This document shows positions 1 to 32,575 of a DNA stretch of 32,575 nucleotides, piece after piece. The notes under the pieces were generated by a model. That model was not told the DNA's origin. It searched no databases and saw only the letters and a program-made list of their open reading frames with translations. Within the stretch, counting starts at the first letter, position 1, and the number at the start of each line of letters is the position of its first letter. The translations under genes were made by a program, and so were the position numbers. The stretch is from a virus. The stretch lies in the IMG/VR virus record IMGVR_UViG_3300003886_000030, positions 1 through 32,575 of that record; one strand, written 5' to 3'.

Positions 1-91
1 TGTCTCTGTCTCTGTCTCTGTCTCTGTCTCTGTCTCTGTCTCTGTCTCTGTCTCTGTCTCTGTCTCTAGAGGATCACATTGATATCGACCT
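1..91. repeat. Terminal redundancy, left copy
   Basis: These 91 bases are identical to 32485-32575. The shared part holds eleven TGTCTC units plus 25 bases of unique sequence, so the match is not only microsatellite. Joining the ends keeps the initiator gene open in frame. I infer a circular assembly graph: either a circular or circularly permuted molecule, or an assembler overlap of one k-mer length. It need not be a physical terminal repeat. Confidence 0.93.
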
Positions 92-399
92 GATATCACA
101 TTGATATCATCGCGATCTAAAAAGCCCGAAATCTCCTCTAAGGACTTGATTACCTTAGTTAAGTCAATTCTCAATCTAAACGCAATTTCAGGCGCATCAG
201 GAATTCCCCCTTTCATATTAGGGTCTTCTGAGGCCAGCAGCCACAGACCTACTAAAACACGAAAAGAACAGTCTGATATCAAGTTGATATCATGTTGATC
301 CAGAATTTCCCGGTGTAATTTTATCCACGGTGGACGCCTATCTTTGAAGTGCTGAAACTTGTCCCAGTTTTTTATCCTTACTGACCTGATTTTTGCCAT
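1..399 (-). CDS. O-like replication initiator, N-terminal part (gene crosses the joint)
   Basis: This is the 5' part of a 254-aa gene that starts at 399, runs through base 1 and continues at 32484 down to 32119 in the same frame. The ATG at 399 lies 2 nt after the stop of the upstream regulator and has GGGGAAG ahead of it. Residues 1-110 begin MAKIRSVRIKNWDKF and look like the N-terminal DNA-binding part of phage replisome organisers (lambda O class, inferred). Next comes a linker of 13 Glu-Thr pairs encoded by the microsatellite, then the C-terminal domain. In lambda, O binds iterons inside its own gene and recruits P with the host DnaB helicase. GATATC iterons lie in this part too (70-300). 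The family role is confident from context and both halves; exact homology was not searched. Confidence 0.82.
   Translation of the reverse strand, partial: MAKIRSVRIKNWDKFQHFKDRRPPWIKLHREILDQHDINLISDCSFRVLVGLWLLASEDPNMKGGIPDAPEIAFRLRIDLTKVIKSLEEISGFLDRDDINVISGRYQCDPLETETETETETETETETETETET
70..300. other. Candidate replication origin: 11-bp GATATC iterons inside the initiator gene
   Basis: Perfect GATATC sites sit at 81, 92 and 103, exactly 11 bp apart, with a degenerate GATCTA at 114. A second cluster has GATATC at 275 and 286 and a degenerate GATCCA at 297, again 11 bp apart. The unit is TGATATC plus four variable bases. They encode the repeated peptide DIN(L/V)IS in the initiator. Clustered, helically phased iterons inside the initiator gene match the arrangement of lambda ori within O. 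The TGTCTC microsatellite borders the first cluster. Function is inferred. Confidence 0.7.
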
Positions 400-401
400 A
401 A

Positions 402-602
402 CTAATCTTCCCCAAGCGCAATAAACTCGCTTACGCTTATGTCAAAATATTTGCAAATATCAATTAAAGCGGAATGTCGAATTGCCCCCCGCCGAATCCA
501 GTTTGATATTAGCTGAGGATTTATTGACATTTCCTCAGCCATATCCCGATGTTTAACTCCCTTTTTAGCTATTGATAATCTCAATGATTTGCTTAAATCC
601 AT
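402..602 (-). CDS. XRE/Cro-like HTH regulator, first gene of replication operon
   Basis: A 66-aa protein starting MDLSKSLRLSIAKKG. A helix-turn-helix of the lambda-repressor/XRE type covers about residues 8-60, with recognition region near INPQLISNWIRRG, and the C-terminus is ISVSEFIALGED. I chose the ATG at 602 because AGAGG lies 7 nt upstream; an ATG at 617 (71 aa) has a weaker site. Its stop lies 2 nt before the initiator ATG, so it occupies the place of cro or cII ahead of O and P. It probably acts on the 20-bp repeats just upstream (646-685), which overlap the -35 region of its own promoter. Whether it is Cro- or CII-like cannot be told from sequence alone. Confidence 0.82.
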   Translation of the reverse strand: MDLSKSLRLSIAKKGVKHRDMAEEMSINPQLISNWIRRGAIRHSALIDICKYFDISVSEFIALGED

Positions 603-631
603 GCCTTGACCTCTCATCTGATAATGACCTA

Positions 632-660
632 AATATATATTAATTACGAATAGATTGCAA
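632..660 (-). promoter_or_regulatory. Promoter of the regulator-replication operon
   Basis: Read on the minus strand: -35 TTGCAA (655-660), 17-bp spacer, -10 TATATT (632-637). The -35 lies inside the first 20-bp repeat, so a protein bound there would block or control it. Expected start is near 625, giving a leader of about 22 nt. Confidence 0.6.
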
Positions 661-685
661 CAAATACGAATAGATTGCAACAAAT
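646..685. repeat. Two perfect 20-bp tandem repeats, candidate operators
   Basis: The unit 646-665 (ACGAATAGATTGCAACAAAT) is repeated exactly at 666-685, and a decayed third copy follows from 686. The 20-bp period is about two helical turns. The array sits between a minus-strand and a plus-strand promoter and next to an XRE-type regulator, which suggests operator sites. Confidence 0.65.
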
Positions 686-702
686 ATGAATATAAATAGT
701 CG

Positions 703-731
703 TTGACGAATGTTTTTAGTTAGATTACAGT
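703..731 (+). promoter_or_regulatory. Candidate promoter for the 765 operon
   Basis: TTGACG (703-708), 17-bp spacer and TACAGT (726-731) give a good -35 and a partial -10, just downstream of the tandem operators. It would drive the plus-strand genes starting at 765. Confidence 0.45.
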
Positions 732-764
732 TATCTTGTCAGCCGAATTAGGATTAAAGGAATC

Positions 765-1112
765 ATGAGAATATTATTTTTATTGATAGCGTTTTACTTG
801 TCTTTTTTTAACATCGAAAACGCAAAGTCCGACGCGCTATTAACTGCGGCAATTGCTTTTCATTTGACGGACTGGCTACAAACAAGGGAGATTGCAAAAA
901 ACAAAAAATATTATGAGAAAAATATTATTTTAGGTAAGTATCCAAGCACAATCCAAGTGGACGCTTACATGCTATCGTCTTTGCTAACCATGCTTGCAAT
1001 AGATAGCTTAATCACAAAAAAACATAAAAGTAAGTTTAGGGTTTTGTGGGCTATTGTTGGAGCGAGTTACGTCAGGGACAATTACTTAATTGGCATTAGA
1101 GTCTCATTTTAA
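765..1112 (+). CDS. Small membrane/secreted phage protein
   Basis: A 115-aa protein with a hydrophobic N-terminus (LFLLIAFYLSFFNI, a signal peptide or first helix), a second hydrophobic stretch around residues 67-82 and a third near VLWAIVGASYV. The pattern of a DW.QTR motif, then EKN..LG..PS, then a C-terminal NNYxIGI-like end is one I recall from uncharacterised proteins of proteobacterial phages; that memory is not a search result. AAAGGA precedes the ATG at unusually short spacing. It is the first gene of a plus-strand group opposite the replication operon, a position often used for accessory functions. No function is assigned. Confidence 0.75.
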   Translation: MRILFLLIAFYLSFFNIENAKSDALLTAAIAFHLTDWLQTREIAKNKKYYEKNIILGKYPSTIQVDAYMLSSLLTMLAIDSLITKKHKSKFRVLWAIVGASYVRDNYLIGIRVSF

Positions 1113-1232
1113 ATTAACGGTTATCAATCTATCCGATATGTCGCATGTTTTTGATGCGGACTGGTTGCGTTTTGGATGAAGGTGGCGGCCTCAATATATC
1201 AAATGCGAGTATAATTAGGATATTAGGGCTTA

Positions 1233-1370
1233 ATGAAAAAAAATAAAAAAGAAGCGCGGATGCACAGGGATAAGTTGTGGCCAAGAGGGTGCGCAAGTGC
1301 TATCATGACTCTTGCAGAAAAAAAGGAAATGATAGAGGCAACAGTCAATCAGGAGTTAGAGTTTGAATAG
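1233..1370 (+). CDS. Small basic hypothetical protein (45 aa)
   Basis: ATG at 1233 opens a 45-aa frame starting MKKNKKEARMHRDKLWPRG and ending QELEFE. TTAGGG lies about 5 nt upstream as a ribosome binding site. The stretch WPR..A..I..L.....MIEA also occurs, with the same spacing, in the 59-aa protein at 30273-30452, so the two may be distant relatives or share a fold. This supports translation more than length alone would. The flanking stretches 1113-1232 and 1371-1507 show no other gene. Function unknown. Confidence 0.5.
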   Translation: MKKNKKEARMHRDKLWPRGCASAIMTLAEKKEMIEATVNQELEFE

Positions 1371-1507
1371 TTGTTTGCGGGGACTATGGATTCGCTTTCT
1401 AAATTAAGCGCCTTGTGATTTTTTTAAGATGTAGCGTATATCAATAAATACGACTGAAGTATAAAAAAATATTAAGCTTAGGGCGGCCAATAAAATAAGG
1501 AATTAAA

Positions 1508-2080
1508 ATGAAAAAAACAATATTAGCGATGGCATTACTTGCGCTGTCTCTTAATGCTGAATCCAAGGAATGCACGATAACATGGGATGCCAGCAAGTCG
1601 CTAGATATTAAGGAATATCTGGTTTACGAAGTCGGGAAAAGTGATCCTATCTCGTCAACTGACAAACTGGAATACTTGCTTGGTGAGTGCTATGTGGCGG
1701 AATTTAAGGTTTCAGCAAAAAATAAATTCGGTGCCGAATCTGTAAAGTCAGTAGGCGCGAGAATACCAGATCAAGATAAACCTGAACAAGTATCGATAAA
1801 AGTAATTATTAACGAATCGACAGGTATAAATGAGTGCGTAATGTCGTGGGAAAGCGCCGATGGCGCTACCGGGTATACGGTATATAAAAACAATGACATT
1901 GAGCGGTCTCTTGGTGATCTTAATTACTCAATTCCAAGTTGCGAAAATGGATCTTATTCTGTGTCTGCAAATAACAAGTTCGGTATTGAATCGCCAAAAT
2001 CTAAGTTAGTCATTATCGATAACCCCAGACCACCAACAATGATTAGGTTTAAAATTACTGGCGTTATTGAGATTCAGTGA
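1508..2080 (+). CDS. Secreted protein with two FN3-like modules
   Basis: A 190-aa protein with a clear signal peptide (MKKTILAMALLALSLNAES; cleavage probably near residue 17-19). The mature part looks like two related fibronectin-III-type beta modules, about residues 20-88 and 93-170. Shared signatures are ITWDAS/MSWESA, then YLVYE/YTVYK, then FKVSAKNKFGAES/YSVSANNKFGIES. Each module contains cysteines that could pair in the periplasm or outside. AAGGA lies 6 nt before the ATG. Export and adhesion-like modules, together with a position outside the virion operon, suggest a product that modifies the infected cell surface; this is inferred. It could also be an envelope component of unknown purpose. 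Confidence 0.78.
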   Translation: MKKTILAMALLALSLNAESKECTITWDASKSLDIKEYLVYEVGKSDPISSTDKLEYLLGECYVAEFKVSAKNKFGAESVKSVGARIPDQDKPEQVSIKVIINESTGINECVMSWESADGATGYTVYKNNDIERSLGDLNYSIPSCENGSYSVSANNKFGIESPKSKLVIIDNPRPPTMIRFKITGVIEIQ

Positions 2081-2087
2081 TATCCCC

Positions 2088-2122
2088 AGCACTTCGAGCG
2101 TCTTTTTGGCGCTTGAAGTGCT
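2088..2122. terminator. Hairpin between convergent operons
   Basis: AGCACTTCGAGCG (2088-2100) pairs with CGCTTGAAGTGCT (2110-2122), a 13-bp stem with one G-U pair and a 9-base loop. It lies between the plus-strand gene ending at 2080 and the minus-strand gene ending at 2164. No U-run follows on either strand, so termination in both directions is likely from position but not proven. Confidence 0.5.
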
Positions 2123-2163
2123 ATGATAAGCTGGCATATTATCGACATAATTTACCTTGAAAC

Positions 2164-2574
2164 TTATGGTGCCACTTTCACTGCTTTCTTTTTATTGATA
2201 GCTGAACCGCCAAACTTTCTTACTGCTTGATAGCAAAGCCAAGCCCTAACGCTATTCATCCCATCTTCTTTGCACATTTTTTTCATTAGTTTGTCGGCCT
2301 TTTCTCTGTGACTTTTGTCGATTACCCCGGCTCGCATTAGCTGATAAATTGCATCATGCACAAGACTTGCTCTCATAAAGTTTTTTGTGTCTATTGCTGG
2401 GCCGCTTGCTCCATCCCACGCGTATCCTTTGCTTATGATTAACGTCCCCTCGGATTTTATAATCAAAAACTCACCGTGATGATTTTTTGAAACGAAAATT
2501 CCAGTGTCAATGGAATAAACTTCGTTTAATTGATATTTATAGCCAGACTTGTATTTAATTGATTTCAATTTCAT
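2164..2574 (-). CDS. DUF1353 phage protein
   Basis: A 136-aa protein with the DUF1353 hallmark GYAWDGASGPAIDT at about residues 50-63, followed by ASLVHDAIYQLMRAG. This family is common in tailed phages, often near lysis or tail genes; its biochemical role is not established. The ATG overlaps the stop of the lipoprotein gene by 4 bp (ATGA), so translation is coupled to the lysis genes. It is the last gene before the convergent hairpin. The family assignment is confident by motif; a role in lysis is only suggested by position. Confidence 0.82.
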   Translation of the reverse strand: MKLKSIKYKSGYKYQLNEVYSIDTGIFVSKNHHGEFLIIKSEGTLIISKGYAWDGASGPAIDTKNFMRASLVHDAIYQLMRAGVIDKSHREKADKLMKKMCKEDGMNSVRAWLCYQAVRKFGGSAINKKKAVKVAP

Positions 2575-2780
2575 TCCTTCTCTGCAAAGCCATATTCAGA
2601 CCCGCAGTGAACATGAATAGAATGCGGCTCAAACATTTTATCAGTCAGCCCGAGAATAATAATATCCCGATGAATTTCAGAGTGCGCGCAAAATTCATCA
2701 ACTTTCGATTTAGTTAAACTATTGAACCCGCCGCATCCAATTAAAAAAACACAACATAACAATAAGGCTGCTTTTATCAC
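2571..2780 (-). CDS. Small lipoprotein in the lysis cassette (possible spanin-type o-subunit)
   Basis: A 69-aa protein with a lipoprotein signal: hydrophobic residues 4-15, then lipobox LIGC with the lipidated cysteine at 16. Two further cysteines at 31 and 59 could form a disulfide in the periplasm. It starts with GTG, overlapping the endolysin stop (GTGA), so it is translationally coupled. Its place directly after holin and endolysin fits an outer-membrane spanin subunit (Rz1 role). However, it is not proline-rich as typical Rz1 proteins are, and no coiled-coil inner-membrane partner is visible. It could instead be an unrelated phage lipoprotein. Confidence 0.72.
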   Translation of the reverse strand: MIKAALLLCCVFLIGCGGFNSLTKSKVDEFCAHSEIHRDIIILGLTDKMFEPHSIHVHCGSEYGFAEKE

Positions 2781-3079
2781 CGTAGAGGCCTCCAGCTTAT
2801 ATGCATGTGCGTCGACTCAAGTATGACGATAAAGTCGTCGCCAAGAGCTGATTTTACAGAATCAACTACGGATTCCTTTTGCTTATCGGTGAAAAACCTT
2901 GTCCGGCAGTCGAAAGCGCGGCCATCATAATGATCGCTCCTCGTTTTGTGCTTACCTTCTCCTATCGATGTCACAGTTAATTCAAAGCCAATTTCTTGAT
3001 AAACCGAATCAACCAGCATCATTCCAACGACAGCTTCCGGCCTTATTCCGCCAATTCTTACGCCCGCTTTAAGTTTCAT
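2777..3079 (-). CDS. Mini endolysin, M15-family zinc DD-/L,D-peptidase
   Basis: A 100-aa enzyme expected to cut peptide bonds in peptidoglycan. The M15 signature SxHxxGxAxD is complete: S48, H50, G53, A55, D57. A second site ExxHxH gives E88 (likely catalytic base), H91 and H93, in ESTHMHISW. Zinc ligands would be H50, D57 and one of H91/H93, by analogy with T5-type endolysin. There is no signal peptide, so release depends on the holin encoded just upstream, with which it overlaps by 11 bp. At 100 residues it is shorter than T5 endolysin (137 aa) and lacks any cell-wall-binding domain. The family call is firm; bond specificity is unknown. Confidence 0.85.
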   Translation of the reverse strand: MKLKAGVRIGGIRPEAVVGMMLVDSVYQEIGFELTVTSIGEGKHKTRSDHYDGRAFDCRTRFFTDKQKESVVDSVKSALGDDFIVILESTHMHISWRPLR

Positions 3080-3263
3080 TTTTCTTCCTCACTTCCTGTA
3101 ACATTTTTCTTCGATAATAAAGATTTACCCCGGCAGACAACACGGCTACCCCAACGCTAACGGTCATCAGTATTTCATTGTAAGTCAGAACTCCATATCC
3201 CGCCGAAACTGTAGCCAAGTACGTAGTGCTCGTGGCTGTTGCTGCTGTAATCTCCTCTGTCAA
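3069..3263 (-). CDS. Holin, two-helix (phage 21 S-like)
   Basis: A 64-aa membrane protein with two hydrophobic segments, about residues 13-29 and 31-48, and a strongly basic tail (YYRRKMLQEVRKK). This layout matches class II holins such as phage 21 S, including the charged end after NLYYRR. It starts with TTG; GAGGGGG lies 7 nt upstream, and no in-frame ATG would leave both helices. A weak start codon fits tight control of lysis time. It overlaps the endolysin gene by 11 bp. Role: pore formation in the inner membrane, either releasing the endolysin or collapsing the membrane potential. Confidence 0.8.
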   Translation of the reverse strand: MTEEITAATATSTTYLATVSAGYGVLTYNEILMTVSVGVAVLSAGVNLYYRRKMLQEVRKKNET

Positions 3264-3331
3264 TTTAAATCCCCCTCTATGAAATGTATTTAAGTTATAA
3301 TTCGATATAAAACCTTTATAAGGAGTTTATT

Positions 3332-3502
3332 TTGCTCACTTTGTTTGTCTTTATTATTTATACTTTACTTTTAATCGGATGGGGCTATCTGGTTATGACG
3401 TTAAACTCGGACTTAATAACCGGCTTACTTATTGGTGCCATTACCATTGAAATGTACTATTGGCGAGTAACAAAACAGATAAGCCCGAATATAAATGACT
3501 AA
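3332..3502 (+). CDS. Plus-strand two-helix membrane peptide beside the lysis cassette
   Basis: A 56-aa frame starting with TTG (3332), preceded by a near-ideal AAGGAG (3320-3325) at 6-nt spacing. The protein begins LLTLFVFIIYTLLLIGWGY and has a second hydrophobic stretch ITGLLIGAITIEMYY, so two membrane helices, ending in WRVTKQISPNIND. A perfect TATAAT lies at 3296-3301, though without a good -35. It runs against the flow of all neighbours and overlaps the end of the ejection gene by 4 bp. Possible roles are superinfection exclusion, antiholin or host conversion; none is shown. The strong ribosome site is the main evidence that it is real. Confidence 0.6.
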   Translation: MLTLFVFIIYTLLLIGWGYLVMTLNSDLITGLLIGAITIEMYYWRVTKQISPNIND

Positions 3503-5532
3503 AGAGTCCCTGACGCACCCGCAATAAAACTCATTAATTTGTCGGAATTTCTCTCAGGAGAGACCCACCTAACAAACTGCTGAGGCCCCATAGTTTCTAT
3601 TTTCTTTGCCCAGCTTGGAAGTAAGTTACCTTTCTTTTCAATTTCCAGCAAGGTATCTTTTATTTCGTTAGTATCGCTAGTGAACAACCTGTCGGCTAAT
3701 TCTTTGTCGAGCCTAGAGTCCCTTGTCGCCGCTGTCATTCTTTTTATAAGGCGACTAACAGCCCACAAGTTTCCTGTGGTTGCCCCCCCTACGTCAGCTA
3801 TAGCGCTAGTATCAACGCTGAGTTCGGCTTGTAGCGCTTGATTTTTGGCAGTAGAAGAGTTCCCAGTAACTTTGTTTTTATTGTTATTAAATACCCTTTC
3901 CCTCTCCATTTCTCGTGCGAATTTTTTGAATTTTTTATTACTTCCAAACATTACCTCAATCGCTTCCCTCTGGTTTTCCGACCCGAATATTTTAGGATAA
4001 AGCGCGGGACTAACCCCTTCCAGAGTATCTTTTGTGTTTCTTATCACGCGAACAAGCTCATCTGCGGCACCAAGCCTATAAAGATCCTTTTCGGTAGATG
4101 ACATTCGATTAAACTGCTTTTTGCTTAACGAAGAATCCTTGCTTGATGATCGAAAAATGTTGCGCCCCTTATCCATCGCGTCTAAATTTTTAGCCGAATC
4201 CTCCCATACATTTCTTGCCGCCTTATAGGCTGGGTTTTGCTTGTCAATCTCATCAGAAATCATTCGTCTAACATTCCCGTAAATCCGCGCCTTATTGCCC
4301 CCGCCCTTAACCATTGGATTTATTAGTTTTTCCTCCATGTCGTCAACGGCTTTTTTCGTATAATCCCAAAGCAGCGTATTCGGATTATCGATGTCAATAT
4401 TCTTTATATTGTCAGGCAGATTCATGTCATCCTTTATGTTTTGAACCGCCTCTTTCATTGCCCTTTTTACGATGTCGTTATCTTTCAACGCCCTAAACAT
4501 TGGGGTGTCTTTTATTTCGGTCTCGTAAGCTGCCTTATATAGCGGCCCCGCCTCTTCGCCTCTTTGTCGAAAAATAGCGTCTTTTTTATCGTTGAAATCT
4601 TCACCGCTTATTTCATTTTCAATGTTTTCCTTGACTCTTCCGCGCTGGCCTTTTTGTCGTTTAAAATAGAATTTATTACCTTTATTCATTGCTCGTCCCG
4701 GCTGCTGAATAACTGCCTGAGAAAGCCCCATAACGTTATCGCCGCCAATATCCCCGACAGAGGCATTCGGCCCAAGCGACGCCATTCTGCGGCGAGCCTG
4801 TGTAGGGCTTATATTATCTTTGCCAAAAGCTTCGGATATTTTTCTCAAGGCTTTTGACTCTTGGCCCCTGAATACATCAGTTGACGCGCCGTAAGCCTTT
4901 CCAACGCCTTTTGCTATCAATGGCACCCCTACGCCAAAAGCCGCGCCTTGGCCCGCCCCTTTTAGCACGTCCATTGCCGTTTCCGTCGCAATGTCTGCTA
5001 TCGGTTGATTTGGGTCTTGATCAGAGTAGCCAGCACCAGCAATAGCGCCCGGAACTGCTCCGGCTGCCGCGTATTTCACGACTTTAGGTGCTCCAGCTAA
5101 TCTTCCGGCAACCCTAAGCCCGCCAATTCCGCCAGTCGCAAAACCCCCGGCAAGTTCGGCACCCATAGATTCCTTCGGGTATTCTTTGCGGAACTGCTCT
5201 TGCTCGTCCCTCGCCTCTGTGACAATCCGCTTGTAACTATCACCGAAAGACTCTTCGTCAGAAAAAAGCGAAGGAAACGATTGAATCGCCGCTGAAATTT
5301 CATCGCTTGTACCCAGCGTCGCCCCCTGAGCAAGCATAGATAACATGCCGCGCTTAAAGTCCGATTTATTTAGCTTTTGCGGCTCGGCTTCGCCCTCTAG
5401 GGCGGGTGTCTGCTGCATGTCTGATCGATCAGTAAATCCAGACATATTAGGCGCAATTTTAACGCTTTCATCTGATTGAGGCTGGAAATTAGACGACTTG
5501 TAACCCTCGTCGCTACGATCAACGAACTCCAT
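3499..5532 (-). CDS. Ejection/internal virion protein (P22 gp16-position)
   Basis: A 677-aa protein, last of three large proteins at the end of the virion operon, where P22 encodes gp7, gp20 and gp16. An N-terminal acidic region is followed by QGATLGTSDEISAA (about 70-83), which I recall from many phage ejection-type proteins. A glycine/alanine-rich, membrane-prone segment follows, about 130-215 (AGGFATGGIGG, AAAGAVPGAIAGAGYSD, GAGQGAAFGVGVPLIAKG). The rest is charged and helical. In P22 such proteins leave the virion with the DNA and help it cross the envelope. It overlaps the preceding gene by 14 bp. No lysozyme motif is evident. The role is inferred from order and composition. Confidence 0.7.
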   Translation of the reverse strand: MEFVDRSDEGYKSSNFQPQSDESVKIAPNMSGFTDRSDMQQTPALEGEAEPQKLNKSDFKRGMLSMLAQGATLGTSDEISAAIQSFPSLFSDEESFGDSYKRIVTEARDEQEQFRKEYPKESMGAELAGGFATGGIGGLRVAGRLAGAPKVVKYAAAGAVPGAIAGAGYSDQDPNQPIADIATETAMDVLKGAGQGAAFGVGVPLIAKGVGKAYGASTDVFRGQESKALRKISEAFGKDNISPTQARRRMASLGPNASVGDIGGDNVMGLSQAVIQQPGRAMNKGNKFYFKRQKGQRGRVKENIENEISGEDFNDKKDAIFRQRGEEAGPLYKAAYETEIKDTPMFRALKDNDIVKRAMKEAVQNIKDDMNLPDNIKNIDIDNPNTLLWDYTKKAVDDMEEKLINPMVKGGGNKARIYGNVRRMISDEIDKQNPAYKAARNVWEDSAKNLDAMDKGRNIFRSSSKDSSLSKKQFNRMSSTEKDLYRLGAADELVRVIRNTKDTLEGVSPALYPKIFGSENQREAIEVMFGSNKKFKKFAREMERERVFNNNKNKVTGNSSTAKNQALQAELSVDTSAIADVGGATTGNLWAVSRLIKRMTAATRDSRLDKELADRLFTSDTNEIKDTLLEIEKKGNLLPSWAKKIETMGPQQFVRWVSPERNSDKLMSFIAGASGTL

Positions 5533-6901
5533 ATTTAGCCCTCCACCCCTCTAATATCTCTTCTTTTGGCCGTCTTATTCTGCCGCCAGACTCGTCAACT
5601 TTCCATTGATTGTCTTCTATCCACTGATTGATGAAAATCGTTTTTCCGCTTACAGGGTTGACACCTAAAAGTGGGGTGTTGTTTATGTAGTCATCCCATT
5701 TTGATTTAACAGAAAAGCTATTCCTGTTCCCCCCCATTGCCTGTTCGTTATAAAATGCCGACTTATTCCTGAGCCTTATCGACTCCGAAAGCATTAGATT
5801 TGAAATGAATTGATTAGCCTCTTCTGGATTACTTAAATTCGCAAGCTCGTTTCTAGCTCTATTAGCATCTTTATCAGTCATTACCCCAGCTTGGATGGAC
5901 AGCTTTTCAGAGACAAGGCGCTCTTGTATTGATCTAAATCTGGCAACGTCATCAATGCTATCCAAAAACCCAATTGAATCATCATCCATTCCAGCCCAAG
6001 ACGCTAGAGCCGATGTAACTCTTTTCGACATATCAACTATTTCAGTTCCGGGGCCAGTGTTGACGTTGATCAATTGCTGGGCCTTAATTAAGCTAATTGT
6101 TGTAGCTGCTGACTCTGCCTTTTCTCCCGCATCATCCACTAATTTCTGAAACGATTTGGCGTTATATTCAGCCCCTTTTACTGCCGTAGTCTTCCTTGCT
6201 TCAAAATCAATCTCTTCTTCAGGTGATAAATTATTGTCGCCTTCGATGTTAACTAATGGCTGCTTTTGTCCGGGAGAATAACCCTCGATAGGTATCTGTC
6301 CGCCACGATTTCCAAACTGAACCAGCGAGCTATCCCCTTCTCTATTCGTGACCGACTGAGGCTGGCCGAATTTCTCTCGATATTTATCCTTTCCAGCGCT
6401 AAACATTGCAGCGCCTAGCTCGCTCATAACTCTAGCGGACTCTTCGCTGTACTCGCCTAAATCCGAAACATCAATCCCTTGCTGAGACAGAAATTCCTGC
6501 CCCCCAGACCATCTTTGACTTCTTGTCTGCTCATCTTCCGGCTCTAGAACCCAATTTGCATAACCCATCATTTGCTTCGCCTCTTCGGCGGCTTTCTTTC
6601 TTTCGCCCCCCTGTAGCCGCCTGACTCCTTCAATAGACTGAACAAGCTGCTGGCCTCGCTCTGGGTCTTGAGCCATTACTTGCTTAATCATTGATGTCTG
6701 CTGTCCGCTGGGAGCATTTAACGCACTGCTAGACATTTGCGACAATCGGCCCTGAAGTTCTTGCTTCCTTGCTCTATCGTCTATTTGACGCTCCATTTCT
6801 GACGTCTGCATTCTGTCCATTTTTATCGCTTGCCCCGCTCGATAAGCGCCGATCAAGTCTAACGGCTGCTGCCGCGTTAATATTGGCCTTGGCTGTATCA
6901 T
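5519..6901 (-). CDS. Ejection/internal virion protein (P22 gp20-position)
   Basis: A 460-aa, Gln-rich, mostly helical protein starting MIQPRPILTRQQPLDLIGAY. AAAGGA lies about 8 nt before the ATG. Residues 25-110 are charged and likely coiled coil (RQIDDRARKQELQGRL, RRLQGGERKKAAEEAKQ). A C-terminal helical domain runs about 230-400, and the end (NTPLLGVNPVSGKTIFIN..W) resembles the C-terminus of P22-type DNA ejection proteins as I remember them. It sits between two other ejection-type genes and overlaps the next by 14 bp, so the three products are probably made in fixed ratios. Confidence 0.68.
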   Translation of the reverse strand: MIQPRPILTRQQPLDLIGAYRAGQAIKMDRMQTSEMERQIDDRARKQELQGRLSQMSSSALNAPSGQQTSMIKQVMAQDPERGQQLVQSIEGVRRLQGGERKKAAEEAKQMMGYANWVLEPEDEQTRSQRWSGGQEFLSQQGIDVSDLGEYSEESARVMSELGAAMFSAGKDKYREKFGQPQSVTNREGDSSLVQFGNRGGQIPIEGYSPGQKQPLVNIEGDNNLSPEEEIDFEARKTTAVKGAEYNAKSFQKLVDDAGEKAESAATTISLIKAQQLINVNTGPGTEIVDMSKRVTSALASWAGMDDDSIGFLDSIDDVARFRSIQERLVSEKLSIQAGVMTDKDANRARNELANLSNPEEANQFISNLMLSESIRLRNKSAFYNEQAMGGNRNSFSVKSKWDDYINNTPLLGVNPVSGKTIFINQWIEDNQWKVDESGGRIRRPKEEILEGWRAKYGVR

Positions 6902-6964
6902 TCAATTATCCTTTAGCGTTTATCATTCGTCAGGGCTAAAATTGACGCCCTTAAATTTATGGTG

Positions 6965-9900
6965 TTAATCAGCCCCGTAGGCCGCCGCGCCCACCTTAAT
7001 TCCGGTCTGTATAAGGCTGGAAATTCGGTCGGCTCGATTAGCCTTTATATTAGCGTTATTTGCATAATAATTTTGCAATAGGCTGCCCCTTTGAAGCGCA
7101 GCATTTGAAATTGCAGTGCCCCGCCTGTCAGCTATTCCAATATTTGTCGCTGTCGCCCCGGAATATGCGTTTAACAAATTAGCCGCAGCTCCGGCTTCTG
7201 CCGCCGAATCAGCAGCTAAATAATTAGTGTTAATCGAAGCATTTTCTAATTCATTTTGACCTGACAATCCTCCGGATGCCACTCTAAAGTTTGCCTCTAA
7301 AGATGACCTATCTAAGGCTAAGTTTGAATTTAAGTTCCCCAGCACTCCTTCAAGCTGCGAATCATACCCAGCATTAACAATCTCTCTGCCAGAGTTTATG
7401 CCGCCGACCTCTCGTGCATTGTTTGCGCCAACTCTCGCCAACTCTTCGGCCTGTCTAGACTCATACGCACCAATAAGTCGCGAAGAGTCAGACCGAATTC
7501 TACCAACGTTAAATGCTCTTTCCGAGTTTATGCTTCCGGCCCGATTAGTGGCTCCGCGAAAAATTGCCGCAAGATTAATGGCTTCGCGAGAATTTACATC
7601 CCCAACTTGTCGATATTGAGCGGATTCGCTCGAAGCAAGATTGCTAGCATTTGCCGCGACGATGTCGCCCTCCCGCCTTAATGCTCCGCTTCTCAGTTCC
7701 GCAATATCGGAGGCCATTCCCGCGTTAATTTGACCTGTGTATCTGGAGTTTCCCGCGTCATATTCTGCAATATTAAGATCGGCTTCTCCTCTTGCATTGC
7801 CAATATTTCTCGCGGCGGAGGATTCTATCCTGCCTATTTCTCGAGTAGCTCCGCCTCTTAATCTGGCCAGCTCTGAAAGTCTGTTTGAATCCGCTATCCC
7901 GGAATTTATCTTATTATTTGCCTCATACCCGGCAATTTCTAATGCGGTATCCGCTCTAACGTTTCCAGAATTTATTGCGGCAGTCGATCGGACATCGCCA
8001 ATTTGTCGTGCGGTAACACTTCTATAGCTGGCTATGTCTGATTGCCCTCTCGAATTCGCTAACGCCGACCTTTCCGCGTCTTCTGCATTAAACCCCGCCA
8101 CGGTTATTTCCGTGTCACCCCTAACTCGCCCTGACTCTCTAGCCGCGCCAGAATCAACTTTTCCAATTTGCCGGGCTGTATTTCCCCGCACGTTAGCCAA
8201 ATTTGTTGTTCTGTCCGCGTTGACTTCGCTCGAATATCTTAAGTTCTCAGCTTCAAAACCGGCGACTAAAGATTGCGCGTCCGCTCGTATGTCGCCAACG
8301 TCTCTTGCAGCACCGCCACGAATATTTCCGCGTGAAACTTCAAATCTAGTTAAAGCATCGGCCAAGTTTATTTCGGTGTTCGCTGCATTTGAGTTTGCAT
8401 TTGCCGCAATAGCTGCGTAATTACCGGCAGCGTTAAGGCCGCGACCCGATTGACCCGAGAGCACCTGAGACCGTCTATTTTGATCATTAACGAATCTGTT
8501 TCTAGCGTTATCAAAGTATTGTTGCCCAAAATTAACAGAATACTTGATAATATCTTTTATTACGTTACTGGTGATCCCGAGAGCTGAGCCGCGATTTTCT
8601 ATTGCGCTCTGGCCTTCTTCGAGGCCAAGTTGATAGCCCCCATCTTTCACTAAATCCTCATATCTAAACTCGCGAGTCAAGCTATCAAAGTCGTCCCGTA
8701 ATTTATTGCTAGCCCATTGCCCATTTTTAATCCACGGGGTAAATACCTCTTTAGCTTCTGCCTTTGTTTCGTCAAATCTGGCAATAGCCCTTTTCGCTCC
8801 GCCTCTTTGTATTCCTTCCGCAACGCCTATTGAATTAAGCTGAGACTCCGCCCCTTCGTTAACGCCCTTAATCCTAGACAATGAAGACTCATTGACGCCC
8901 GAGACCTGTCGAGTGGTATATTTACCCGACCCGTCAAGCAAAATATTGGAAGACTCATTGATCCCTGAAATATCGGTTCTTTGCGCTTCTCTTAACGCCT
9001 GCGTAGAAATCCTCCGCCCTGACTCGATTCCTTGCAAGTATCTTGCTTCTGCGTCTCTTGCGCCTTTTGATTTTGTTCTGGCGTACTTTCCATAACCGTC
9101 AATTAAGGTTCGAGTTGATTGGTTTATGCCGTCAACTTTAATCCTCTCAGATGACTTAAGCCCATTAATGGCAAATCTTTTTGACCTGCCGATTCCGTCC
9201 AACCGGCTAAACTCTGCCGCCCTTGCTCCCTTACCCTTCTCGCTTGCGTATTGACCATAACTCCGTATTAACGAATTTGCAGAGAGGTTCACACCGGTTA
9301 GTTCTTCATTTTTAGCCTTGTTAATGGCTTGAGACGCGATGGTTCTCTCATTAGAAATGCCGTCGATATAGCTATCTCTAGCATCTTGCGCCCCACTAAT
9401 CAGCGAAGAATTCGCCTTTCTAGACGCCCCGATAAGAGAAGACGCATAACCCTTTGCGGCTTTTACGTCAATGTCGGTAGCCCTGCTCAGTGCATTTACC
9501 AGCGCATTAGTGGCATCTTTCATGCCCTTTTGGTCTACTCTAGCCGCTCCATTAATCGAGTCACGTAAAAAATTAACTGATTTACTGATCGCCGATAAAT
9601 CAATTGTTTTTGATTTATTAACTGCGCTTAACAGGGCTTTAGCCGAATCGTTGGCAGCCTTAACCTCTCTTCCTGCCGAGTATCTTTCTGATCTCCTTAA
9701 AAAATCCGAAGAAACAATGATCCCCTTCATTTCTTCCGTCTTGGCCGCCCTAGCCGCTTTTAACGCAGATTCCGCCGCCCTGTTACTCCCGGACTTCTGA
9801 AGCCTAATTGATTCTTTTATTGAGCGGCTTAATATTCTTGAGGAATTGTTTAGGCCGCGCTGCTCTGATGTATACGCATTGAATAGCGTGTCCAGCATGG

Positions 9901-10285
9901 TAGACTTGTATTCGGCGTTGGCATTTAATTGCGCATCCCGGATATCAAGATTGTTTTTCTTAATAAACGTTAATAAATCACCGGTTATTTCTTCGGCCTT
10001 GATCCTCCCCTCTTCGACTAGCCTAATCTGCTCGGCTGCCGCAAGATTACTGGCCTCTAAAGCCTTATCTGTAGCTTTTTCTCCTGCATCCAAGGCCTCC
10101 CTCTGGCCTTGTAGCTGGGCGTCTGCTTGGGTTTTTCCTGTCACGGAATTGAATCCTGACTCGATCGCCCTGCCCGTCTTGCTGTTGGTGGCCCCCAGCA
10201 AGTCGCTAACACCAAAAGTCGAAACAGCCGCCGCCTCGTTAGCAACGGACTTTACTCCTCTCCAAGCCTTTTTATGAAAAGCCAT
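6965..10285 (-). CDS. Giant repeat-expanded DNA transfer protein (P22 gp7-position)
   Basis: 1106 aa from the ATG at 10285, chosen because GGGA lies 7 nt upstream and it follows the previous stop by 1 nt; an ATG at 10312 would overlap that gene. The start MAFHKKAWRGVKSVANE resembles phage ejection proteins. A central domain (about 505-640) has the recurring phage pattern FTPWIKNGQWASNKL ... GYQLGLEEGQSAIENR ... NYAAIAANAN. It is flanked by long repeats: residues about 320-485 (units starting GVN/GIN, 55 residues apart) and about 650-975 (units VR.DT....AG...N, also 55 apart). Fifty-five is five 11-residue turns, as in hendecad helices. The C-terminus is ANRADRISSLIQTGIKVGAAAYG. It probably forms or lines an extended ejection structure; that part is inference. 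Confidence 0.72.
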   Translation of the reverse strand: MAFHKKAWRGVKSVANEAAAVSTFGVSDLLGATNSKTGRAIESGFNSVTGKTQADAQLQGQREALDAGEKATDKALEASNLAAAEQIRLVEEGRIKAEEITGDLLTFIKKNNLDIRDAQLNANAEYKSTMLDTLFNAYTSEQRGLNNSSRILSRSIKESIRLQKSGSNRAAESALKAARAAKTEEMKGIIVSSDFLRRSERYSAGREVKAANDSAKALLSAVNKSKTIDLSAISKSVNFLRDSINGAARVDQKGMKDATNALVNALSRATDIDVKAAKGYASSLIGASRKANSSLISGAQDARDSYIDGISNERTIASQAINKAKNEELTGVNLSANSLIRSYGQYASEKGKGARAAEFSRLDGIGRSKRFAINGLKSSERIKVDGINQSTRTLIDGYGKYARTKSKGARDAEARYLQGIESGRRISTQALREAQRTDISGINESSNILLDGSGKYTTRQVSGVNESSLSRIKGVNEGAESQLNSIGVAEGIQRGGAKRAIARFDETKAEAKEVFTPWIKNGQWASNKLRDDFDSLTREFRYEDLVKDGGYQLGLEEGQSAIENRGSALGITSNVIKDIIKYSVNFGQQYFDNARNRFVNDQNRRSQVLSGQSGRGLNAAGNYAAIAANANSNAANTEINLADALTRFEVSRGNIRGGAARDVGDIRADAQSLVAGFEAENLRYSSEVNADRTTNLANVRGNTARQIGKVDSGAARESGRVRGDTEITVAGFNAEDAERSALANSRGQSDIASYRSVTARQIGDVRSTAAINSGNVRADTALEIAGYEANNKINSGIADSNRLSELARLRGGATREIGRIESSAARNIGNARGEADLNIAEYDAGNSRYTGQINAGMASDIAELRSGALRREGDIVAANASNLASSESAQYRQVGDVNSREAINLAAIFRGATNRAGSINSERAFNVGRIRSDSSRLIGAYESRQAEELARVGANNAREVGGINSGREIVNAGYDSQLEGVLGNLNSNLALDRSSLEANFRVASGGLSGQNELENASINTNYLAADSAAEAGAAANLLNAYSGATATNIGIADRRGTAISNAALQRGSLLQNYYANNANIKANRADRISSLIQTGIKVGAAAYGAD
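7361..8335 (-). repeat. 165-bp/55-aa coding repeats, C-terminal block
   Basis: Consecutive units such as RVRGDTEITVAGF... and NVRADTALEIAGYE... are exactly 55 residues long, each made of five 11-residue segments with a hydrophobic V/I/L near fixed positions and motifs AR.IG.V.S.AAR..G. About five to six units can be followed, decaying toward the C-terminus. Units differ in DNA sequence, so the expansion is old or under diversifying drift. Confidence 0.7.
8831..9328 (-). repeat. 165-bp/55-aa coding repeats, N-terminal block
   Basis: Three clear units begin GVNLSANSLIRSYGQYA, GINQSTRTLIDGYGKYA and GINESSNILLDGSGKYT, 55 residues apart, with weaker ones before them. The common core is a Gly-Lys-Tyr near position 14 and KGAR.AE near 22. 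The period equals that of the C-terminal block although the consensus differs. Confidence 0.68.
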
Positions 10286-10286
10286 T

Positions 10287-10673
10287 CTATAATCCCATCC
10301 AATTTGCGCCATCAAAAATAACGGTAACTGCTTTATATTGCCCAGTTATTGGCAGAGTGTTAATTGGCAATGCTAATACTGAACCCGGTGTTAATATCGT
10401 CACATTATTTGCTCCGCTATCTATTTTTCTAATGATGTATTTTTTTGAATACCCAATGTCATTGGGAAGCGTTATCTCAACATCCCCAGACGTACAATCG
10501 CAATAAATAATCGTGTCAGTTTCCAGCGCTAAATAATCAGAGGTTACCTCGGTGAAATATTCGTAATTTCTGTCATGCCGAATAAAAGCATTATAAAAGC
10601 TAAACATCCAATGAAAAAGAAAGGCGGGAGATAATAACGATTCATTAGGGGCTTGAGGCGTCGGCCACCTCAT
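10287..10673 (-). CDS. Virion protein in the gp26 (tail needle) slot, unknown
   Basis: A 128-aa protein between the gp10-like and gp7-like genes, where P22 has the tail needle gp26. It is not a long coiled coil like gp26. An N-terminal region MRWPTPQAPNESLLSPAF is followed by a beta-rich domain from about residue 50, with TSGDVEITLPNDIGYSKKY, IRKIDSGANNVTI and a final VIFDGANWMGL. This compact beta pattern (TLP..., KKIDSSANTVTI-like) is common in phage fibres and tail accessory proteins. Its ATG overlaps the gp10-like stop. It may be a plug or a short receptor-binding piece at the tail tip; the exact role is unknown. Confidence 0.65.
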   Translation of the reverse strand: MRWPTPQAPNESLLSPAFLFHWMFSFYNAFIRHDRNYEYFTEVTSDYLALETDTIIYCDCTSGDVEITLPNDIGYSKKYIIRKIDSGANNVTILTPGSVLALPINTLPITGQYKAVTVIFDGANWMGL

Positions 10674-12223
10674 ACGCTTAACTGCTCGGTGTCAATGTAC
10701 GCGTCAGTTAGGCATATTGTTGTGTTATCGCGAGTAGTCGAACCAAAGCTGTAATCACTGGTAATTCGGTAAAGTCTTTTTATGGACGCCCCTAAAGCAT
10801 AAAATTCTAATAAACCGCTATTTTGCCGTATATCAAAAGCCCCCATTTCCTCCCATGTCTTGCCCTCATCGTCCGACCTTGCTACTTCCACCATTACAGG
10901 GGTTATCAATGCAATAAGGGTGAACTTCAGCTTTAAATACCTATGAATTAATTGCTTTTCATCGGCCCCCTCTATATATCTTGATGTCATTGAAACCAAT
11001 TTCGTCAATGGCTGGCCTGATACTGTGGCTTCCACGTTAAGCCACATCTCATATGAGTGAATTTCATTTGAGCTTACTACTTGCCCAGATGATCCTATGC
11101 TTGAAGCTGGGATTACTAGATTTAGCTGCTCGTTCCCTTTTGCGGCCATATCAATAATACCGTAAGAATCATAGGCGTACTTGCTCATTTCATCGGGACT
11201 AGAGCTTTCTTTTGACCACATACCAGAGCTCAATCTATAAACCCAAGTTCCAACTTCCGGCTTATTGAAATTAAGAATATAAAGCTCGGTATCTGATATT
11301 AACAGCTTTCTTCCGAGGGAATTTTTTGCAAAAATAAGGTTCTTATCCAGCTTTGATAGCTGGCTTTTTAGCTTTTTAGGGGTTATGTCTATTAAAGTGT
11401 ATCCAGACGTTCTATAAACCGCTACACCCCCGCCTTCTTTTTCTCCCAAAAATATAGAAAAATCGCCAAACTTAACTAGCGATCCAACCGAATATAGCCC
11501 TACCTTAATGTTTGCCGATGAATTTCTTAACAAAGGAAAGCCCGAGTTTGCTGCGTTATACCAGATTGATGTATTCTGGCTGCTCATGACCCATAGTTCG
11601 CGATTATCGGTAAAGTGACCCACTAACACTCCGGAATTAGATTCAATTACAGCAAATCTGGATGTATCAAAATCCACTCCACCCAATATGGTTGAATACA
11701 CCCTGTTAGCAAGGGTGCTAATAAAAAAGAACCCGTCCAAATAGCTAAGCCCGTTTATTTGCTGATTATTATTTAAGTCATTAATCGAGAGCGTATCGAG
11801 TGATGGGTCAAATCGCATGTTAACTACTATAGTTTTCGTCTCAGAAGCCATTGCTATTAATAGCTTGCCATTATCCTCCCTCTTTCCCTCAGCCCATAAA
11901 ACTCTTGTATTAAAAACAAACGGGACTGCACCGACGTTGCGTATAACGCCATTTTCATCCATAGACTTTAAACTAGTCAGGCCTAAAGACCTTAATAAAA
12001 AATATATTCTAGCCTGAAAAGAAAACGTCTGAGGGACGATGAAAACACCTAAAATCCGATCAGAAGAGTTATTCGTTGAATAAAAAAGCTTTGTTCCCGG
12101 CATTTTTCTGAAAATTGCCGTTTCTTTTTCGGCTGAAAAGTCAACCGTCATATTTACGCACTCGGAAGCTGAAATGGAATTATTCCAGCTTGTCCCAGTA
12201 TCGCCAAAAAGATTTACTCTCAT
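10670..12223 (-). CDS. P22 gp10-like packaged DNA stabilisation / tail hub protein
   Basis: 517 aa, close in length to P22 gp10 (472 aa). The N-terminus (GDTGTSWNNSISASECVNM, then KMPGTKLFY) and a beta-propeller-like body with many short strands match the phage stabilisation protein family (gp10, Pfam Phage_stabilise), which closes the portal channel below gp4. Its ATG overlaps the gp4-like stop (ATGA) and the gene runs directly into the tail-tip candidate. Identification rests on gene order, size and the N-terminal pattern; no database search was run. Confidence 0.78.
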   Translation of the reverse strand: MRVNLFGDTGTSWNNSISASECVNMTVDFSAEKETAIFRKMPGTKLFYSTNNSSDRILGVFIVPQTFSFQARIYFLLRSLGLTSLKSMDENGVIRNVGAVPFVFNTRVLWAEGKREDNGKLLIAMASETKTIVVNMRFDPSLDTLSINDLNNNQQINGLSYLDGFFFISTLANRVYSTILGGVDFDTSRFAVIESNSGVLVGHFTDNRELWVMSSQNTSIWYNAANSGFPLLRNSSANIKVGLYSVGSLVKFGDFSIFLGEKEGGGVAVYRTSGYTLIDITPKKLKSQLSKLDKNLIFAKNSLGRKLLISDTELYILNFNKPEVGTWVYRLSSGMWSKESSSPDEMSKYAYDSYGIIDMAAKGNEQLNLVIPASSIGSSGQVVSSNEIHSYEMWLNVEATVSGQPLTKLVSMTSRYIEGADEKQLIHRYLKLKFTLIALITPVMVEVARSDDEGKTWEEMGAFDIRQNSGLLEFYALGASIKRLYRITSDYSFGSTTRDNTTICLTDAYIDTEQLSV

Positions 12224-12879
12224 TCAGGGTCTCTAGAGTCTTTAATCAATCCCTGTATCATATTCTTACCGTCTCCAGCTAACATCGCAAGCTCCGGCGT
12301 TACTGGCTTTCCGTATTCCGGCGCAAGGTCTACAGCGAGGTTCATTGTTAGACCTCGAATCCAAGGGCCGGGTAAGGCTATGATGTCACCAGCATTAGCG
12401 ATGTGCGCTATTTCCTTAAGAGAAGTTATGTGCAAAGTCTCAGTGGACAAAGTTGTCCTATCAAATCTTATTGTCGCTAATTCAATATAATCCGAGTCAG
12501 TTGTCTCAAAGTAAAACGCTTCGGGGCGGTTTATGGATACACCTTTTGCCGGTAATGACGCGTACTGCTTATCGTTAAGCTCAACGAGCATATGATCAAC
12601 GTTCTCGATATCCCTGAAAAACATAGCTGATATCTTAACGGGCTTTGTCGTGTGCATATCGCCGCTAACCCCCATGCTTAGCTCTGATATCGACCCGGCA
12701 ATTGAGAATTGCTCTGTCTGCTTATATGGCAGCAATAATTCTTCATAAGACCACGAGGACTTCAGCATATTAAGAGCGCTTAAAGCTGCCGCCGTCTGAT
12801 CCGGGCTAGGGGATGCACCAACTGCCAAAACCCCAAGTTTACGCAATGCCCCGTCAATTATATCGCTTCCTGTTGCCAT
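12220..12879 (-). CDS. P22 gp4-like tail accessory / head completion protein
   Basis: 219 aa. The N-terminus IDGALRKLGVLAVGASPSPDQ followed by ALSALNMLKSSWS is the typical helical opening of P22 gp4-type proteins, which bind below the portal and form the head-tail joint. The end EYGKPVTPELAMLAGDGKNMIQGL also fits that family. I take the ATG at 12879, whose A is shared with the upstream stop (TGATG), over a TTG one codon earlier. No gp4 lysozyme-type activity can be judged from the sequence. Confidence 0.8.
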   Translation of the reverse strand: MATGSDIIDGALRKLGVLAVGASPSPDQTAAALSALNMLKSSWSYEELLLPYKQTEQFSIAGSISELSMGVSGDMHTTKPVKISAMFFRDIENVDHMLVELNDKQYASLPAKGVSINRPEAFYFETTDSDYIELATIRFDRTTLSTETLHITSLKEIAHIANAGDIIALPGPWIRGLTMNLAVDLAPEYGKPVTPELAMLAGDGKNMIQGLIKDSRDPE

Positions 12880-13226
12880 CAAAAATACTCCGATTTAAAA
12901 ACTTCTGGCGTGTAATCCTGATTCATCCCCTGCACGAGCTGAATAAATCCGGCTCTCTCCTCAGACTTTAACTGATTGTGAATCGCCCTAGGAACGACAA
13001 ACTCACTTACAGCCTCCGCAGAAACTATCTTTTTTAAGGGCTGAACCGCCCAACCGGGGATTTCGCCGTTAATATCCCAAGTCGTTAAGCTGTCATTCTG
13101 AAGGTTGCTATAAACGGTATCATAAACCAAAGAAACCGCCGACATGTCAGTTGTAGAAGCTGACTGGCCAATGCGTATCTTCCCGATATTCCGCAAAACA
13201 ACATTCAGAAAGTCGGCTTTAGTCAT
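12879..13226 (-). CDS. Second small connector-type protein, distant gp4-like
   Basis: 115 aa. The opening VVLRNIGKIRIGQSASTTDMSAVSLVYD echoes the gp4 N-terminus of the next gene (LR.(I/L)G....G.S.S..D..A), suggesting a shortened relative that would also bind the portal or head completion ring. It continues with WDINGEIPGWAVQPLKKIVSAEAVSEFVVP. Start and stop overlap both neighbours by one base, so translation is coupled. In other P22-like phages this slot may hold a separate head-closure protein. The relation to gp4 is an inference from the N-terminal pattern only. Confidence 0.68.
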   Translation of the reverse strand: MTKADFLNVVLRNIGKIRIGQSASTTDMSAVSLVYDTVYSNLQNDSLTTWDINGEIPGWAVQPLKKIVSAEAVSEFVVPRAIHNQLKSEERAGFIQLVQGMNQDYTPEVFKSEYF

Positions 13227-13420
13227 TATTTTTTCTCAAAATGAGAATTTCCAAGTAACTTTTTAATATGGGCCTTGTCTTTAATTAAAATAGAATCTCC
13301 ACCTAAAGAAAAGTATTTCCCATAAATATGAAGCTCGCTTGGGTCGCTATCACCATTACCGATAAACTTAAACATTTCACCCTCTTTACTGGACTCTTTA
13401 CTGGATTCTTTTTTACTCAT
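13226..13420 (-). CDS. Small virion-operon protein after the coat gene, unknown
   Basis: A 64-aa acidic/basic protein with an SSKESSKE repeat at residues 5-12, then MFKFIGNG, SELHIYGKYFSLG and an end KKLLGNSHFEKK. AAGGG lies 7 nt before the ATG. Small proteins with a similar YG..F..G pattern often follow phage coat genes; their role is unclear. It is the first gene after the post-coat terminator, so its supply depends on read-through. Confidence 0.65.
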   Translation of the reverse strand: MSKKESSKESSKEGEMFKFIGNGDSDPSELHIYGKYFSLGGDSILIKDKAHIKKLLGNSHFEKK

Positions 13421-13430
13421 ACTGATACCC

Positions 13431-13452
13431 TTAAAAAGGGGCCGAAGCCCCT
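13431..13452 (-). terminator. Intrinsic terminator directly after the coat gene
   Basis: On the minus strand AGGGGC, a UUCG tetraloop and GCCCCU form a 6-bp GC-rich stem, followed at once by five U residues. It begins 8 bases after the coat stop codon. It is a compact rho-independent terminator inside the virion operon and would favour coat over downstream tail genes. Confidence 0.85.
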
Positions 13453-13459
13453 GCTAAAA

Positions 13460-14557
13460 TTAAACGTCTGCAACGCTGGATACATATCCGGTAGCGACAG
13501 ACCAGTCTTTTGCGGACGCTCCGCCTTGGTTATATTGAAACTTTGAAACTCCTCGAAGCTCTAAAAATCCAACGCCGTAACGAAACTCATAATCAGTTTC
13601 CTTTCGCAGTGTTGTCTTAGTTCGCTTGGCCCACGCTAGCCCAAGCGCCTGAGCGCCGCAAAGAAATACAGGTGTAACATCAATGCCGCCGTTACCCACT
13701 CCAGCTAAAGCGCCGATTTCTGGTATCTCTCGCACCATTACTCCGTCCCATTCGAATGAAGTCGGCCCAGAAAATAGCGGATTAGTTTTAGACCGAGCCA
13801 TCGCGTTTTCCCAGTAGCCTTTTGAAACCATCCACGACCGTGCATCCCGAAATGCGTATGAATTGACAAACATCACAAACGTTTCCATGTCTTCGCCAAA
13901 CTCGTAAGGCTTAATGCCCTCGCTGTTTGCCGTTGTCGCGTTTTGCGCTCGACGCTTATACATCGATATGACATCGCCGGTTAATCTGTCATCGGTTGAG
14001 TCAACAGTGGTAAGCGCGGCGCTATGGTCGTTACTTGCGTTATTTGAAACCGCCGAGCCGAACGTGACCCGATCCGCATTATTCGCTAACCAAGCGTCTC
14101 GCTGAACCTGACTTGACGCTGCGTAACTTAACCCGTTAATTGAATGCAAGTTAGTAATAATATCATTACGAAGATATTGCATTTGAAGGCTTTTTAGCGC
14201 CACTTTGCCTGCGTTCCGAATGTCAACTGCCGACGCCTGCTCTTCTTCGACGTTCACTAAAACGGCATCACGAACCACTTTAATATCGATTCTGTGACCG
14301 TCATTTGGAAGAGCTTTTTCATTTCCAACAAGGTCGCTAGAGCCGTCATTTGGGCCGCCGCTGGAATCCAATGCACCTATAAGCGGAACACTTATCGCGT
14401 CTCCGGGCTTAACCGTTAAATCTTCCTTAATGCAGAAAATAGAATTAGCGCTTGACCCCATGTACCGCTTAAATCGGTTAGACCGAATGTAGGCAGTATG
14501 CGCCTTGGAGTCCCACTGTCTTACTCTGTTTGCCGTTGAAATGACTGTTTCAGCCAT
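13460..14557 (-). CDS. Major capsid (coat) protein
   Basis: 365 aa, starting MAETVISTANRVRQWDSKAH. AAGGAG lies 9 nt before the ATG. It directly follows the scaffold gene and is followed by its own terminator, as expected of the most abundant virion protein. Features include RFKRYMGSSANSIFCIKEDL, KPGDAISVPLIG and a C-terminal WAKRTKTTLRKETDYEFRYG, a pattern I associate with HK97-fold coat proteins of the N4 gp56-like/DUF4043 group rather than the classical P22 gp5 sequence family. That sub-family choice is tentative; the coat role is firm by context. Confidence 0.82.
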   Translation of the reverse strand: MAETVISTANRVRQWDSKAHTAYIRSNRFKRYMGSSANSIFCIKEDLTVKPGDAISVPLIGALDSSGGPNDGSSDLVGNEKALPNDGHRIDIKVVRDAVLVNVEEEQASAVDIRNAGKVALKSLQMQYLRNDIITNLHSINGLSYAASSQVQRDAWLANNADRVTFGSAVSNNASNDHSAALTTVDSTDDRLTGDVISMYKRRAQNATTANSEGIKPYEFGEDMETFVMFVNSYAFRDARSWMVSKGYWENAMARSKTNPLFSGPTSFEWDGVMVREIPEIGALAGVGNGGIDVTPVFLCGAQALGLAWAKRTKTTLRKETDYEFRYGVGFLELRGVSKFQYNQGGASAKDWSVATGYVSSVADV

Positions 14558-14563
14558 AATAAA

Positions 14564-15343
14564 TTACTCCTTTTTATTTCCTAACATATCGTCTATTGAC
14601 GGGGGGCCGCCCCACTCCGGGCTTGAATTCCCTCCCGACGCTCGCTCATTTGACATTGAGATTGGAAGTTTTCCGACTTTAGCTAACGCCTCATTAACTG
14701 CCTTTTGAATCGCACCATCACCCTTTGATCGCTCATCAGCCCTGATTTTCGCCTCAAAAGAATCTACATCTAAATCCTCTAAAGCTTTTATCTTTTGCTG
14801 CCGTGATGCATACTTATATGCGTACATTGCGGGAAGCTTTGCGTTCTTGAATTTAGCCCATAACTCAGGGTTTTGGTTTGCTTCATCAACAAATATCTGT
14901 ATCTTTTCTTCGTAATCATCATGCTTGTCGCGCGCGATTTCCTCCGAAATTGAGATATTAGACATCGTTAATGTTTCGCTAAATTCTTCTCTTAGCGCAT
15001 CCCTAGCCGCATTTGGGTCTTCAAGAAAGTCCAAATCTTCACGAGGCTCATTCTGGGCCTCCCGCATATTCTGCATCGACAACTCAAGGTCTTTAATTGT
15101 GGCCTCAGCTTCTTGTCTTCTGCGACGCTCCGCAATAAAAGTTTGATTTAATCCCTCTTCGTGCGCCGCAACTTCTTGATCAGTTTCTTTAAGTTCCGGC
15201 GACGAACTTTCACTTTCACTTTCATTTTCTCCGCCCTCAGGATTGCTTTCGGCTTCAGTCTCAATATCACTGTCAGAATTCACCTCTAATGATGCATCTA
15301 CCTCTGCGTCAATCCCATCAAGAAATGTATCAATTTCACTCAT
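14564..15343 (-). CDS. Scaffolding protein
   Basis: 259 aa from the ATG at 15343 (GGAG 8 nt upstream; a longer frame to 15463 has no good site). The N-terminal 80 residues are very acidic (EVNSDSDIETEAESNPEGGE). A coiled-coil middle (AERRRRQEAEATIKDLELSMQNMREAQ) and a basic-helical C-terminus (RSKGDGAIQKAVNEALAKVG) are classical for scaffolds that guide coat assembly and leave or are degraded. It sits between portal and coat as in P22 gp8. An 82-base gap before it contains the 10-mer AACGCCCGAT twice (15360, 15383). Confidence 0.82.
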   Translation of the reverse strand: MSEIDTFLDGIDAEVDASLEVNSDSDIETEAESNPEGGENESESESSSPELKETDQEVAAHEEGLNQTFIAERRRRQEAEATIKDLELSMQNMREAQNEPREDLDFLEDPNAARDALREEFSETLTMSNISISEEIARDKHDDYEEKIQIFVDEANQNPELWAKFKNAKLPAMYAYKYASRQQKIKALEDLDVDSFEAKIRADERSKGDGAIQKAVNEALAKVGKLPISMSNERASGGNSSPEWGGPPSIDDMLGNKKE

Positions 15344-15425
15344 GTCATTTTCTCCAAAAAACGCCCGATCAGCGGCGACCTGAACGCCCGATAGCCCCGG
15401 CGACGAGCATGCAAATCTAAAAAAT

Positions 15426-17237
15426 CTATTCCTGAATAACAACTCCGTCAATATATGGCGCATTCATCATTTGCATCATCTCGGCTTCATTCAGAGCTGC
15501 CTTTGTTTCTTTTTCTGATGACTGCGCGTTTTTATATCTAATCTCTGCTTCCTTCTCTTTCTCTATCTGCTGAGCTTGCTGCTGCCCTGCCTGCGCCTGC
15601 TGTTCCTGCTGCTCTTTAGTACCCCTAATGCTTTCGATTAGCTTATATTTATCCCTAATCTGTGACGCTTCAATTACCGCTTCAAGCGGTATTTCTGGAC
15701 GCGACATTGCCAGTTGCGATATTATCTCAAATTGTTCTTGCTGAATATTTGCGGTATCCGGCATGTCTTGAAGCACAAAGTCAACATCTAAGTCAGATAT
15801 TTGATTTTCAGTGTCAACAACTGCATTTAATCTCGGGTCTCCCTCTATTTCAGGGGGGATTTGACCGTATTTTTCAATTATCTTATCTTTCATTGTTACT
15901 TTTTTATTAATTCCAACCCACTTTGAAGAGGTTTCATCGTCAGTGACTCTCATCCACTTTTCTTCTTTCCAGAATTGTCGCGCCATATTCCACACCGCCC
16001 GATAAACCCTAACATCCAGCGAACGCAACCCATCGAAAATCGCTCCTATCTCTGTCGAACTTTGCTGTGACCTCTGTATCAAAGCTCGACCGGACATATT
16101 GCGCGACTCTTTCCCTGACATCGCCGCATTAACGCCGTGAACGTCCATTTCGTTTTTTGCTTCCTGCAACAATTCAAATTGGTATGACGTCATGTCATTT
16201 GTCGGCAAAATGCCGAAATCTTTGCCAAACTCGCCGTATTCAATTTCAATGTGCCCGTCTGCCTTATGCAGCTCTCGCTTTGCTTTTGCGGGGCCGTCCT
16301 CGCCAAACGACCTTTTATTTCCATATGTTTGTCTGGTGCTAGACAAATGCAGAGCCTTGTTCCTACGCTTGTTTATTTCATCTTGAAGGCCTAATATCTG
16401 CTTAACTGGCCCATAACGATTACCCTCGCGATCAACCGACGCACTTTGAAATAATAAATTTGAAAAAGGCTCTCCGTTTTCATCTAAAAACGGCGAAACT
16501 TGAGGCTCAACCAAGAATCCGCCAGCAGTGAAATACGAGTAATGCCATACCTCCTCATGAAGGAAGGTGATGTAACAAACTTTAACCCTTTTTCGGGTCT
16601 TATCCCCCCAAGAAATCGAAGGCTTATCTTCGAAAGTGTCGCTGCTGCTGTACTCGTAACCCAAGCTCAGCACATCTTCTTTGTCTTTTCCGAACTTATT
16701 GACGCCGTCGGCGTGATCCATCCAGATTACTACACCCTTAACTTTTGCTTCGGAGAAATCCTCTAATCTAGAATAGTGATCCCAAAACATTCTATCCCAA
16801 AATATATCGTTAACAGTGATTTCAAATCCATCCCTTCCGGGCTTAACGTTTAGCTCGTACCCGCAAGAACCCTCTATCTGTAGATTTTTATGCGCTCTAG
16901 ACCTCTTTTGATTGTAATCATTATTATCCATGATGTACCGAACCGTATCAGTAGCCGTGTTTGCGTCCATATCATGCTTAGGCGTTCGAGGGAATGCTTT
17001 CGGGTCAGTTCTTACTTGTCGCTCTAAACCTAGAGCAAAGTCAATTTTAACTTTTATTCTATTGTTTACAATTGACGGCTGACCTCTTTTGTTATTAATT
17101 CTTATTTCTTCGTCGGTTAGCTGGTAGCTATCGTAATAATCGCGACACTTTTCGGACTCCGCTCGTGACTCGTACGTCGCATTAATAAAGTTTTCGTAAT
17201 GATCAATTAAAGTCTGTAATTCTATGATGTTTTCCAA
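15426..17237 (-). CDS. Portal protein, P22-like
   Basis: 603 aa, between large terminase and scaffold. The opening LQTLIDHYENFINATYESRAESEKCRDYYDSYQLT, with RRG-like NNKRGQPSIVNN and DFALGLERQVRTDPKA, is the pattern of P22-type portals. A central region has QILGLQDEINKRRNKALHLSS, and the end is a long Gln/Glu-rich helix (EQQEQQAQAGQQQAQQIEKE), comparable with the C-terminal barrel helix of P22 gp1. It forms the dodecameric ring through which DNA enters and leaves. It overlaps the large terminase gene by 16 bp. Confidence 0.87.
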   Translation of the reverse strand: MENIIELQTLIDHYENFINATYESRAESEKCRDYYDSYQLTDEEIRINNKRGQPSIVNNRIKVKIDFALGLERQVRTDPKAFPRTPKHDMDANTATDTVRYIMDNNDYNQKRSRAHKNLQIEGSCGYELNVKPGRDGFEITVNDIFWDRMFWDHYSRLEDFSEAKVKGVVIWMDHADGVNKFGKDKEDVLSLGYEYSSSDTFEDKPSISWGDKTRKRVKVCYITFLHEEVWHYSYFTAGGFLVEPQVSPFLDENGEPFSNLLFQSASVDREGNRYGPVKQILGLQDEINKRRNKALHLSSTRQTYGNKRSFGEDGPAKAKRELHKADGHIEIEYGEFGKDFGILPTNDMTSYQFELLQEAKNEMDVHGVNAAMSGKESRNMSGRALIQRSQQSSTEIGAIFDGLRSLDVRVYRAVWNMARQFWKEEKWMRVTDDETSSKWVGINKKVTMKDKIIEKYGQIPPEIEGDPRLNAVVDTENQISDLDVDFVLQDMPDTANIQQEQFEIISQLAMSRPEIPLEAVIEASQIRDKYKLIESIRGTKEQQEQQAQAGQQQAQQIEKEKEAEIRYKNAQSSEKETKAALNEAEMMQMMNAPYIDGVVIQE

Positions 17238-18688
17238 GATGATGCCCCATCGTAATTTTCGTCACCTTCAAGCCCGGTTTCCCACGCGTCATTTCTTTTT
17301 TTAGTATCCTGCGGTCTAGAGTAAGGTCTCGACATGACCGCATATCTAGTCTCATCAGCCGCGTGGTCTTCGCTCTCAGTGTTAATATCTTCCGGCCTTC
17401 TTTCGTCGTGCTGCAGCGCGGGTATTGTCCTGATTGAATCGCTGCATGTGCTAAAAAAGTAAAGCATTGGGTGCCCATCTTCTCCCTTCATTCTTGCTCT
17501 CATTTGATCCCAACCCCCAGCTTGCCCACCTCGCGCAACACGCTTATTGTCGGCCCTTTGGAATATGACTTTCTTCATTCTTTCAGCAATCGATGGGCCG
17601 CCATCTTCAGTGAAGATTGCTGGGTCTGCTATGCTATAATCGATTTTTTCATTTTGTTCCTGCCTGTCTATGATGCCGCTGGCAACTTCCTCGGCGGTTA
17701 ACTTTATCCCTACGTTTGGCTTTCCCGGCTTGCACCCGTACCATTCTCTATATTTAACCATAGCACCTTTTGGGATAACTTTTCCATTTACAAGGAAATC
17801 CTCCGATGAAACCGTCCACCACCCAACAGAAAACGGCTTAGCAGAGCCCCAGTCAAACGACCTAAAACGAAGCCAGTGTGACGGAACAATAAACGGCTTA
17901 ACCACCATATCTATCGACCAGCAATCAAAGTAAGCGCCCTCAATTATATCCCAATCACCGTCCTCCATGGCCCTGACTAGTGCATCACTGCCCAGCCCTC
18001 TAAGCCTAGCTCTATAATTCGGGTCATCTTTTTGCATTGAAGGATTATCATCAAGCTTCGCAATAATGAACTGCCTAATCATCCCTCCCTCGCTATCCGG
18101 CATCTGATGCAGATTCCCATCCCTGCACATATCCACAAAGCTTTTTTTTACCCATAGGTGCCCAATGTTTCCGGGGTTAGTACTGGCTAAAATTCGTGGA
18201 AACCTCCCTTTAAAGCTTTCAGGCAATTTGCCAAGCCCTACGGCCCTGACCCTTCCCCTTAAAAACCTATAAATGACTTCTGAAAATGTCGTTAATTCGT
18301 CAATTAATAAAACGTGAATTTCGGCACCTAAATATTTGAATCTATGCTTTTCGTCTTTGCAGTGACATAAATAAATTTTCGATCCATTCCAAAATCTTAT
18401 TTCATCTTCGATTATATCGACAAATCCAAGCTTTACCCATGGAGTTAATAAAGCCCTAAACCCGCTCGGCCCTTCAATGTGATTCTTTATCAAATCATCT
18501 TTAAGCCTGCGAAATAAATAAATCTGTAAGCCCGGCATTGATGCCGCCCATAAAATAGCGACAGCTCGCATCAAAAACGATTTACCTCCGCCAGCCGCGC
18601 CGCCGTACAAAACCTCAGTCGCCTCGCTATTTAAAGCAAACCCCTGCTTAGGGTGCAGGTTAAGATTTATTGCCGTCAATTGTGACAT
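17222..18688 (-). CDS. Terminase large subunit
   Basis: 488 aa. ATPase: Walker A GGAAGGGKS at 29-37, Walker B LLIDE at 127-131, coupling motif STNPGN at 169-174. Nuclease: likely metal-binding aspartates D279 (FDWG), D355 (IADPA) and D441/D445 (DHAADETRY). These are the complete parts of a headful or cos packaging motor; the P22-type neighbours favour headful packaging, in line with a circular map. It overlaps the small subunit gene by 29 bp. Confidence 0.93.
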   Translation of the reverse strand: MSQLTAINLNLHPKQGFALNSEATEVLYGGAAGGGKSFLMRAVAILWAASMPGLQIYLFRRLKDDLIKNHIEGPSGFRALLTPWVKLGFVDIIEDEIRFWNGSKIYLCHCKDEKHRFKYLGAEIHVLLIDELTTFSEVIYRFLRGRVRAVGLGKLPESFKGRFPRILASTNPGNIGHLWVKKSFVDMCRDGNLHQMPDSEGGMIRQFIIAKLDDNPSMQKDDPNYRARLRGLGSDALVRAMEDGDWDIIEGAYFDCWSIDMVVKPFIVPSHWLRFRSFDWGSAKPFSVGWWTVSSEDFLVNGKVIPKGAMVKYREWYGCKPGKPNVGIKLTAEEVASGIIDRQEQNEKIDYSIADPAIFTEDGGPSIAERMKKVIFQRADNKRVARGGQAGGWDQMRARMKGEDGHPMLYFFSTCSDSIRTIPALQHDERRPEDINTESEDHAADETRYAVMSRPYSRPQDTKKRNDAWETGLEGDENYDGASSWKTS

Positions 18689-19088
18689 TTAATATCGGTA
18701 CAATCATCTTATCATCGTCTACTTTGTGCTCTATTTCCTGCCTGTCTCGCCATGCGTTTTCTATCGATTTTCTTCGTCGATTGTTTAAAAAGTATCGAAT
18801 CCCATTTACGTTCGGCGGGTAGTGTTTAACTGTCCTCACCTGCTCGCCTTTAATCATCAATGTTTCTTCTTTGTCATATCCCGTCGCCACCCTATAAAGA
18901 GCGTCAGCAACATTGGCATCAGCAGAAAGCTTGCCTTCCTGCATTGCATTAAAAAAACCTTCGTGCTCATTTTTCCAGATAGAAATTGTCGATCTCGCAA
19001 CATTGAAAAAATCCGCAATCTCATCATCTATTGCACCTAGCAAGCACAGCTTTCTGACCTGATCGTCGTATTCTTTTTTATATTTCAT
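18660..19088 (-). CDS. Terminase small subunit
   Basis: 142 aa with an N-terminal helix-turn-helix at about residues 8-40 (LCLLGAIDDEIADFF then ARSTISIWKNEH), a helical middle ending in VATGYDKEE, and a C-terminal part WRDRQEIEHKVDDD that probably contacts the large subunit. It recognises the packaging start site and regulates the motor. The ATG overlaps the stop of the preceding small gene. The pac site, if P22-like, may lie within this gene but I could not identify it. Confidence 0.87.
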   Translation of the reverse strand: MKYKKEYDDQVRKLCLLGAIDDEIADFFNVARSTISIWKNEHEGFFNAMQEGKLSADANVADALYRVATGYDKEETLMIKGEQVRTVKHYPPNVNGIRYFLNNRRRKSIENAWRDRQEIEHKVDDDKMIVPILNVTIDGNKS

Positions 19089-19372
19089 GCGCTTTTATAT
19101 TCTTTTACTTTTAAATCTACGGCCCTAGCTTCAATTTGACCGTCAGAAAGTGAAAACTCAAAAACTACCTTGTAATCCCCGGCTTTTTTTGGCGAAAAAG
19201 TAGCCTTGGCAACTTTAAGGGAGGGGAGAATCACTATGTCAGTTATCGAAATAGACCTCGGTTTAGAAAAAACATTAACACTAGAAATTGTCACGCCATC
19301 ATCAAGCCATCCCGTCAAATCTAAACCAAAAGACCTTGATGAGTTCAGCTGCAAATTTGGAAACGAAATCAT
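19085..19372 (-). CDS. Small beta-sandwich virion protein, unknown
   Basis: 95 aa, beta-rich, with LDLTGWLDDGVTISSVNV near the start and KKAGDYKVVFEFSLSDGQI near the end, like an Ig-type fold seen in small phage structural proteins next to fibre or head genes. GGAGAGGTGA precedes the ATG. It lies between the fibre gene and small terminase and overlaps the latter. It could be a fibre partner or capsid decoration; both are guesses from fold and position. Confidence 0.62.
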   Translation of the reverse strand: MISFPNLQLNSSRSFGLDLTGWLDDGVTISSVNVFSKPRSISITDIVILPSLKVAKATFSPKKAGDYKVVFEFSLSDGQIEARAVDLKVKEYKSA

Positions 19373-19376
19373 AAGC

Positions 19377-21323
19377 TCACCTCTCCGGCCTAATCCTTAT
19401 AACGCTTTCTTCGTGCCTTATGCGCACCAAATACCCCACCACACCAGATAAGCCAGCAAATATATCGCTAGCGCTAACGCTGTAGGACGAAGATTCTAAA
19501 GTTAAGCTTTGACTTAAATCAAAACCTAGGTCATTTTCTAAAACCGTAAAACCTGAAGACTCTAAAGTTAAAGTTTGACTTAAATTAAAACCCAAATCAT
19601 TTCCCAGAACTGTGAAACCTGAAGATTCTAGGGTAAAAATTGGTCTTAAATCAAAATCTAAATCATTTCCCAGTACCGCGAAACCTGAAGATTCTATGGT
19701 TAAAGCTGGGCTTAAATCAAAATCTAAATCATTGCTCAGAACTGTAAAGTCTGAAGATTCTAGGGCCAAAAATTGATTTGAACTAAAATTTAAATCATTG
19801 CCTAGAACTGTGAAGCCTGAAGATTCCAAAGTTACACTTTGACTTAAATTAAAACCTAAATCACTACCGAGTAGTGTAAAACCCGTAGACTCTAAAGCTA
19901 CACTTTGTCTAACATTAAAACCAAGATCATTACTCAGAACCGAAAAGCCCGAAGATTCTAGGGCTGCGCTTTGGCTAAAATCAAAACCTAAATCATTCCC
20001 AAGAACCTCAAAACCCGAAGATTCTAAAGCTGCGGTTTGGCTGAAATTAAAGCCCAGATCATTGCCCAGAACCGCAAAGCCCGCAGGCTCTAAAGTTACA
20101 CTTTGGCTTAAATCAAAATCTAAATCATTTCCCAGTACCGTAAAACCCGAAGATTCTATGGTTACACTTTGGCTAAAATCAAAACCTAGGTTATTGGTAA
20201 GAACCGTAAAAACCAAAGATTCTAAAGTTTCACTTTGCTCCCCAATGCTTTCAGCAGCCCCTGTTGAGATAAACGCCGATGGATTATTTTGGTTGTTATA
20301 TGATGTAGCTATTTCAGGTGCAGAAAGAACCTCATTATAGATGCTAAATTCTGACACAGCTCCAGCTAAAAAAGCCACAGGGGAAGACCTGACTAATGCT
20401 GATATTGACGAGCTATCAAGGGTTAATGGGGTAGGTGTGTAATTAAAATCAGTGGCGTCTAAGATGCCGTCGATATAAACATTTACTATACCATTGTTAT
20501 CAACCCATGTCAGTAAGTGATCAGTGCCATCAAAAACAGGTAATGTAGATTTAATGCGGTTTGCACTTACGAAAGAATTGTCCCCGCGAATGTAAGCGGA
20601 TAATTCCGGCCCTAATCCGTCAGCCTCAGTGCCTAAAGTAAAAAGCGGGGTATTACTGGAGGATGAACCCTCACCATATAGCCGCAAATTATCTTGGAAA
20701 TTCGGCACATTAACCCACATTTGAATCGAATAACCAGTTGACTTATGCGCCAATGCTGAGTTAATAGTCAAATAATCATTAACGCCATCAAATTCTAAAC
20801 CATTGCCAATTTTTCCAGCAATTAAATCATTGCTTGCCATTCCCCCGTTAGAAGTGTAATGATTTCCAGACCCAGATGAGTCAATCATTTGTGGAGCGCC
20901 GCCAGAAGGGTCTTGCTCTAAATGTAAGCTACAAATTCGATTCGGCCTATAAACATTAAAGCGGCCATATAAATCACCGGCAGCATAAGCACTTAATAGC
21001 GAACTTCCGTACTCAACATAAAACCTAGTATCAACGAGCGATGATAATAACCACCCAGCCCCACTAATCCATATTTGACATTCACCATCGCCTGCCCCTA
21101 AAGCGCTATCAGGGGTAATTGAGACAACTTCGAAAGCAAGCTCATTTGTTTGATCGTCATTTTGATATACACGGGTATTTGCCGCTGTAATTCTTTTAGA
21201 ATTCGTAGGATCAAAAGCGCTATCTGGGAAATTTGCGCGTGACAACAGAACGGGCATATACGTGATATCGGCGACAACCTGTGTCGCTAAAATATCAAGC
21301 GGTAACCTATGCGTATTCGCCAC
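19377..21323 (-). CDS. LamG tail fibre / receptor-binding protein with 22-aa repeats
   Basis: 648 aa from a GTG at 21323, 6 nt after the preceding stop. Residues about 20-125 resemble the DUF2341-type module (FPVLL..., VYQNDD..NELAFEV, WISGAGWLLSS, FYVEYG). Residues about 130-345 form a LamG/concanavalin-type jelly roll (GLEFDGVNDYLTI, YSIQMWVNVP, VNVYIDG, AGAVSEFSIYNEVLSAPEI). Residues 368-609 are eleven tandem 22-residue repeats, then a tail SDIFAGLSGVVGYLVRIR. DUF2341-LamG pairs are typical of carbohydrate-binding phage fibres. No head-binding domain like the P22 tailspike is seen, and the gene lies upstream of terminase, unlike P22. It is probably the host-recognition or decoration protein. 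Confidence 0.75.
   Translation of the reverse strand: MANTHRLPLDILATQVVADITYMPVLLSRANFPDSAFDPTNSKRITAANTRVYQNDDQTNELAFEVVSITPDSALGAGDGECQIWISGAGWLLSSLVDTRFYVEYGSSLLSAYAAGDLYGRFNVYRPNRICSLHLEQDPSGGAPQMIDSSGSGNHYTSNGGMASNDLIAGKIGNGLEFDGVNDYLTINSALAHKSTGYSIQMWVNVPNFQDNLRLYGEGSSSSNTPLFTLGTEADGLGPELSAYIRGDNSFVSANRIKSTLPVFDGTDHLLTWVDNNGIVNVYIDGILDATDFNYTPTPLTLDSSSISALVRSSPVAFLAGAVSEFSIYNEVLSAPEIATSYNNQNNPSAFISTGAAESIGEQSETLESLVFTVLTNNLGFDFSQSVTIESSGFTVLGNDLDFDLSQSVTLEPAGFAVLGNDLGFNFSQTAALESSGFEVLGNDLGFDFSQSAALESSGFSVLSNDLGFNVRQSVALESTGFTLLGSDLGFNLSQSVTLESSGFTVLGNDLNFSSNQFLALESSDFTVLSNDLDFDLSPALTIESSGFAVLGNDLDFDLRPIFTLESSGFTVLGNDLGFNLSQTLTLESSGFTVLENDLGFDLSQSLTLESSSYSVSASDIFAGLSGVVGYLVRIRHEESVIRIRPER
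19497..20222 (-). repeat. Eleven 66-bp tandem repeats in the fibre gene
   Basis: The unit ESSGFTVLGNDLGFDLSQSV plus two residues is repeated eleven times with exact 22-residue spacing and no indels; a decayed twelfth (ESSSYSVSASD) follows. Invariant positions are E1, F5, L8, D11 (except N in the first copy) and F14. Variation is mostly at positions 6, 9, 13 and 15-21. Exact 66-bp spacing allows slippage or unequal recombination without frameshift, so copy number may vary between phages. Confidence 0.9.
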
Positions 21324-21329
21324 TTATCT

Positions 21330-21806
21330 TTAGCCCACCAAGTGCATCTGCATACCTTGGCCTTTAACTTTGCCAATCCAGTATTCTTTTTTCACAGCGC
21401 TACCGCTTTCCAAAATCCAAACCTCAGCAACCCCATAGTCATCTTCTTTATAACTTTCATCTTCAATAAAATTATAGGCTAAAAAGCCTGAAGGCTTATT
21501 CTTTTTTATAAATCTGTTGGCTTGGTCGGAAAACTCACGGACACGCTTGCGCGGAATAAAGTCGGGGGGTGTTCGCTCCTCCCAAGCAGCCTCCTCATCT
21601 TTTAGCCCCTCATTAAAAACCTTAAAAAATACAGCCCCCTGCTTTGCCACGCTGTCAACTACATCTTCGACGTTAACCTTGTAAAAAGAGCTTTTAAAAA
21701 TGCGCTTCCGATACTCAAACTCTTCTTCGGTTTGAGTTGCCATGGTTACTTCCCCGACAGCTTTATATTTTTCTGCCAATACCGCTAATAATTCTACTTT
21801 AGTCAT
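21330..21806 (-). CDS. Hypothetical virion-operon protein
   Basis: 158 aa, hydrophilic, with an N-terminal helical part (VELLAVLAEKYKAVGEV, EEEFEYRKRIFKSSFYKV) and a C-terminal beta-looking part (YGVAEVWILESGSAVKKEYW). AAGG lies 6 nt before the ATG. It sits between two probable fibre or tail proteins and is well spaced, so it is very likely translated. I recognise no family. It may assist folding or attachment of the fibre downstream. Confidence 0.65.
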   Translation of the reverse strand: MTKVELLAVLAEKYKAVGEVTMATQTEEEFEYRKRIFKSSFYKVNVEDVVDSVAKQGAVFFKVFNEGLKDEEAAWEERTPPDFIPRKRVREFSDQANRFIKKNKPSGFLAYNFIEDESYKEDDYGVAEVWILESGSAVKKEYWIGKVKGQGMQMHLVG

Positions 21807-21814
21807 GTCAGGCC

Positions 21815-22213
21815 TTATATTAAAGTGAATATATTAGTTGGGATAGTCACATCAAAAGATTTGCCATCTGTTAGCGTGATGGCCGACCCAATATCATAAT
21901 AAAATATCAAAAGCCCGTTAACCGTATTGTATAATATCCCATATCGATATGGGCCAATGTCACCGCCCGACGCCGACATCGTGAAGCCAGAGCCATCTAG
22001 GGTGCCTCCCCAAGTGTTCTGGACATCGTAACCACCTGCTGTATACCCATTCGCGGCTGCAGGCGGGGCGTGAGCGGTTACTAAGTCGATATTTGTCTGT
22101 GTATTTAAAGGTAAAACGTTTGTAAAACACAAATTCAAAGTGTCTGTGCTTAGATTGTGATTGCCCAGCCCCATTTGCTCATTAAAATCCAAAAATTTAA
22201 TTGCTGCTGCCAT
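21815..22213 (-). CDS. Small beta-rich phage virion protein
   Basis: 132 aa. The course LSTDTLNLCFTNVLPLNTQT, then GYTAGGYDVQNTWG, then ILYNTVNGLLIFYYDIGSAITLTDGKSFDVTIP is typical of a common small phage structural protein whose opening states what the polypeptide does in sequence order (LSTDTLKVALLT...YTAGG...). The family is seen near head and fibre genes; its function is not established to my knowledge. GGGGA lies about 9 nt before the ATG. Its start overlaps closely with the end of a 29-aa frame upstream. Confidence 0.68.
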   Translation of the reverse strand: MAAAIKFLDFNEQMGLGNHNLSTDTLNLCFTNVLPLNTQTNIDLVTAHAPPAAANGYTAGGYDVQNTWGGTLDGSGFTMSASGGDIGPYRYGILYNTVNGLLIFYYDIGSAITLTDGKSFDVTIPTNIFTLI

Positions 22214-22215
22214 GA

Positions 22216-22305
22216 TCAGTTGTCCCCTATAATTATAGGCTTATTATTCCAGATTTCCGGCTCATTAGGTGCGCCGGACAGCGTACTTGATTCATTTTTA
22301 GCCAT
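22216..22305 (-). CDS. Possible 29-aa leader gene of the virion operon
   Basis: ATG at 22305 opens a 29-aa frame starting MAKNESSTLSGAPNEPEIWN. AGAAGG precedes it, though only 3 nt away. Its TGA is 2 nt ahead of the next ATG, so it could couple translation to the virion genes. Short length makes this uncertain; it is the first frame behind the candidate -10 at 22350. Confidence 0.4.
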   Translation of the reverse strand: MAKNESSTLSGAPNEPEIWNNKPIIIGDN

Positions 22306-22349
22306 TGACCTTCTAATAAATCCAGATTTAGTAATTATCACTTGGATCA

Positions 22350-22355
22350 ATTATA
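22350..22355 (-). promoter_or_regulatory. Candidate -10 of the virion operon promoter
   Basis: A perfect TATAAT on the minus strand lies between the upstream terminator and the first virion gene. No good -35 stands 16-18 bp upstream, only T-rich sequence, which would fit an activator-dependent late promoter. Confidence 0.35.
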
Positions 22356-22382
22356 GCTCATTTTTAGCAAATAAAAGAAAAA

Positions 22383-22417
22383 CTTCAAAACAAGGCTTTT
22401 GGTGTCTTGTTTTGAAG
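22383..22417 (-). terminator. Strong terminator at the end of the recombination operon
   Basis: CTTCAAAACAAG (22383-22394) and CTTGTTTTGAAG (22406-22417) form a perfect 12-bp stem with an 11-base loop. On the minus strand the stem is followed by UUUUUCUUUU. It begins 6 nt after the stop of the 50-aa gene, so it ends the early operon and separates it from the virion operon. Confidence 0.85.
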
Positions 22418-22423
22418 GCTTGA

Positions 22424-22576
22424 TTATTTAGCGTTGAAATCAAATAAAGCGAAAGAAGTGCGTAAAGCTTTTGGATTAACGCTCATAAAATGAGCAATTA
22501 AGCGTCTTTCCGATTTCTTAATTCCATAAAGTAGATTTTCCAAATAATTATCTTCAATTTTCAGATCATGAAACAT
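22424..22576 (-). CDS. Small hypothetical protein, last gene before the terminator
   Basis: 50 aa, starting MFHDLKIEDNYLENLLYGIK and ending ALFDFNAK, charged and mostly helical. AAAAAGGTG lies about 8 nt before the ATG, and an intrinsic terminator begins 6 nt after the stop. This exact fit between stop and terminator supports a real gene. I recognise no family. Confidence 0.58.
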   Translation of the reverse strand: MFHDLKIEDNYLENLLYGIKKSERRLIAHFMSVNPKALRTSFALFDFNAK

Positions 22577-22591
22577 TTTGTTAACACCTTT

Positions 22592-22702
22592 TTAAGTGAT
22601 TCGCTCATAGTTAAAAGTTAAGCTGTGAATCTCGGTGACTTTGAGCGCATTGCTACCCACGCCTTCCGCCCCGAGTATCCGCAGAGGTTCCGCACATAAC
22701 AT
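22592..22702 (-). CDS. Doubtful 36-aa frame in a GC-rich island
   Basis: ATG at 22702 opens a frame MLCAEPLRILGAEGVGSNAL... of 36 residues. There is no visible ribosome binding site. The 70 bases around 22625-22700 are clearly more GC-rich than the surroundings and carry no obvious hairpin or tRNA shape. It may be a small gene, a structured RNA or an imported fragment. Confidence 0.3.
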   Translation of the reverse strand: MLCAEPLRILGAEGVGSNALKVTEIHSLTFNYERIT

Positions 22703-22717
22703 GGCCGACAGCTATAA

Positions 22718-23008
22718 TTACTTTCTGCCAAAGTTACTCGTGTCCGATTTTCCCTTCATGTTTTCGCCGGGCATTTTTCTGTATTTGTAATCATTAACCG
22801 CGCGCTCTAGAGTTAACTTGTGATACGTCATAAAGCTTTTTAACGCCGAGTGGCTGCACTTTAATCTTACCGCCTCCTCCCTGCACGTTGACATTCTCCC
22901 GTTAACGCTGAACTTTTTTTCTCTTCGTTTTTTTTCGTTTTTGCCAGACCCCGGAATTCTCGGTTTAGGAGTTATATCCACTTTTGGAATTGACAATAAG
23001 CTAATCAC
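22718..23008 (-). CDS. Small basic protein with HTH-like segment
   Basis: 96 aa, very basic. A Lys/Arg-rich N-terminal third (KPRIPGSGKNEKKRREKK) is followed by STCREEAVRLKCSHSALKSF and THKL-like TYHKLTLERAVND, which reads like a short helix-turn-helix of the kind found in recombination- and integration-related or late regulatory small phage proteins. It overlaps the preceding gene by ATGA. DNA binding is plausible; the target is unknown. It could act on the virion promoter that lies after the next terminator. Confidence 0.6.
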   Translation of the reverse strand: MISLLSIPKVDITPKPRIPGSGKNEKKRREKKFSVNGRMSTCREEAVRLKCSHSALKSFMTYHKLTLERAVNDYKYRKMPGENMKGKSDTSNFGRK

Positions 23009-24138
23009 TTTCTCGCCTCAAAATCTATTAGCCATCGCTCTGCATTTTCTTCAGTAGCGTTAAACTCCTTAATGACGCACTCAATTAAAAGCTCTCGATC
23101 TGGTGAGGGAATAACCCGTTTTTCTTTTGCTTTAATCGGGCCAGTAATCCCGAGTTCATTTTCTTCTGCATTACCCTTGGCTTCTTTAGATTTATCCTGC
23201 TTAACTCCTTCTTTTTTGATAAAGGTTTTATCGTGACTGGCAATCTTAGCGGCTGCAAACTTCCGCTTTTCTTCTGCAAATTTTTCTTTCTCGCCTTCCA
23301 AGTTAGCGCGCTCTTTTTCCGCTTCAATCTCGATTTCATCTGACCTTCTTTTTGACTCCTGAATGTCAAGATTAATCTTATCCTCCCTCTCTTTAACAAG
23401 CTTTTCTTGCTCAATCCTTTCAGCGTCGAGTTTATCTTGAGCAGCTTTTGCAATCTTAACCGCTTCTTTTAGCCTTTTATTTTCCGCTTCAATTTTAGCG
23501 CGCTCAACCTCGAGCTTTTCTTTTTCTGCCTTATCATTTGCTTCCTTTTCTAGCCTATCCTTCTCCTCTTTGGCGGCCTCCTCGGTCTTTAAAAGTACCG
23601 CGTGTGCAATTGATTCCGAAACCTCCTTCTCCGCATGCGTCGCTTCGATTAAAAATTCTTGGAAATTTTCATACGTGAAATTGATATTACTTAGCTTATC
23701 TCCTAATTCATTTAGCTCCGTTAAATTCAGGTAGCTTATAGACGAATTTAATGCGCGAACTTCCGAAACTTTCGCCATCAAAGAGTCTATCCGTTCTTTT
23801 TCGATCCGGTCTTTTTTAGCTTTAATTCTGGCTTCCTCGTCGTCAATAACTCTTTTCTTTTCCTTTAGCTCTAACTCAAGCGGCCCAATCATTCCTTGTA
23901 CTCTTGCCGCCTCTTTTTCAATATGACCTACAACCTCAGATTTGAATAGTTTCCTCCGCTTTTCAACTTTCACCCTTAAAGAAACAAGCTCGGCAATACC
24001 TTTTTTAATCTTGGTATAGCCATCTTTTGTTTCTGCATTTAACCCGCTATACGTCTCGACTATTTCTGCGATTGTCGAGTCAGTTACGTTGTAGTTGATC
24101 AGTTTTTTATTTAGCAATTCACCGCTTAATTCCTTCAT
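23005..24138 (-). CDS. Coiled-coil DUF1351-like recombination-module protein
   Basis: 377 aa. Residues about 1-130 (TIAEIVETYSGL, KDGYTKIKKGIAELVSLR, VEKRRKLFKSE, IEKERI) match my recollection of DUF1351-type proteins that accompany phage exonuclease/annealing systems. Residues about 180-300 are an uninterrupted charged coiled coil (KEEKDRLEKEANDKAEKEKL and onward). A C-terminal part SPDRELLIECVIKEFNATEENAERWL may bind a partner. It lies downstream of the YqaJ nuclease in the same coupled operon. Function in the family is not settled; a role as accessory to recombination is inferred. Confidence 0.65.
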   Translation of the reverse strand: MKELSGELLNKKLINYNVTDSTIAEIVETYSGLNAETKDGYTKIKKGIAELVSLRVKVEKRRKLFKSEVVGHIEKEAARVQGMIGPLELELKEKKRVIDDEEARIKAKKDRIEKERIDSLMAKVSEVRALNSSISYLNLTELNELGDKLSNINFTYENFQEFLIEATHAEKEVSESIAHAVLLKTEEAAKEEKDRLEKEANDKAEKEKLEVERAKIEAENKRLKEAVKIAKAAQDKLDAERIEQEKLVKEREDKINLDIQESKRRSDEIEIEAEKERANLEGEKEKFAEEKRKFAAAKIASHDKTFIKKEGVKQDKSKEAKGNAEENELGITGPIKAKEKRVIPSPDRELLIECVIKEFNATEENAERWLIDFEARK

Positions 24139-24758
24139 TAATTCACCCTCGCTTTTGAAATAAAGGCGCCCAATGTTGTTGGATTAAAATTACCTTCTTC
24201 AAAATATCTTTCTTTAGTCCTTAGGCCGAAGTTTATGGTCACGCTTATAGCCATATCACTCATAAATGAAATATTAACTATCGACTCGCCCTCTAAAAAT
24301 CTAGAGAAAATGAATTCCCTTATAAATCTATCTTTCACTTTATCTTCATAAACGCTAACATTTTCTTTCGTTTTAACACCCCTCTTATTATATCTTTTTA
24401 AAAAAGAGTCGATGCTCTTTTTTATATCTGCATCATTTTTAATTGTAAACCTAGAAATCTTACCGTCACGTTCAAGGGTTATTTCATGATCACCCAGCCA
24501 GCTTACTTGAGTTGAAACAAGCTCGCAATCATCTCTTAAGTTTTCCAATATATAAGCCTCGAAAAGAAACTGGCGTTCATGTACTTTTTGCTTACCATCT
24601 AATTCATAATCTCTTTTTTCTAGCTTGAAATTTACGCCTCCATCATTTGCATCTGGACATATGCGCAAGTCTTTTATAATTTTATCTAAAAGCTCTTGGT
24701 AACGCTCACCGTCAATGCTGCCCTCTTCTTGAGGATAATTATCTAACTGTGTATTCAT
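24138..24758 (-). CDS. Hypothetical recombination-module protein
   Basis: 206 aa, mixed alpha/beta, with an acidic N-terminus and no recognisable motif. Features: LDKIIKDLRICPDANDGG, KQKVHERQFLFEAYILENL, a central LGDHEITLERDGKISRFTIK and an end NFNPTTLGAFISKARVN. It is tied by 4-bp overlaps to both neighbours. The operon has a lambda-type nuclease but no obvious annealing protein, so this protein or the next upstream one might supply that role; nothing in the sequence proves it. Confidence 0.6.
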   Translation of the reverse strand: MNTQLDNYPQEEGSIDGERYQELLDKIIKDLRICPDANDGGVNFKLEKRDYELDGKQKVHERQFLFEAYILENLRDDCELVSTQVSWLGDHEITLERDGKISRFTIKNDADIKKSIDSFLKRYNKRGVKTKENVSVYEDKVKDRFIREFIFSRFLEGESIVNISFMSDMAISVTINFGLRTKERYFEEGNFNPTTLGAFISKARVN

Positions 24759-25456
24759 TTTTCACACCCCATTAATTCATTTTCTTTAGCTTCGTATTCA
24801 AGTTGAAACTTTTCATAATCATCTTTATTTAAATTCTCACCCAAATTTAACGCTTCATTAAGCTCCCGCATATCTATTGATGCCTTTATTGCCGCCAATG
24901 CTTGCGCTAATTCCTTGCTCCCTAGGCTTTTAATTTTACGCGCGTAAATTCCTCTAGCTCTTTTTAAATCGTCGCCGACAAACGATTTAGCTTTAACAGC
25001 AAGATCTTCCATGTCATCATAATCATTTGCGATCTCAATGTCTGACTCAAAAGTTGACAGCAGATAATTAATAATCGGGACTATGACGTATGTCACTATC
25101 TTGTGCCTTGACTCTTTAACCACAACTTCTCTTGTTTCAGTTATTCCGCTCATTGCGGAAATCCTGATTCCTCCTGCCTTTTTCCCGGCCCATAGAACAT
25201 CTTCTGAGCAGTAGATTGTCATGCTATGACCGACCCAAGCGGAACTTAATGTCCCCCAAATTATAGCCATAACCCGCCTCATTCCTTTGCAAGGTTTAAA
25301 TGGCTGATAATCCCCCTCCAAAAAAACCGAGACGGGCTGATCCTGTCTGGGCTTCACGGTCACACTATTAATTTTCACCGTGATACCATCGCCAATCAAA
25401 TCAGCAGCGTTTAACTGATCTGACTTTGCCATTATTGTCTGGCTAATGTCATCCAT
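24755..25456 (-). CDS. Conserved phage protein beside the YqaJ nuclease, possible ssDNA-binding partner
   Basis: 233 aa from the ATG at 25456, which shares its A with the nuclease stop (TGATG) and has GGAG 8 nt upstream. The N-terminal 130 residues are beta-rich with a recurring phage pattern: MAKSDQLNAADLIGDGITVKI, FLEGDYQPFKPCKGMRRVM, WVGHSMTIYCS and WAGKKAGGIRISAMS. The C-terminal part is helical (LKRARGIYARKIKSLGSKEL) and ends acidic (EAKENELMGCEK), as single-strand-binding proteins often do. I recall this family as a fellow traveller of phage nucleases; function is unproved. An OB-like or annealing role is inferred. Confidence 0.65.
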   Translation of the reverse strand: MDDISQTIMAKSDQLNAADLIGDGITVKINSVTVKPRQDQPVSVFLEGDYQPFKPCKGMRRVMAIIWGTLSSAWVGHSMTIYCSEDVLWAGKKAGGIRISAMSGITETREVVVKESRHKIVTYVIVPIINYLLSTFESDIEIANDYDDMEDLAVKAKSFVGDDLKRARGIYARKIKSLGSKELAQALAAIKASIDMRELNEALNLGENLNKDDYEKFQLEYEAKENELMGCEK

Positions 25457-26166
25457 CAAGTTATCTCCTCACTATCGCCAAAAATAAGGTCTATTTTCTC
25501 TAAAGATATATCGCAAATTTTTTGAAGGCTTTCGCTAACTTCCGCTTTCGATAAAGATAAAAATTCCTTAACTTCTTTTACCGCCAATTCCGCCGATTCG
25601 GATATTTTTCTAATCATTTCTTCGTCTCTTTTTACAGTGTAAATCACTAGCGGCATCGGTGTGTATTGCGGGCAATAAGAGATAAAATCCCAAGAATCAA
25701 ATCCGAAAACCCACATCCCACCTTGGACTTGCGGGTTATGATCTTTGTGAATCCCCCCTGCCAAAATATATCTCAAATGCTGCTTCGGCGCTGGACATTT
25801 AATCTCTAGACCTCTTTTAATTGCCTCAATTAATCCGTCGGGACTCGCTGATATTGTTCGCCGCTCATCGAGATAACCAAGCCCAACCGTTTTTACTTTG
25901 TGCCCCGTCTCTAGCTCATAGGCAGCTAGTCCGTCCGACTCCAGCAAATTACCGCGTTGAACGTCATCAGAGTTGAGTTTAAGTGAGGTTATTCCGCTCG
26001 CTTGTTCAGCAACAACGTCTAAGATGTAGCTTTCCCGCGTCTTGCTGGGGGCGCCTCCTTTGCCGTTTGTTGTGAGTGCTCTTGATCTACTCATAGTGAT
26101 GCATCCGCGCCTTGCGTCATGCCATTCTTTTTCACCCTGAATCATCTTTTCTAAAATTATTGTCAT
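25456..26166 (-). CDS. YqaJ/lambda-Exo family 5'-3' exonuclease
   Basis: 236 aa with the full motif set. QGEKEWHDARRGCITMS at 10-26 is the N-terminal W...R.G..T.S element. E76 in GNLLESDGLAAYE follows. D110 in SPDGL and E121-x-K123 in LEIKCP make the PD-(D/E)XK active site. QVQGGMWVFG at 146-155 is the QxxG/QVQ element. It resects double-strand ends in phage homologous recombination, useful for concatemer formation before packaging. GTG-free ATG start, coupled by 4 bp to the 84-aa gene upstream. The annealing partner is not obvious nearby. Confidence 0.9.
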   Translation of the reverse strand: MTIILEKMIQGEKEWHDARRGCITMSRSRALTTNGKGGAPSKTRESYILDVVAEQASGITSLKLNSDDVQRGNLLESDGLAAYELETGHKVKTVGLGYLDERRTISASPDGLIEAIKRGLEIKCPAPKQHLRYILAGGIHKDHNPQVQGGMWVFGFDSWDFISYCPQYTPMPLVIYTVKRDEEMIRKISESAELAVKEVKEFLSLSKAEVSESLQKICDISLEKIDLIFGDSEEIT

Positions 26167-26417
26167 CTTTTTTCGTCCTTATCTTGATTGATTTTATCGA
26201 TCGCATAACTGTCAGCGTCGAGTATGATTAGTCTAGTAACTTTATTGACAATGGCGCTTGACAAGTCATTGGGTTCGCCTCTTTCTACACCTTTGATCAA
26301 ATCTAAAACTAAAAGCCGGATTGACTCGTTTTCCGCTATTTCGTGCATGGCGTCAACCAAATCTAATTCTTCCAGCGATTCAATGTACTCATCCTTGTAA
26401 TCAGTGAAATCGGTCAT
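26163..26417 (-). CDS. Small acidic hypothetical protein
   Basis: 84 aa, strongly acidic and helical, starting MTDFTDYKDEYIESLEELDL and ending KINQDKDEKR. It is coupled by 4-bp overlaps to the pentapeptide gene and the nuclease gene. No family recognised. Small acidic proteins at this place may act as host nuclease inhibitors (DNA mimicry, as lambda Gam-type functions), but no motif shows this. Confidence 0.6.
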   Translation of the reverse strand: MTDFTDYKDEYIESLEELDLVDAMHEIAENESIRLLVLDLIKGVERGEPNDLSSAIVNKVTRLIILDADSYAIDKINQDKDEKR

Positions 26418-26983
26418 TTCGGCCTTACCTTTTGAATAATTTCATCGATTTGAATTATCGCGTCACCCATGATATCGTCAAAAGTATCTGGTTTGTCTGA
26501 CAAGTAGAATTTCCCCGCCGCTTTTTCTATTTCATCCGGCCAAATACCAATAACCCTAATATCTCTCCACTCTGTTTCGTACAAATCGGCTCCACTCCAT
26601 TTGGCGTTAGTTAATTCCGATCCGTTGAATTTAGCGCCCCTAAAATTTCCGCCACGCAAATCAGCATCTTTCAGGTTCCTCCCCTGTAAATCTGCAAATC
26701 GTAAGTCAATTGATTTTAATACCGCGACCTCAAGGCAAACTTTAAAAGATTCGCAGTCAAACGAGAAAATAACCGTGCCATTCGCCCAATTCATTATTTG
26801 ATAAGCTTTAGTTTCTAGCTTACTTTCAAGCCCAAGACTTAGGGAAATCTCATCCTTCAAAAGCTCGCTAAGCAGGCAAAATACCTTTCTTTTCTCGAAT
26901 GCGCTAACAAGCGCCCCGCTGATCACTTTTGACTGTATGTCTAATGCAATTGTAAGATTTTCCGCTTTTGCTGATTTATTCAT
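26414..26983 (-). CDS. Pentapeptide-repeat protein, first gene of the recombination operon
   Basis: 189 aa. Residues about 91-140 are some ten A(D/N)LXX-type pentapeptides (SIDLRFADLQGRNLKDADLR, then GGNFRGAKFNGSEL), forming a short right-handed quadrilateral beta helix. The first 85 residues are a non-repeat helical/beta domain and the C-terminal 45 are acidic. In other proteins such as Qnr and MfpA this fold mimics DNA and binds gyrase; with only about two and a half coils here, that role is open. It is first behind a strong early promoter, with AAGGAAAA upstream of the ATG, so it is made early. Confidence 0.75.
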   Translation of the reverse strand: MNKSAKAENLTIALDIQSKVISGALVSAFEKRKVFCLLSELLKDEISLSLGLESKLETKAYQIMNWANGTVIFSFDCESFKVCLEVAVLKSIDLRFADLQGRNLKDADLRGGNFRGAKFNGSELTNAKWSGADLYETEWRDIRVIGIWPDEIEKAAGKFYLSDKPDTFDDIMGDAIIQIDEIIQKVRPK

Positions 26984-27028
26984 TTCTATATTTTCCTTTT
27001 TTTGGAAGTTTGCTTGCTAGTGAGTTAA

Positions 27029-27057
27029 ACTATACAAGCTTAGGTTGTGGCTGTCAA
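27029..27057 (-). promoter_or_regulatory. Early promoter of the recombination operon
   Basis: Minus strand: perfect -35 TTGACA (27052-27057), 17-bp spacer, -10 TATAGT (27029-27034). It is the best sigma-70 match I found in the window, and sits 46 bases upstream of the pentapeptide-repeat gene. It plays the role of lambda pL. Confidence 0.82.
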
Positions 27058-27163
27058 CGTTAATATTTGCCTTATATTATCTTTTTTGATTCGCTCACTC
27101 CCATCAAAACTCGCTAACTTTTTTGAGCTTTGTGGCTTCGTTCCTAATACATGATTCGCGACG

Positions 27164-27415
27164 TTAAATTGTCTGTCTAATTAATCTTGCTTGCTCGGCT
27201 TTAGCTTTACCGCAAACAATAATTTTTCCGCTGCGATATTGAATATACGCCAAATTGTCATTCCCATGCCCGCAGCAAGCATTTGCAATATCACCCGGTA
27301 GAGTGCCCAAGCAACCGTCGTGCCCATCTTTATTTGCCGGTTTTTTGCACTTACTGCAAAACCCATATTGCCCGTTTCCTGCATTTTCGCTCATATAAGT
27401 TTTTAACACATACAT
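27164..27415 (-). CDS. Cys-rich zinc-ribbon phage protein
   Basis: 83 aa. CSKC at residues 20-23, then DGCLGTLPGDIANACCGHGN and a C-terminal VCGKAKAEQARL give a cysteine/histidine-rich metal-binding protein. The LGTLPG...NACCGHG pattern is one I recall from small uncharacterised phage proteins. The start could be the ATG at 27415 or an internal one at residue 8 (MSENAG); neither has a strong ribosome site. The 100 bases after its stop, up to the early promoter, hold no gene. Confidence 0.72.
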   Translation of the reverse strand: MYVLKTYMSENAGNGQYGFCSKCKKPANKDGHDGCLGTLPGDIANACCGHGNDNLAYIQYRSGKIIVCGKAKAEQARLIRQTI

Positions 27416-27477
27416 TTAAATTATCCACATACTAATCGAAATCTAACAGACAAAATCTAACAAGCGCATATAGCTAA

Positions 27478-27520
27478 TTGCCAGCAGCTCGGCCCCTTTA
27501 AAGTTTTGCATTGCTGGCAA
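27478..27520. terminator. Inverted repeat behind the 113-aa gene
   Basis: TTGCCAGCA (27478-27486) and TGCTGGCAA (27512-27520) are perfect 9-bp complements with a 25-base loop, just after the stop at 27537 on the minus strand. No U-run follows. A related sequence (ACTGGCAACCG..T.CCTTTGT) recurs behind the next gene near 28766. Confidence 0.4.
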
Positions 27521-27536
27521 CGGATTGCCTTTGTTG

Positions 27537-27878
27537 CTATGTGCCTAAAGTTTTCAGCGCAGACCCCATCATTTCATCAAAGCCCGCACCTCCATTGTAA
27601 TATTTAAGCTCAAACAATATTTCTCCGCCTTCTAACCGTTCTGCGGTGGCTATATCATCATTAGGATTCAGATGTTCAACCTCAATTAAATAGATCGTGT
27701 CTTTTCCGATAAAATATTCCCTGCATCCTTCGTCTTTTATTTGCTCAAGGAACGATGTGTACATGTCAGCTTTAAACTCTTTACCTAAAATTCTCAGCAA
27801 ATTCTTTGACGCATTTTCAAGGTTCCCAGCAGCAAATACCGGAATTAACCTTCCTTTACTGTGTTCTGTTTCGCTCAT
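27537..27878 (-). CDS. Hypothetical accessory protein
   Basis: 113 aa, starting MSETEHSKGRLIPVFAAGN and ending MMGSALKTLGT. GGAG lies 9 nt before the ATG. A middle part FIGKDTIYLIEVEHLNPNDD is beta-like. It stands alone with its own flanking inverted repeats. I recognise no family and see no metal-binding or catalytic motif. It may be one of the host-takeover genes common in this part of lambda-like phages. Confidence 0.62.
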   Translation of the reverse strand: MSETEHSKGRLIPVFAAGNLENASKNLLRILGKEFKADMYTSFLEQIKDEGCREYFIGKDTIYLIEVEHLNPNDDIATAERLEGGEILFELKYYNGGAGFDEMMGSALKTLGT

Positions 27879-27922
27879 TTCTTATCACTCCGCAGTAATC
27901 GTAACAAAGAAAATCAAATCGA

Positions 27923-28010
27923 ACAGGACGCAGCGTTTTCTGGCAAGCTCATCACTGTCCTGTCGTTTATTTGTGAAGCTATGCCGCTCTCAGCTTACGC
28001 GTTGAGCGGC
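27923..28010. other. Two inverted repeats between accessory genes
   Basis: ACAGGAC (27923-27929) can pair with GTCCTGT (27957-27963), and GCCGCTC (27983-27989) with GAGCGGC (28004-28010). The second follows the stop of the SPFH-like gene on the minus strand by 8 bases and may end or slow transcription; no U-run is seen. No reading frame lies here. Confidence 0.35.
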
Positions 28011-28017
28011 TATCTTG

Positions 28018-28449
28018 TTATCGTTTGCCAGCTTCTATAATGGGAATCATTGCCTCAGTTGGTATATAAATGACTTGATTAACGTTTCCCTCCCTCAATG
28101 ACTCGCCCAATGCAGTCATAAACTCTTGCTGCCTATATTCGGGGTAAGCTTTTGCCGCCTGACCCATAATTGAAATAGCATCCGCTTTATTCTGAGCAGA
28201 CTCCTTCTCTGCAAGTGAGGTCTGTATCATTATCTGCTTTGTTTGCACTGCCTTAGCAAGCGCCGCCTCACCATCAAGACCCTGCTTCCACACGTTATAA
28301 ACTGGGCTCATGTGTAGCCCGGAAATTAAAACAAAAATAGCTGCAAATCCAAATGCGACTGACATGGCGGTAATTCTTTCTTTCTCGAAAACATGGAGTG
28401 ATCCTATGCAAATTAATATTACTGAAACGACTAAAATGACTGGCCACAT
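28018..28449 (-). CDS. Membrane protein resembling the C-terminal part of SPFH/HflK-type proteins
   Basis: 143 aa. Two membrane helices (about 2-20 and 30-45) are followed by a part that reads like the tail of SPFH (stomatin/prohibitin/HflK) proteins: YNVWKQGLDGEAALAKAVQT, a helix AEKESAQNKADAISIMGQAA, EYRQQEFMTALGESL and the closing GNVNQVIYIPTEAMIPI. The beta-rich SPFH domain that normally precedes this is missing. GAGG lies 8 nt before the ATG. In lambda, the host HflKC-FtsH complex controls CII stability, so a phage mimic could enter and alter such a ring; this is inference. Confidence 0.68.
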   Translation of the reverse strand: MWPVILVVSVILICIGSLHVFEKERITAMSVAFGFAAIFVLISGLHMSPVYNVWKQGLDGEAALAKAVQTKQIMIQTSLAEKESAQNKADAISIMGQAAKAYPEYRQQEFMTALGESLREGNVNQVIYIPTEAMIPIIEAGKR

Positions 28450-28785
28450 AATTTAAACCTCACAATAAAGCGGCATAAAAAGAAATATACAGCCGAACAA
28501 AATGCCGCGTGATTTTGTTCGCTTCCTTAAAGCTCCTCGCTACGATTTACTGCGTAAACAAAATGGTTGTTACCTTAAAACTCTTCAAAAACTTCATTTT
28601 ATTTTAACAGCGTTGATTTTTTATTAGAGGATAAAGTAATCATCCCATTTTCCTCATTATAAAACGTTTTATTTTTTTGGTGATCTGCTTATTTCTTCTA
28701 ACCATTAGGTGATTTATTCATTAGGCTACATCCATTCGTGGCTTTGTTAAAATTTTTCGTTACTGGCAACCGCTTACCTTTGTCG
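28450..28785. other. 336-bp region without a gene; hairpin and palindrome
   Basis: No frame above about 16 codons has a ribosome site. CGAACAAAAT (28494-28503) and ATTTTGTTCG (28512-28521) form a perfect 10-bp stem with an 8-base loop; on the minus strand UAUAUUUCUUUUU follows, so it may be a leaky terminator ahead of the SPFH-like gene. ATAAAACGTTTTAT (28659-28672) is a perfect 14-bp palindrome overlapping a minus-strand TATAAT (28656-28661), a possible operator and -10. The region near 28766 resembles 27510 (see separate finding). Confidence 0.5.
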
Positions 28786-29292
28786 TTATATTGCTAAAAC
28801 AAGTCTCAAAGATTGTAGGTATTTCTCGTTTTTGCCATAAAAAAGACCTTGCAGACCTTTGTAAAAAGAAACTATGTGATCGTGGCTCTTAAATATGGTC
28901 TTAGGCAGGTGATAGGTGTATTTGGCCTCATAATCAAATTCTATTTTTTCGCCGGTAATGTAAAATTCAATTAGCCTTTTAATGATTGTCCGCGATTTGT
29001 CTGCACAGCAAGCGGAACCCTCTTTATTTACAATAAGTTCCTGAAAGTTGTTTTCGATAAATTGCGAATTACGCATTAAAAAAATAACATCCTCATTGTC
29101 AGATATTTCGCTTTGAACAAATCCATCAATAAAATTATCAAACGGATATATAATGGCAAAATAAAATTCTTCATAACCTGTGAACCCGCTTATTTCACTG
29201 CTTTCTATAATTTTTTTGTAAAGATTTTTGTTGTCGTCAGACATGCTACCCTTGAACGCCTCTAAAAAGCCCACCAACTCTGATGTTTCCAT
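28786..29292 (-). CDS. Uncharacterised 168-aa protein in the repressor position
   Basis: 168 aa from the ATG at 29292, chosen for AAGGAA 6 nt upstream. The sequence starts METSELVGFLEAFKGSMSDD and is acidic, rich in Phe and Tyr (EEFYFAIIYPFDNFIDGFV, YEAKYTYHLPKTIF), with a Cys pair ACCADKS near 108-111. I see no helix-turn-helix and no peptidase motif, so it is not a recognisable CI. Yet it is transcribed from the minus-strand member of a matched divergent promoter pair opposite a Cro-like gene, the position of an immunity gene. It may be a novel regulator, an anti-repressor or an exclusion protein. No family recognised. Confidence 0.65.
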   Translation of the reverse strand: METSELVGFLEAFKGSMSDDNKNLYKKIIESSEISGFTGYEEFYFAIIYPFDNFIDGFVQSEISDNEDVIFLMRNSQFIENNFQELIVNKEGSACCADKSRTIIKRLIEFYITGEKIEFDYEAKYTYHLPKTIFKSHDHIVSFYKGLQGLFYGKNEKYLQSLRLVLAI

Positions 29293-29348
29293 TTTAATTT
29301 CCTTGTGTAATTGCCGCAAATATAACAAAGCGAATCAAAGGGGTTAAA

Positions 29349-29370
29349 CTTTACGTACTTTTGCGTAAAG
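29349..29370. promoter_or_regulatory. Inverted repeat in the 5' leader of the 168-aa gene
   Basis: CTTTACG (29349-29355) and CGTAAAG (29364-29370) are perfect complements 8 bp apart, starting right at the predicted start of the minus-strand transcript. It could be an operator half-site pair or an RNA hairpin in the 80-nt leader. Confidence 0.45.
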
Positions 29371-29378
29371 CCAGCGTC

Positions 29379-29407
29379 ATGATACAACTACAAGCTGTGC
29401 CCGTCAA
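29379..29407 (-). promoter_or_regulatory. Divergent promoter, minus-strand member
   Basis: TTGACG (29402-29407), 17-bp spacer, TATCAT (29379-29384). Both boxes are identical to those of the plus-strand promoter 36 bp away, and much of the spacer (ACAGCT, TGTATCAT end) matches too. Drives the 168-aa gene. Confidence 0.78.
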
Positions 29408-29442
29408 TTAGCTGATAGCTTTATTTTAAAATTTATATGGGA

Positions 29443-29471
29443 TTGACGTGTACAGCTGCTGGGTGTATCAT
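29443..29471 (+). promoter_or_regulatory. Divergent promoter, plus-strand member, giving a leaderless Cro mRNA
   Basis: TTGACG (29443-29448), 17-bp spacer, TATCAT (29466-29471). The Cro-like ATG begins at 29478, exactly where transcription should start (7 nt past the -10), so the message is predicted to lack a leader. The TACA...TGTA symmetry in the spacer may be the operator. Confidence 0.78.
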
Positions 29472-29477
29472 TGGAAA

Positions 29478-29687
29478 ATGAATCATTTAAAAAAAGCAGC
29501 ACAAATCACGTCTTTGGCCGAGATTGGCAAAGCATGCGGAGTCACGTATCAAGCAGTACAAAAGTGGATTAAAAATGGAAAATTGCCAAGGACTGAATGG
29601 ACTGGCGAAACCAAATACGCGAAAATAATCGAGCGGTTGACTAATAAGCAAGTAACCGCAAAACAGTTAACAACTAAAAACACTTAA
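29478..29687 (+). CDS. Cro-like (YdaS-type) HTH repressor
   Basis: 69 aa from the ATG at 29478. The helix-turn-helix is clear at about residues 12-31 (SLAEIGKACGVTYQAVQKWI), followed by NGKLPRTEW, as in Cro/YdaS-like proteins that open with a LKKA..I helix. A longer reading from 29448 would start inside the promoter and is rejected. No Shine-Dalgarno fits; the predicted transcript start coincides with the ATG, as in leaderless lambda cI mRNA. It is first in the plus-strand operon that ends with the Tad2-like gene and probably binds the matched elements in the two divergent promoters. Confidence 0.82.
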   Translation: MNHLKKAAQITSLAEIGKACGVTYQAVQKWIKNGKLPRTEWTGETKYAKIIERLTNKQVTAKQLTTKNT

Positions 29688-29713
29688 CACTTCTGGCATA
29701 AGAGTTGACGCGC

Positions 29714-29809
29714 TTTGTTTAGCTACCCTCCCCCGGCTAAACGAAGAATGCAGTCATGTATGCAATATATGGCTTTGCTCCATATATGCTGGCTTTGCTC
29801 CCACCAGCA
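29714..29809 (+). ncRNA. Structured intergenic RNA candidate: three hairpins
   Basis: TTTGTTTAGC (29714-29723) pairs with GCTAAACGAA (29736-29745). Then ATATGG/CCATAT (29767-29785) and TGCTGG/CCAGCA (29787-29809) form two adjacent hairpins whose loops both begin CTTTGCT, with TGGCTTTGCTCC repeated. They sit in the 262-base gap between the Cro-like gene and the next gene. They could be an attenuator, processing site or small RNA. No frame with a ribosome site lies here. Confidence 0.4.
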
Positions 29810-29949
29810 GTGTAAACGGGGGTGCCATTTTTATTTTTTGGATAGTTCCTTGTGAATTATAAAAAACTTGAAAATCACTCTTGCAATCCTCTTTTTAACA
29901 ATCTGTGAACTCTCAGTATTACCTTTTTTAATGTGGATTATTAGCTAAA

Positions 29950-30150
29950 ATGTTAACGCTAACCGAGCTTAGAGCGCAATTTGAAGTAATGGCAGAATTA
30001 AATAAATTCGACGTCGAGCTTGATGAAAATTTTGAATATAAAACAGAGCCAAGAAACACATTTTTGCTCTGGGCTGGCTATTGGGAATGCGCCAAAATTA
30101 ATGGCGTTATCGATAAAAAGTCAATGTGGATTGATGCCGTTGCCAAATAA
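29950..30150 (+). CDS. Small hypothetical phage protein
   Basis: 66 aa: LTLTELRAQFEVMAELNKFD, then a central NTFLLWAGYWECAKINGVID and an end MWIDAVAK. The layout (a short helix, acidic stretch, then NTxLLWAGYWECAK) resembles many small early phage proteins without known role, as I remember them. The ribosome site is weak (GTGGA upstream). It overlaps the next gene by 17 bp in another frame, which suggests tight packing of an operon. Confidence 0.6.
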   Translation: MLTLTELRAQFEVMAELNKFDVELDENFEYKTEPRNTFLLWAGYWECAKINGVIDKKSMWIDAVAK

Positions 30151-30286
30151 ATTAGATATAACATTAATCGTTTCATTGGGATTTATGTTAGCCGCGCTTT
30201 ATTTTAACAGCGGGAGCTGTATTTTTGTTAGTCTTATATTGCTCTTGATTCGCGTTATTTTGGAGATACACTATCAAAAAGAATAA
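30134..30286 (+). CDS. Small two-helix membrane protein
   Basis: 50 aa from the ATG at 30134: MPLPNKLDITLIVSLGFMLA, with hydrophobic segments at about 9-22 and 29-43 and a charged end EIHYQKE. A longer in-frame reading from 30020 only overlaps the previous gene and is not preferred. GTGGA stands 3 nt upstream of the start, a weak site. It overlaps the next gene by 14 bp. No function assigned. Confidence 0.5.
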   Translation: MPLPNKLDITLIVSLGFMLAALYFNSGSCIFVSLILLLIRVILEIHYQKE

Positions 30287-30452
30287 AGAAAAGTTAATCC
30301 GCAGGTTTGAAAAATGGCCGCGAGAATATGCATGCGACATTATCGCGCTCAAAGATCGAGAGCAGATGATTGAGGCCATGAAGCTTGTGCCCGATCACTT
30401 TAAACAAATGGCCGGGCGACATGTTAATTCTATGTTGCGCAAACTTAAATAA
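30273..30452 (+). CDS. Small conserved-looking phage protein with apparent ATC start
   Basis: 59 aa. The body RRFEKWPREYACDIIALKDR, EQMIEAMKLVPDHF and KQMAGRHVNSMLRKLK has the layout of small phage proteins with ...I...R.EM...VP.H....V..HV..... at the end. In this frame a stop lies at 30246, and no ATG, GTG or TTG occurs until 30366, inside the protein. GGAG (30262-30265) stands exactly 7 nt before ATC at 30273, so ATC may be the start; otherwise the ribosome would have to shift from the overlapping membrane-protein frame. It is 13 bp ahead of the Tad2-like gene. A sequencing error is the third option. Confidence 0.6.
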   Translation: MKKNKEKLIRRFEKWPREYACDIIALKDREQMIEAMKLVPDHFKQMAGRHVNSMLRKLK

Positions 30453-30465
30453 AATGGAGATAAAA

Positions 30466-30951
30466 ATGAGCGGTAAAGTAAAGGGAAACCAATTTAACCT
30501 ATTAGATAATACAGAGCTATATATTGGCACTAAAACTTCTATGGCAAAAGAGATGAATAGAGCTGATTATAACAGGTTTCGTGGCTGGAGCTTACCGGAC
30601 AATGAAGACGGTAATGATAATGGGTATATCGTACAATATGCTAATGGTTATGTGTCGTGGAGTCCAGCAGATCAGTTTAATGAGGCGTACAAAAAGACTA
30701 GTGGGTTAAGTTTTGGCTTAGCCATAGACGCGATGAAAAAAGGAAAAGCAGCAAGGCGATTAGGGTGGAACGGAATAGGAATTTTTATCGGCATCCAATA
30801 TCCGTCAAATCTTAGCAAGATGACATCCCCGTATCTATTTATCGACACTACGGGGCTTAAGACGTCAAATGAAGACGCCCCAAAAAGCTTAGTTCCATGG
30901 CTAGCGTCTCAAACCGACATGCTGTCAACTGACTGGGTAATACTGGACTAA
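30466..30951 (+). CDS. tad2: Tad2-like (DUF2829) anti-Thoeris protein
   Basis: 161 aa from the ATG at 30466 (GGAG 6 nt upstream). Residues 80-161 are the DUF2829 domain: LSFGLAIDAMKKGKAARRLGWNG, PYLFIDTTG and VPWLASQTDMLSTDWVIL. An extra N-terminal domain (1-75; IGTKTSMAKEMNRADYNRF, RGWSLP, YANGYVSWSP) is one I recall from longer phage DUF2829 proteins. Tad2 proteins are known to bind and sequester the signal nucleotide made by Thoeris, so that the effector is not triggered. The gene is last in the Cro-led operon and ends at a terminator. The symbol is by domain only; ligand binding is untested. Confidence 0.82.
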   Translation: MSGKVKGNQFNLLDNTELYIGTKTSMAKEMNRADYNRFRGWSLPDNEDGNDNGYIVQYANGYVSWSPADQFNEAYKKTSGLSFGLAIDAMKKGKAARRLGWNGIGIFIGIQYPSNLSKMTSPYLFIDTTGLKTSNEDAPKSLVPWLASQTDMLSTDWVILD

Positions 30952-30961
30952 ATTAGCGCCC

Positions 30962-31000
30962 GGCTATTCTCATCCATTATTTTTTTGGCTGAGAATAGCC
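30962..31000 (+). terminator. Terminator of the Cro-Tad2 operon
   Basis: GGCTATTCTCA (30962-30972) and TGAGAATAGCC (30990-31000) form a perfect 11-bp stem with a 17-base T-rich loop, followed by TTTATT. It lies 10 bases after the Tad2-like stop and just before the end of the convergent minus-strand gene at 31019, so it may work on both. Confidence 0.78.
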
Positions 31001-31018
31001 TTTATTCGAGAATATCAG

Positions 31019-31198
31019 TTAATTTTCAAAAATTTCACGACCGCAAAAACAGCAAAATTTCATATTATGACCTCTTGGACTGCCTTCTTCCAAGTAAAAA
31101 TTTTCCTGACAATCTGTCAAATAGCTCCCTCTATTTTCGTCTTCAATTGATGACTCTTTAACCCATTTGCATTGAGTTTTTTCGCTTAATTTTTCCAT
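31019..31198 (-). CDS. Small zinc-ribbon phage protein (59 aa)
   Basis: 59 aa, starting MEKLSEKTQCKWVKESSIED. A cysteine at 10, then TDCQENFYLEEGSPRG and MKFCCFCGREIFEN, give a metal-binding CxxC ribbon (about 47-50) with paired cysteines near 10 and 29. The pattern W...T.C...F.LE.G.P....MKFCP(Y/F)CGK is very common in small early phage proteins. GGGAA lies 6 nt before the ATG at 31198. It is last of the O-P operon. Role unknown; such ribbons often contact nucleic acid or protein. Confidence 0.8.
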   Translation of the reverse strand: MEKLSEKTQCKWVKESSIEDENRGSYLTDCQENFYLEEGSPRGHNMKFCCFCGREIFEN

Positions 31199-31235
31199 TT
31201 CTATTTCCCAGTTTAATTTTACAGGCGGAGAATAG

Positions 31236-31448
31236 CTAATATTGTTTTTTTACAAAATCTCGATAAATTGTTACTGAGCAATCGCTATTGTGCTTACTAT
31301 CCGAGCAGCCGCAAAATAAACACTCTGCATTTGCTCCCGCATAAGGCTGAATCATGCAGTTTAGAATGTGATCATTGCATATTTCCAATAACCCACTGAT
31401 AACCCCGTCTTTTAATTTCATCTCATTAGTCATATTCAAATTTCCCAT
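31236..31448 (-). CDS. Small Cys/His-rich protein in the replication operon
   Basis: 70 aa. AECLFCGCSDSKHNSDCSVT near the C-terminus is a CxxC...H...C metal site of the type seen in small phage proteins; an upstream helix carries GVISGLLEICNDHILNC. AAGGAA stands 6 nt before the ATG at 31448, within a 17-base sequence also found at the start of the 168-aa gene (29290-29306). It follows the helicase loader by 14 bp. Function unknown. Confidence 0.75.
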   Translation of the reverse strand: MGNLNMTNEMKLKDGVISGLLEICNDHILNCMIQPYAGANAECLFCGCSDSKHNSDCSVTIYRDFVKKQY

Positions 31449-31462
31449 TTTAATTTCCTTGT

Positions 31463-32122
31463 TTAATTTACGCCGTTTATTGCGGCTCTAACCTTCGCTA
31501 TCCGGCCGCTTAACTTAGCATCATCACTAACGCTTGACGTGGACAGTAGTTTTGATATAGCCCGCCCGCTGTCGCTTATATCTGAGGCTGGGTGGGCTAA
31601 CACATATTTCTGGCTAATTTTTTTGCTTTTAAAGGCGTCGTTTACGGCTGCGCTCCTTTTTTGCTCGTCCGAGCCCAGAGATACCGACCACCGAGCTGGC
31701 TTTAGTTCTTTTCGCGCCTGCTCGACTAACGATAAGTAAATCTCCCTAAAGGCCATTTTTGCGCCCTGCTTGTCTTTAGCCTTTAGAATTTCCTGTGCAA
31801 GAAAAAACGCTTCAGAGGTTTCTTCTGTCCAAACAACAGTTTCAGACTCGCATCTGGATTTAAGCGCCATTGCCCACGCTTCATTTTCCCCCGGACGACC
31901 GTCCATTTTCATCAAAAATTCGATTATATCCGCTGGTTTAGGGGTGAATTTCGATGTCTTTTCGTGTTGACTTAAGGCTTTCAAGACTAACGGCAAGGGA
32001 TAGGGCTTAAGCGACGCCCACCATCGCTTCATTGCGGTATCGCTAACTGATGCCCGGTAATCAATAACTTCAACAACAGCTTTTAACTCAGCTTCAAATT
32101 TTTTATACTCGTCGCCTGTCAT
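31463..32122 (-). CDS. Lambda P-like helicase loader
   Basis: 219 aa directly after the initiator, overlapping it by 4 bp. The N-terminal half has the pattern of phage replicative helicase loaders of the P type: VSDTAMKRWWASLKPYPLPLVLKALSQHEK then KFTPKPADIIEFL. The C-terminal part is helical with MAFREIYLSLVEQARKEL. There is no Walker A motif, so it is not DnaC/AAA-like. P-type proteins bring host DnaB to O at the origin. The assignment rests on gene order and this pattern. Confidence 0.78.
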   Translation of the reverse strand: MTGDEYKKFEAELKAVVEVIDYRASVSDTAMKRWWASLKPYPLPLVLKALSQHEKTSKFTPKPADIIEFLMKMDGRPGENEAWAMALKSRCESETVVWTEETSEAFFLAQEILKAKDKQGAKMAFREIYLSLVEQARKELKPARWSVSLGSDEQKRSAAVNDAFKSKKISQKYVLAHPASDISDSGRAISKLLSTSSVSDDAKLSGRIAKVRAAINGVN

Positions 32123-32575
32123 TTTTCAACTTCCCCGTTTATATAATTTCCATCAAAATCATCACGCGCCCAGTCAGGGATTTCGCTGTTATCAATTCCG
32201 GTGGATTTTGTTGATTTATCCGACTCACTCATCCATTCGCATTTAAAGCCCCGCCACCCGCTCGACTCGGCCTTGGCAATGCAAACGGACACGGTAAAGC
32301 CTAAGTCTACGGCTAGGTGCAATTCCTTCCCCGTGGTGTCAATTGCTGACTGACTTATCGACCCCTTGTTACGCTTTTTCATGATTAACCAATCTTTTAG
32401 CAGTTTTTCGTCTGGCTTTTCAGGCCAAGAATCAAAATTTAGTTTTTTAATATTTTTAGGCTTGATCTTTTTTGTCTCTGTCTCTGTCTCTGTCTCTGTC
32501 TCTGTCTCTGTCTCTGTCTCTGTCTCTGTCTCTGTCTCTGTCTCTGTCTCTAGAGGATCACATTGATATCGACCT
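32119..32575 (-). CDS. O-like replication initiator, C-terminal part
   Basis: Continuation of the gene that starts at 399; 32485-32575 repeats the left end. After the Glu-Thr linker the sequence KKIKPKNIKKLNFDSWPEKP, LLKDWLIMKKRNKGSISQSA, LAVDLGFTVSVCIAKAESS and GWRGFKCEWM is the typical C-terminal domain of phage O-like and DnaT-like replication proteins (W...P...L.DW...RK..K...S...I), expected to contact the helicase loader. It ends 3 nt into the P-like gene. The in-frame join was checked by codon phase across the junction. Confidence 0.85.
   Translation of the reverse strand, partial: GRYQCDPLETETETETETETETETETETETETETKKIKPKNIKKLNFDSWPEKPDEKLLKDWLIMKKRNKGSISQSAIDTTGKELHLAVDLGFTVSVCIAKAESSGWRGFKCEWMSESDKSTKSTGIDNSEIPDWARDDFDGNYINGEVEK
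32473..32550. repeat. (TGTCTC)13 microsatellite
   Basis: Thirteen perfect 6-bp units in the circular map (eleven of them repeated at 1-66). On the coding minus strand the unit is GAGACA, giving Glu-Thr 13 times in the initiator. The 6-bp period preserves the frame whenever units are gained or lost. No interruption is present, which suggests recent slippage or selection for uniformity. Confidence 0.95.

Follow-up and report, generated by a model that had tools for sequence, protein, structure and literature searches.

A probable phage replication origin made of palindromes at 11-bp spacing within the gene of its own initiator

The window, by which we mean the whole 32,575-bp phage contig analysed here, very probably carries a replication origin inside the gene of its own initiator, where it would be bound at octameric sites, opened at an adjacent purine-rich tract and read at one iteron base by residue 18 of the initiator. 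The elements follow one another in the order DNA-binding domain, iterons, purine tract, C-terminal domain and loader gene, which is a layout of the origin-in-initiator type. This reading draws on the sites, their spacing, the constraint on the DNA, the non-coding copies and a covariation between one residue and one base, all of them seen in the sequences. In the proposed mechanism, initiators would bind 8-bp palindromes of the form TG[A/C]TA[T/G]CA through their N-terminal winged-helix domain and, as the palindromes lie one helical turn (11 bp) apart, would sit side by side on the same face of the helix. The bound complex would then distort and open the adjacent GAGACA tract, and in this phage also the AT-rich stretch beyond it, while the C-terminal domain and the neighbouring loader would bring in the helicase. 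The residue following the FQH motif, Phe18 in this phage, would read position 3 of the half-site, with Phe corresponding to A:T and Tyr to C:G. Lambda O and RepA serve as the analogues from which we infer origin activity, initiator binding, DNA opening and helicase loading.

The two ends of the contig exhibit an exact 91-bp overlap (1-91 and 32485-32575), the simplest reading of which is a circular genome of 32,484 bp. About two thirds of this overlap is a simple repeat, which makes the number of hexamers at the circular join uncertain. As the contig ends overlap and the frame is open, the initiator gene, on the minus strand, continues over the join to 32119 and encodes 254 amino acids on the circle. 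Its 5' part, with the ATG at 399, occupies 1-399, and its 3' part (32119-32484), in the same frame, encodes the end of the linker and the C-terminal domain. Both parts match PHROGs profiles, the N-terminal part as 'replication protein' and the C-terminal part as 'replication initiation O-like' (phrog_678, amino acids 116-250, E 1.7e-11, a match due in part to the Glu-Thr tract). The next gene (31463-32122, minus strand) encodes a 219-residue protein that matches phrog_6028 (unknown; 4.6e-49) and phrog_2289 ('helicase loader'; 3.4e-6), and is probably a helicase loader. In relatives, the gene at this position encodes a DnaC-like loader, a primase or a replicative helicase.

A sequence-only reading of this DNA had reported GATATC at 81, 92 and 103 and at 275 and 286, in steps of exactly 11 bp, and the same positions and steps were obtained on recheck. 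In the main cluster, the minus-strand octamers are TGATATCA at 102-109 and at 91-98 (iterons 1 and 2) and CGATATCA at 80-87 (iteron 3), all found by site search and conserved in relatives. The decayed copies that had been proposed at 114 and 297 are only half-matches; the one at 114 is not conserved in relatives, and we rejected it as a fourth iteron. A conserved, partial fourth copy is found on the opposite side, at about 69-76 on the minus strand (TGATCCTC); it is apparent in the consensus, and 57 of 62 relatives retain its GAT codon. The number of GATATC sites in the window (13, with 7.4 expected and 6 of 100 shuffles reaching 13) is by itself poor evidence, whereas their phasing is strong evidence: three 11-bp steps are observed, while not a single such step arose in 150 genomes simulated with the nearest-neighbour composition of the window. 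When the initiator gene was shuffled synonymously, with protein and codon usage fixed, 4 of 100,000 shuffles reached three such steps.

The early pair of iterons (274-292, minus strand; TGATATCA at 285-292 and at 274-281) is confined to the subclade of the window, being present in only 8 of 183 distinct relatives and always 183 bp from the main cluster. Of the two-cluster origin proposed earlier, the main cluster is the widespread part, and the early pair may provide extra affinity or regulation. Three more GATATC sites lie within 12607-12691, two of them 22 bp apart, inside an unrelated gene (12220-12882); they form no octamer array and are probably due to chance.

The 183 distinct relatives of the first compilation came from protein and DNA pattern searches, 138 of them being found by protein; a scan of genome contigs gave no match with a single sequence and 11 with an alignment. 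The best short period after the DNA-binding domain, among periods of 9-14 bp, is 11 bp in 165 of the 183, a count that includes members found through the DNA pattern. Across the whole viral collection, a pattern scan found the 11-bp GATATC triplet in 56 stretches, with spacing controls of 0 at 10 bp and 1 at 12 bp, and most of the 56 sit in the initiator gene, 82-85 codons past W..FQH. The conserved unit is the 8-bp palindrome TG[A/C]TA[T/G]CA at a pitch of 11 bp. Two large groups exhibit different octamers at the same place in the gene, TGATATCA (GATATC) in one and TGCTAGCA (GCTAGC) in the other, and the usual element comprises three good iterons and a partial fourth, followed by the purine-rich GAGACA tract. 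Thus, of the earlier proposal of an origin within the initiator gene, the nature of the gene, the preserved 11-bp spacing, the constraint on the DNA and the layout stand, but the unit is an octamer and GATATC itself is not universal, some relatives using GCTAGC. With this element, origins could be recognised in a large group of phages, cultured and uncultured, whose examined records annotate no origin. Against the origin reading, 22 of 197 distinct domains are without a scored array, and the cultured relative Venkman exhibits no recognisable one. A search of the plasmid collection gave no homologue of the N-terminal domain of the initiator. Two further 11-bp GATATC triplets (L202, 13417-13444; L224, 1911-1938) lie in AT-rich contigs with no tract or initiator gene nearby and may be unrelated or due to chance.

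Among 62 protein-found GATATC relatives, the Ile codon is ATC in 60 of 62 at copy 1 and ATA in 62 of 62 at copy 2, while elsewhere in the same genes ATC accounts for 28% and ATA for 20% of Ile codons; as the relatives share ancestry, these counts are not independent events. A preference for particular codons cannot explain this pattern, since one amino acid is encoded by opposite choices at adjacent copies. The GCTAGC group exhibits a similar codon bias at its iterons. The purine-rich (GAGACA)n tract, which was delimited with TRF and by its codon bias, encodes Glu-Thr repeats on the minus strand at 1-67 and continues past the join at 32473-32484. In relatives, Glu, Thr and Arg are encoded in the tract by GAG, ACA and AGA in 95-96% of cases, compared with 28%, 34% and 20% elsewhere. 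This codon usage indicates that selection acts on the DNA of the iterons and of the tract and not on the protein, and the corresponding initiator peptide (DINVIS, ETETET) would then be dictated by the origin DNA inside the gene.

Adjoining the tract, at 32425-32472, lies an AT-rich stretch (70-85% AT in 20-bp bins) that is a candidate site of unwinding in this phage. An AT-rich unwinding element common to the whole family was considered and dropped, the family average showing no such conserved element, and GC skew was dropped as an origin marker because it tracks gene direction and gives no origin signal. Both results count against the origin reading, as does a Polynucleobacter prophage in which the purine tract is missing.

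The same element is also found in non-coding DNA. Contig L237 carries an initiator gene of the family without internal iterons, and in the long intergenic region downstream of its initiator and loader genes iterons at 11-bp steps form four clusters, each with three to five copies; after the last cluster come the purine tract and an A-rich run. In this region (6539-7050), a similar AAATCAA-rich run precedes each of the four clusters as a second repeated element. In contig L231 (12.4 kb), in which no initiator was seen, five iterons are followed by CTCCAGAGACAGAGACAG and then by AT-rich DNA, the whole arrangement being non-coding. In these two contigs, the element thus persists as DNA without the peptide, and such relocated copies would serve as natural controls. 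A lone 11-bp GATATC triplet (L223, 1745-1772) lies just upstream of another gene, on the same 61.5-kb phage contig (IMGVR 3300009506_000028) as the in-gene array L206.

Two other explanations of the repeats themselves have to be weighed. One is that they follow the protein, the DIxxIS..YQ and ETETET peptides being selected and the DNA repeats being secondary. These peptides are indeed conserved, and a charged linker could plausibly connect two domains, but the opposite codons at adjacent copies, the strong codon bias of the tract, the presence of the element in non-coding DNA, and an ASxxLA peptide that keeps the 11-bp repeat at the same place all argue in the other direction; this explanation is already largely refuted, and we give it almost no credence. 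The other is that the array is an operator for the initiator or for another regulator and that replication starts elsewhere. Palindromes of 8 bp would suit a dimeric repressor, plasmid initiators often regulate themselves, and the phage with the lone triplet mentioned above, which lies just upstream of another gene, possesses an in-gene array as well. However, the arrays are located about 250-300 bp into the gene, far from its start and at a fixed distance, beside a purine tract constrained at the DNA level, and those of L237 lie downstream of the initiator and loader genes, which makes an operator improbable compared with an origin.

The N-terminal DNA-binding domain (about amino acids 7-95; 115-381, minus strand) is predicted by AlphaFold2 to be a winged helix (pLDDT 82.6). 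The profile phrog_26426 matches all 89 aligned N-domains, and phrog_186 (DnaD-like loaders) matches 59 of these 89 relatives (best 1.3e-6), the protein of the window itself giving no match to the latter. The lambda O family PF04492, which matches lambda O itself at 5.7e-36, matches neither the window protein, nor four relatives, nor the 89 N-domains, and RepA_N (PF06970) has no match among the 89 members at Pfam E values up to 0.1. By these profiles, the domain matches neither of the two curated families, and sequence searches of Pfam, NCBIfam and the PDB gave no convincing family for it. Foldseek found nothing below E 0.001 in the PDB for the N-domain model, and the comparison of folds therefore relies on VIA-align rows, which are weak; 4pql, 5kbj, 4pt7 and 4pta are among the best of them, and their Z scores of 5.3-5.8 are too low to prove kinship. 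DnaD and the RepA N-domains of staphylococcal plasmids are among the nearest solved folds, but their weak scores are no proof by themselves; lambda O is not among the fold-comparison matches listed, which proves nothing either.

The architecture is that of lambda O, whose gene contains the origin (PMC7466680): the iterons occupy a central position in the initiator gene, between the parts encoding the DNA-binding and C-terminal domains, the loader gene follows, a purine-rich run comes right after the iterons, and the C-terminal half of the window protein matches an O-like PHROG. In contrast, the lambda iterons are 18-bp inverted repeats at a spacing of about 20-24 bp, whereas those described here are 8-bp palindromes at 11 bp, in line with the earlier remark that the lambda iterons are longer (18-19 bp) and of another design. 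Moreover, the purine run of lambda is AT-rich, unlike the GAGACA tract, and lambda O matches PF04492, unlike the initiators described here. The parallel with lambda therefore holds for the layout but is not the only one, as the rep gene of pSK41 has equally central sites: its four Rep boxes are bound by a DnaD-like winged-helix N-domain, and the origin-encoded linker of Rep is dispensable (PMC5703833). RepA N-domains are in the top rows of the fold comparison, but the fold match is weak and the initiators described here lack a Pfam RepA_N match. In addition, the iterons of RepA_N systems are longer and form inverted repeats that surround a poly-A tract (PMC7145576), and RepA_N proteins are found mainly in Gram-positive plasmids, whereas the domain described here is without a homologue in the plasmid collection.

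Within PHROG 26426, gp04 of Iodobacter phage PhiPLPE and replication protein O of Cr-LKS3 belong to the same family; in both, FQH is followed by Tyr, and the gene contains iterons of the GCTAGC type as well as a purine tract. Their annotation goes no further than replication protein or DnaD-like loader, and the feature tables mark no origin or iterons. In geminiviruses, the position of the iterons is kept in related viruses while their sequence diversifies with Rep (PMC12548392), although geminivirus Rep is an unrelated rolling-circle protein with iterons outside its gene. In the open literature, which excludes subscription papers, we found no account of an origin with 11-bp GATATC or GCTAGC iterons.

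The GATATC and GCTAGC octamers differ by one base pair per half-site, position 3 being A:T or C:G, and the residue after FQH (Phe18 in the window, codon at 346-348, minus strand) tracks this base. In a 90% non-redundant set, this residue is Phe in 53 of 53 GATATC members and Tyr in 30 of 30 GCTAGC members. Among all distinct domains with an array (about 175), all 113 with Phe are paired with A/T and 60 of the 62 with Tyr are paired with C/G; the residue frequencies are biased by the FQH motif included in the scan patterns, but the protein scans did not select for iteron type. The two that do not conform, L046 and L073, form a divergent pair, and their arrays are mixed. One further array, that of L181, combines a Phe after FQH with one TGCTAGCA (GCTAGC) and two GATATC copies, and is possibly an intermediate of an iteron switch. 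In the structural model, residue 18 is located on a short strand beside the invariant FQH and presumably contacts the iteron base. The covariation suggests a simple lock-and-key code, and it makes a joint change of specificity in initiator and origin testable with one amino acid and one base pair.

On a tree built with residue 18 masked, five joint changes of residue and base are counted (bootstrap range 4-6), and the strong branches force at least three joint switches. We lean towards the view that the hydroxyl group distinguishing Tyr from Phe sets origin specificity and that these phages changed compatibility group several times by switching residue and iterons together. Since the gene contains the iterons, every such switch would at the same time change the linker peptide of the initiator, from DIxxIS to ASxxLA. 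The origin reading could also be right while the link between residue 18 and the base stems from common descent, or from domain and iterons having been transferred together, rather than from contact. One short DNA segment holds both the residue and the iterons, so recombination moves the two as a unit; the tree has many weak forks, with a switch count of 3 to 6, and L046, L073 and one copy in L181 depart from the rule. Nevertheless, the Tyr/GCTAGC clades remain nested among Phe/GATATC relatives with the residue masked, residue 18 carries 0.94 bits compared with at most 0.69 for other columns (iteron-coded residues excluded), and all 35 sequences fetched after the rule was formed fit it (8/8 and 27/27). 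We therefore regard ancestry or joint transfer without contact as rather unlikely, and a direct reading of the base by residue 18 as the better explanation.

Some further observations concern the records and the rest of the window. In phage ctEw122 (L001, MW202640), the initiator gene at 4001-4364 is unannotated in the record although its frame is open. Limnohabitans phage DC33 (L087) is recorded as a member of the Inoviridae, yet it has 39 kb and this initiator gene, so its taxonomy line looks doubtful. Like PhiPLPE, DC33 possesses the element itself, and the two have known hosts in Limnohabitans (DC33) and Iodobacter (PhiPLPE). In the window, a 20-bp unit, TACGAATAGATTGCAACAAA, is repeated 2.4 times at 645-692, just upstream of a Cro/CI-like gene (402-605, minus strand), and is a possible operator. 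Finally, eleven tandem units of 66 bp occupy 19488-20237, within the gene of a predicted structural protein of 648 amino acids (19377-21323, minus strand).

Follow-up and report, generated by a model that had tools for sequence, protein, structure and literature searches.

A P22 gp7-type ejection protein with two long arms of 11-residue repeats around a conserved core

The stretch of DNA analysed here, called the window below, is the 32,575 nucleotides of IMG/VR record IMGVR_UViG_3300003886_000030. It carries genes for the small and large terminase subunits, a portal protein, a coat protein (Phage_capsid_3) and gp4-like and gp10-like proteins. These are followed by a 128-aa gene, the 1116-aa protein that concerns us, a 460-aa gene and a 677-aa gene. 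This is a P22-type late operon, and in P22 the positions of the 1116-, 460- and 677-aa genes are occupied by gp7, gp20 and gp16. The 1116-aa gene thus lies after gp4 and gp10 and before two more ejection genes, an order it shares with its relatives. The initial annotation started the protein at 10285. The methionine there directly follows the stop of the upstream gene, so we keep it as the likely start. The 460-aa protein has no significant family match. The family matched by the 677-aa protein is one of unknown function, and the sole match of this protein in the phage records searched is in Rhizobium phage RHph_I1_23. The nearest known relatives of the portal are the cyanophages CBW1004C-Prop1, Pam5, Pan3 and Pam1 at 33-40% identity. 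CBW1004C is a cyanobacterial strain. These portal relatives suggest, from sequence, a cyanobacterial host for the window phage.

Table 1. Position of the long ejection protein, its parts and its neighbours in the window
Feature	Coordinates	Strand	Details
gp7-type ejection protein ORF	6965..10315	-	1116 aa; TTG at 10315, likely Met start at 10285
N-terminal leader	9953..10315	-	residues 1-121; low-confidence start, then helix (sequence and model pLDDT)
N arm	8831..9952	-	residues 122-495; 34 unbroken 11-residue units; hydrophobics recur at 11/3; proline-free
Conserved DNA-ejection core	8297..8812	-	residues 502-673; phrog_598, family alignments, profile that picks P22 gp7
C arm	7247..8398	-	residues ~640-1023; ~34-35 uninterrupted 11-residue units, significant 5x11 super-period
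C-terminal tail	6968..7246	-	residues 1024-1116
P22-type portal protein	15426..17237	-	PF16510, E 7.4e-92
gp4-like head-tail adaptor	12220..12882	-	phrog_12985 / phrog_637
gp10-like head closure/stabilisation protein	10670..12223	-	phrog_578 Hc3
Second ejection-protein gene (P22 gp20 position)	5519..6901	-	460 aa; assigned by position
Third ejection-protein gene (P22 gp16 position)	3499..5532	-	677 aa; assigned by position; phrog_5880, E 4.7e-64

The identity of the protein comes from its core. Residues 502-673 match phrog_598 'DNA ejection' in PHROGs (E 1.7e-7), and a Pfam search of the 1116-aa protein gave no match. A profile built from ten family cores, the window's included, picks P22 gp7 from a three-protein set (E 2e-7) and matches neither gp20 nor gp16. 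The best viral Foldseek matches include models named 'DNA transfer protein p32', which is an alias of phrog_598, and 'internal virion protein'. We call the protein P22 gp7-type because it sits at the P22-like position in the gene order and the profile matches P22 gp7; it shares core homology and gene position with that family. Family match, profile match and gene position agree, so the first reading of this gene as an ejection protein with a conserved transfer core stands. T7 gp14, an outer-membrane ejection protein, is placed in the same role class as gp7 (PMC8954989), and is likened here by role, not by sequence.

Relatives were hard to find. With the whole protein against phages tblastn returned matches to the core only. 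In IMG/VR no close relatives came up with the full-length protein, the 677-aa neighbour or the portal by itself as query, and relatives were retrieved only once family alignments were used as queries. This yielded 173 distinct complete homologs from IMG/VR, phage records and genomes. A scan of the genome collection had matches in four Acinetobacter genomes only. In 398 genomes of one phylum the phrog_598 matches are open frames of 76-411 aa. Two phrog_598 matches in bacterial genomes (L260 and L264) have internal stop codons and are probably decaying prophage copies.

The sequence on each side of the core is an 11-residue (hendecad) repeat. The autocorrelation has peaks at all multiples of 11 through 110, and no other lag is comparably strong. 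The maximum is at lag 55 in both the N block (residues 71-500, z 10.9) and the C block (residues 641-1050, z 13.8), and the core has no signal at multiples of 11. A phase tracker with an 11-column profile assigns residues ~122-495 to a single uninterrupted phase and residues ~639-1023 to a second; residues 122-180 stay in phase even though they are outside its training range. The initial annotation described two repeat blocks with a 55-residue period flanking the core. Both blocks are real. Their basic unit is 11 and not 55, and the C block begins before the family core has ended, within its final stretch, which corrects the earlier boundary. The 5x11 super-period was tested by shuffling the order of the 11-mers 5000 times. 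It is clear in the C arm (z 4.2, reached in 0/5000 shuffles) and modest in the N arm (p 0.004-0.009).

The repeat is old. Synonymous codon identity at lag 55 is 0.31 and 0.34 against a background of 0.30 and 0.31, so the repeat is invisible in the DNA, and only short repeats are seen at the DNA level. We considered a recent duplication or an assembly artefact and ruled both out, since the units have no DNA-level likeness beyond what the protein demands.

There is good reason to think the arms are helical. Pro, Cys, His and Trp are each absent from all 758 arm residues, and the rest of the protein is proline-poor too (0.3% versus a family median of 2.4%). The continuous 11-residue register comes with the 11/3 non-polar periodicity expected of a hendecad coiled coil. 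It is borne differently in the two arms. In the N arm the large hydrophobics follow 11/3, hydrophobic power at this period is 29 and the net charge is +20. In the C arm, which is nearly lysine-free, the 11/3 signal is borne by the small residues (Ala, Gly and Ser, power 37) and the large hydrophobics are weaker there. They peak at 11/4 and 11/5, above 11/3, so the C arm is not a simple amphipathic helix. Its pattern is two-faced, hydrophobic and small.

Plotted on an 11/3 wheel, the large hydrophobics of each arm fall in one sector and the small residues in another, with 91 degrees between the two sectors in the N arm and 159 degrees in the C arm. The two arms show opposite orders of hydrophobic-polar-small in at least 99.6% of bootstraps, and the relative L083 (IMGVR_UViG_3300042861_000002) has the same reversal. 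Opposite face order is what one would expect if the arms lie antiparallel side by side. We infer two-faced helices in which large residues of one pack on the small face of its neighbour, with the N and C arms antiparallel. An estimate of ring size from the face angles was dropped. The values of ~4 for the N arm, ~17 for the C arm and 7 for L083 disagree and define no single barrel.

The initial annotation expected long helices, and they are predicted, with moderate confidence, in the window protein and in L083. AlphaFold2 was run on a single chain with 35 family sequences, residue 1 of the model being residue 11 of the ORF. The model is all helix (97-200, 253-349, 361-445, 463-531, 573-713, 734-829 and shorter ones) with no strand, and its helical stretches are 70-140 residues long at moderate confidence. 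Mean pLDDT is 64, with ~77-92 around the core and ~35-85 in the arms, and pTM is 0.36; a single-chain model carries no information on assembly. The L083 model is also all helix without strand (mean pLDDT 70.8). Foldseek matches in the PDB are nonspecific long helices, and no E-value falls under 0.001.

Within its hendecad-armed family the window protein is the extreme case. The 173 homologs have a median of 263 aa, a 95th percentile of 451 and a maximum of 992, so the window protein exceeds all of them. It also lies outside the ~200-345 aa that is typical of gp7-type proteins, a size that does not define the class, and the size range of known gp14/gp7-type proteins is narrow (181-240 aa; PMC8954989). 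P22 gp7 has 229 aa and, unlike the window protein, lacks 11-residue periodicity (z 0.7); the window protein is about five-fold longer through its two hendecad arms. Lag 11 is the strongest in 70 of the 173 homologs, where ~3 would be expected if all lags were equal. We therefore regard the hendecad repeat as a family trait. The phrog_598 family has short helical tails, and many of its short members have the periodicity too.

L083, at 557 aa, has half the size of the window protein. It has 11-residue repeats before and after its core, and the order of the faces in its N and C arms is that of the window protein, but its repeats are Gly/Thr/Asn-rich and more uniform and the phase of its C arm relative to the core is shifted by 7. 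Phase relative to the core agrees between the window protein and several relatives, and is off by 7 in the L083 lineage. Shorter 11-residue arrays occur in L039 (417 aa) and L017 (364 aa). The 992-aa homolog (L129, with a near-identical match in L254) is an expansion of another kind. It is long through proline-rich, unrelated inserts and its 11-residue periodicity is confined to the C tail. L129 (2781-5756) also has a duplicated stretch of ~60 residues (~70-125 and 465-520) ahead of its core.

If the arms are built of helical units then relatives should differ in length by such units, as the initial annotation proposed for units of 11 or 55. This was found for 11. Gap lengths in pairwise alignments peak at 11, but we set them aside because periodic sequence biases gap placement. 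In their place we measured arm length between fixed anchors (the protein end and a core landmark) and counted events on a spanning tree, which limits non-independence among relatives. Among pairs whose anchored arm lengths differ by at least 5 residues, the difference is a multiple of 11 for 101 of 161 in the N arm and for 72 of 89 in the C arm, and the remainder are mostly 7 or 7+11n. On the tree 17 of 49 events are multiples of 11 (4.5 expected, p 7e-7). Counting 7+11n as well gives 29 of 49 (p 2e-10), and this is the weaker of the two figures since that class was defined after the data were seen. Many tree steps of 3-6 residues occur too. Core lengths are not enriched for multiples of 11 (192 of 3297 pairs). 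Steps of 7, 11 and 18 residues correspond to 2, 3 and 5 alpha-helical turns, so they support helical arms independently of structure prediction.

It is conceivable that the arms are not helical at all, and are instead a beta-solenoid or disordered low-complexity sequence. The hydrophobicity peak of the C arm at 11/5 is 2.2 residues, near the strand period, and pLDDT is low in places. However, strand is absent from both AlphaFold models, the arms have no proline, and the indel steps hold helix phase and not strand phase. We regard non-helical arms as highly improbable.

Another possibility is that the expansion is neutral or driven by packing. Helical tails would tolerate duplicated units, and the arms would be filler that the head accommodates. 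Any helix tolerates steps of 7 and 11, the extreme length is rare among homologs, and other relatives have unrelated long extensions, the proline-rich 992-aa protein being an example. Yet each arm keeps its register unbroken for over 370 residues, without proline and without DNA-level similarity between units. This implies that the helix pattern has been under selection for a long time, and we consider tolerated filler unlikely.

We argue with some confidence for a functional route: the short tails of a P22 gp7-type protein were amplified into arms that would form a long helical section of the DNA conduit. The P22 virion ejects ~12 gp7, 12 gp16 and 30 gp20 (PMC8402733). Its ejection proteins are thought to form a periplasmic conduit, with gp7 suggested for the virion-proximal part (PMC8402733). 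In our scenario two short helical tails would have expanded by units of 11 residues, each worth three turns, into arms of ~34 hendecads each. Copies would leave the head ahead of the DNA. Their arms would then associate by the slightly right-handed packing of hendecad helices into a long alpha-helical sleeve or barrel, which would be part of the DNA conduit from the virion to the cytoplasm. With a large-hydrophobic face and a separate Gly/Ala/Ser face one helix could contact two neighbours. As a straight helix an arm would be ~56-58 nm long, and a hairpinned protein would give a conduit section of that order. It must be noted that tubes have been shown in vitro for a gp20-type protein (the Sf6 homologue) and not for gp7 (PMC8402733), which counts against this proposal.

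The nearest working parallel is the H tube of phiX174. H is an ejected protein whose tube, an alpha-helical coiled coil, begins with three hendecads and serves as a DNA conduit, a precedent for hendecad helices lining such a passage (PMC7354561). Its hendecads are followed by 11 heptads and it belongs to a different virus class, so the likeness is in working only. In a sequence search for homology to H no PDB chain matched the window protein up to E 10.

Hendecad helices of the 11/3 type can also be amphipathic helices that bind lipid, as in apolipoproteins and alpha-synuclein. The arms might help the protein to enter the outer or inner membrane or to cover its surface. The N arm would suit this, with 11-residue repeats, 11/3 hydrophobic periodicity and positive charge, and published assignments place gp7/gp14-type proteins in the outer membrane (PMC8954989). 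Lipid binding does not account for two separate faces, since a single broad apolar face would be expected, and it does not predict a super-period of 55. The C arm is short of lysine and has no strong 11/3 hydrophobic moment. We find membrane binding a rather poor explanation for the arms and prefer the conduit.

A conduit whose length depends on a repeat raises the question of whether it is a ruler. The initial annotation suggested one that fits a thick or unusual cell envelope. Arm length would then match the conduit to the distance across that envelope, much as tape-measure proteins determine the length of a tail. Some siphophage tape-measure proteins have an 11-unit or mixed 11-11-18 pattern in which the number of units varies (PMC3271669). 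The 11-residue steps recall these proteins, and an unbroken register suggests a constraint on length. However, they belong to long-tailed phages and have Trp/Phe markers, and the window arms have no Trp. The setting differs as well: the window has a P22-type portal, coat, gp4 and gp10, and no tail-tube family was found among the window proteins scanned. The comparison among phages also goes against an envelope ruler. The four cyanophages nearest by portal have gp7-like proteins of 203-307 aa. In 24 further portal relatives these are 160-540 aa (the shortest cut by a contig end) and none has hendecad-rich arms. No preference for 55-residue steps was seen between relatives. A fit to an unusually thick envelope is therefore doubtful. 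The wider tape-measure reading, that in short-tailed phages such as this one the number of hendecads in gp7-type proteins sets the length of a transient DNA conduit, is to us an improbable one as well.

Judged by sequence, the window phage carries the longest hendecad-armed example found so far, and in the searchable literature we came upon no account of 11-residue repeats in the ejection proteins of podoviruses. Natural variants in this family run from ~200 to 1116 aa and differ for the most part by steps in the two arms that preserve helix phase, so the number of units can be related to conduit length, oligomeric state and infectivity. The helix-matched steps make a length-adjustable DNA conduit a testable idea. 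Our PDB searches found no solved relative in the gp7-type class, and the hendecad pattern supplies a specific hypothesis for its structure, in which two-faced helices make up a sleeve or barrel.

The window has several other features. A 648-aa ORF contains a 66-bp (22-residue) tandem repeat in 11.4 copies (19488-20237) and a laminin-G/ConA-like lectin domain, and is probably a tail fibre or appendage protein. A 188-aa ORF (30385-30951, plus strand) has a Tad2-like (Thoeris anti-defence) domain (Pfam PF11195, E 3e-18). A pentapeptide-repeat protein (26414-26983, minus strand) lies near a YqaJ-type recombinase gene. Both contig ends carry a perfect TGTCTC microsatellite, with 11 copies at 1-67 and 13 at 32473-32551. 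The record may be that of a circular genome, or of one with repeats at its ends, which was split within the TGTCTC repeat during assembly.

Follow-up and report, generated by a model that had tools for sequence, protein, structure and literature searches.

A Membrane-Anchored SPFH C-Terminal Module without the SPFH Domain in Phages and Some Bacteria: a Candidate Self-Assembling Membrane Scaffold

The viral contig analyzed here in full (32,575 nucleotides, IMG/VR record IMGVR_UViG_3300003886_000030; referred to as the window) carries on its minus strand an open reading frame (ORF) with an ATG start, 28018-28449, that encodes 143 amino acids: two hydrophobic segments, then a long Ala/Glu-rich helix, and then the tail NVNQVIYIPTEAMIPIIEAGKR. 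The preliminary description of this locus regarded the product as two membrane helices followed by the C-terminal helix and closing strand of an SPFH-type protein, and the ORF, the tail, and the helices modeled by AlphaFold2 all agree with that reading. The question raised by this locus is what kind of protein has the end of an SPFH protein and no SPFH domain, and what such a protein might do at a membrane.

The positions of the features are collected in Table 1. After the long helix come a bend, an 18-residue helix, a strand-like VIYIPTE, and the tail, GNVNQVIYIPTEAMIPIIEAGKR. AlphaFold2, supplied with a 66-sequence alignment of the window protein and related loci, placed helices at residues 2 to 14, 22 to 100, and 102 to 119 (numbering without Met1), with a mean pLDDT of 85.6 and a pTM of 0.49, and left the tail unstructured. 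Foldseek searches with this model against the PDB (including a second look) and against viral models returned nothing informative; with a model that consists of one bent helix, there is no structural match either way.

Table 1. Sequence features of the SPFH-tail gene and of the nearby promoter-like region, in window coordinates
Feature	Position	Strand	Basis
CDS, SPFH C-terminal module plus membrane anchor, phrog_11227 family	28018..28449	-	ORF and start; phrog_11227 match, E 1.7e-30; tblastn, 60 phage records
Shine-Dalgarno-like GAGG, 8 nt upstream of the ATG	28458..28461 (complement)	-	Direct sequence reading
First hydrophobic helix, residues ~2-21	28387..28446	-	Sequence; AlphaFold2 helix 2-14; in a minority of the family only
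Second hydrophobic helix, residues ~28-46; runs into the coil in the model	28312..28368	-	Sequence; AlphaFold2 helix 22-100; position of the family TM segment/lipobox
P-x-Y-x-V-[WY] motif right after the membrane segment, residues 49-54	28288..28305	-	Family conservation: P 89%, Y 92%, V 93%
CC1-type hendecad helix, residues ~55-101	28147..28287	-	Coil lengths 45/56/67/78; lag-11 autocorrelation; SPFH matches
CC2-type short helix past the bend, residues ~103-120	28090..28143	-	AlphaFold2 helix 102-119; CC1-CC2-strand order in prohibitin/erlin cages (PMC12624060)
Closing strand and tail, NQVIYIPTEAMIPIIEAGKR; most conserved part	28021..28080	-	Y, P, T, E, P, and E each >=95% in 187 sequences; QmcA/halovirus alignment
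Two divergent promoter-like sites (TTGACG-17-TATCAT), one per arm of a 30-nt inverted repeat	29379..29471		Sequence

Searched alone against Pfam and the PDB, the window protein gave chance matches only, and a family profile was needed. An hmmsearch with a profile of 20 sequences against 177,635 PDB sequences (E values up to 10) matched eight chains, all of them SPFH proteins and always at the C-terminal coil and tail, with E values of 1.1e-4 for Escherichia coli QmcA and 8.1e-4 for the best prohibitin. A larger profile of 66 sequences also placed prohibitins and QmcA on top, with pilin and other matches weaker. By hhalign, the family matched the full-length SPFH protein (gp80) of halovirus HRTV-17 (E = 1.3e-12), QmcA (E = 1.5e-5), and, weakly, HflC (E = 3.5e-4; 12.5 bits). 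These three sequences each scored above all 300 local shuffles, and the reversed family profile failed to find any of them. HflK gave no hhalign match, and its real sequence did not score above its local shuffles. The match named at the outset is thus inexact in its details: the piece is like the tails of QmcA, prohibitins, and halovirus SPFH proteins, only weakly like HflC, and unlike HflK.

The QmcA alignment runs past CC2 into the closing strand, which aligns with VVMMPLEA in QmcA and with TIYLPSDE in the halovirus protein. Furthermore, plain tblastn with a phage relative from a spring metagenome retrieves halovirus SPFH proteins, and a profile scan of 147 genomes from the order of a Novosphingobium yielded short members and, apart from these, just two long frames, which have QmcA-like tails. 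In the human erlin and prohibitin cages, CC1 bends by 55 to 80 degrees into CC2, followed by a ring of parallel strands and then the tail; the narrow end is four-layered, and prohibitin assembly depends most on the CC2 contacts (PMC12624060). The parts of the phage protein follow this order. The coiled-coil wall, bend, closing strand, and tail of SPFH C termini are present in the family, and the SPFH/Band 7 domain (PF01145) is absent. At the level of sequence, these comparisons show homology to SPFH C termini and the anatomy of a narrow-end module on a membrane anchor, as had been proposed.

Likeness among Ala/Glu-rich coils could also arise by convergence, in which case the protein would be a generic periplasmic coiled-coil scaffold of a spanin-like, pilin-like, or lipoprotein-spacer type. 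The coil is Ala/Glu-rich, and some members give weak matches to models of spanins, pilins, or ATP synthase b. However, SPFH proteins score better than any other coiled coil in the PDB, the QmcA match reaches the closing strand, the shuffle and reversal controls were passed, and the gene is often near replication rather than lysis genes, so that we consider convergence quite unlikely. A spanin role in particular was set aside, as the match was weak and confined to one member and replication-gene neighbors are more frequent.

No Band_7 was found by the domain-library scan in the window protein or in 20 family members, while the same library detected it at 9.7e-34 in a full-length relative from halovirus HRTV-17; the absence claimed in the preliminary description thus stands. 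Of the 187 distinct sequences examined, none but the halovirus control (L022) is an SPFH protein of full length. Longer open frames occur in some high-GC genomes, and the two that were checked (L166 and L155) contain no Band_7. Because relatives across phages are equally short, this architecture is an established one and does not come from gene damage; a split or frameshifted SPFH gene was rejected on the same grounds.

The window protein matches phrog_11227 over residues 31 to 143 (E = 1.7e-30), and this profile is matched by all 20 family members scanned. The phage records found by tblastn match the window protein at less than 60% identity and include, by host or name, Acinetobacter, Shewanella, Salmonella (SPN1S), Klebsiella and Erwinia jumbo phages, Synechococcus, Caulobacter, Agrobacterium, Vibrio, and others; the family occurs in phages of Gamma- and Alphaproteobacteria, cyanobacteria, and Bacteroidota. 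A scan of viral contigs with the single window protein found no relatives, and sub-alignments used as queries recovered 48 and 489 in viral contigs (about 500) and 94 in bacterial or archaeal genomes. The phrog_11227 family is widespread in phages and is present in some bacteria, and its tail is nearly invariant, in the 187 sequences, across phages of very different hosts. In Salmonella phage SPN1S (L005; NC_016761), the gene SPN1S_0003 is annotated as 64 amino acids, but its frame is open for 125, with an ATG farther upstream; where the unannotated part of this frame begins, it is overlapped by SPN1S_0004, an ORF on the other strand.

Pfam and NCBIfam scans of 20 members revealed no protease domain or catalytic family, the sole protease-type matches being weak ones to the hflC “protease modulator” in 2 of the 20. 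Judged by sequence, the names “protease” (phrog_11227) and “membrane protease subunit” (NCBI) are misleading, and they were apparently transferred from SPFH/HflC names. The literature searched contains no functional study or experiment on any family member, and SPFH proteins receive only passing mention in phage papers (PMC8540360, PMC13239085, PMC4936722, and PMC1524935).

The length of the coil, measured from a conserved Gly to the Tyr at the start of CC2, is 45, 56, 67, or 78 residues in 179 of 182 sequences, and the three exceptions have 49, 54, and 55. Steps of 11 residues are expected if the hendecad wall of SPFH proteins stays in register. The hydrophobicity autocorrelation of the coil peaks at lag 11, and QmcA also shows a hendecad repeat; the strongest single period in a Fourier analysis of the coil, 2.66, is left uninterpreted. 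From the tree, the length classes would represent at least three events rather than 179 independent ones. The window protein is of the 45-residue type, one 11-residue unit below most of the family, and this type forms a clade (support, 0.993) with two exceptions.

The anchor is more variable. Most members have one hydrophobic segment and 12, the window protein included, have two, so the two-helix N terminus is a minority form beside a majority with one transmembrane (TM) helix or a lipoprotein-like signal. In several dozen members a lipobox-like motif stands where the segment ends or close to that point, and two of them (L131 and L154) have textbook lipoprotein signals; the window protein has no lipobox. 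The loop between the helices of the two-TM forms mostly bears Lys or Arg. Together, the interchangeable anchor (one TM, two TMs, or lipoprotein type) and the Lys/Arg-bearing loops suggest that the coil is exported and lies on the periplasmic side. A positive-inside count over the whole set gave means of 1.72 and 1.54 Lys/Arg, which decides neither side.

In the window, the gene belongs to a leftward cluster that includes a RecE-like exonuclease. The inverted repeat and its promoter-like sites may form a lambda-type early control region in which the leftward arm drives the operon containing the window gene, but this is suggestive only, because promoter matches of this kind are no commoner than chance. 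A repressor-like gene (phrog_35) adjoins the inverted repeat (29379-29480), and its mRNA may be leaderless, since the likely ATG (29478) is only 7 nt past the -10 element. In other phages the gene often has early or replication genes around it (e.g., for primase, SSB, thymidylate synthase, a sigma factor, or NinB), and many of its neighbors are replication or recombination genes. The window also encodes a Tad2-like (Thoeris anti-defence 2) protein about 2 kb from the gene (30385-30951, plus strand; PF11195, E = 3.4e-18). Two long proteins (6965-10315 and 19377-21323, both on the minus strand) contain many internal repeats of the ARxIGDVRS and ESSGFTVLGNDLGFDLSQS types, and at its end the contig has a simple repeat, translated as VSVSVSVS (32366-32566, plus strand), that is possibly low-complexity sequence or an assembly edge.

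The reading that we favor, with a probability of about 0.5, takes the protein for an SPFH narrow-end module, anchored in the membrane, that self-assembles into a mini-dome and thereby corrals or shields membrane proteins. The module (CC1 wall helix, bend, CC2, closing beta-strand, and tail) would correspond to the upper wall and roof of a prohibitin-type cage without the SPFH1/SPFH2 base. By analogy with SPFH cages of 22 to 26 subunits, about 20 or more copies would pack side by side via their hendecad helices, and the tail strands would seal a small dome or ring that stands on the inner membrane itself, most likely at the periplasmic face. The mini-dome, presumably made early in infection, would act not as an enzyme but as an enclosure, for example by shifting the access of FtsH-type proteases to host or phage membrane proteins. 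A homo-oligomer is favored because the tail is nearly invariant across unrelated hosts while the host SPFH tails that were compared differ, because wall height changes by whole repeats, and because the module retains the subunit-packing parts. Counting against a dome are the monomer model, a bent helix whose tail is disordered, the uninformative Foldseek searches, and the undecided topology count; counting against early expression is its dependence on gene order and on the promoter-like sites described above.

Alternatively, the protein could join an assembly of host SPFH proteins (HflKC, prohibitin-like, or QmcA-like), in the role of a cap or a shortened subunit, so that the cage is opened or poisoned and FtsH proteolysis or membrane-based defence is altered. 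The preliminary description had suggested such insertion into, or capping of, host HflKC cages. The same retained packing parts would serve this purpose, the Tad2-like anti-defence gene is 2 kb away, and the possible early leftward operon recalls the position of lambda cIII, which encodes an inhibitor of FtsH. HflKC/FtsH is an established phage-host control point (PMC1838920). However, the tail is conserved across unrelated hosts while the SPFH tails of hosts differ, HflK is unmatched, and a fixed host partner would not easily tolerate coil-length changes of whole 11-residue units. Copies in ordinary bacterial operons also speak against co-assembly, which we regard as unlikely.

These chromosomal copies occupy fixed bacterial gene orders, which argues against a purely anti-host weapon. 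In 23 Sphingomonadales loci the gene lies between nrdA and nrdB (nrdA-X-nrdB; among L192 to L234, e.g., L213, 3950-4519), and these copies form one monophyletic clade (support, 0.999); in a few loci one flank is cut off or undetected. In eight Selenomonadaceae-type loci it lies between mlaF and mlaD (mlaE-mlaF-X-mlaD; among L174 to L189, e.g., L189, 3857-4360), in some with an extra small nucleotidyltransferase-like ORF. Strong matches are patchy, occurring in 7 of 147 and 4 of 81 genomes sampled (~5%). One Selenomonadaceae-type genome (G002; contig C74, 13235-13475; L253 and L254) has a second copy in two pieces, which is probably decayed. We also found a member with a coil two repeats longer on an IncC conjugative plasmid (L024, 2489-2962), where it adjoins an RHS protein and a barstar-family gene.

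Both gene orders would fit a membrane-linked accessory to nucleotide supply or lipid transport, rather than to proteolysis, given neighbors for ribonucleotide reductase, thymidylate synthase, and Mla. In phages, thyA adjoins the gene in Erwinia phage EaH1 and is nearby in Shewanella phage Y11, and a putative ribonucleotide-reductase-like ORF, read from its translation, lies upstream in the L027 region. However, the partners vary by lineage and the chromosomal copies are patchy, the pattern to be expected if a mobile gene was captured a few times, and an accessory role of this kind seems very unlikely. For the self-assembling module, we tentatively propose a broader picture: a stand-alone SPFH roof, found in phages, some chromosomes, and a few plasmids, that may assemble into a small membrane dome without the SPFH domain and that bacterial operons may have captured on at least two occasions (nrdA-X-nrdB and mlaF-X-mlaD).

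If this is true, the CC1-CC2-strand module is by itself enough to make an assembling membrane scaffold. What defines SPFH cages is the SPFH domains, located at the membrane, and a natural, abundant family that has only the roof would test the role of each half and offer a model of cage closure of about 130 residues. The finding would also correct the protease-derived annotation in many phage genomes, and the family is a concrete candidate for phage reworking of host membrane proteostasis.

Among known systems, full-length phage SPFH proteins, whose genes have been reported from T4-like phages since 2006 (PMC1524935), carry the Band 7 domain, whereas the family of the window protein does not. 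phrog_200 (“lipoprotein”), a secondary match in 16 of 20 members, appears from its name and from the annotation of the matched haloviruses to hold such full-length forms; the window protein's own family, phrog_11227 or “membrane protease subunit” at NCBI, has no protease domain in Pfam or NCBIfam. The FtsH inhibitor CIII of lambda is likewise a small, membrane-associated, helical phage protein, with no sequence relation to the family expected and an operon position that is possibly similar. The coil of E. coli HflC is weakly similar to that of the family and HflK has no significant similarity; unlike the family, the two proteins contain SPFH domains, and their tails are different. E. coli QmcA (stomatin-like; PDB 8z5g) aligns with the family through its coil and tail but has SPFH domains and a longer C terminus, and it is predicted to face the cytoplasm (PMC10434171). 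Prohibitin/SPFH4-type and halovirus SPFH proteins are about 255 to 355 amino acids long, whereas family members, which lack SPFH1 and SPFH2, typically have 120 to 170. Prohibitin/SPFH4-type proteins and HRTV-17 gp80, which has Band_7, share with the family the CC1-CC2-strand-tail order, the hendecad coil, and the IY-x-P closing motif.

Follow-up and report, generated by a model that had tools for sequence, protein, structure and literature searches.

The window analyzed here is an entire IMG/VR virus record (32,575 bases). It carries two facing promoters with identical boxes and similar spacers, and a third promoter of the same layout lies upstream of recombination genes. From the sequence, we consider it fairly likely that the small Cro-like protein P0001 serves as a Cro-only early shutoff of all three promoters through operators in their spacers, with no opposing CI of the lambda type.

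Two facing promoters share their boxes and a candidate operator

A preliminary description of this DNA had reported TTGACG-17-TATCAT on both strands, and both occurrences were confirmed, at 29407-29379 (-) and 29443-29471 (+). The plus-strand promoter (PR-like) precedes the gene for P0001 (69 amino acids; 29478-29687, +), whose start codon lies 6 nt past the -10 box, and its spacer holds the candidate operator ACAGCTGCTGGGTGT at 29452-29466. The minus-strand promoter precedes the gene for P0002 (168 amino acids; 28786-29292, -) and, at 29398-29384, holds the candidate operator ACAGCTTGTAGTTGT in a matching register. These are the only two occurrences in the window (0.03 expected), they lie on opposite strands, and none of 100 shuffles held two. 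The two spacers also have in common ACAGCT and, just ahead of TATCAT, a TG, as had been noticed earlier; a promoter scan rejected this TG as a TGn "extended -10" element. The earlier view of the promoters as inverted copies of one 28-bp element was right about the inversion, with 23/29 positions identical, and wrong about the length, which is 29 bp. Together, the promoter arms form 30-nt inverted repeats, 80% complementary, with 33 nt between them. No third copy was found in the window at up to 3 mismatches to the 20 common bases, and the exact 20-base pattern had 0 matches in viral contigs. Judged by sequence, both promoters look like good sigma-70 promoters (boxes 10/12), and neither resembles a PRM that is weak and depends on an activator.

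For the P0002 message, the predicted leader is ~80 nt long and not unusually stable in its fold (z, -0.33). Within it lies a perfect 7-bp inverted repeat, CTTTACG-8-CGTAAAG (29349-29370), possibly a hairpin or the site of a second protein. The P0002 RBS and start region (29286-29312) recurs at 31442-31468 (93% over 27 bp), where the copy marks the start of the 31448-31236 (-) gene. The dyad AGCTGATAGCT at 29411-29421, picked out by eye, was weighed as a middle operator, but its match to the family site is poor and we make no such claim.

The operator register recurs in relatives of the Cro-like gene

Viral contigs yielded 44 relatives of P0001, of which 41 were used; L021 and L028 were left out for want of upstream sequence, and L039 because it nearly duplicates L037. 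A scorable promoter (at least 8/12) was present in 36, and no 8/12 promoter was found for L027, L035, L036, L037, and L043. A per-locus dyad search proved too noisy and was replaced by an anchored average over relatives. Mean odd-centered dyad symmetry over the 36 relatives had its maximum at -7 relative to the -10 box (0.36), a modest peak next to -6 (0.35) and the other centers listed (0.23 to 0.33); the window's own best dyad center is likewise -7 (0.67). Between their boxes, the relatives' cro promoters typically have a dyad of the type GTAACTNNNGGTTC; the window has ACAGCTgctgGGTGT (+) and ACAGCTtgtaGTTGT (-). The dyad at 29443 is the poorest of the window's operators, with 2 mismatches to ACAAC-N5-GTTGT. 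The distance from the -10 box to the start codon, 6 nt in the window, is 5 to 8 nt in 25/36 relatives. An operator, with its dyad centered 7 nt upstream of the -10 box, is the best reading of the letters common to the two spacers. The promoter, the operator register, and the probable leaderless start look like traits of the Cro family, and the cro (P0001) message is probably leaderless. Good sigma-70 boxes in both, and probably one operator placed in one register in each, may explain why the two facing promoters are so alike.

The idea that a matched pair is itself a usual trait of the Cro family was rejected, since none of the 36 scored relatives has one. On their divergent side, the best inverted copies of the cro promoter were 19/29 (L044; T/A-rich, with 5/200 shuffles as good) and 18/30 (L016; 0/200 shuffles as good) versus 23/29 here, and the boxes of the inverted copies reached at most 7/12 in any scored relative versus 10/12 here. 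The pair had been described as unlike lambda; it is also unlike these relatives, which lack a full copy of the promoter on the divergent side.

A third promoter of the same layout precedes recombination genes

The best sigma-70 match within 24000-32575 is TTGACA-17-TATAGT at 27057-27029 (-), a PL-like promoter whose spacer holds ACAACctaagCTTGT; its candidate operator, ACAACCTAAGCTTGT, stands in the same register as those of the facing pair. Downstream lie a pentapeptide-repeat gene (26983-26414) and, further on, a YqaJ-type exonuclease gene. A search of viral contigs found no viral relatives of the exonuclease or of the 24755 protein. We scored the window with a combined consensus of sigma-70 boxes plus ACAAC-N5-GTTGT (maximum, 22), picked after the window had been inspected. 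The three sites scored 19, 18, and 17 of 22, a score of 17 was reached in 0/200 shuffles, and no other site in the window reached 16/22.

Relatives with the same recognition helix point to P0001

To lessen the circularity of a consensus chosen after the window had been viewed, the relatives' promoters were used as queries: the 36 relatives' own cro promoters, with spacers normalized to 17, were scanned against the window. The cro promoters of L031 and L045 ranked the three window sites highest of the 36, and these are the two relatives that have the recognition-helix sequence of P0001, QAVQKWI (within residues 24 to 33, YQAVQKWIKN, of the model). L018, whose helix reads QAVRKWE, is a close third and ranks the three sites nearly as well. 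On this helix-operator match, P0001 is the probable repressor of all three promoters. The available part of one report (PMC4488713) cites common rules that connect Cro recognition helices with operator half-sites. The pattern TTGACN5CARCN5GTTGTAN3T occurs in at least 119 stretches of viral contigs; a Cro/CI-type HTH frame lies within ~600 bases of 5 of the 80 stretches listed (of at least 119) versus 1/444 controls (12 bits). Among the 5 are the L045 contig and two stretches identical to each other. The preliminary description had one protein binding both promoters; the spacer letters behave as a family operator, and the Cro-like 29478 product at both promoters appears to be the best reading.

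The operators might instead belong to another regulator, such as the HTH protein encoded at 402-602 (-), with P0001 either no binder or one of two proteins binding in the manner of CI and Cro. Such a second HTH gene is indeed present (small, Cro/C1-type, 66 amino acids; HTH_26, 1.1e-5), and lambdoid phages have two regulators with common operators, as stated in the available part of PMC8630535. We nonetheless think this unlikely: no site of at least 16/22 exists beyond the three, and thus none upstream of 402-602, and the QAVQKWI helix match favors P0001. The 402-602 gene is directly ahead of an O-like replication gene, and upstream of it a 20-bp direct repeat (TACGAATAGATTGCAACAAA; 2.4 copies) occupies 645-692. 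These repeats are perhaps operators of its own.

Two observations would suit a coincidence of two good sigma-70 promoters with chance spacer likeness and no operator. Promoter-like sites as a class are at chance level in the region (22 found versus 21.4 expected), and the operator by itself occurs in the window about as often as expected (10 versus 9.7). Unlike promoter-like sites as a class, however, the matched pair is above chance. The joint pattern appeared in 0/100 and 0/200 shuffles, the register is common to relatives, the third site lies at a plausible promoter, and the helix-matched relatives rank 1 and 2 of 36; a coincidence is therefore distinctly unlikely.

P0001 resembles Cro, and P0002 shows no sign of being a regulator

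By profile and predicted fold, P0001 belongs to the Cro family of lambdoid phages. It matches phrog_35 (7.6e-13) and is ~41 to 44% identical to annotated 933W-type Cro proteins in tblastn searches; the Pfam families YdaS and P22_Cro fall below their cutoffs, and its sequence has no match in the PDB at an E value of ≤1. The AlphaFold2 model (pLDDT, 89.2) is nearest the Cro proteins of Xfaso 1, N15, and P22. Its best fold match is Xfaso 1 Cro (Foldseek; TM, 0.70 to 0.76; E value, 4.7e-3), with N15 Cro (6on0) and 2hin among the top matches, although the E values are weak. As in the family, candidate operators overlap P0001's own promoter and the divergent one.

P0002 (phrog_32020; function unknown) occupies the usual slot of CI. 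Its conserved motifs are EGxxCCADKSRT and YTYHLPK, in which EG..C.ADK is invariant. Searches of Pfam, NCBIfam, and PADLOC placed it in no family and gave no HTH or S24 match, and its model (pLDDT, 84.8) had no match at an E value of ≤0.001 among PDB and viral folds. On these grounds, P0002 was rejected as a CI homologue. Its homologues (13 plasmid records, 10 genome loci, and 10 viral loci) sit in unrelated neighborhoods; no facing Cro-like gene was seen in the 4 plasmid regions viewed or, by eye, among 15 listed of the 20 loci L067 to L086. The family has no Pfam model, and relatives occur on plasmids, phages, and bacterial contigs. As a query on its own, P0002 found no relatives in viral contigs and no match in annotated phages at an E value of ≤1. 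Among the 57 loci L003 to L059, records for 31 were searched for phrog_32020 and none had it (0/31), in a search in which no positive control gave a signal.

These results bear on whether the locus is a true two-way lysis-lysogeny switch, in which P0002 would be an unrecognized CI replacement opposing P0001 at the same operators. P0002 does occupy the position of CI relative to cro, and its promoter holds the same candidate operator. Against this, neither an HTH nor another family match was found for P0002, nor a fold match, its homologues on plasmids, genomes, and phages have no facing Cro in the loci viewed, and the record has no PF00589 integrase or S24 domain. We regard this as very improbable, the least probable of the readings weighed here: with P0002 showing no sign of a regulator, the locus does not appear to be a two-way toggle. 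The "symmetrical switch" proposed earlier is not supported either. The left gene bears no regulator sign in HTH family, fold, or homologue neighborhoods; a leader of ~80 nt with a possible hairpin is predicted for the left mRNA, the right one being probably leaderless; and a third promoter has the same layout.

The record is probably a near-complete circular map

The two ends of the record, 1-91 and 32485-32575, are identical over 91 bp, a repeat made of a TGTCTC hexamer array (11 to 13 copies) plus 24 unrepeated bases. The array encodes a Thr-Glu run within the O-like replication gene (phrog_678), and a minus-strand reading frame enters it from both record ends. Although IMG/VR classes the record as linear, its map is probably circular, opened at this repeat, and near complete, a completeness that rests on the 91-bp end overlap. 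It includes a P22-like portal gene (PF16510). Family searches found no PF00589 integrase and no PF00717 (S24) peptidase in the record, and we infer that the phage lacks a lysogenic repressor. Rfam and tRNA scans gave no matches, and P0001 was found in 0/13 terminase-related records. A 66-bp tandem repeat (x11; 19488-20237) lies inside the large gene 21323-19377 (-) and encodes runs like LESSGFTVLGNDLGFDLSQS.

The strand that encodes P0001 carries, downstream of it, a gene for a protein with a Tad2-like (anti-Thoeris-like) domain (30385-30951, +; PF11195, 3.4e-18; phrog_872). The domain makes up only the C-terminal part (residues 109 to 186); the N-terminal part matches phrog_9467 and phrog_32732 (function unknown).

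A proposed early shutoff and its meaning

In the mechanism that we propose, a P0001 dimer would bind an ~15-bp dyad (ACARC-N5-GTTGT-like) between the -35 and -10 boxes of three or more early promoters: that of its own gene (29443, +), that of P0002 (29407, -), and that of the recombination genes (27057, -). Upon infection, all three promoters would be active. Translated from an mRNA that is probably leaderless, P0001 would build up and then turn off all three, its own included, and this negative feedback would yield an early pulse, with no opposing CI recognized. That the locus has only one recognized DNA-binding product, and that the promoters would be repressed together, argues for a shutoff and not a toggle.

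If P0001 does act in this way, the role of Cro would be separable from its usual CI partner, and the phage would be a naturally occurring case in which Cro could be tested as a pulse generator working alone. From the way helix and operator go together in the relatives comes a specific and cheap binding prediction, and the locus would put P0002 (function unknown) under early phage control beside an anti-defense-like gene. A more speculative reading, which we put forward tentatively and hold to be doubtful, is that a CI-less phage that has kept Cro and its operators has rewired an immunity region into a one-protein early-gene timer, in which the PRM slot has become a second full-strength promoter and the Tad2-like gene, P0002, and the recombination genes share one pulse. 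In its boldest form, P0002 would be a counterdefense protein freed in the pulse, and a lysogeny switch would have become a counterdefense switch. In the literature searched, no report turned up of a CI-less Cro with matched divergent promoters, or of a Cro-only regulon that has them.

Comparison with known systems

In a lambda-type switch, a CI-type repressor gene faces cro, and a weak, repressor-activated PRM lies beside a strong PR. Here, the facing product, P0002, is without HTH or S24, the record has no PF00717, and the two promoters, by sequence, have the same boxes (10/12). One trait of such switches, operators at the leftward early promoter (PL), is represented at 27057-27029 (-). Aca-type autorepressors of anti-CRISPR operons are small HTH proteins that repress their own operon. 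Their operons include an anti-defense-like gene, a possible parallel to P0001 and the Tad2-like gene downstream of it; P0001, by contrast, is of the Cro family by profile and is the first gene product of its putative operon.

The 933W-type/lambdoid cI-PRM-OR-PR-cro regions (Escherichia phage 1H12, Salmonella phage MG40, and Providencia phage PSTNGR2lys), whose Cro proteins are those ~41 to 44% identical to P0001, are alike in having operators in the cro promoter and a divergent gene across from cro. They differ in that a CI-type repressor faces cro (3/3 named phages viewed), where the window has P0002, and in that CII and O genes follow cro, where the Tad2-like gene follows P0001; the O-like gene of the window is elsewhere, with its own HTH gene. 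The absence of a divergent cro-promoter copy is a finding on the 36 scored viral-contig relatives.

The Cro proteins of the telomere phages PY54, N15, and phiKO2 have a Cro-type fold in common with P0001. According to the available part of PMC4488713, highly active promoters of PY54 give cI and cro messages that lack leaders, and PY54 Cro recognizes one operator and is not autorepressing. The predicted leaderless cro message of the window is thus like that of PY54, as far as that part of the report describes it, whereas the operator-like site here lies in P0001's own promoter and in two others. In cryptic prophage CP-933P, the Cro-like YdaS acts together with a second repressor, and repeats lie at both promoters and at PL (PMC8630535, available part). 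YdaS/PaaR2 therefore parallels the window in having a Cro-like protein at a divergent promoter pair with repeats also at PL; on the same partial account, two DNA-binding regulators face each other in CP-933P, whereas one HTH gene is recognized at the window locus. Set beside these systems, the locus is, on its sequence, a modified form of a familiar type of switch and not a type of its own, with matched divergent promoters that are absent from the 36 scored relatives.
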